From: Phycisphaeraceae bacterium
GTDB lineage: Bacteria; Planctomycetota; Phycisphaerae; Phycisphaerales; Zrk34
Reading direction: 5' to 3'
Length of the DNA: 34,897 nt
Assembly: GCA_028282685.1 (NCBI GenBank)
Contig: JANQHK010000138.1
Coordinates: forward strand, 1 to 34,897
The position numbers and the translations under genes were made by a program. Each line of letters starts with the position of its first letter. Positions within the stretch are counted from its first letter, which is position 1. The notes under the pieces are model-generated. The model searched no databases and was not told where the DNA came from. It worked only from the letters and a program-made list of their open reading frames with translations. Positions 1-34,897 of this stretch are shown here, piece after piece.

Positions 1-131
1 AATGACCGCACCTGCCCCGCCGGGTTCGGGCGTTGTGCGGACCGCTTCCTCACCGGCGCGGCTCGTACAAGCCCGGCATGAATGACGCAAGATGCTCTAG
101 CCGCTGTTCTTTCTGATTAACGGATCAACTG

Positions 132-992
132 ATGTCTGACAACAAACTCATCGACGGCAAAGCAATCGCGGCGAAAGTGCTCGATCGCACGCGCGACAAG
201 GTCAAACAGATCAACGATGCGACCGGTGCCGCCCCCTGCCTGGCGACGGTGTTGGTTGGCGACGATCCGGCTTCGGCCACGTACGTCAAAATGAAGGGCA
301 AGCGCTGCGAAGCGGTCGGCATGAAATCGCTGCGCATCGAGATGAAGGTCGAAACCACCACCGAGGAACTGCTCGACCAGATGAAGCAGTTGGCCGACGA
401 CAAAAACGTCCACGGCATTCTGTTGCAGCATCCGGTTCCGCCCCAGGTGGACGAGCGCGCCGCGTTTGAGGCGATCCCGCCGGTCAAGGATGTGGACGGC
501 GTGACGGCCACGGGCCTGGGTTACATGTGGCTGGGATTGCCCGGTTACGGCTCGTGCACGCCGGCGGGCATCATGACGCTGCTGCACGAATACAACGTGC
601 CCCTCAAGGGCATGGAAGCGGTGGTCATCGGGCGCTCTCCGATTCTCGGCAAGCCCATGGCCGCGATGCTGCTGAACGAACACTGCACGGTGACGATCTG
701 TCACAGCCGCACGCGCGATCTGCCGGACGTGGTGCGACGGGCGGACCTGGTGGTGGCGGCGGTGGGTCGGCCTTGCTTCGTTGAGGGCGACTGGATCGCC
801 GAAGGCGCGGTGGTGATCGACGCCGGCTACAACCCCGGCAACGTCGGCGATGTCGATTTCGATGCGGCTCTGCCACGGGCGCGGCTCATCACGCCGGTCC
901 CCGGCGGCGTGGGGCCGATGACCATCGCCACGCTGATTGACCAGACCGCCGACGCCGCGGCAAAGCAGTTGGGTGTGAGTCTGGAGGGGTGA
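132..992 (+). CDS. folD: FolD, methylenetetrahydrofolate dehydrogenase / methenyltetrahydrofolate cyclohydrolase
   Basis: FolD is the bifunctional cytosolic enzyme that interconverts 5,10-methylene-, 5,10-methenyl- and 10-formyl-tetrahydrofolate with NADP, supplying one-carbon units for purines and formyl-Met. The 286-residue product has the usual length. The N-terminal catalytic part shows SATYVKMKGK, where K55 corresponds to the catalytic lysine (K54 of E. coli), then LLQHPVP and PPVKDVDG. The Rossmann part shows CTPAGIMTLL, VIGRSPILGKPMA and the signature PVPGGVGPMTIATL. The ATG at 132 is preceded by a weak GGA. The gene stands alone: the next gene is on the other strand and converges on it. 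Family assignment is secure; LQHPVP in place of the more usual LPLP is a mild variation. Confidence 0.96.
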   Translation: MSDNKLIDGKAIAAKVLDRTRDKVKQINDATGAAPCLATVLVGDDPASATYVKMKGKRCEAVGMKSLRIEMKVETTTEELLDQMKQLADDKNVHGILLQHPVPPQVDERAAFEAIPPVKDVDGVTATGLGYMWLGLPGYGSCTPAGIMTLLHEYNVPLKGMEAVVIGRSPILGKPMAAMLLNEHCTVTICHSRTRDLPDVVRRADLVVAAVGRPCFVEGDWIAEGAVVIDAGYNPGNVGDVDFDAALPRARLITPVPGGVGPMTIATLIDQTADAAAKQLGVSLEG

Positions 993-1066
993 GAGACCTG
1001 AGTCTTGAGTCCTGGGGCTTGAAATAGGCCCGGATAATTCCTTGCGAGCCGCGTGCACGGCCCGCT

Positions 1067-2251
1067 TCAATTCTCTTCCACGCTGTCCATCGTCAACTTT
1101 TCGCGGTCCAGCATGATGCGCAGGGTCAGGCAGACCAGTTCGATCTGCGTCGCATCGAGCTTGTTATAAAACGGCAGCGCCAGCGTGCGCTGCGCCAGCG
1201 ATTCAGCAATAAGGAAATCGCCGGTCTGGAAATTGAACCGTTGGCGGTACGGCGGTTGCAGGTGGATCGGCGGGAAATAATTGGAACTGCCGACATCGTG
1301 GCGGCGCAGGCCGGTGATGATGCGCTCGCGCTGCTTGACCGTGAACGGGTTGCTCAGACGCACCACGAAAACGAACCAGCTCATCGACGCCTCGTCGGGA
1401 ATCGTCGGCAGGATGATCTCGGGATAGTCCATCAGCTTGTCGAAATACATGCAGGCGACTTCACGGCGGCGGGCGAGGATGTCGTCCAGCCGTTCCATCT
1501 GCACGATGCCCATCGCCGCAGCCAGCTCTGACAGTCGGTAGTTGTAGCCCAGATGCTCGTGGTGCAGCCAGGAGCCCTCGTCGGTGATGGATTCGGCAGC
1601 GGGATTGTTCTGCGCCCGGCCCTGGTTGCGCAGGGCACGGCAGCGCTCGGCCAGCACGTCGTCGTCCGTGACGATCATCCCCCCCTCACCGGTGGTGATC
1701 TGCTTGTTGGGATAGAAACCGAACACCCCGACGCGCCCGAACGATCCCACACATCGGCTGCCGAGTTTTCCGCCCAGCGCTTCGCAACCGTCTTCGACGA
1801 GCGGCACCTCGTGTCGCGCCGCAATCCGCTCGATTTCATCCATGTGGGTCGGATTGCCGAACACCTCCACGGCGATGATCGCCTTGGTCTTTTCGTTGAT
1901 CGCCGATTCGAGTTTTTCCGGGTCGAGATTCAGCGAGACCGGATCGATATCGACAAAGACGGGCGTGGCGCCGACGTAGAGGATCACATTCGCCGAGGCG
2001 ATAAAGCTGAACGGCGTGGTGATGACCTGGTCGCCCGGTCCCACGCCCAGCGCCAACAGCGCCAGGTGCAGCCCAGCGGTGCCGCTGGAGACCGCCACGC
2101 CGTGGTTGCGACCGGCCGCGTGGGCGACCAGTTCCTCGAAGCGGGCCTGGCGGGGGCCGATGCTCAGCCGCCCGGATCGCAGAACATCGACGACGGCGTC
2201 GATTTCCGCCTGCGTGATATCCGGCATGGAAAGCGGAATTTGTCCGGCCAT
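1067..2251 (-). CDS. DegT/DnrJ/EryC1/StrS-family PLP aminotransferase (sugar type)
   Basis: The 394-residue protein belongs to the PLP-dependent aminotransferases that act mainly on nucleotide-linked keto-sugars for lipopolysaccharide, O-antigen or glycan synthesis. Visible motifs are SSGTAGLHLALLALG (cofactor phosphate binding), TTPFSFIASANVI, PVFVDIDP, VEDGCEALGG (the Asp that contacts the pyridine nitrogen) and FYPNKQITTGEGG, in which K183 is the lysine expected to form the Schiff base. It starts only 23 nt after the stop of the upstream secreted-protein gene on the same strand, so the two are probably co-transcribed, with dnaA further upstream. No other sugar-biosynthesis gene is nearby, so the substrate cannot be named. 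Confidence 0.9.
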   Translation of the reverse strand: MAGQIPLSMPDITQAEIDAVVDVLRSGRLSIGPRQARFEELVAHAAGRNHGVAVSSGTAGLHLALLALGVGPGDQVITTPFSFIASANVILYVGATPVFVDIDPVSLNLDPEKLESAINEKTKAIIAVEVFGNPTHMDEIERIAARHEVPLVEDGCEALGGKLGSRCVGSFGRVGVFGFYPNKQITTGEGGMIVTDDDVLAERCRALRNQGRAQNNPAAESITDEGSWLHHEHLGYNYRLSELAAAMGIVQMERLDDILARRREVACMYFDKLMDYPEIILPTIPDEASMSWFVFVVRLSNPFTVKQRERIITGLRRHDVGSSNYFPPIHLQPPYRQRFNFQTGDFLIAESLAQRTLALPFYNKLDATQIELVCLTLRIMLDREKLTMDSVEEN

Positions 2252-2274
2252 GGGAAGTTCTCACCCGATCGGTT

Positions 2275-3762
2275 TTACTTGGTCGATCCGAGCACGGACG
2301 CCAGCGCCACCCGATCCTGCCGGGTCAGTTTGAGATAGATCCACGCCGCCTGAATCCGGAGCGGGTCCTGCAGGTCCCGGATTCCGCCGCGCACCATGGT
2401 GGACAGTTGTTCCATTTGTTTGTCATCGAGCGTCTGCCCGTGCTTGGCGCGCAGCAGCAGGGCCAGGGAGCCGGCGAACTCGCTGTTCCAGTCCTGCATT
2501 CCCGCGATCACCTTCGTCGGGTCGCCTTCGTGCGTGCGGATCAATCCCATCAGCATCGCTTCGCGCGACAGGGGATCGACCGAGCCGAACAGTTCGCGCA
2601 GGGTGGAAGTCGCCGAGCCCGATTCGTACAACTTCTGCGCCGCCATGACGACCAGTTCCATCGCCTGCGGTCGGAAGTGGCTGGGGCTCTTTTCCGCCGA
2701 CCGGATCAGCTCGATGTAAATCGGTCCGGCCTGCTCCGCGGGCAGATCGTCGGCGTACTTGAACGCCCACCGGCTGCCCAGCACGTTGTACCGGCCGATC
2801 AGTTGGACGATGGGGTCATGCGCCGGGCGCTTGGAGGCCAGCGCCGCGCCCACGCGCGCCACCTGCTGCACCAGTTTCTGGTCGCACTGGAGCATCGGCT
2901 GGAAGACGCCGGGTTCGAGCTTGGCCGCATCGTCCAGGGCCATGATCGACAGGCGAATGCGCTCGGCGGGATTGTCCGTCGCCTCAAAACGCCGCACCAG
3001 ATGGCTGGCGGCTTGGGCGGGTTGAAACATCAACACCGTTCGCAATGCCCGGTAGGACAGCGCGCGATCCAGGTCCGGCTCGTCGAGCATGCGCAGCGCC
3101 CAGGGGCCGATGGTGTCGAACTTGTAGCGCATGGCCGTATGCAACAGCAGCAGGCGCACCTGGTCGCGGTTGGGGGCATCGGATTGGTTGAGCTCGGCCA
3201 GCGGCTTGTTCATGGCGGCGTCGCCCAGTTGCAGCTTCATCAGCGTCGCCATGCTCGACAATCCCAGGTTGTCCGAGGTCTGGGCCTCATCGAGAAGTTT
3301 GGGCTCGAACTTTTCTCCTTCGCCGATCAACTTGGCGGCGACGATCACCTTGACCGACGGATCGAGTCCCGGCCAGTTGATGATCTGGCGGCAATCGTCG
3401 ATGTTGAGCATCTCGGCGTCGAGCGCCGCGGAGACCAGCTGCGCCTGCGTCATCAACTGCTCGATATCGGCCAGCAGCGCCAGGTCCAGCCGCTGCTTGG
3501 GACTGATCTCGGCCAGGCCCAGGACGCCGTGCACTTTCATTGTGGGAAAGCGGCGTTGCACCAGGTCGCTGAAAAGCGGTTCGAGCTGGGGATCGCGCAT
3601 CTGCCGCAACGAACGCAGCAGCAGGTTGTGCGAACCGTCGCGGTGAATCAGGGTGGCTTTCTTGAGCAACCAGATGGCCTGTTCGGCGGTTTGATCCTCG
3701 GCGCGGAGCGCGCCGCTGAACAGGACCAGGGCTGCCAACGACAGAACGATGCGTTTGGACAT
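2275..3762 (-). CDS. Secreted or periplasmic helical-repeat-like protein of unknown function
   Basis: The product is 495 residues. It begins with a signal peptide (MSKRIVLSLAALVLFSGALRA, cleavage probably after LRA) and continues as a mostly alpha-helical protein rich in Leu, Ala, Gln and Asp. Spaced helical segments (for example FSDLVQRRFPTMKVHGVLGLAE, residues about 65-85) suggest HEAT-like or similar solenoid repeats, but no catalytic motif is visible. It lies 45 nt downstream of dnaA and 23 nt upstream of the aminotransferase gene, so an operon is likely. I do not recognise a named family. Export is supported by the signal sequence; the solenoid idea is inference. Confidence 0.7.
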   Translation of the reverse strand: MSKRIVLSLAALVLFSGALRAEDQTAEQAIWLLKKATLIHRDGSHNLLLRSLRQMRDPQLEPLFSDLVQRRFPTMKVHGVLGLAEISPKQRLDLALLADIEQLMTQAQLVSAALDAEMLNIDDCRQIINWPGLDPSVKVIVAAKLIGEGEKFEPKLLDEAQTSDNLGLSSMATLMKLQLGDAAMNKPLAELNQSDAPNRDQVRLLLLHTAMRYKFDTIGPWALRMLDEPDLDRALSYRALRTVLMFQPAQAASHLVRRFEATDNPAERIRLSIMALDDAAKLEPGVFQPMLQCDQKLVQQVARVGAALASKRPAHDPIVQLIGRYNVLGSRWAFKYADDLPAEQAGPIYIELIRSAEKSPSHFRPQAMELVVMAAQKLYESGSATSTLRELFGSVDPLSREAMLMGLIRTHEGDPTKVIAGMQDWNSEFAGSLALLLRAKHGQTLDDKQMEQLSTMVRGGIRDLQDPLRIQAAWIYLKLTRQDRVALASVLGSTK

Positions 3763-3807
3763 GTAAATATTGTATGCGAATGCGCGGGGCTGAGAAACCG
3801 TGCTCGA

Positions 3808-5208
3808 TCACGCGGCCTGCTGCGCCGATCGCGCCACTTCCGCACGCAGCCGTTCGACCAGCCGATCCATCGTGGTGGTCGTCAGGTCCGGAAGCAGACG
3901 CACGGGGTGCTGTTCCCGTGCCTGGCGGCGCACGCGCTGGTCGGCGGTGATGACCGTGGAATGGCTGTCCCGTCCGATTTGTCGCGACAACTCGGGAAAA
4001 CTGAGTCCGATCATCTGCCGCGCCAGGTGAATCACCAGCGAGCGGGCCAGCACCACCTGACGTTGCTTGGATCGACTGAGCACCTGTTCGCGCTGCACGC
4101 CCAACTCGCCGCAGACGATGCGCATGATCTGATCGAACCGGACCGGACGCGTCGCCACGCCGGCGGCCGAGCAATCCATCACGCGGTCCAGCAGCGCATG
4201 GCCGATCGGTTGACCGGGCGCCGTGGGGGAATCGTCGAGCAGCACCATCGCCTTGAGTCGGGTGAGGATTCCCTCCAGTTCCCGGATCGATCCGCCGAAC
4301 TGCTCGGCCAGACAACGCGTGACCGTATCGCGCAGCTTCAATTCGCGGCGGCGCGCCAGCGCTTCAATCAACTGCCTCAGCATCGGTTCATCGGGCGGCT
4401 CGATGGGTGCGATCATGCCACTGAGCAACCGGCTGACCAGGGCTTCGGACATCCGGTCCAGCATCCGGGGATGGCCGTCGCCGGCCACGAGCAATCTTCC
4501 CCCGCGCTGCGCCAGTGTGTCGATCGTGTGTTGCAGTTCGGTCTGCGTGCCGGTCTTGCCAGAGAAAAATTGCATGTCGTCGATCACCAGCAGGTCCAGT
4601 TCACGCATGTGCAGACGAAAAGCCGGCAGGCGATGATGACGCACGGCATGGATGAACTGGTTGGTGAACTGCTCGGCGGTGAGGTACCGCCACCGTGCGC
4701 CGGGGCGATGGGAAGCGAATCGCCCGCAGATGCCCTGCAACAGGTGGGTTTTTCCCAGACCGCAACCGCCGTGAATGACCAGCGGCGTCATCGGGCGGCC
4801 GTCCGGCTCCATCAACTCCAACGCGCAGCCGTAGGCCAGACGGTTGGATTGGCCGACCACGAAGTCGTCGAGCGCGTATCGCAGGCGGCGCGACTTGGGG
4901 GTATCGGTCCGGGGGGTCGGCCGGGCCGGCATCGGGGGCGCCTGCGGATTGAGGATCGGTTCGACGAGGATGTCCATCTCGACCGATTCGCCCAGTTCCG
5001 CACGGGCCGCGGCGCGCAGGCGGTCGGCGAAACGCTTTTCGATCCATTCCTTGTTGAAGCGGTTGGGAACGAGCAGGCAAAGCCGACCTTCGCGCTGCTC
5101 CAGCCGGGCCGATTCAAAGTAGAGATCGACGTTTCGGCTGCCCAGGGCGTTCACCATCCGCTTCAGCAGGCGCGTACCGACATCGCTCAGGGAGGTGCTG
5201 ACGGTCAC
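3808..5208 (-). CDS. dnaA: DnaA, chromosomal replication initiator
   Basis: DnaA is the AAA+ ATPase that binds DnaA boxes and opens the origin. The 466-residue product shows all four regions: an N-terminal interaction domain (about 1-85), a proline-rich linker (PQAPPMPARPTP), an AAA+ domain with Walker A GGCGLGKTH and Walker B LLVIDDMQFF, and a C-terminal DNA-binding domain with LARQMIGLSFPELSRQIG followed by DSHSTVITADQRV, matching the DnaA signature helix-turn-helix. The start is GTG with a GGGGGA Shine-Dalgarno stretch about 8 nt upstream. The linker is short. dnaN and recF are not adjacent; the downstream genes are a secreted unknown and an aminotransferase. RDHTTV of many DnaA proteins reads RDSHSTV here. 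Confidence 0.93.
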   Translation of the reverse strand: MTVSTSLSDVGTRLLKRMVNALGSRNVDLYFESARLEQREGRLCLLVPNRFNKEWIEKRFADRLRAAARAELGESVEMDILVEPILNPQAPPMPARPTPRTDTPKSRRLRYALDDFVVGQSNRLAYGCALELMEPDGRPMTPLVIHGGCGLGKTHLLQGICGRFASHRPGARWRYLTAEQFTNQFIHAVRHHRLPAFRLHMRELDLLVIDDMQFFSGKTGTQTELQHTIDTLAQRGGRLLVAGDGHPRMLDRMSEALVSRLLSGMIAPIEPPDEPMLRQLIEALARRRELKLRDTVTRCLAEQFGGSIRELEGILTRLKAMVLLDDSPTAPGQPIGHALLDRVMDCSAAGVATRPVRFDQIMRIVCGELGVQREQVLSRSKQRQVVLARSLVIHLARQMIGLSFPELSRQIGRDSHSTVITADQRVRRQAREQHPVRLLPDLTTTTMDRLVERLRAEVARSAQQAA

Positions 5209-5560
5209 GAGCGATCCCCCATCTTAGGATTGGTCAGGGTGACTGGTTGTCCATTGCCGTGAAACCGTTTTCACGTACAGCGGTAACGACATGGCTCCGT
5301 CCAGTGGCGTGTGCTCGCTCGATCCCGTGTCAATTCGTTGCAACAGCGAACGCGGCCTGCGTGTCATCCTTGATCAAACGCAAACCCAAAATAAACACAA
5401 CCCCGCTCACGTCAAGCGCCAATTTGGTAATGACAGTTCGCCGTGGCTTCAAGGTCCAGAAATTATCGGAGTTTGCGTTCACGAAAAAAATCTTGTGCAC
5501 CGTGCGACGCGCGTGACTTGGATAATCTGTGGATAACCGACGGCAGCGCGATGCACTACG
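5209..5560. promoter_or_regulatory. dnaA upstream region with DnaA box-like sites; possible autoregulatory region or origin
   Basis: This 352-bp stretch has no credible gene. It holds a perfect DnaA box (5528-5536), a near match TTATCCAAG on the minus strand (5517-5525), and loosely similar sites such as TTGTCCATT near 5246. Two short A-rich patches lie near 5390-5400 and 5483-5490, which is unusual in this GC-rich window. It therefore probably carries the dnaA promoter and DnaA-dependent autoregulation. An origin is possible but not shown, because a box cluster of the usual density is missing. Confidence 0.5.
5528..5536 (-). promoter_or_regulatory. Consensus DnaA box (TTATCCACA on minus strand)
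   Basis: The plus strand reads TGTGGATAA, the exact complement of the E. coli consensus box TTATCCACA. It lies about 320 bp upstream of the dnaA start, and a 7/9 match lies 3 nt away at 5517-5525. Confidence 0.6.
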
Positions 5561-6490
5561 CTATTTTTCATTCAACAGGAGAATCATGGCCAGTTTGCCG
5601 GCGACCAGATCAAAGCCCATGCTCCGGTAGAGATGGCGCGCCGGTGCGTTGCGCTGGTCGACGGCGGTGCACAGATAACCGGCATCGGCGCCGGCGCATT
5701 GATGCAACGCGCGCTGCAACAGGAGGCGGCCCAGTCCGCGCCCGCGGTGTTCCAACGCCAAACCCAGGTAGACCAGTTCCACCAGATGATGGCCCGGCAG
5801 GTCGGCCAGGAGCATCACGCCCGCCGGTCGGCCTTCCACCATCAGCAACGTCCAGAAGTCATCACGGAACATGCCGGTGGCGCGGTGGGCGGCGAGGATG
5901 TCCTGCGTGCGACGCTTTCCGCAGAGATTGGGGCAATCCAGCGTCTGTTCGTAACTGGCTTCGAGCATGGCCAGAAAATCGTCGCGGCGCTGCGGCGTCC
6001 AGGTCGCAAGCGTCACATCAGGCGGCAGGTCCGACGGTCTGTGGGATCGCCCGATCGGCCGTTGCAGGTATTCCAGCCAGGCCAATTCCTCAAAACCCGC
6101 CCGTTCCAGCGCCAGGCGTTCCAGGTCATCGTGTTGGTCCAGAAGCACCTGCACCAACGCCACACGCTGCACGTCCAGCGCAGAGCAGGCGCAGCGGGCC
6201 AGTTCCGCCGTCTGATCCACCAGGCCGCGCCGCGGCGGGCGTGAGAGGAACAACGTGGCCGTACGGCCGGGACGGCAGGTCACCAGGGCGACGGCCCGGA
6301 TGGCGTTGCGATGATCCCGGGCGGCCCAGAGTTGTTCGTCGTCCAGGCCGGGGCCCGATGCATTGCCGTCGGCAAGCCCCCAAAGCGTGGTGTTTTTCAT
6401 CAGTTTGGCCAAAACCGCCTGACGCCGCTCGGCCTCAATGAGCTCGAACCGCCACTTTCCGTCATCCGAAGAGCCGTCGGTGCTGGACAT
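5561..6490 (-). CDS. GNAT-family N-acetyltransferase
   Basis: A GCN5-related acetyltransferase fold is visible in the C-terminal half: VELVYLGLALEHRGRGLGRLLLQRAL contains the acetyl-CoA binding R/Q-x-x-G-x-G/A motif (HRGRGLG), followed by AVDQRNAPARHLYRSMGFDLV, the typical motif B region. The N-terminal half (residues about 15-150) is a second, degenerate acetyltransferase-like part, so the product may be a tandem GNAT protein. The ATG at 6490 is used here; a TTG at 6517 would add nine residues, and neither has a well-placed ribosome site. The gene ends in TAG, showing that TAG acts as a normal stop in this genome. The substrate is unknown. Confidence 0.82.
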   Translation of the reverse strand: MSSTDGSSDDGKWRFELIEAERRQAVLAKLMKNTTLWGLADGNASGPGLDDEQLWAARDHRNAIRAVALVTCRPGRTATLFLSRPPRRGLVDQTAELARCACSALDVQRVALVQVLLDQHDDLERLALERAGFEELAWLEYLQRPIGRSHRPSDLPPDVTLATWTPQRRDDFLAMLEASYEQTLDCPNLCGKRRTQDILAAHRATGMFRDDFWTLLMVEGRPAGVMLLADLPGHHLVELVYLGLALEHRGRGLGRLLLQRALHQCAGADAGYLCTAVDQRNAPARHLYRSMGFDLVAGKLAMILLLNEK

Positions 6491-6572
6491 ATCCTTCTGG
6501 CCCCTGTCGTGGCGCAATTGACCGGGTGCGCCATAACAGTAGAATACATCCAGAGTTTACGAGGAGCCAACC

Positions 6573-7208
6573 GTGCTGTACCAATCTTTTTATCGTGCGA
6601 TGTGCTGGGTGGCGCTGGCGGCAGTAACCCTGACGGGATTGTTCAGCGCCACGGCCCGCAGCGCCCCCGAGCCATCAATCATCCCGTTGAGCTGGGAACT
6701 GGGTTTCGAGTACGAGACTCCGCGTCTGATCTGGGTCCGTCTGCCGGGTCAGAACCGGGACACGCCTTACTGGTACATGACTTACAAAATTGTCAACAAC
6801 ACCGGTGCCGAGCAGAACTGGGTGCCCGATATCGACATCTTCACCAGCACCGGGCAACTGATTCCCTCCGGGCAGAACGTACCTCCGGTGGTGATCCGTG
6901 CCATCCAGAACGCGCAGGAGAACCCCTTGCTGCGCAATCCCATCGAAGTGGTCGGCCCGCTGCGCCAGGGCGAAGACGAAGCGATGGAGTCGATCATCGT
7001 CTGGCCCGCCGGCGTGGACGATGTGGACCATGTGCAGGTGTTCATTGGCGGCCTGAGCGGAGAAACGCGCGTGCTGAGAGATGACGATGGCGAAAAAATC
7101 GCGATCTTCCGCAAGACGCGCATGCTCGATTTCGAGATGCCCGGCACCCCGGCCAACATCGTCGTCAAACCCGTCAAATGCACCGGCGATGAATGGATCA
7201 TGCGCTGA
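6573..7208 (+). CDS. Secreted protein of unknown function
   Basis: The 211-residue product begins with a hydrophobic signal peptide (ALAAVTLTGLFSATARSA, residues about 13-30) and continues as a beta-rich extracytoplasmic domain including WYMTYKIVNNTGAEQNW, which resembles the start of an Ig-like or conserved exported domain. No catalytic motif is visible. The GTG start at 6573 is supported by GAGGAG at 6561-6566, 6 nt upstream. It stands alone upstream of rpmA on the same strand, with an 86-nt gap. I do not recognise the family; an envelope role is inference from the signal peptide only. Confidence 0.72.
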   Translation: MLYQSFYRAMCWVALAAVTLTGLFSATARSAPEPSIIPLSWELGFEYETPRLIWVRLPGQNRDTPYWYMTYKIVNNTGAEQNWVPDIDIFTSTGQLIPSGQNVPPVVIRAIQNAQENPLLRNPIEVVGPLRQGEDEAMESIIVWPAGVDDVDHVQVFIGGLSGETRVLRDDDGEKIAIFRKTRMLDFEMPGTPANIVVKPVKCTGDEWIMR

Positions 7209-7294
7209 AGTTCCCCCTTGCATTGAACCGATCAGGTTTCTATAGTGTTGGGCTCGATTGGACGGCCTGACAGCTTTGCGATGAGGATCGGACC

Positions 7295-7552
7295 ATGGCA
7301 CATAAGAAAGGTCAAGGCAGCACGCGTAACGGACGCGATTCCAACCCGCAGTACCGCGGGGTCAAGCTGTACGGCGGCGAGTTCGCCAAGTCCGGCGCCA
7401 TTATCGTCCGTCAGTGCGGCACCCCCTTCAAGGCCGGCTACCTTGTCGGCAAAGGCCGGGACAACACCCTCTTCGCCCTGGCCGACGGCCACGTGAGCTT
7501 CCGAGGTCGCACCGTCCATATCGATCCGGCCCAAGCCGCGGCCAAGGTCTGA
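7295..7552 (+). CDS. rpmA: Ribosomal protein bL27
   Basis: bL27 sits near the peptidyl-transferase centre of the 50S subunit with its N-terminus reaching toward the tRNA ends. The 85-residue product starts [20 protein letters not shown], the invariant bL27 N-terminus, followed by [19 protein letters not shown] and [21 protein letters not shown]. The protein starts directly with the mature AHKKG form, without the cleaved N-terminal extension found in Firmicutes. A GAGGATCGG stretch lies just upstream of the ATG. Its usual partner rplU (bL21) is not next to it here. A strong terminator follows 26 nt after the stop. Confidence 0.98.
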
Positions 7553-7578
7553 TCGCCCTATATCCCCCACGCATTCAA

Positions 7579-7609
7579 GCGGGTGCCTTCCGAGGCGCTC
7601 GCTTTTTTT
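7579..7609 (+). terminator. Rho-independent terminator of rpmA
   Basis: A 10-bp stem (7579-7588 with 7593-7602, two G.U pairs) closes a TCCG tetraloop and is followed by seven T at 7603-7609. Confidence 0.9.
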
Positions 7610-7681
7610 CGCGCCATGCAAAAAAGGCGTCAGAAACCTTCTTCCCTTTTTCAGTCGCGCTGACGGCAGTAAGATGCAACG

Positions 7682-8038
7682 ATGTCCATGGACAGGGGAA
7701 CCAGCCATATCCATCCACCGAACGAGCGGCCCGTCCGAGCCGGCGAACTGCTCGTCAAAGACCACCGGCTCATCATCAACTTCCTGTTCCAATTGATGGC
7801 GATGGGCTACGGTGCGGCATTCGGCTACCACACGCGCTTGCTCGATCCGGGCTTTTCCGTGCTCGGCCACGGCGTGCCCATGGCCATTCACCTGTATGTC
7901 ATGCTGGTCAGCATCCAAGGATTCGGTCAACGCCAATGGGCGGATCGGTTGATCCTGATCGGGCAGTTGCTGATTTCGTTGGTGACACTGGGCGTTACGG
8001 TGTTGTGGGTGGCCGGGGTTCTGTATCTGCATCGGTAA
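7682..8038 (+). CDS. Small membrane protein of unknown function
   Basis: The 118-residue product has a polar N-terminus (about 28 residues) and three likely membrane helices: around INFLFQLMAMGYGAAFGY (31-48), around VPMAIHLYVMLVSIQGF (65-81) and LILIGQLLISLVTLGVTVLW (90-109). No motif identifies a function. The ATG at 7682 lacks an obvious ribosome site, and ATG 7688 is an equally possible start. Its 3' end overlaps the convergent gene on the other strand by 44 bp. The hydrophobic pattern supports a real gene, but this is less sure than its neighbours. Confidence 0.6.
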   Translation: MSMDRGTSHIHPPNERPVRAGELLVKDHRLIINFLFQLMAMGYGAAFGYHTRLLDPGFSVLGHGVPMAIHLYVMLVSIQGFGQRQWADRLILIGQLLISLVTLGVTVLWVAGVLYLHR

Positions 8039-8723
8039 TGCGGTGAGTCGATCGGCCCGTCAACCGCCGCACCACGGCCCACGGCAACCAGCAGACCACG
8101 AAGCCCGCAATGGCCAGCAGCGCCATCCAGGCCAGTCGCATCGGCCACGGTCCCAGCCAGTCGAGGATCGAGCCGGTCTCGGGGATGCGCCGCCCGATGA
8201 AGCCGTAGATCCAGTCGAAACGGATCACCAGCGGCAGCACCACCGCCATCCAGACCAGCGTGCCGGCGACGGCCAGACCCACATCGCCCAGGCGCGGCCG
8301 GTAGTTCAGCACCGCCACGTCGTAGATCGCCAGTCCCAGAATCTGCACGTGATTCATCCAGAACAGCCAATACCAGAAACTGTCCGGCCCGACATCCAGG
8401 CGCGGCGTGATGAACGCCTGCGTCGTGAAGGCGAACGCCCAGAAATACAGCATCGCGCGCAGCGGACGCCAGCGCAACAACAACGCCAACGGCGCTACGA
8501 TCGAAGCGACGTCGCACAGATGCAGCGGCAAGCTGTTGTCCCAGGAAAAGCGCGACGGCTGCATGTTCCAGAGGTTGTATCCGGCCCAGGCCGCGAGACT
8601 GCCCCACGCCAGGATCAACCGCAGCGGCCTCTCCCCGCCCCGACGCTTCAGCCACCGCCCGACCAGCGCCAAAGCAACCATCAGAACCAGGCAGATCGTC
8701 ACCGTGACCGGGTACGTCAGCAT
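7995..8723 (-). CDS. YwaF/TIGR02206-like integral membrane protein
   Basis: The 242-residue protein has about seven hydrophobic segments (starting near residues 5, 38, 70, 95, 120, 147 and 203), so it should be a polytopic inner-membrane protein. The segment SLPLHLCDVASIVAPLALLL after the second helix matches the conserved LPLHLC region of the TIGR02206 (YwaF-like) family, and WFWMNHVQILGLAIYD-like text follows as expected. The family has no firmly known function. The start ATG at 8723 has no clear ribosome site. The C-terminus (residues about 228-242) is coded on DNA that also encodes the end of the convergent small membrane protein. Confidence 0.75.
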   Translation of the reverse strand: MLTYPVTVTICLVLMVALALVGRWLKRRGGERPLRLILAWGSLAAWAGYNLWNMQPSRFSWDNSLPLHLCDVASIVAPLALLLRWRPLRAMLYFWAFAFTTQAFITPRLDVGPDSFWYWLFWMNHVQILGLAIYDVAVLNYRPRLGDVGLAVAGTLVWMAVVLPLVIRFDWIYGFIGRRIPETGSILDWLGPWPMRLAWMALLAIAGFVVCWLPWAVVRRLTGRSTHRITDADTEPRPPTTP

Positions 8724-8737
8724 GCCGCACAGTGTAA

Positions 8738-8908
8738 CGCCATTCGCCCTGGCGCACCGCTGACGATATGGTCCGCCCGATCTGCTCTTATCGCATCGCC
8801 GAGCGTCTGGGCGCGGCGATTCACGTGCACGACAGCGCCGGTCACGATCTGACCACCGATGCCCCGGACTGGTGCGTGGATCGGATCACGGACCGGTTGA
8901 CCGGTTAA
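8738..8908 (+). pseudogene. Probable 3' remnant of an alpha/beta hydrolase
   Basis: The open frame after the TAA at 8735 codes for about 56 residues; an ATG at 8768 would give 46. The text DDMVRPICSYRIAERLGA, then HVHDSAGHDLTTDAPDW, resembles the last part of alpha/beta hydrolases, where a D-x-x-V-P segment and a late GHDL carry the catalytic Asp and His. The nucleophile half is absent: the DNA before it is occupied by another gene on the opposite strand. The frame ends inside the 8-bp tandem repeat at 8895. This could also be a chance open frame; the similarity is judged by eye. Confidence 0.35.
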
Positions 8909-8936
8909 CTGGTGAATGGGTTAACTGGTTAATCGG
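8895..8936. repeat. Degenerate 8-bp tandem repeat (GGTTRAYY)
   Basis: Five successive octamers can be read: GGTTGACC, GGTTAACT, GGTGAATG, GGTTAACT, GGTTAATC, followed by GG. Related tracts occur at 9753 and 27886. Confidence 0.75.
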
Positions 8937-8967
8937 GCGCCCCCCGACCCCAAGGCCCTTGGCCCGT

Positions 8968-9750
8968 CTATTCCAGCACCGGCGCGATGTCGTGCTGGAA
9001 GACTTCCTGCAGGAAGTCGGCCGTCAGGCCGTCCGGCGAATCGTGGTAATGCAGTGTGCGGTTGAGCACGGCCACCTTGCCGCAGCCGCCCGCCACGGCG
9101 CGCAGGTCGTGAGAGACCACGATGATTGTCAGGTCCAACTGATCGTGCAGCATGCGGATCAGCTCGGCGAAGCGTTTCTGCCCCGCCACGTCCACGCCGA
9201 CCGTCGGTTCGTCCAGCAGCAGTATCCTGGGTTTGGCTGCCAGGGCGCGCGCGATGAACGCCCGTTGCTGCTGGCCACCGGAAAGATCGCCGATGGGCCG
9301 GTCCGCCAAGTCCGCGATGCCCAGCATATCCATCAGGTGTTCCACATAATCGCAATCGTCGCGGCGGTGGGGACGGATCAATCCGGTCTTGCCGGTCAAA
9401 CCCATGCGCACGGCCTGGCGGACGCTGGCTGGAAATTGCCGGGCAAACTCGTGCTTCTGCGGCACGTACCCCACCACATCCCCCCGCCTGCAGACCTGGG
9501 CCGGGGCCAACCCTGCGATATGCACGGAGCCGGCGTAGCCGTCCAGCAGGCCGATCATGATTTTCAGCAGCGTGGTCTTGCCGCCGCCGTTGGGGCCGAT
9601 GATGCCGAGGTTGCAGCCGTGCTCGATGTGCATGGTCACGTCGCGCAGCGCTTCGACCGGACCGTATGAATAACTCACGCCGTCGACGCAGATCACATCG
9701 GCATCGTGGTGGTGGTCCATCGGGCTGTGCTGGCAGACGTGCGGGGACAT
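8968..9750 (-). CDS. znuC: Zinc/manganese-type ABC transporter ATP-binding protein
   Basis: This is the cytoplasmic ATPase of a metal importer of the ZnuABC/MntABC group. The 260-residue product shows Walker A GPNGGGKTT, a Q-loop region VGYVPQKHEF (typical of metal-type ATPases), signature LSGGQQQR, Walker B ILLLDEPTVGVD and the switch histidine VVSHD. It lies 122 bp downstream of the metal-binding lipoprotein gene on the same strand, which fixes its transport class. The permease gene expected beside it is absent; the next sequence is a repeat and a hydrolase remnant. ATG 9750 is used; ATG 9720 is an alternative start, and neither has a strong ribosome site. Zinc rather than manganese is inferred from the partner's His-rich loop. 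Confidence 0.88.
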   Translation of the reverse strand: MSPHVCQHSPMDHHHDADVICVDGVSYSYGPVEALRDVTMHIEHGCNLGIIGPNGGGKTTLLKIMIGLLDGYAGSVHIAGLAPAQVCRRGDVVGYVPQKHEFARQFPASVRQAVRMGLTGKTGLIRPHRRDDCDYVEHLMDMLGIADLADRPIGDLSGGQQQRAFIARALAAKPRILLLDEPTVGVDVAGQKRFAELIRMLHDQLDLTIIVVSHDLRAVAGGCGKVAVLNRTLHYHDSPDGLTADFLQEVFQHDIAPVLE

Positions 9751-9752
9751 AT

Positions 9753-9848
9753 GGTTAACCGGTTGATTGGTTCTGGTTTTCGTAAAGCCCGGGGTTGAGG
9801 GCGAGTCACATAGTGACGAAACCGAAACCCGGGATTCCTACCCTACGT
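9753..9848. repeat. Composite intergenic repeat, copy 1 (octamer tract plus stem region)
   Basis: Octamers GGTTAACC, GGTTGATT, GGTTCTGG (9753-9776) are followed by a nested inverted repeat: CCCGGGGTT at 9788-9796 against AACCCGGG at 9836-9843, with GTCAC-ATA-GTGAC (9805-9817) inside. The order AAGCCCGG, TTGAG, ACGAA, CCG, AAACCCG, ATTCC recurs in copy 2 at 27886-27977. It lies between the znuA and znuC genes. Confidence 0.6.
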
Positions 9849-9872
9849 CCCTCAGCTCCTTCGTCCCTTCCC

Positions 9873-10859
9873 TCACAAATTCAGCCCCTCCACCAACGTC
9901 CGTAGATTGTACCGCATCATCTTCAGGTAAGTGCTGCGCCCGGGGACGTTGGGGTCGCCCAGTGGGTCGAGCATCATGACTTTCACGCCGGTCTGCTTGG
10001 CCAGTTCTTCCGCGGCATCGGGCGGGAACTGCGGCTCGGTAAAGATCACTTTCAAATCGTGCTCTTTGATCGCCTTGATCGCCTGGTCAAGCCGCCCGCT
10101 GGTCATCGCGCCCGGTCCCTCCACCGGCATCAGTGTCGCGACAACCTCCAGGCCGAAATCCTCCGTCAACCGGTTGAACGCGCCGTGGAAGGTGACGAGC
10201 TTATGTGTTTTCGCGGATTCAAACTGCGGCTTGAACTCACGGTGAAGGGCCGCGACGGCTTGGCGATGTTGGCCGCGGTTGTCCCTGAATACCTGTGCGT
10301 ATTCAGGTATCACTTCGCTGGCGTGACGAGCGACGTCGGATGAAATGCGGCCATGATGTTCCAATCGAAACCAGACGTGCGGATCGCCTCCAGGCCCATG
10401 GTCGCAGTGAGGGCCGTGCACATGCTCATGTGCATGTGCGTCATGTTCATCGTGTTCGGTTTCGGTTTCAGCTTCGGCATCAACCAACGATTCAAACCGG
10501 ACGACTCTCAACGAATCATTCCCCGCGGCCCTGGCGGTTCGCTCGGCCCAACGGTCGAAGCCCCCGCCCACCATCACCAGCATCTTCGCCCGGCCCAGTA
10601 CGGCCATCTGCTCGGCATTGGGCTCGTAACCGTGCGGCGTGATGCCCGGCGGAACGAGGCAGACCACCTCGGCATGCTCGCCGACGATCTGCCGCGTGAT
10701 GTCCGCCAGCGGGAAGATCGTCACCGCAATAACGGGCTTGCCTCCTCCGGAAGTATCCCCGCCCCGGGAAGGCGTGCCGGAACTGCCCTCATCGCCATCG
10801 CAGGCGGACAAGGCCAGCCCCAGACAGACGGTCATCAGAAACACAGCGATGTTTCTCAT
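9873..10859 (-). CDS. znuA: Zinc-binding ABC transporter substrate-binding lipoprotein
   Basis: This is the extracytoplasmic metal-capturing component (cluster A-I, ZnuA/TroA family). The 328-residue product begins with a lipoprotein signal, MRNIAVFLMTVCLGLALSAC, with lipobox LSAC and the modified Cys at residue 20. Family motifs are TIFPLADITRQIVG, PPGITPHGYEP (first ligand His), DPHVWF (second ligand His), TFHGAFN (third ligand His) and MLDPLG (acidic ligand). Between ligands one and two lies a His/Asp/Glu-rich loop (HDEHDAHAHEHVHGPHCDH) typical of zinc-specific members. The ATG at 10859 has GAGGTG upstream. No Zur-like operator was recognised. The ATPase gene follows after 122 bp. Confidence 0.92.
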   Translation of the reverse strand: MRNIAVFLMTVCLGLALSACDGDEGSSGTPSRGGDTSGGGKPVIAVTIFPLADITRQIVGEHAEVVCLVPPGITPHGYEPNAEQMAVLGRAKMLVMVGGGFDRWAERTARAAGNDSLRVVRFESLVDAEAETETEHDEHDAHAHEHVHGPHCDHGPGGDPHVWFRLEHHGRISSDVARHASEVIPEYAQVFRDNRGQHRQAVAALHREFKPQFESAKTHKLVTFHGAFNRLTEDFGLEVVATLMPVEGPGAMTSGRLDQAIKAIKEHDLKVIFTEPQFPPDAAEELAKQTGVKVMMLDPLGDPNVPGRSTYLKMMRYNLRTLVEGLNL

Positions 10860-10933
10860 CAGCGCACCTCAAAAGATCAGGTTCACAATCATACTCTTCG
10901 GAACCGGTCAGGTCCGTAGCCGGGCTTGAAATA

Positions 10934-10962
10934 TTGCCGAAAAGGGAATCGGCCGATAGAGT
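10934..10962 (+). promoter_or_regulatory. Possible promoter of the tRNA gene
   Basis: TTGCCG (10934-10939) and TAGAGT (10957-10962) are separated by 17 bp, each matching the sigma-70 consensus at 4 of 6 positions. The predicted start is about 8 nt before the tRNA. Confidence 0.4.
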
Positions 10963-10976
10963 TAAAGATTCCCTTC

Positions 10977-11049
10977 GGGGCGGTAGCTCAATTGGGAGAG
11001 CGCCTCGGTCGCATCGAGGAGGTTGTGGGTTCGATCCCCATCCGCTCCA
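10977..11049 (+). tRNA. tRNA-Ala (anticodon CGC)
   Basis: A full cloverleaf can be folded in 73 nt. The acceptor stem is GGGGCGG with CCGCTCC and contains the G3.U70 pair that is the alanine identity element. The D arm is GCTC/GAGC, the anticodon stem CCTCG/CGAGG with loop GTCGCAT (anticodon CGC, reading GCG), and the T arm GTGGG-TTCGATC-CCCAT. The discriminator base is A. The 3' CCA is not encoded. A terminator follows directly. Confidence 0.95.
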
Positions 11050-11052
11050 CTT

Positions 11053-11090
11053 GACTCTGCGAGGATTGTCTCCTCGCGGAGTCATTTTTT
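11053..11090 (+). terminator. Rho-independent terminator after tRNA-Ala
   Basis: A 13-bp stem (11053-11065 with 11071-11083, one G.U pair) with a 5-nt loop is followed by A and six T. It ends the tRNA transcript 59 nt before mutS begins. Confidence 0.92.
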
Positions 11091-11148
11091 ATTTGGCTCC
11101 GAACCGCTTCACTTGCATACCCGCCGCTTCGACCGGACACTTGCACGC

Positions 11149-13770
11149 ATGGGCAATCCGCACGACACCCCCGCCATGCGGCAGCACCGCCGTTTCAAAG
11201 AGCAGTACCCCGATTGCGTGCTCTTTTTCCGCATGGGCGATTTCTACGAATTGTTCTACGACGATGCCAAGCTCGCCGCCAAAACGCTGGGGCTGACGCT
11301 CACCCAACGCACCGAAGGCATTCCCATGGCCGGCGTGCCCTACCACGCGGTCGACAACTACCTCCGCCGCATGATCGCCGCGGGCCACCGCGTCGCCATC
11401 TGCGACCAGGTCGAAGATCCCGCCCAGGCCAAGGGCGTGGTCAAGCGTGATGTCACGCGCCTGGTCACCCCCGGTACGCTTACCGAGGAATCGCTGCTCG
11501 ATGAGTCCCGGGAGAATCCCCTCGCCGCGGTCTGTTTCACCGACGACGAGCACGCTTGTATCGCCCTGGCGGAGCTGAGCACGGGCGAGTTCCGCGTGGC
11601 GCGGATGAAGGCCGACGTGCTGCGCGACGAGCTGGCCCGATTCAGCCCGCGCGAACTGCTCTACGTGGAGACGGCCGATCGCAAGCCCCCGCCGCGCGTT
11701 GAGCGGTTGGCCGAGGCGGTGGGCTGCGCCCTGACGCCGCGCCCCGCCTGGCAGTTCCGACTCGACGACGCCACCGCATCGCTGCGCCGCCAATTCCAGG
11801 TGGCCACGTTGTCCGGGTTCGGCCTGGCCGACGACGATCCGGAAATCGGTCCGGCCGGCGCCGTGGTCCAATACCTTCTGGAAACCCAGTGCAGCGAAGA
11901 CGGTCGCCTGGCTCACCTGCGTCCGCCCCGCCGATTCGAGCGCACCGAGCATCTGCTGATCGACCGCACCTCCCTGCGTTCGCTGGAGGTCGAGAGCACG
12001 ATGCGCAGCGGCGAAGTGGCCGGTTCCCTCCTGGGCACGTTGCAATCCTGCCGCACCGCCATGGGCAAGCGCGCCCTGCGCCACTGGCTGTGTTACCCCT
12101 TGCTCGATCCGGAAAAAATCAAGAAGCGACAGGACGCCGTGCAGACGATCCTCGCTGACGATGCGCTCGGACGCAACCTGGCCGATCAGTTCGACGGCGT
12201 TCAGGACGTGCAACGGATCGGCTCGCGCATTGCCGTGGGACGACCGAGCCCGCGCGATCTGGTGGCGCTGGGTAAATCGCTGGCGAACATCGAGTCCCTG
12301 GCCGCCCTTCTGGCCGATCGCTCGGCGCTTCAGCCCTATCACGGGCAACTGACCGCCGCCGCGCCGCCATTGAATGCGTTGGGCGAGATGCTCACCGCCG
12401 CGTGCGTTGATTCCCCCCCTGCTCACCTGCGCGACGGCGGGCTCATCCGCAACGGCTACGACAAGCAACTGGACGAGTACCGCGCCCTGCAGCGCGATTC
12501 CAACCAATGGCTGGCCGACTACCAGGCCCAGCTCACCAAAGACCTGTCCATCCCCACGTTGAAGGTCGGTTACAACAAGGTCTTCGGGTATTACATCGAG
12601 GTCACCCACGCCCAGACCGACAAGGTGCCCGACCAGTTCACGCGCAAGCAGACGCTGAAAAACGCCGAACGCTACATCACGCCCGAGTTGAAGACGTATG
12701 AGAACAAGGTGCTGGGCGCTTCGAGCAAGGCGGTGGCGCGCGAGCAGGAATTGTTCGGCCGACTCTGCAAGGCGGCCTCGGACCGACTGGAGCCGCTACA
12801 CGCCTTCGCCGAAACCGTCGCCGCGCTGGACGTGCTCAACGGCTTCGCCGACCGCGCGCGGCGTTACCGTTACTGCCGACCGGCCATCGTCGACGAGCCG
12901 GTGCTGCACATCGTCGACGGCCGCCACCCCGTGCTCGATGAACTGCTGGCCGACCAGTTCGTCCCCAACGATCTGGACCTGGGCGGGGAGAACACCGCCA
13001 CGCTGGCGCTGATCACCGGCCCGAACATGGCCGGCAAGAGCACGTACATCCGCCAGGCCGCCCTGCTGACGCTGCTGGCGCACACCGGCAGCTTCATCCC
13101 CGCCGCCGAGGCGACGATCGGCCTGACCGACCGCATCTTCACGCGCATCGGCGCTTCCGACGAACTGCATGCCGGCGCGTCCACGTTCATGGTCGAGATG
13201 ACCGAAACGGCGAACATCTGCCACCACGCCACCGAACGCTCGCTGGTGATCCTCGATGAGATCGGCCGGGGCACCAGCACGCTGGACGGCCTGTCGTTGG
13301 CCTGGGCGCTGACCGAGCACCTGGCCGCGCGCCGCTGCCGCACGCTCTTCGCCACGCACTACCACGAACTGGTGCAACTGGGCGAGCAGTTTTCCAACAT
13401 CGCCAACCTGAACGTGACCGTGCGCGAATGGGCCGACCAGGTGGTCTTTCTCCACCACATCGCACCCGGCAGCGCCGACCGCAGCTACGGAATTCACGTG
13501 GCCAAGATCGCCGGACTTCCGCCGGATGTGATTGCCCGCGCCCGTCAATTGATGGACGTGCTGGAAGTGCACACCGATGACAAACCGGACCTGACTGCCG
13601 TCAAGCCGCAGCAGCCCGATCCGCAGATGGGCCTGTTCACCGAATACGTGGAACATCCGGCCGTGGACAAACTCCGCAGCGTCGACCTGAACGCCCTCAG
13701 CCCGATGGATGCCTTCGATTTGCTGCGCAAGTTGAAAGAGGAATTGCAGACCAACCGCGATCGGAGCTGA
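11149..13770 (+). CDS. mutS: MutS, DNA mismatch recognition ATPase
   Basis: MutS scans DNA for mismatches and recruits MutL. The 873-residue product has the usual length. Domain I shows FFRMGDFYELF with the mismatch-wedging F32-Y33-E34. The clamp and lever region includes KVGYNKVFGYYIEVT. The ATPase domain has Walker A TGPNMAGKSTYIRQ, the MutS loop ASTFMVEMTE, Walker B LVILDEIGRGTSTLDG and the switch FATHYHEL. The C-terminus has a helix-turn-helix and an acidic tail. The ATG at 11149 is chosen because longer in-frame extensions would run through the tRNA and its terminator; it lacks a strong ribosome site. No mutL is present here. Confidence 0.96.
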   Translation: MGNPHDTPAMRQHRRFKEQYPDCVLFFRMGDFYELFYDDAKLAAKTLGLTLTQRTEGIPMAGVPYHAVDNYLRRMIAAGHRVAICDQVEDPAQAKGVVKRDVTRLVTPGTLTEESLLDESRENPLAAVCFTDDEHACIALAELSTGEFRVARMKADVLRDELARFSPRELLYVETADRKPPPRVERLAEAVGCALTPRPAWQFRLDDATASLRRQFQVATLSGFGLADDDPEIGPAGAVVQYLLETQCSEDGRLAHLRPPRRFERTEHLLIDRTSLRSLEVESTMRSGEVAGSLLGTLQSCRTAMGKRALRHWLCYPLLDPEKIKKRQDAVQTILADDALGRNLADQFDGVQDVQRIGSRIAVGRPSPRDLVALGKSLANIESLAALLADRSALQPYHGQLTAAAPPLNALGEMLTAACVDSPPAHLRDGGLIRNGYDKQLDEYRALQRDSNQWLADYQAQLTKDLSIPTLKVGYNKVFGYYIEVTHAQTDKVPDQFTRKQTLKNAERYITPELKTYENKVLGASSKAVAREQELFGRLCKAASDRLEPLHAFAETVAALDVLNGFADRARRYRYCRPAIVDEPVLHIVDGRHPVLDELLADQFVPNDLDLGGENTATLALITGPNMAGKSTYIRQAALLTLLAHTGSFIPAAEATIGLTDRIFTRIGASDELHAGASTFMVEMTETANICHHATERSLVILDEIGRGTSTLDGLSLAWALTEHLAARRCRTLFATHYHELVQLGEQFSNIANLNVTVREWADQVVFLHHIAPGSADRSYGIHVAKIAGLPPDVIARARQLMDVLEVHTDDKPDLTAVKPQQPDPQMGLFTEYVEHPAVDKLRSVDLNALSPMDAFDLLRKLKEELQTNRDRS

Positions 13771-14155
13771 TCGCGCGATGCCGTCACGTCGCGGCCGAAC
13801 GATCCAGCCAACATCCACCAATCAAAAAGACCGGCCCACCAGCCAGGATGGTCCGGCCTATCGCTGTGGGAGCTCTCTCTCAAGCCACACAGCACCTGGG
13901 ATGTCAATAAGACGTGGCCAAGCCCCGGCCGGGCCACGCTACGCTCGGCGACGCTCTTCGCCGGGCGCTGGGTATCTATACCACCCCGCCCCACCAGACG
14001 ACCCGCGCGCAAAAGAAACCCACAGTAAAATCAACAAAAGATATAAGCCGACCGGACGCAAACGATTTTTCTCGCTCCGGACCGGCCCGGCTTGGAAAGC
14101 CATTCGTCCGCATCTATCATTGATTCCACTTCAACCGCACGGAGACCCGACGCCC
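13771..14155. other. 385-bp intergenic region between mutS and sucC
   Basis: No convincing gene is seen; the open frame that continues upstream from sucC is Pro/Arg/Ser-rich and lacks start support. The stretch contains short inverted repeats, such as GTGGCC/GGCCAC around 13914-13937, and an A-rich patch near 14020-14045 that may include the sucC promoter, but no clear -35/-10 pair was fixed. Confidence 0.5.
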
Positions 14156-15352
14156 ATGAAGCTGCACGAATACCAGGCGAGGCGGATGCTGATCGAGTCG
14201 GGGATACCCGCCCCACCGGCCGAGGTGGTGGACACCGCCGAACAGGCCGCCGAGGCGTATCAGCGTCTGGTGGATGGCGGCGCGGCGTTTTGCGTGGTCA
14301 AGGCGCAGGTCCATGCCGGGGGGCGCGGCAAGGGCGGAGGCGTGAAACTGGTTCGCTCGGCCGACGAAGCCCGCGATGCGGCGCAGGCGATCTTCTCCAA
14401 ACCGTTGGTGACGCACCAGACCGGCCCGGAGGGCGTGCCCGTGCGCAAACTGCTCGTGGCCGCGGCCATCGACATCGAACGCGAGTTCTACCTCGGCGTG
14501 ACGGTCGATCGCGGACGCGGCTGCCCCGTGCTGATCGCTTCGGCCGAGGGGGGCGTGGAAATCGAGGAAGTGGCGAAGGCCAACCCCGATGCGATCCTGC
14601 GCATTCCGGTCCATCCCCTGATGGGGCTCGAGGCCTACCGGGCGCGCGAGGCGGCGTTTCAACTGGGTCTGCACGGCAAGCAGATCGGCCAGGCCGTGCG
14701 GATCATGCTGGCGCTGGCGGCCCTGTTCACCAAGGCCGATGCGGCGCTGCTGGAGATCAACCCGCTGGCGCTGACGCCGGCGGATGATGAAAATCCGGAC
14801 GGTCGCCTGCTGGCCATCGACGCCAAGCTGAGCATCGACGACAACGCCCTGTTCCGCCAGTCCAAGGCGCGCGACTTTTTCGATCCGACCGAAGAAGACC
14901 CCGCCGAACTGAAGGCGCACGAGCACGGCTTGTCCTACATCAAACTCGACGGCAACATCGGCTGCCTGGTCAACGGCGCCGGTCTGGCTATGAGCACGAT
15001 GGACATCATCAAGCTGCACGGCGGCGAACCGGCCAACTTCCTCGATGTCGGCGGGTCGGCCAGCGAGGAAGCCGTCACCGAGGCCTTCCGCATCATTCTC
15101 TCCGACGCGAACGTTCAGGGCGTGCTGGTCAATATCTTCGGGGGCATCATGCAGTGCGACCGCATTGCCCGGGCGATCATCGCCGCAGCCGAGCAGGTGG
15201 GCTTTACCGTTCCGCTGGTGGTGCGCCTGGAAGGGACCAACGTCGAACAGGCCCGACAGATCATCGACGAGGCAAAACAGCAGATTCCCGTCCTGCAGAC
15301 CGCCAACGACCTGACCGACGCAGCGCAGAAAGTCTGCGCCGCTGTGGCGTGA
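14156..15352 (+). CDS. sucC: Succinate-CoA ligase, beta subunit
   Basis: This subunit carries the ATP-grasp nucleotide site of the TCA-cycle enzyme that makes succinate and ATP (or GTP) from succinyl-CoA. The 398-residue product has the standard start MKLHEYQAR, the ATP-grasp segment [18 protein letters not shown], the metal-binding [10 protein letters not shown], then [42 protein letters not shown] and the closing VRLEGTN. ATG 14156 matches the family start and has GGAG 11 nt upstream. The alpha-subunit gene sucD, normally directly downstream, is absent: 111 bp later comes squalene-hopene cyclase. A malate-CoA ligase role cannot be excluded without its partner. Confidence 0.93.
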
Positions 15353-15463
15353 TGATATTCGGATCCCCCCTTGTCCTTCGCATATTTCGCGATTTGTTGC
15401 CAAAATGTCCGTATCGGGTTAGCTTTACGGGCTTGAATCACCCCTGAGAGGAACACTTCGCCG

Positions 15464-17425
15464 ATGAACAGTTCTTCGAGCACGACGGCCCCGCGGGTCG
15501 CTTCGGCCCCGGTGGACCGGTTGGTTGTCGAATCCGCCCTGAGCATGGCGACGACGGAGTTGTTCCGCCAGCAGAATGGCGACGGCCATTGGTGCGCCGA
15601 GCTGGAGGGCGATTCCATTCTCCAGAGCGAATACATCCTGCTCAAGTGGATCGTGGAGCAGGAGGACGATCCGAAGCTGGGGCCCATCGCCGAGTATCTC
15701 CGCAGACAGCAGCGTGCCGAAGACGGCGCATGGGCGCAATACCCCGGCGCCAGGCCGGACCTGTCGGCGACGGTCAAGGCCTACTTCGCACTGAAACTGA
15801 TGGGCGATGACATCGACGCCCCGCATATGGTCAAGGCGCGGCAGTTGATCCTGCAACTGGGTGGCGCGGAAAAGTGCAACACCTATTCCAAGTTCTATTT
15901 GGCGGCGCTGGGGCAGATGCATTACGACAACGTCCCCGCCGTGCCCCCGGAAATGGTGCTCCTGCCGCGGTGGTTCTATTTCCATCTCGACAAGGTGTCG
16001 GCCTGGTCGCGCACGATGATCATGCCCTTGGCGATCGTCAACTCCTACCGGCCGATCCGCCAGTTGCCCGAGCCCATGGGCATCATGGAACTGTACACCA
16101 ACCACGATTACCTGCACCGGCCCTGCATCGAACTCGACAAAACCCTGCTGAGCTGGAAGAACCTGTTCTTCGGGATCGACAAGCTGCTGAAGGTCTGGCA
16201 GCGCACGCGGCTGATGCCCCTGCGCAAACCGGCGTTGCAGCGCATCGAAAAGTGGATTCTCGAGCGGACCAAGGGCGAACACGCCGACGGCCTGGGCGCG
16301 ATCTTCCCGCCGATGGTCTACATCATCATCGCCTTCCGCTGCCTGGGTTATTCCGATGACGATCCCAACGTGCAGCAGGCCTGGCGGCAACTGGACCGCC
16401 TGATGATTGAAGAGGAAGACCACATCCGCCTGCAGCCGTGCTTCTCGCCGGTCTGGGATACCGGCATCGCCACGTACGCCCTGGCCGAAGCGGGCCTGCG
16501 CGCTTCGCACGAATCCCTGGGCAAGGCGGTGCGCTGGCTGGTCGACAAAGAGTGCCGCCACATCGGCGACTGGAAGAACAACGTCAAGGACGACATCGAG
16601 CCGTCCGGCTGGTACTTCGAGTTCAACAACGCCTATTACCCCGACGTGGACGACACGGCGATGGTGGCGATGGCGCTGCACCGCGCCGCCAACGGCACCT
16701 GCCCCGAGGCGGCGCAAGCGGCGAAGCGCGGAGTCAAGTGGATCCTCGCCATGCAGAACGAGGACGGCGGATGGGCCGCTTTCGATCGCACCATCAACCG
16801 TCCCGTCCTCGAGCACATTCCCTTCGCCGATCACAACGCGATTCAGGACCCCAGTTGCCCGGACATCACCGGCCGCACGCTGGAATGTTTGGGCCACCTG
16901 GACTACCGCATCGGACACCCGGCCGTGGCCAAGGCGGTCGAGTACCTCAAGACCAAGCAGGAGCCCGAGGGATGCTGGTTCGGGCGCTGGGGCGTGAACT
17001 ACATCTACGGCTCGTGGGAAACGCTGTGCGGTTTGCGGAACGTCGGCGTCGATATGACCGAGCCGTGGATCGCGCGCTGCGGCGATTGGCTGCGCTCGGT
17101 GCAGAAGTCCGATGGCAGCTTCGGCGAATCGGCCGACAGCTACGAAGACCCCGACCTCAAGGGCGTCGGGCCCGCCACCGCCAGCCAGACCGCCTGGGGC
17201 GCGATGGCGCTGATGGCGATCGACGGCCCGAACCATCCCGATGTGCGGCGCGCCATTCAATGGCTTTGCGATACGCAACTGCAAAGCGGCACGTGGGACG
17301 AGCCGTGGTTCACCGGCACGGGCTTCCCGCGCGTCTTTTACCTGCGCTATCACCTCTACCGTTTGTACTTCCCGATCATGGCGCTGGGGCGCTGGCTGGA
17401 AATGACAAACGACGACGCACCGTAA
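15464..17425 (+). CDS. shc: Squalene-hopene cyclase
   Basis: The enzyme cyclises squalene to hopene/hopanol, the precursor of membrane-ordering hopanoids, at the cytoplasmic membrane. The 653-residue product has several QW-type repeats (DGHWCAELEGD, DGAWAQY, DGGWAAFD, EPEGCWFGRWG, DGSFGES, SGTWDEPWFTGTGFP). The proton-donating motif is present as D394-V-D396-D397-TA. The C-terminal GFPRVFYLRYHLYRLYFPIMALGRW matches bacterial cyclases. GAGAGGA lies 11 nt before the ATG. No other hopanoid gene (hpn) is in the window. A separate 111-bp gap from sucC leaves room for its own promoter. Confidence 0.96.
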   Translation: MNSSSSTTAPRVASAPVDRLVVESALSMATTELFRQQNGDGHWCAELEGDSILQSEYILLKWIVEQEDDPKLGPIAEYLRRQQRAEDGAWAQYPGARPDLSATVKAYFALKLMGDDIDAPHMVKARQLILQLGGAEKCNTYSKFYLAALGQMHYDNVPAVPPEMVLLPRWFYFHLDKVSAWSRTMIMPLAIVNSYRPIRQLPEPMGIMELYTNHDYLHRPCIELDKTLLSWKNLFFGIDKLLKVWQRTRLMPLRKPALQRIEKWILERTKGEHADGLGAIFPPMVYIIIAFRCLGYSDDDPNVQQAWRQLDRLMIEEEDHIRLQPCFSPVWDTGIATYALAEAGLRASHESLGKAVRWLVDKECRHIGDWKNNVKDDIEPSGWYFEFNNAYYPDVDDTAMVAMALHRAANGTCPEAAQAAKRGVKWILAMQNEDGGWAAFDRTINRPVLEHIPFADHNAIQDPSCPDITGRTLECLGHLDYRIGHPAVAKAVEYLKTKQEPEGCWFGRWGVNYIYGSWETLCGLRNVGVDMTEPWIARCGDWLRSVQKSDGSFGESADSYEDPDLKGVGPATASQTAWGAMALMAIDGPNHPDVRRAIQWLCDTQLQSGTWDEPWFTGTGFPRVFYLRYHLYRLYFPIMALGRWLEMTNDDAP

Positions 17426-17446
17426 TCCATCGGCCCATGATTGCTC

Positions 17447-18583
17447 ATGCCTATGCAAACTGATTGCTGTCAGGCGGCATCGCGCGGCGGCGTGTCGGTC
17501 ATCATTCCAACGTATCAACGCGGATCCGTCCTGCGCTATTGCCTGACGGCATTTCTTGATCAACTGCGGGAGCAGGACGAAATCATTGTGGTCGTCGACG
17601 GCAGCACCGATGAAACCGAGCGGGTTCTTCGCGAATTCCAACCGCCGGTGCAAGTCCTGTTCCAGTCGAATGGCGGGCGCTCGGCCGCTGCCAACCGGGG
17701 CCTGGAGGCGGCGAGCCGGGAGTATGTCTGGGTCTTCGATGATGACGACATCCCGCTTCCCGGCGTGCTGGATCGTCTGGCACTGTTCCTTGATGATCGG
17801 TCGGGTCTGGATTTTGGCATCATTCCGTGGCAACGGGCAGTCCGGCCCGTCCCCGGGGGACCACCCACAGCCGACGGCTTCGTTTTTCAAATTCCCGACC
17901 TGAACCGCCGCGGGCCGTTGGCGCCGTTATTCGAGAGCAATTACATCGGCGGGGCATCGATGTTTGCCCGTCAGCGGATGTATCGCGAATCGGGAGTGTT
18001 TGATCCGCGCTACCTCCGTTCACAGGACTACCATCTCAACATCCGCGCCGCGCTGAACTGTTCGTTTGAGGTCGTTTGCGACGAACCCGGTTTCCTCTAC
18101 ACGATGCATGATTCCGACCGAGGCCCCGAACGCGAACGGTTTACCGTCGATATGATTCGGCGCAAATGGCTCCAGTACGATCAGATGTTGTACTTCGATC
18201 TGCTGGACGGCTTAGCGATCGATTATTTTGCCGAACCGAACACCCGTGGCGATGAACGCCTCGGCCTGGCCATGATCAACAAAGCCCGAACCGCCGCATC
18301 CAAGCACCTGCCTGATGCGTGCCTGGAATCCCTGATCGCCCGGTGCACCCGGCTGGAGAACCATGCATTAACATCTCGCGAGATACAGGCCGTACACGGC
18401 ATGATCGAAGTGGGGCAATGGTATGAGACCTCTTCACCCCTTCTGGAACCGGCATTCCTGGATTCGATCCGAGCGCTGCGCAAGCACGGACGGGCGGGCC
18501 GACAAATCGCACAGCAGGTATTGTCCGCAGAAAAACGAGCCCGAAAACGGGAACGGCGCCAGCGAAAAAAGGATACAAGATGA
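17447..18583 (+). CDS. Family 2 glycosyltransferase
   Basis: The N-terminal 120 residues form a GT-A domain: VSVIIPTYQRGSVLRYCL, then EIIVVVDGSTDETERVL, then SNGGRSAAANRGLEAASREYVWVFDDDDIPLPG, in which DDDD carries the nucleotide-sugar/metal site. Later SQDYHLNIRAAL resembles the ED-type catalytic-base region. The C-terminus (EKRARKRERRQRKKDTR) is strongly basic. ATG 17447 is preferred over the TTG at 17441; no strong ribosome site is seen. The gene starts 21 bp after the cyclase stop, so it may be co-transcribed with it; whether it glycosylates a hopanoid is speculation. Donor and acceptor are unknown. Confidence 0.85.
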   Translation: MPMQTDCCQAASRGGVSVIIPTYQRGSVLRYCLTAFLDQLREQDEIIVVVDGSTDETERVLREFQPPVQVLFQSNGGRSAAANRGLEAASREYVWVFDDDDIPLPGVLDRLALFLDDRSGLDFGIIPWQRAVRPVPGGPPTADGFVFQIPDLNRRGPLAPLFESNYIGGASMFARQRMYRESGVFDPRYLRSQDYHLNIRAALNCSFEVVCDEPGFLYTMHDSDRGPERERFTVDMIRRKWLQYDQMLYFDLLDGLAIDYFAEPNTRGDERLGLAMINKARTAASKHLPDACLESLIARCTRLENHALTSREIQAVHGMIEVGQWYETSSPLLEPAFLDSIRALRKHGRAGRQIAQQVLSAEKRARKRERRQRKKDTR

Positions 18584-18648
18584 TCAGTTCCCAAACCCTG
18601 GAGCGATCACAATCCAATCGCAGCAATTGAACCATGGAGTAATACACA

Positions 18649-19029
18649 TTACTCATCCCCATACAGGTCCGCCGATTCGCCTTTGCGCTTTTTCTCGGCG
18701 TAGCGCTTGAGCCAGTTTTCCCAGGTCTTGCCGTGCGCGGTGTCCTTGCCGGTGAACCGGAGTCGCGCGATGTCCGCGTACACCACGGTCTGTTTGTCGT
18801 TGCTTCCGGCCGGGAGCAGGCGAATGTAAGAATCGTCCAGACCTTGCCCGGCCTGGCGATCGAAAATGTAGCCGGTGATTTCGCGCCCGTCGTGCGTGGT
18901 GACGGTCACATCGCCGCGGTAGTCCAGGGCCTTGGCCAGCGCATCGAACAGCACGCCCGGCTCGGCGACATCGGGCACCCAGCCCTGCAACGATCCGTGG
19001 TCTCCGGGTTCGGTGGTCGGTTCGGTCAT
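18649..19029 (-). CDS. Small conserved-looking protein of unknown function
   Basis: The product is 126 residues when started at ATG 19029; a longer frame to 19080 lacks support. It is acidic at both ends and contains an SH3/Sm-like pattern, DVTVTTHDGREITGYIFDRQ, followed by DDSYIRLLPAG and TVVYADIARLRFTGKDTAHGKTWENWLKRY. That arrangement suggests a small beta-barrel with a helical tail. There is no signal peptide, so it is probably cytosolic. It is divergent from the AsmA-like gene, with 121 bp between the starts. I do not recognise a named family. Confidence 0.7.
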   Translation of the reverse strand: MTEPTTEPGDHGSLQGWVPDVAEPGVLFDALAKALDYRGDVTVTTHDGREITGYIFDRQAGQGLDDSYIRLLPAGSNDKQTVVYADIARLRFTGKDTAHGKTWENWLKRYAEKKRKGESADLYGDE

Positions 19030-19150
19030 GCCGCCATCATACGCCATCGCTCGGGATGATTCACGGTCTTGTCGCCACACTCTGGTCTCCCCGGCGCTGC
19101 GGGGATATCATGGTGGCGTACGAAACACTTCGACAATGAAAGGGAACACC

Positions 19151-20107
19151 ATGAAGACCATTATGAAATTGATTCTGGTTCTGATCGTCCTGGTGATCGT
19201 GGCGGCAGGCGTGGCCATCTGGCAGATCGATGCCCTGGCCAAGACCGCCATCGAGGAGGGCGGCACGTATGCCCTGGGCGTCGACACCACCGTCGACGAG
19301 GTCCATATCGGCCTGCTCCGCGGCGAGGCCTCGCTCAACGGACTCGGCGTGGCCAATCCCGCCGGCTATCCCGCCGAGCACAAACTGATGAACACCGGCG
19401 AATTTTCGGTACAGGTCGAGACCGGCACGCTGCGGGAGGATACTGTCGTCATTCCCGCCATCACGCTCGACGGGCTGGAAGTCCACCTCGATCGCAACGA
19501 CGGAAAATACAACGTGCAGGTGATCACCGACAACCTCAAGAAACTCGGCGGAGAAGACGAACCGAGCGAGGAACCGGAGGAAAAGAAACCCGGCAAGAAA
19601 TTCTTCGTCAAGAAGATCACCATCAAAAATGTCACGGGACATGTTGAACTGCCCACCGGCGTCAAGATCCCGATCAACATCAAGGAAATTACACCCTTCA
19701 CCAACATCAGTTCTGAGGAAGGCGTTCCGATGAGCAAACTCATCGGCCAGCTCTTCCCCGCAATCATGGGCTCGGTGGTCAGCGGCGTGGCTGAACTGCC
19801 GGGCGAAGTGGTGAACCTGCTCAAGAGCGACCTGGGCGGCGCGGCGGCGGCACTGGGCGGCAAAGCGACCGAACTGCTGAACCAGGGCTTCGAGGCCGGC
19901 GCTGAAAGTCTGAAAAACATCACGGAAAATCTGCCCGAGGGCGCCGGTCAAGTTATCGAAGACGTCCAGAAGAACGTCGGCGATACGCTGAAAGATATCA
20001 CCGACGGCGATAAGGATTCCGGGAACGGCGAGAAAAAAGACGATCCACTGAAGAAGATCGGCGAAGGGATCGGCGGCTTGCTCGGCGGCGACAAAGACAA
20101 GGAATAA
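19151..20107 (+). CDS. AsmA-like envelope protein
   Basis: The 318-residue product starts with one membrane anchor (LILVLIVLVIVAAGVAIW, residues about 7-24). This is followed by an AsmA-type N-terminal domain: LGVDTTVDEVHIGLLRGEASLNGLGVANPAGY and TVVIPAITLDGLEVHLDRNDGKYN. AsmA-family proteins tend to act in the envelope, often in lipid transport or membrane assembly. A charged linker (EDEPSEEPEEKKPGKK, about 137-152) separates it from a second domain, and the C-terminus is a low-complexity Gly/Lys/Asp tail. ATG 19151 has AAAGGGAA at a good distance; ATG 19136 is an alternative. A terminator follows 42 bp after the stop. Confidence 0.75.
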   Translation: MKTIMKLILVLIVLVIVAAGVAIWQIDALAKTAIEEGGTYALGVDTTVDEVHIGLLRGEASLNGLGVANPAGYPAEHKLMNTGEFSVQVETGTLREDTVVIPAITLDGLEVHLDRNDGKYNVQVITDNLKKLGGEDEPSEEPEEKKPGKKFFVKKITIKNVTGHVELPTGVKIPINIKEITPFTNISSEEGVPMSKLIGQLFPAIMGSVVSGVAELPGEVVNLLKSDLGGAAAALGGKATELLNQGFEAGAESLKNITENLPEGAGQVIEDVQKNVGDTLKDITDGDKDSGNGEKKDDPLKKIGEGIGGLLGGDKDKE

Positions 20108-20149
20108 CCGCGTCGACGCATAATCGTCAACCCACCCCAACACACCACA

Positions 20150-20172
20150 CCCCGTCGCGCGGCGGGGTTTTT
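20150..20172 (+). terminator. Rho-independent terminator after the AsmA-like gene
   Basis: Stem CCCCGTC with GGCGGGG (20150-20156 and 20161-20167, one G.U pair), loop GCGC, then five T at 20168-20172. Confidence 0.88.
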
Positions 20173-20215
20173 CTGTTACTGACAACCGGGAGCTGAAAAC
20201 TGTAAACTACGAATC

Positions 20216-21067
20216 ATGAAGTACCGGCTTCTCGCACTCGATCTCGACGGCACGTTGTTCGGACCCAACGGTCGCATCAGCCCGGCGAATCTGGATGCGG
20301 TTAAACGAGCCGAGCAGGCCGGGATCATGATCGCGTTATGCACCGGGCGCGGGTGGAACGAATCGCAACCGGCCGTGCGTCAGCTCGGACGCGCCGGACC
20401 GATGGTCCTGGCCAACGGCGCCATGGTCTGCGATCCGACGACGGGCCAGACGCTTCACCGGGCGGAACTGGAACCGCACCTGGCGTTGGAGATCGTCGAA
20501 TACCTGGATGCGGGGCCCGACGCCGTGCTGGTCCTGATGGACCCGGAACCGACCGGCCTGGATTACCTGGTGACCAGTCCGCAGTTGATGACGGCCAACA
20601 CGCTCTGGTGGTTCGGCCAGATCGACGCCCGCATCAAGACCATCGACCGTCCCACCGTCCGGGACATGCACCATGCGCTGCGCGTGGGAATCGTCGGCCC
20701 GTCGGGACGCATGCCGAAACTGGCCCGGGCCGTGAGGCAGCGTTTCGGCAGCGGCGTGTTTGTTCAGCATTTTTCGGCCGTCAAACAGGATGACGAGGAC
20801 GTGCACATCCTGGAGGTGTTTGCCGAGGGGGTGAGCAAGTGGGCCGGGGTGCGCTGGCTGGCGGATATCCACGGCATCACCGCCGATCAAATCGTCGCTA
20901 TCGGCGATGAAATCAACGATTTACAGCTGATCACGCAAGTCGGATGCGGGGTCGCGATGGCCAATGCCGTCGAACCGATCCGCCATGCCGCCGACTGCCA
21001 CACCCTCTCCAACGCCGAGGACGGCGTAGCCCACGCCGTGGACCAAATTCTCGCCGGAAAGTGGTAA
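20216..21067 (+). CDS. Cof-type HAD-IIB phosphatase
   Basis: The 283-residue cytosolic protein is a haloacid dehalogenase superfamily hydrolase that should remove phosphate from a small phosphorylated metabolite. Motif I is LDLDGTLFG (D9 nucleophile and D11 acid/base), motif II is IALCTGRG, motif III supplies K in the GVSKWAGVRWLA segment, and motif IV is AIGDEINDLQLI. The C2B cap domain lies between motifs II and III (about 80-195). The final GVAMANAVEPIRHAADCHTLSNAEDGVAHAV is typical of Cof proteins. It stands alone after a terminator. The substrate is unknown. Confidence 0.92.
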   Translation: MKYRLLALDLDGTLFGPNGRISPANLDAVKRAEQAGIMIALCTGRGWNESQPAVRQLGRAGPMVLANGAMVCDPTTGQTLHRAELEPHLALEIVEYLDAGPDAVLVLMDPEPTGLDYLVTSPQLMTANTLWWFGQIDARIKTIDRPTVRDMHHALRVGIVGPSGRMPKLARAVRQRFGSGVFVQHFSAVKQDDEDVHILEVFAEGVSKWAGVRWLADIHGITADQIVAIGDEINDLQLITQVGCGVAMANAVEPIRHAADCHTLSNAEDGVAHAVDQILAGKW

Positions 21068-21126
21068 AACCTTGCCCGAAGACGTATTTCCACTGTTCGC
21101 GCGTCAATTATTTACATATTTTTGTC

Positions 21127-21155
21127 TTGCATAATCCGCAGCGATGGTGTAAATT
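21127..21155 (+). promoter_or_regulatory. Possible promoter of the first PEP-CTERM gene
   Basis: TTGCAT (21127-21132) and TAAATT (21150-21155) are 17 bp apart in an AT-rich stretch about 115 bp before the gene. No sigma-54 site of the kind linked to some exosortase systems was seen. Confidence 0.35.
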
Positions 21156-21269
21156 AATATTGTTGAGAGAGAGGTCCACCTTTACATGTTTGTGGGACCT
21201 CGCGGAGTGACAAGAGAGACCAGCGGTGTTGCAATGCGCAATGCCCGGAACCGAGAGAGGGAACTGACC

Positions 21270-22040
21270 GTGCGTAATTTCCTGCGTTTATTCGCCGTTG
21301 CAGTCGTGATGTGGATGTTCACTGCCCCGGCGCATGCCTTCCTGATAACATTCGACGGCCTGACCCCCACGAACGATACCGTGGCCAACGGTTTAACCGT
21401 GCGCAACGGCTTCTATGACACGCTCCCGGTGACCGTGGGCGATGTGAACTTGTCCTTTTATCGTTTCTTCGGTGGCAAGTTCGATCTGGTCGACAACACG
21501 ATTTCCACGCAGACCGGAAAGATCGACCCCGACACGCTGGAAAATCATTTCGGTGCGGTCAGTCTCGATCCGTTCTACGACACCACCAACGACCCGTTCG
21601 TCATGAGTTTCGATCACGACATCAGCACGGTCTCGTTCCTGTTCGGGGATTTTGGCGAAGACGTGGACAACATGTGGGTTTATCTCTTTGCTGAAGAAAA
21701 TCCGGATATTACGGATTCCGATACCGTGCCGCTGGCGGTCCAGGCCAACGTTCTGGCGTCGCAGCCCGACCGCCGATGGACCCAAGAGCGCTTTACGCTG
21801 ACCAGCGAGACGCCCTTCCGCAGCGTGGTCTTCATCGCCGGCAACGATGATTTCGACGTCTACATCGACCGCATCTTCTTCTCGTTCGCCGAGCTGAGCG
21901 ACGAAGAGGTCGAAGAGCTGGGCATGATCCTGGACGATCCGACGAATCAGGGCGATACCCTCAGGATCGTTCCCGAGCCGATCACGCTGGCGCTTCTCGG
22001 CCTGGGCGGTTTGGCGCTGGCGCGCCGTCGCAAGGCGTAA
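21270..22040 (+). CDS. PEP-CTERM sorting-domain protein 1
   Basis: The 256-residue product has a signal peptide (FLRLFAVAVVMWMFTAPAHA), a beta-rich body with FLITFDGLTP at its start, and a C-terminal sorting signal: VPEPITLALLGLGGLALARRRKA. Proteins with this tail are cut and anchored or released by an exosortase/EpsH-like enzyme, which is not in the window. The GTG at 21270 gives a compact signal peptide and has AGGGA 7 nt upstream; ATG starts at 21186 and 21234 would add polar residues before it. An acidic stretch (DEEVEELGMILDDP) precedes the tail. Function is unknown. Confidence 0.85.
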   Translation: MRNFLRLFAVAVVMWMFTAPAHAFLITFDGLTPTNDTVANGLTVRNGFYDTLPVTVGDVNLSFYRFFGGKFDLVDNTISTQTGKIDPDTLENHFGAVSLDPFYDTTNDPFVMSFDHDISTVSFLFGDFGEDVDNMWVYLFAEENPDITDSDTVPLAVQANVLASQPDRRWTQERFTLTSETPFRSVVFIAGNDDFDVYIDRIFFSFAELSDEEVEELGMILDDPTNQGDTLRIVPEPITLALLGLGGLALARRRKA

Positions 22041-22090
22041 TTGCAGGACCGGTTCCGAGTCCTGCGGCATTTTCAGGTTTTCCCGGCAAG
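22041..22090 (+). repeat. 50-bp hairpin module, copy 1
   Basis: A stem GCAGGAC (22043-22049) with GTCCTGC (22059-22065) and a 9-nt loop begins immediately after the PEP-CTERM 1 stop, followed by GGCATTTTCAGGTTTTCC. The same 50 bp recur at 22938-22987 with one base changed, in the loop. It may be a weak terminator or mRNA-stabilising hairpin. Confidence 0.8.
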
Positions 22091-22211
22091 TGTGTGGTTT
22101 TCTTTAAGCAACGAACAACGATTCAGATCAATCGAATCTCAGAAAAAACAGGAGATGCTCAACCAGAACGGCCTTGTAGAGAACGATAAAACCCAAGAAA
22201 GGAGCCTTGAA

Positions 22212-22937
22212 ATGAAACGTACGATCGTCACTTTTTCCGCTGCTGCGCTATTGGCAGTCGCCGGCGCCAACGCCAACGCAGGTGTTTTCAACTGGCTTGG
22301 TAGTGTTGCGGGTACCATCCATGGCACCAACTATGACGCCGGCAACCCGTTTGGAAATGCTACCGCCGACCAGGTGAACTTCACCAGCGGCGGCCTCAGC
22401 ACCAATTCCGGCAGCTACGGCCTCGAAGGCATCGACACCTACAATCTGTCGGGCACTGCCCAGTTGCTCAACTGGAATTCAGGAAAAAACATCCGTGGCT
22501 TTGGCGCCACAATCAATGTCTCGGGCAATGCGGTCACCGCCGCGCCCATGTTTAGAGAAGCTACGATCAATCTCAATGGCACCGGCAGCCACATCGCTCG
22601 TAGCGGCACAGGTAACCACTTCCGTGACTCGACCGTTAACTTCGCTACGGGTTGGACCGGGTCGATCTTCTTCTCGGGCTATGCCAGCACCACTGCGGTC
22701 ACCGACTGGATGGACACCGGAAACGGCTCCAACAAGCTGTTCCTCGATAGCACCGCCCTGACCAGCAGTGACCTGGGCACCAAGTTCCTGCTCAATTACG
22801 TTGGGGCCGGCGGGGGGCCGACTCTCGCCTCAGGTGACAAAAGCGGCGTTTTCCTGACCTTGGTTCCCGAGCCGGCCTCGTTGGCGTTGCTCGGTCTCGG
22901 CGGCCTGATGATGGTCCGCCGTCGTCGCAAGGCGTGA
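22212..22937 (+). CDS. PEP-CTERM sorting-domain protein 2
   Basis: The 241-residue product has a clear signal peptide (MKRTIVTFSAAALLAVAGAN, cleavage near ANA-GV). Its body is rich in Gly, Asn, Ser and Thr, and its tail [24 protein letters not shown] is a textbook sorting signal. AAGGAG lies about 8 nt before the ATG. An in-frame extension to an ATG at 22154 is open but adds a charged stretch before the signal, so the shorter start is preferred. The 50-bp hairpin module follows the stop. The low-complexity body suggests a surface or matrix protein; no enzyme motif is visible. Confidence 0.87.
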   Translation: MKRTIVTFSAAALLAVAGANANAGVFNWLGSVAGTIHGTNYDAGNPFGNATADQVNFTSGGLSTNSGSYGLEGIDTYNLSGTAQLLNWNSGKNIRGFGATINVSGNAVTAAPMFREATINLNGTGSHIARSGTGNHFRDSTVNFATGWTGSIFFSGYASTTAVTDWMDTGNGSNKLFLDSTALTSSDLGTKFLLNYVGAGGGPTLASGDKSGVFLTLVPEPASLALLGLGGLMMVRRRRKA

Positions 22938-22987
22938 TTGCAGGACCGGTTCCGCGTCCTGCGGCATTTTCAGGTTTTCCCGGCAAG
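22938..22987 (+). repeat. 50-bp hairpin module, copy 2
   Basis: Identical to copy 1 except for one loop base. The stem is 22940-22946 with 22956-22962, again directly after a PEP-CTERM gene. Confidence 0.8.
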
Positions 22988-23042
22988 CCCGCGGTTTTCT
23001 TAAAAGGGACGCAGCAAAGTCAGCGAAAGGAGACATCCGGAT

Positions 23043-23138
23043 ATGAGAAGACCGAACCCGCAAATCGAATTGGCCATCGGTAACTCGACCAAAAACGATC
23101 TTGTAAAGACGGAACACCTGAAAGGAAGTTCGACATGA
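23043..23138 (+). CDS. Possible 31-codon leader ORF before PEP-CTERM 3
   Basis: ATG 23043 is preceded by AAAGGAG about 10 nt upstream. The frame runs 31 codons to a TGA that overlaps the next gene's start as ATGA. The peptide (MRRPNPQIELAIGNSTKND and on) is not recognisable. Its middle, NSTKNDLVKTE, resembles the text LNQNGLVEND encoded before PEP-CTERM 2, so the nucleotide leader may be what is conserved. It may be translated and couple initiation, or simply be untranslated leader. Confidence 0.35.
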   Translation: MRRPNPQIELAIGNSTKNDLVKTEHLKGSST

Positions 23139-23935
23139 AAAACACAACCCTCGTCATTTTAACTGTCGTTCTGTTCGCAGGCACGGCCAATGCCGTCGTT
23201 CTCACCTCGTCCGCACTGGATGGAAATGATGTCGATTACGGCGGCGGAGGAGGTATCTTCTCCGGCGCATCGGGAGCCGGGGTGGCCGTCGGCACAGTCA
23301 CCACCACGGTCGTCTCGAATCCGGGCAGCGGATCGTCGCACAGCGGCACCCAGACGGTCAAGCTCCGCGCCGTGGACGCGGCCAACGGCATGGACCTGAC
23401 CTATGATCTCAACTTCACGCCCTTTACGATCGACACCAACGACGGAAACGCCATTGTCGATGAGCAAACACGCATCAACGGGTTTGCAACGGTCAATAGC
23501 ACCGGCGGCAGTCAAGAGAGAGAGAACACCGCGTTACTGCCGCGCGGTGACGGCTCGACCGATATTGAGTTTTTCCGCGTGACCGTCGACAATGTGATCA
23601 ACAGCGGCGCGACCACGTTTTTCCTCCAAGGGGTCACCCAACTCCGGTTTAACGCCCTCAGCGGTATCGAGATCCAAGACTTCAATGACGGCGGTGCAGT
23701 ACTCGCCTCCGGTGGCGTGGTTCCTGCTGTTCTTCAGGATGACGATCTCACCCTGAGTAGCCCCTCCGTCGCGTTTGATATTGTTGCAACCGCAGACGAC
23801 ACGACTGGGCCTAGAAGGAATTTTGAAAACCGCTGGGAAGGTGTCGCGGTGCAGTTCACCGACGTTCCCGAGCCGGCCTCGTTGGCCCTGCTCGGCATCG
23901 GCGGCCTGATGATGATCCGTCGTCGAAAGGCGTAA
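23135..23935 (+). CDS. PEP-CTERM sorting-domain protein 3
   Basis: The 266-residue product has a signal peptide ([20 protein letters not shown]), a beta-rich, Gly/Thr/Asp-rich body and the sorting tail [32 protein letters not shown] lies about 6 nt before the ATG. Its tail is nearly the same as that of PEP-CTERM 2, while the bodies show no obvious similarity, so the tail rather than the whole gene is shared. Instead of the 50-bp hairpin module it is followed by a strong bidirectional terminator. No exosortase is present nearby. Confidence 0.87.
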
Positions 23936-23965
23936 ACCGCATCGCACATGATCGAACACGACACG

Positions 23966-23990
23966 CCCCGCCGCGGACGGCGGGGTTTTT

Positions 23991-23992
<2 letters not shown>
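23966..23992. terminator. Terminator shared by PEP-CTERM 3 and uvrB
   Basis: A perfect 8-bp stem, CCCCGCCG (23966-23973) with CGGCGGGG (23978-23985), loop CGGA, is followed by seven T. It lies between convergent genes and its T run touches the uvrB stop codon. The plus-strand direction is the clear one; no good A run is seen for minus-strand use. Confidence 0.88.
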
Positions 23993-26066
<2,074 letters not shown>

Positions 26067-26400
26067 GGGCCCATTCTACACGCCCCGACGCATCGTCAGA
26101 CAGTCGCCGGCGGCCTGTGGCTCATCCCGCTGTGAAAATCACAGCACACAACCGGTCGTGCACAAAACATAGGCACCGATCAAATCCAAACCTTCATGTG
26201 CCTATTGTGCGCGCATGGTTTTTGGCGTCGATGGCATTCGCTTCCGCCCCAAACATGCGTTATAAGTGCCGATTCGCCGTAGGTCGGCCTGTGAATCGAC
26301 GATTGAGCCGCATGGCACAGGGATTGCATCGGCACTGGCGGACAACGTGTATCCACAGTGAGACGAACCGAACCCAGATACCCCCAAGGAGCATTATTCG
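26067..26400 (+). promoter_or_regulatory. glnA control region with inverted repeats
   Basis: This 334-bp divergent region between uvrB and glnA holds no gene. Besides the sigma-54 site it has three inverted repeats: GCTGTGA-AAA-TCACAGC (26129-26145), ATAGGCAC with GTGCCTAT (26169-26176 and 26198-26205), and CGATTC/GAATCG around 26270-26298. Their position 115-200 bp upstream of the sigma-54 site would suit an enhancer-binding activator of the NtrC type; that role is inference. Confidence 0.55.
26313..26329 (+). promoter_or_regulatory. Sigma-54 promoter of glnA
   Basis: TGGCACAGGGATTGCAT matches the -24/-12 consensus TGGCAC-N5-TTGCA, with the invariant GG and GC separated by exactly 10 bp. 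Transcription would start near 26340, about 60 nt before the glnA ATG. Sigma-54 control of glnA is well established in other bacteria. Confidence 0.78.
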
Positions 26401-27816
26401 ATGAGCCCCAAAGACGTCATTGCCCTGGCCAAGGAAAAGGGATGCAAGATCCTCGATCTGCGTTTCATGGACTTCCCCGGCATGTGGCAGAATACCAGCT
26501 ACCCCATTTCCGAATTGACCGAGGACTGCTTTGAGGACGGCTTCGGGTTCGACGGCTCGTCGATCCGCGGCTGGCAGGCCATCAACGAATCCGACATGCT
26601 GCTGATGCCCCAGCCCGAGACGGCCTTCATCGATCCGTTCCTCGCCGTGCCCACGCTCTGCCTGATCTGCAACATCGCCGACCCGGTCACCAAGCAGGAC
26701 TACACCCGCGATCCCCGCAACATCGCCAAGAAGGCCTGCGAATACATGACCAAGACCGGCATTGCCGACACCTGCTACATCGGGCCGGAAGCGGAGTTCT
26801 TCGTCTTTGATGACATCCGCTACAACAACAACGAACACGAATCCTACTACCACATCGATTCGCAGGAAGCGGTGTGGAACACCGGCCGCGCCGAAGAAGG
26901 CGGAAACAAGGGTTACAAGATTCGCTACAAGGAAGGTTACTTCCCCGTCCCCCCCACCGACACCCTGATGGACCTGCGCACCGAGATGGTGCTGAAGATG
27001 ATCGAGTGCGGGCTGGACGTTGAATGTCACCACCACGAAGTGGCGACCGGCGGCCAATGTGAAATCGACATGCGTTTTGCCCCGTTGCTCGACATGGGCG
27101 ACAAGATGATGAAATACAAGTACGTGGTGAAGAACTGCGCCATGAAGGCGGGCAAGACCGCCACGTTCATGCCCAAGCCACTCTACAACGACAACGGCTC
27201 CGGCATGCACACGCACATCTCGCTGTGGAAAGGCGGCGAGCCGCTCTTCGCCGGCACCGGCTACGCCGGCCTGAGCGACATGGCCATGCACGCCATGGGC
27301 GGCATTCTCAAGCACGCCGCGGCCATCATCGCCTTCACCAACCCCTCCACCAACAGCTTCAAGCGACTGGTGCCCGGCTTTGAAGCCCCGGTGAACCTGG
27401 CCTACTCGCAGCGCAACCGCTCCGCTGCCCTGCGTATCCCGATGTACTCGCCCTCACCCAAGGCCAAACGCATCGAGTTCCGCTGCCCCGACCCCACCGC
27501 CAACCCCTACCTGGCCTTCAGCGCCCTGCTCATGGCCGCGCTCGACGGCATCGAGAACAAGATCGACCCCGGCTCGGCCCTCGACGTCAACATCTACGAC
27601 CTGTCGCCCGAAGAAGCAGCCAACGTGCCCACCACGCCCGGCTCGCTCGAAGAAGCCCTGGTCTCGCTCGACGAGGACCACGAGTTCCTGCTCAAGGGTT
27701 CGGTCTTCACGCCCGACGTCATCGAGACCTGGATCGACTACAAGATGGAGAACGAGGTCAACGCCATCAAGCTCCGCCCGCATCCTCATGAGTTCATGAT
27801 GTACTACGACATTTGA
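26401..27816 (+). CDS. glnA: Glutamine synthetase, type I
   Basis: The dodecameric cytosolic enzyme joins ammonia to glutamate with ATP. The 471-residue product shows the GS beta-grasp segment [20 protein letters not shown], the ATP-site [45 protein letters not shown] and [17 protein letters not shown]. Near the C-terminus [10 protein letters not shown] supplies Y399 at the place of the adenylylated Tyr397 of E. coli, so regulation by a GlnE-type adenylyltransferase is expected. AAGGAG lies 10 nt before the ATG. Transcription probably comes from the sigma-54 site upstream and ends at the terminator near 27979. An ACT-domain gene that may belong to the same control circuit lies beyond the CRISPR locus. 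Confidence 0.97.
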
Positions 27817-27860
27817 TCGTGTGTGATGCGTGATTTTGTAAGGTGGGGATGACCTCCGTC

Positions 27861-27880
27861 ATTCCCGCGCAGGCGGGAAT
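27861..27880. repeat. REP-like palindrome ATTCCCGC/GCGGGAAT
   Basis: A perfect 8-bp inverted repeat with a 4-nt loop. The form ATTCCC-N8-GGGAAT equals the dRS3-type palindrome known from Neisseria, and similar intergenic palindromes occur in many bacteria. It lies just before the octamer tract after glnA. Confidence 0.6.
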
Positions 27881-27885
27881 CCAGT

Positions 27886-27977
27886 GGATCGGTTGATCGG
27901 TTTAATGGTTGACCGGTCAAGCCGGACTTGAGCATAGTCGAAGGACGACGAAGGTCCGGATGAAAACCCGAATTCCC
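27886..27977. repeat. Composite intergenic repeat, copy 2
   Basis: Octamers GGTTGATC, GGTTTAAT, GGTTGACC (27891-27914) are followed by a region like that of the copy at 9753: AAGCC-GG, TTGAG, ACGAA, CCGG, AAACCCG and ATTCC in the same order. Here the outer stem is CCGGAC (27922-27927) with GTCCGG (27954-27959), and it includes CTTGAGCATAGTCGAAGG, a string typical of REP-like elements. Confidence 0.55.
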
Positions 27978-27978
27978 C

Positions 27979-28010
27979 AAAGCCCACCCCATCGCCGCGG
28001 GTGGGCTTTT
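27979..28010 (+). terminator. Rho-independent terminator after glnA
   Basis: A perfect 11-bp stem, AAAGCCCACCC (27979-27989) with GGGTGGGCTTT (27999-28009), loop of 9 nt, ends in a T run. It separates glnA from the CRISPR locus; the A/T ends would let it work in both directions. Confidence 0.88.
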
Positions 28011-28043
28011 ACCTGGGGTGTCATCAAGAGGCAGAGCTGGAAT

Positions 28044-28074
28044 AAAAAAACGCTCTGCTGAAAAGCGGAGCGTT
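28044..28074 (-). terminator. Rho-independent terminator of tracrRNA
   Basis: On the minus strand AACGCTC (28074-28068) pairs with GAGCGTT (28055-28049); GCT/AGC pair inside after one C.A mismatch, with a TTTC loop. A run of T follows (plus-strand A run at 28044-28050). Confidence 0.9.
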
Positions 28075-28119
28075 AAACGGGTACCTTGCGGTTACCGTGC
28101 GCGAACGAAAGTTCCAATA

Positions 28120-28155
28120 CTGTGATTAGCAGAACAATCGCCGCTCAGATACACT
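28120..28155 (-). repeat. Anti-repeat within tracrRNA
   Basis: The first 17 nt (AGTGTATCTGAGCGGCG) are identical to the array repeat as written on the plus strand. The remaining 19 nt keep GTTCTG and CACAG but differ at wobble-compatible sites. The middle is closer to repeat variant B than to variant A. Confidence 0.93.
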
Positions 28156-28161
28156 ATTCGC

Positions 28162-28190
28162 ATAGTATCCGGTGGAGCATTTCATTGCAA
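28162..28190 (-). promoter_or_regulatory. tracrRNA promoter
   Basis: On the minus strand TTGCAA (28190-28185) and TACTAT (28167-28162) are exactly 17 bp apart. The predicted start falls about 7 nt downstream, at the first base of the anti-repeat. The site lies within the cas9 5' leader and overlaps its ribosome site, so the two divergent transcripts may interfere. Confidence 0.6.
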
Positions 28191-28199
28191 GGAACAATC

Positions 28200-30125
28200 A
28201 TGGGCGAACACGCAACTCAATGGGTATTGGGCCTCGATATCGGAACCTCCTCGATCGGCTGGGCCGCCATTGCGATAACCCGGGACAAGTCCGGGTCGGT
28301 CATGGAAATCGGGGTAAGAATATTCGAGGCGGGGGTTGAAGGCGACATTGAACACGGCAAAGACGGTTCGCGCGCCATACCCCGCCGAGACGCCCGTCAG
28401 CAACGGCGACAGATTCGCCGTCGCCGGCAGCGGGATCGACGCGTTTTTAATCTGTTACGACACGCCGGCCTGTTACCCGATCCCGGTTCCAGTACGCCGA
28501 CCGCCCGACATGATTGCATCAATGCACTGGATGCAAAGCTGCGAACTGCATACCTAAAAGATGGCGATCGGATTGGCCACCACCTCCTGCCCTATCGGCT
28601 GCGGGCTAAAGCTGTCGAAGGAACCGTCGAACCGCATGCTTTGGGACGGGCGTTGTATCACCTGCCTCAGCGACGGGGTTTCAAGTCCAATCGCAGGACG
28701 GATCGGACTGACAAAGCGGACGAACGGTCCAAAGTCAAGAAAGCCATCAGCCAGCTCGAGCAAGACATGGGAGAGATGACGCTGGGACAGTATTTTACCA
28801 CCCTTGATCCCGATGAGCAGCGTATCCGCAAGCGGTGGACAAGCCGAGCGATGTACGAAGACGAATACGATCGGATACGTGCGGCACAGGAAAAGCACCA
28901 TCCGGCATTGCCGACTTCTTTCTGGGATGAGTTGAAGGAAGCGATATTTCATCAACGTGATTTGAAATCGCAATCCCATCTCATCGGACGATGTTCGTTG
29001 GAGCCGAATCGACGTCGCGTCCCTGTCGCCCTGCCTTCATACCAGCGATTCCGTTTGCTGCAGAAACTTAACGACCTATCCATTGTCGCACCCACAGGCC
29101 GACACGAGGAACTGACCGCTGAGCAACGGACCACATTGCTGGATTCCCTGCAACGCGAGGGGGACTTGAAGTTCAACGATGCACGCAAACTCCTCAAACT
29201 GGATGTACGGGCCAAGCAGGACCGCAAACAATCGGCAAACCCCAAAGCCAAGTTGTCACTGTTCAAGTACACCTTCAGCCACGAAGGTGACGGCGACCAG
29301 AAGTTGATCGGTAATCGCACCGCAGCGAAAGTCGCTCCTTGCTTTGGTGAACACTGGGTCGAGTTGGCGGTGGAAGAGCAGGATGCCGTTGTGAACGACT
29401 TATTGCACTACGAACATCGCGCGGCGCTGATTCGACGGTTACAATCGGCATGGCGAGTCGATCCCGGCAACGCCGCGCAGTTGGCCGACATCGGGCTGGA
29501 ACTGGAAGACGGCTACGGATCGCTTTCACGCCAGGCCATCGCACGACTTCTGCCCCATCTGGAACAGGGAGTGCCGTTTGCAACGGCTCGACAACAAGAA
29601 TATCCGCAGTCGTTTGAGGCCGTAGAGCCAGAGGATTTCCTTCCGCCCGTTTTGGATTGGCGTGATGATGTGAACAATCCCGCCGTGATTCGCGCCATGA
29701 CGGAACTGCGAAAAGTCGTGAATGAACTGATTCGTCAGTACGGCAAGCCGGAAAAGGTGCGGATTGAATTGGCCCGTGATCTGAAACGCTCGCGCAAGGA
29801 TCGTAAAACGCTGTCAGACCAAATCGAGCGTAACCGCAAGAAACGTGATAAAGCCAAAAAACGTATCTTCGATGAACTGCATATCGACAACGACAATCCC
29901 TCCCCGGACGATATTCTGAAAATTATTCTCGCGGATGAATGCAATTGGATTTGTCCTTACACCGGGCGGGGGCCATTTCGGATGCGGGAATTGATTGGTT
30001 CGCAGTCGCAGTACGACATCGAGCACATTTTCCCGCGTAAATATCTGGACAACACGTACCTGAACCTCACGCTGTGTTATCACGAAGAAAACCGCAACCG
30101 CAAAAAAGACCAACTGCCTTTCTAG
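28200..30125 (+). CDS. cas9: Cas9 N-terminal part (RuvC-I, bridge helix, REC, RuvC-II, HNH)
   Basis: If termination occurs at the TAG, a 641-residue product results. It contains RuvC-I (VLGLDIGTSSIGW, catalytic D13), the Arg-rich bridge helix (about 62-81), the recognition lobe (about 90-510), RuvC-II (KVRIELARDL, catalytic E523) and the HNH core (CPYTGR, then YDIEHIFPR with H609, then EENRNRKKD with N631). It lacks RuvC-III and the PAM-interacting domain, so it should not be a working nuclease by itself, although guide binding by the recognition lobe is conceivable. Confidence 0.8.
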   Translation: MGEHATQWVLGLDIGTSSIGWAAIAITRDKSGSVMEIGVRIFEAGVEGDIEHGKDGSRAIPRRDARQQRRQIRRRRQRDRRVFNLLRHAGLLPDPGSSTPTARHDCINALDAKLRTAYLKDGDRIGHHLLPYRLRAKAVEGTVEPHALGRALYHLPQRRGFKSNRRTDRTDKADERSKVKKAISQLEQDMGEMTLGQYFTTLDPDEQRIRKRWTSRAMYEDEYDRIRAAQEKHHPALPTSFWDELKEAIFHQRDLKSQSHLIGRCSLEPNRRRVPVALPSYQRFRLLQKLNDLSIVAPTGRHEELTAEQRTTLLDSLQREGDLKFNDARKLLKLDVRAKQDRKQSANPKAKLSLFKYTFSHEGDGDQKLIGNRTAAKVAPCFGEHWVELAVEEQDAVVNDLLHYEHRAALIRRLQSAWRVDPGNAAQLADIGLELEDGYGSLSRQAIARLLPHLEQGVPFATARQQEYPQSFEAVEPEDFLPPVLDWRDDVNNPAVIRAMTELRKVVNELIRQYGKPEKVRIELARDLKRSRKDRKTLSDQIERNRKKRDKAKKRIFDELHIDNDNPSPDDILKIILADECNWICPYTGRGPFRMRELIGSQSQYDIEHIFPRKYLDNTYLNLTLCYHEENRNRKKDQLPF

Positions 30126-30161
30126 GCCTACGGCGCGGATGAGAACCGCTGGGCTGAGATC

Positions 30162-31418
30162 ATGGCTCGGGTGGAGGCCTTCAAGGGCGATGCCGCGGCG
30201 ATTAAGCTCGAGCGATTTCAAATGCAGGAAGTGCCGGATGGGTTCACTGAACGCCATCTGGCCGACACCCGTTACAACAGTCGACTCGCAGCCGACTACC
30301 TCGCGCTCCTGTTTGGCGGCCGTGACGACGCAAGCGGCACGAAGCGTGTGGAAACGCGCCCGGGGATGCTCACCGACCGGCTACGCAAGACGTGGCATAT
30401 CCATGGCCTGAAAAAGCGCGGCATCAATCACCTGCATCATGCCGTGGACGCCGTGGTGGTGGCGTTGACCGATCAAGGCACGGTATCGCAGTTGTCCCGT
30501 GAGGCAGCGCGGCAGAACGCTACAAACCGGCAACACGTTGCGATCGACATGCCCTGGGAGGGCTTCGCGGAGGAAGTTCGGGAGAAACTCGAAAACATCA
30601 TTGTCTCCCATCGCCCCAATCGCCGTCTTGCCGGCCCCCTGCACGCTGAGACGATCTACTCCAAATCGCACGGCTCGGTTAAGGGCAAAGAAGTGCGGCA
30701 TATCCGCAAACCGCTGCACAAACTCAGCAAGGCCGATATCCGCAGCGACGAGAAAATCGTCGATCCCGCCGTGCGTGATAGCGTTCGCCAAAAATGGGAG
30801 GCGCTGGGTGGAGGGGAACCCGCTCAGGTGTTTGCCGAGCCGGCCAATCATCCCTATATGAAATCAAACAGCAAGAAGAAATCGAAAGACGGTCAGGATC
30901 GGGCCATTCCCATCCACAAAGTGCGCGTTCGCATTAACGATTCCATCAAAACCGTTGGCGAAGCACACCGTCTTCGCCACGTGGCCTCAGGTAAAAACAC
31001 CAACCATCACACGGTGATCGTTGCCAGGCGGACGCCACGAGGCGAAAAATGGCGTGATGAACCGGTCAGCCGTCTGGAAGCGCATCGCCGTCTGCGCGAT
31101 AAGAAATCCGTTGTCCAATTGCAATGGGGTCCCGGTGAACAGGCCGTGATGGTTTTGTACAAGGGCGATGCCATTGAGATGGATACGCTTGATGGGAAAC
31201 GAACCATTTACATTGTCCAGAGTGTTTCCAAGCGGGACATCATGCTCAAGCGGCACGATGACGCCCGCCTGAAAAAGGACATCCCTCGCAGCGAAGGTCA
31301 AGATCGCCGCATCACATCGGCGGACACTTTCCGCAAAAGGAAAGCGCGGAAAGTGACGATATCTCCCTTGGGCAAGGTCAGCCCCGAGGGGATACCCGAT
31401 GCGTCACCGCATCCTTGA
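30162..31418 (+). CDS. cas9: Cas9 C-terminal part (RuvC-III, PAM-interacting domain)
   Basis: The same frame continues after the TAG, and the first ATG is at 30162, 12 codons downstream. It would yield 418 residues starting MARVEAFKGD. It contains FTERHLADTRYNSRLAADYL, RuvC-III (NHLHHAVDAVVVAL, with H747 and D750 in read-through numbering) and the basic C-terminal domain used for PAM recognition in this family. No strong ribosome site precedes the ATG, so re-initiation would be weak; this half may be unexpressed, or joined to the first by stop-codon read-through. Its stop overlaps the cas1 start by 20 bp, which keeps the operon layout of a normal cas9. Confidence 0.65.
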   Translation: MARVEAFKGDAAAIKLERFQMQEVPDGFTERHLADTRYNSRLAADYLALLFGGRDDASGTKRVETRPGMLTDRLRKTWHIHGLKKRGINHLHHAVDAVVVALTDQGTVSQLSREAARQNATNRQHVAIDMPWEGFAEEVREKLENIIVSHRPNRRLAGPLHAETIYSKSHGSVKGKEVRHIRKPLHKLSKADIRSDEKIVDPAVRDSVRQKWEALGGGEPAQVFAEPANHPYMKSNSKKKSKDGQDRAIPIHKVRVRINDSIKTVGEAHRLRHVASGKNTNHHTVIVARRTPRGEKWRDEPVSRLEAHRRLRDKKSVVQLQWGPGEQAVMVLYKGDAIEMDTLDGKRTIYIVQSVSKRDIMLKRHDDARLKKDIPRSEGQDRRITSADTFRKRKARKVTISPLGKVSPEGIPDASPHP

Positions 31419-32295
31419 TATCGCTGAACAGGCCGCTGGGCTTAAGGTGCGCCATGGCGCACTTGAAATCCGTCTCGATCAGGACGGCCCTTGCCCGGCG
31501 CTGATCCCGTTCGATGAAATCGCTGTCATCATCGCGGCACATCGACAAATCCACTGCACACGCTCGGTCCTCAGTGAGTTAAGTCGTGCAGGCGGCCTTT
31601 TCATCGTCTGCGATGATAAACACCTGCCTGTCGGCATGATGCTGCCATTGAACGGACATCATGTCATTGCCGAGCGTATCGCCCTCCAGGCATCCGCATC
31701 CAAACCCACCTGCAAACGCCTGTGGCAGCAAATCGTGCGTGCCAAGATCAACGCACAGGCCCAGGCGTTGTTGGAAATCCGGAACGATGATTTCGGTCTG
31801 AAGCGGCTTTTGGCCTTGGTTCGCAGCGGTGATCCGGACAACATCGAAGCCCGCGCGGCTCGTACCTATTGGCCGGCTCTGTTTGACGATCCTCGGTTTC
31901 TGCGACGCCGGGAAAAAGAGGACCAGAACCGGCTTCTGAATTATGGATACGCCGTGCTTCGGGCATTAACCGCCCGTGCGATTTGTGCTGCGGGATTGCA
32001 GCCGTGCCTGGGTATCCACCATCACAATCGGTACAACCCATTCAATCTTGCGGATGATCTGATGGAGCCCTTTCGACCCAGAGTGGATCTGGCAGTTGTC
32101 CGTATTGTCCTCGAACGGGGAGCGAGTGCATCCTTGGATGCACAAACAAAGCAACAGTTAATTGAGCCCTTAATGGCCGGTCTGCAGTGGGATCAAGAGC
32201 AAAGACAGCTTGCTGATGTGTTGGCGAGGATTGCGAATCAGTTGGTTGAGGTGTTTGCCGGTCGGGAACGAAGACTGCATTGGCCGAAATGGTGA
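31399..32295 (+). CDS. cas1: Cas1, CRISPR integrase (type II)
   Basis: Cas1 is the metal-dependent integrase that, with Cas2, inserts new spacers at the leader end of the array. The 298-residue product has the N-terminal beta domain (LKVRHGALEIRLD and on) and the C-terminal catalytic domain, with E150 in DNIEARAARTYWPAL and the second motif GIHHHNRYNPFNLADDLMEPFRP supplying His and Asp. It overlaps the end of cas9 by 20 bp and is followed after 3 bp by cas2, so all three should be translated from one mRNA. The frame is undamaged, so adaptation genes are intact even though cas9 is broken. Confidence 0.96.
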   Translation: MRHRILDIAEQAAGLKVRHGALEIRLDQDGPCPALIPFDEIAVIIAAHRQIHCTRSVLSELSRAGGLFIVCDDKHLPVGMMLPLNGHHVIAERIALQASASKPTCKRLWQQIVRAKINAQAQALLEIRNDDFGLKRLLALVRSGDPDNIEARAARTYWPALFDDPRFLRRREKEDQNRLLNYGYAVLRALTARAICAAGLQPCLGIHHHNRYNPFNLADDLMEPFRPRVDLAVVRIVLERGASASLDAQTKQQLIEPLMAGLQWDQEQRQLADVLARIANQLVEVFAGRERRLHWPKW

Positions 32296-32298
32296 ATC

Positions 32299-32643
32299 AT
32301 GCCGGGCCGTCGAAACATTCCATCGAGTTTTAAGGCGATGTGGTTATTCGTTATGTTTGATTTACCGGTGAAGACGCGGAAAGAGAGGAAAACCTATACC
32401 CGGTTTCGATCCAACCTGCTCGCGGAGGGGTTTTCCATGTTACAATTCTCCGTGTATGCTCGATACTGTCCCAGCGAGGAATCGGCCGCGAGCCATCGGC
32501 GGCATATCCGCCAATGGATGCCTGGTAAGGGACAGGTGAGAATTCTGTCCGTGACGGAACACCAATTCTCCAAAATGGAGATACATTTTGGAAAAAAACG
32601 ACATCAGGCAGAGCAACCACCACAGCAACTCACGCTTTTTTAA
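32299..32643 (+). CDS. cas2: Cas2, CRISPR adaptation protein
   Basis: Cas2 forms the dimer at the centre of the Cas1-Cas2 integrase. The 114-residue product has the beta1 signature WLFVMFDLPVKTRKER with the conserved Asp, then YTRFRSNLLAEGFSMLQFSVYARYC and RILSVTEHQF, as in type II Cas2. ATG 32299 lies 3 bp after the cas1 stop. The end, PPQQLTLF, is a short tail beyond the ferredoxin fold. The first array repeat begins 51 bp downstream. No csn2 or cas4 follows, which places the locus in subtype II-C. Confidence 0.95.
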   Translation: MPGRRNIPSSFKAMWLFVMFDLPVKTRKERKTYTRFRSNLLAEGFSMLQFSVYARYCPSEESAASHRRHIRQWMPGKGQVRILSVTEHQFSKMEIHFGKKRHQAEQPPQQLTLF

Positions 32644-32693
32644 GGCGCGATATTGCTGTAATTCACTTCTGGCGCCGCGGTTGCCGGGCAGGT

Positions 32694-34039
32694 AGTGTAT
32701 CTGAGCGGCGAGTCCTAGCCAACCACAGCTGCGCTGGGCGGACCTGCGCAGGGCGGACCAGTGTATCTGAGCGGCGAGTCCTAGCCAACCACAGCTGTCG
32801 CCGACCAGTGTAAGATAATCCACTACAGTGTATCTGAGCGGCGAGTCCTAGCCAACCACAGCCAGCGGTTTGTCTCGTCAGCCAAGTCCAGTAGTGTATC
32901 TGAGCGGCGAGTCCTAGCCAACCACAGCTATCGCTGATGTGTGCGAGCAGTTCGGCGAAGTGTATCTGAGCGGCGAGTCCTAGCCAACCACAGCCCGTGT
33001 AGCTGCGTCGCCCACTCCGGTATCAGTGTATCTGAGCGGCGAGTCCTAGCCAACCACAGCTCCCGCTCTAATGCGAGGCGTAATGATGCAGAGTGTATCT
33101 GAGCGGCGAGTCCTAGCCAACCACAGCGAGGAGGGCGGCGAAAAGGCGGACCTGTGCAGTGTATCTGAGCGGCGAGTCCTAGCCAACCACAGCTGGCCAG
33201 ATAGCACAGTACACTATCGGCAGAGTGTATCTGAGCGGCGAGTCCTAGCCAACCACAGCGAACACCGTTGGTCCATCATCGACGATGCTAGTGTATCTGA
33301 GCGGCGAGTCCTAGCCAACCACAGCTCTTTTCGCCGCCGACATAGTGTATCTGAGCGGCGAGTCCTAGCCAACCACAGCCGGCGACGACCTGTTCGTCCA
33401 TCAGATTCCAGTGTATCTGAGCGGCGAGTCCTAGCCAACCACAGCCATCGGCCGCGTGCTGCCCCGATACGTTGTAGTGTATCTGAGCGGCGAGTCCTAG
33501 CCAACCACAGCGCAAACTCATAGGCATCGAGCCATCTATCGAGTGTATCTGAGCGGCGAGTTCTGGCCAACCACAGCTCCATCGGAACACGAATCAACTT
33601 GTCCTCGAGTGTATCTGAGCGGCGAGTTCTGGCCAACCACAGCTCCATCAGGGAGATTTGGTCCGGCGTGATCAGTGTATCTGAGCGGCGAGTTCTGGCC
33701 AACCACAGCCAGCACGACCATGGCGCACTACTCGCCGTGAGTGTATCTGAGCGGCGAGTTCTGGCCAACCACAGCATGCAGCGCGGTGGCCTTCCTCGGC
33801 CATCGAGTGTATCTGAGCGGCGAGTTCTGGCCAACCACAGCCCACTGACCGCTGGCGTGGTTGTATGTAATAGTGTATCTGAGCGGCGAGTTCTGGCCAA
33901 CCACAGCACCAGATGGTCCGGGCAGTTTCCACCGTTGAGTGTATCTGAGCGGCGAGTTCTGGCCAACCACAGCACAATCGCGGCCTGGTGTACATGCCGA
34001 TCTAGTGTATCTGAGCGGCGAGTCCTAGCCAACCACAGC
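32694..34039 (-). CRISPR. Type II-C CRISPR array, 21 repeats and 20 spacers
   Basis: Repeats are 36 nt, starting AGTGTATCTGAGCGGCG on the plus strand and ending AACCACAGC. Spacers are 30 nt, except two of 31 (32796-32826 and 33061-33091) and one of only 18 (33326-33343). Repeats 1-13 and 21 are variant A (GTCCTAGCC); repeats 14-20 (33542-33973) are variant B (GTTCTGGCC). No repeat is degenerate at either end. The tracrRNA anti-repeat shows that crRNAs are read from the minus strand, opposite to the cas genes. In that orientation the repeat is GCTGTGGTTGG and on to CAGATACACT, holding TTGGCT, 17 bp, TACACT: a possible promoter in every repeat, as known in Neisseria meningitidis. Confidence 0.98.
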
Positions 34040-34171
34040 GCCACCGCGTGGCTGCCTGAGCATGTGTATGCGCGGGACGGATTGAAACCCGTGTCGGGAT
34101 GAGATTGGTGCAACTCGTGGTGTGGAATTCAGCCGCTCGCATCACGCGGCGGGGCAAGATAACCTAATGGC
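34040..34171. other. Array-flanking region, possible leader for minus-strand array
   Basis: This 132-bp stretch follows the last repeat and precedes the ACT-domain gene. It is not markedly AT-rich and has no recognised promoter or extra repeat. It includes GGATTGAAAC at about 34079-34088, a string common at the ends of type I/III repeats but single here. Whether new spacers are added at this end or beside cas2 cannot be told from sequence alone. Confidence 0.4.
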
Positions 34172-34897
34172 ATGAGCAAACCGACGGTCGAGTTGTTGCG
34201 GAGGGAGTGTGCGGGGGTTGACGAGCAACTGATCACCCAGCATATCGAGCGGCTGGACCGTTCCTATTACGAACTGTTCACCCTCCCCAGCGTGCGACAG
34301 CACCTGCAAGCCCTGGCCGGTCTGAACCGCGAGCATCCCGTCGAGGTGCAGATCGAAACGCTGGACGATGGACAGATCGGCGTGACGGTGCTGGCCGTGG
34401 ACTACCCCGGCCTGTTCTCGTTGATCAGCGGCGTGTTCACCGCGTCCGGCTTCTGCATCCTCGAAGGCCACATCTACACCTACGGCCGAATCCCCCGGTC
34501 GGCGGTGCGCAGCCGTCGCCGCATCCGCCCATTGCGCAAACCGGCGCGCGAAGACCTGACCAAACGCCGCCGCATCATCGATCATTTCATCGGAACCGTG
34601 GATAAAGAAATCGACGCCGCGGCATGGGCCGAATCGGTGCGACAGCGTCTGCACAGCGTGGTCATGCTGCTGGCCGAGGGCAGGGGCGACGCAGCCAAAC
34701 GCCATGTCAACGAGATGGTCACAGCCAAACTGATCGACCAGCCGCGCATGCAGCATGCGGTGCTTTCGCCGACGCAACTGGAGATCGACGAACAGCCGGC
34801 CGGGGGCGGGGGCGGAGACGAGGACGCGGCCCCCACCGCCGTGACGCGCATCCGCGTGGCCGGGCAGGACAACCCCGCCTTCCTCTACACGCTGACC
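34172..34897 (+). CDS. ACT-domain protein, possibly a GlnE/GlnD-like nitrogen regulator (partial)
   Basis: The frame opens at ATG 34172 (MSKPTVELLRRECAGVDEQL) and is still open after 242 codons at the window end. Residues about 63-112 form an ACT-type ligand-binding module, LDDGQIGVTVLAVDYPGLFSLISGVFTASGFCILEGHIYT, like those in GlnD and in ACT-GlnE fusion proteins. A second module may start at TRIRVAGQDNPAFLYTLT at the end. No nucleotidyltransferase motif is in view, so the enzyme part, if any, lies beyond the window. Given glnA with an adenylylatable tyrosine upstream, a glutamine-synthetase regulator is a reasonable inference, not a demonstration. The Gly-rich linker (AGGGGGDEDAAP) separates the modules. 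Confidence 0.65.
   Translation, partial: MSKPTVELLRRECAGVDEQLITQHIERLDRSYYELFTLPSVRQHLQALAGLNREHPVEVQIETLDDGQIGVTVLAVDYPGLFSLISGVFTASGFCILEGHIYTYGRIPRSAVRSRRRIRPLRKPAREDLTKRRRIIDHFIGTVDKEIDAAAWAESVRQRLHSVVMLLAEGRGDAAKRHVNEMVTAKLIDQPRMQHAVLSPTQLEIDEQPAGGGGGDEDAAPTAVTRIRVAGQDNPAFLYTLT

Follow-up and report, generated by a model that had tools for sequence, protein, structure and literature searches.

The cas9 gene of a type II-C CRISPR-Cas locus is located on the forward strand of the window (the whole stretch of 34,897 nt that was analyzed). Its frame opens with an ATG at 28200 and encodes 641 residues before it meets an in-frame TAG at codon 642 (30123–30125); behind the TAG, 430 further cas9 residues follow in the same frame up to the natural TGA (31416–31418), where the gene overlaps cas1. 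Based on Pfam and on the positions matched in the NCBI Cas9 model TIGR01865, the 5′ part (28200–30125; model positions 2–630) was found to carry RuvC-I, the alpha-helical lobe, RuvC-II and HNH, and the 3′ part (30126–31418; model positions 653–1070) RuvC-III and the C-terminal PAM-interacting region, which is left untranslated unless the stop is bypassed. When the frame was read through the stop, TIGR01865 matched residues 9–1059 with 656.9 bits, and both the RuvC and the HNH domains of a type II-C Cas9 were present. The Pfam match HNH_4 covers residues 585–641 and RuvC_III begins at 677 (677–810), so the stop falls directly after the HNH match, at the end of that domain. The catalytic-site matches D13 (GLDIG), E523 (IELARD), H609 (DIEHIFP) and H747/D750 (HHAVDA) are kept, and none of the five residues varied when nine relatives were aligned with the sequence. 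Translation of the 3.2 kb of cas9 revealed the TAG as the sole lesion, with no frameshift and no second stop. The initial annotation, made from the letters of the sequence, had described a single amber codon just after the HNH site, with Cas9 sequence on both sides and every RuvC and HNH catalytic residue present, and the translation, the Pfam match and the alignment confirmed that description. With RuvC-III and the PAM-interacting region missing, the 641-residue product should be inactive on its own.

The remainder of the locus, which the same annotation had taken to be intact, was borne out by domain matches, duplex energy and the repeats of the array. Intact type II cas1 (31399–32295; TIGR03639, Cas1_II) and cas2 (32299–32643; Cas2_II) genes lie on the same strand as cas9, and neither csn2 nor cas4 was found in the operon. 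A tracrRNA with an anti-repeat (28156–28118), hairpins and an intrinsic terminator (approximately 28074–28044) was predicted at 28043–28156 on the strand opposite cas9, although Rfam at gathering thresholds did not report it. The predicted tracrRNA:repeat duplex reached −58.6 kcal/mol, compared with −25.5 ± 3.1 kcal/mol for shuffled tracrRNA. The CRISPR array (32694–34039; 21 repeats of 36 bp and 20 spacers) comes straight after cas2, without another cas gene in between, and its crRNA sense is likely the minus strand, given the pairing of anti-repeat and repeat and the terminator of the predicted tracrRNA. The spacers measured 30–31 bp (or about 30–32 bp), with one exception of 18–19 bp (33326–33344), which suggests an internal deletion. 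Seven consecutive repeats (33543–33973) carry TTCTGG, and the repeats to either side carry TCCTAG. No spacer of this array matched the phage records.

To place codon 642 among its homologs, the gene was compared with 109 Cas9 relatives, 102 of them near full length, which came from related genomes and from GTDB contigs, two sets that partly contain the same genomes, as with L008 and L115. The aligned codon was GAG in 45 and GAA in 34 of the 109, and a recurrent stop at this position was rejected, as none of the 109 carried one. In a 93-row alignment, Glu occupied the position in 76 rows and Gln in four, and the stop was seen in the present cas9 only. With this many relatives compared, a stop in the place of the usual Glu is more than chance alignment noise, and one substitution from a Glu codon is the simplest origin of the TAG. 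An alignment-based search returned 80 relatives at 30–46% identity, and a single-protein search of genome contigs and viral contigs found none closer. Since the nearest relatives are only ∼45% identical and none belongs to the same genus, no direct ancestral codon can be read.

Internal in-frame stops were observed in 3 of the 102 near-full-length relatives, or ∼3% (95% interval 0.6 to 8.4%): a TAA at codon 424 in L020 (nucleotide 1978), a TAG at 708 in L024 (2313), and two stops at 711 and 843 in L093 (5065 and 5458). These sites do not coincide with one another and are unrelated to codon 642, and in all three loci cas1 was still readable downstream of the broken cas9. No internal stop was found in 89 cas1 genes of the relatives, a difference from cas9 that the shorter length of cas1 could explain. 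L008 and L115, apparently one genome, show an early frame change in cas9.

The TAG may also be a wrong consensus base, or the base of a minority strain, in a draft metagenome-like assembly, in which case the cas9 of the population would be intact. The genome is in 157 contigs, and the catalytic residues, the tracrRNA, the array and the rest of the locus look functional. However, the site does not lie in a homopolymer, the remaining genes with family support that were checked, in the window and two other stretches, proved intact, and a substitution error that produces exactly a stop is a rare event. A wrong consensus base is regarded as the main rival reading, though a rather unlikely one.

Whether TAG ends translation in this organism was deduced from the genome itself. 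Among 24 genes examined, the stop codon was TGA in 14, TAA in seven and TAG in three, the last being the GNAT gene (5561), a znuC-like ABC gene (8968) and one gene elsewhere in the genome. The prfA gene for release factor 1 (RF1) is an intact frame of 357 amino acids on contig C39. None of 43 tRNAs (placed by Rfam, with anticodons named by ARAGORN) had a CUA anticodon, in a list that is not quite complete as it includes no Asn tRNA. The search for pyrrolysyl-tRNA synthetase (PylS) reached at best 19.4 bits, far below the cut-off of 178, with no pyrrolysine system recognized by this measure; the search is able to detect PylS, since 1 of 14 control genomes passed the cut-off. A recoding of TAG was therefore rejected: RF1 is intact, TAG ends genes, and neither a CUA tRNA nor PylS above the cut-off was seen. 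The 100 bases 3′ of the stop folded little better than shuffles (z −0.8), which gives no read-through signal. The first in-frame ATG past the stop (30162; Met655) lies 36 bases downstream and has no Shine-Dalgarno sequence before it, whereas at least a partial one precedes each of cas9, cas1, cas2 and glnA. Taken together, RF1, the use of TAG and the lack of a CUA tRNA, PylS, downstream structure and a Shine-Dalgarno sequence lead us to expect that translation terminates at 30123.

These results also bear on what the initial annotation had proposed. Its statement that TAG ends the GNAT gene and znuC was correct, and its view that TAG is not reassigned held as far as it could be tested. Its four options, among which it did not choose, were recent inactivation, suppression or read-through, a two-piece Cas9, and a sequencing error; the first fits all the data, the second and third found no support, the suppressor tRNA that it had advised looking for being absent from the 43 tRNAs found, and the fourth, a consensus error, keeps some probability. 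Basal UAG read-through occurs generally in bacteria and the downstream frame is fully kept, so that a leaky stop with near-cognate read-through might yield a little full-length Cas9 and weak immunity. Given the tRNA and PylS results (the tRNA list without Asn), the unremarkable structure of the RNA past the stop and the absence of a stop at 642 from every relative, this is considered improbable. Likewise, it is very doubtful that the stop has been retained for a purpose, with partial read-through or a restart at Met655 providing Cas9 at a low dose or in two pieces; no evidence was found for a functional role of the stop. Least credible is a Cas9 in two pieces, in which a C-terminal piece with RuvC-III and the PAM-interacting region, restarted at Met655, joins the 641-residue piece: the ATG is in frame, the break coincides with a domain boundary and engineered SpCas9 has been split and rejoined with intein fusions at certain sites, including 713 and 1153 (PMC5063958), but the restart lacks a Shine-Dalgarno sequence and no other Cas9 is divided here, so that selection for a split is not apparent.

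The stop is likely recent, within loose bounds, because no second lesion has accumulated. About 41 (41.3) new stops would be expected downstream of the TAG per substitution per site, so that finding none limits the neutral divergence only to ∼0.07 (3/41.3), a weak upper limit on age. The parts before and after the stop differed by 0.055 in their identity to the relatives, comparable to the 0.063 ± 0.018 of other sequences. Of 34 conserved downstream columns, 31 were kept, which is near the low end of the range of the relatives, yet inside it.

Two further CRISPR loci were found in the same genome. A complete type I-C operon, cas3-cas5-cas8c-cas7-cas4-cas1-cas2, lies on contig C69 (L088:4127–13614) together with an array of its own (26 repeats), and with this system present the loss of Cas9 could be tolerated. 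At the start of contig C4 (L062:1–620), an array with eight copies of the repeat GCCGTATCGACCGACGCGGTCTTGATCGATGGACAC lies at the contig end, and no cas genes were recognized in the adjoining 6 kb. One of its spacers resembles spacer 17 of the II-C array (33776–33806) with three differences, which are spaced by multiples of three and are synonymous in one reading frame; the two arrays, whose repeats differ, appear to hold a record of related variants of a single gene. When the viral contigs were scanned with a degenerate pattern of spacer 17, no match was obtained. A self-targeting spacer was rejected as the reason for Cas9 loss, as the best genomic match, that of spacer 17, was the spacer in the contig C4 array and not a gene, and self-targeting of any gene by the II-C array was not found.

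The probable explanation is therefore an ordinary, fairly recent nonsense inactivation of cas9, with the rest of the II-C locus intact; the frame is intact apart from one stop, at a codon that is a sense codon in the relatives. One substitution would have turned a Glu codon (less likely a Gln codon) at the HNH end into TAG, and RF1 would stop translation there, leaving a fragment of 641 residues that has neither the third RuvC motif nor the PAM-reading C-terminal region. Such a fragment would neither find nor cut targets, so the locus would be dead for interference, with cas1, cas2, the tracrRNA and the array unchanged; loss of its RNA-guided cleavage through the TAG is predicted. Type II adaptation uses Cas9, as known from II-A work, and spacer uptake is for that reason probably impaired as well. 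The loss of cas9 would be recent enough for no second lesion to have arisen, and could be tolerated thanks to the type I-C system.

Natural loss of cas9 through a single stop is already known, and the present case belongs with such ordinary gene disruptions or may reflect an assembly error. In Mycoplasma gallisepticum, four natural truncated forms of MgCas9 (V1–V4) have been described, two of which arose by single-base changes, GAA to TAA and CAG to TAG (PMC11893278). There, too, a natural single-base nonsense change inactivates cas9, and the array and mostly cas1/cas2 persist; however, that case comprises a dated population series in which the change spreads, with stops in REC or PI, whereas here one draft genome carries a stop after HNH alongside a second CRISPR system (PMC11893278). 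In Mycoplasma arthritidis, an interrupted cas9 likewise ends at UAG with the array kept, but the stop was made by a frameshift and a self-targeting spacer accompanies the broken gene and offers a reason for it (PMC6882279), whereas no self-targeting of a gene was found here. The II-C-like loci of Planctomycetota and related MAGs (L003–L010, L089–L095) hold the same kind of Cas9 at 38–45% identity, with mostly Glu at 642, but most of their cas9 frames are uninterrupted. If the stop is real, this would add to the CRISPR-Cas9 loci that a single base has silenced while leaving the tracrRNA and the memory stored in the array untouched; the host has another CRISPR system besides, and one reversion could restore the locus. 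It would also serve as a caution that an annotation by gene content would class such a locus as type II even though it is not expected to function.
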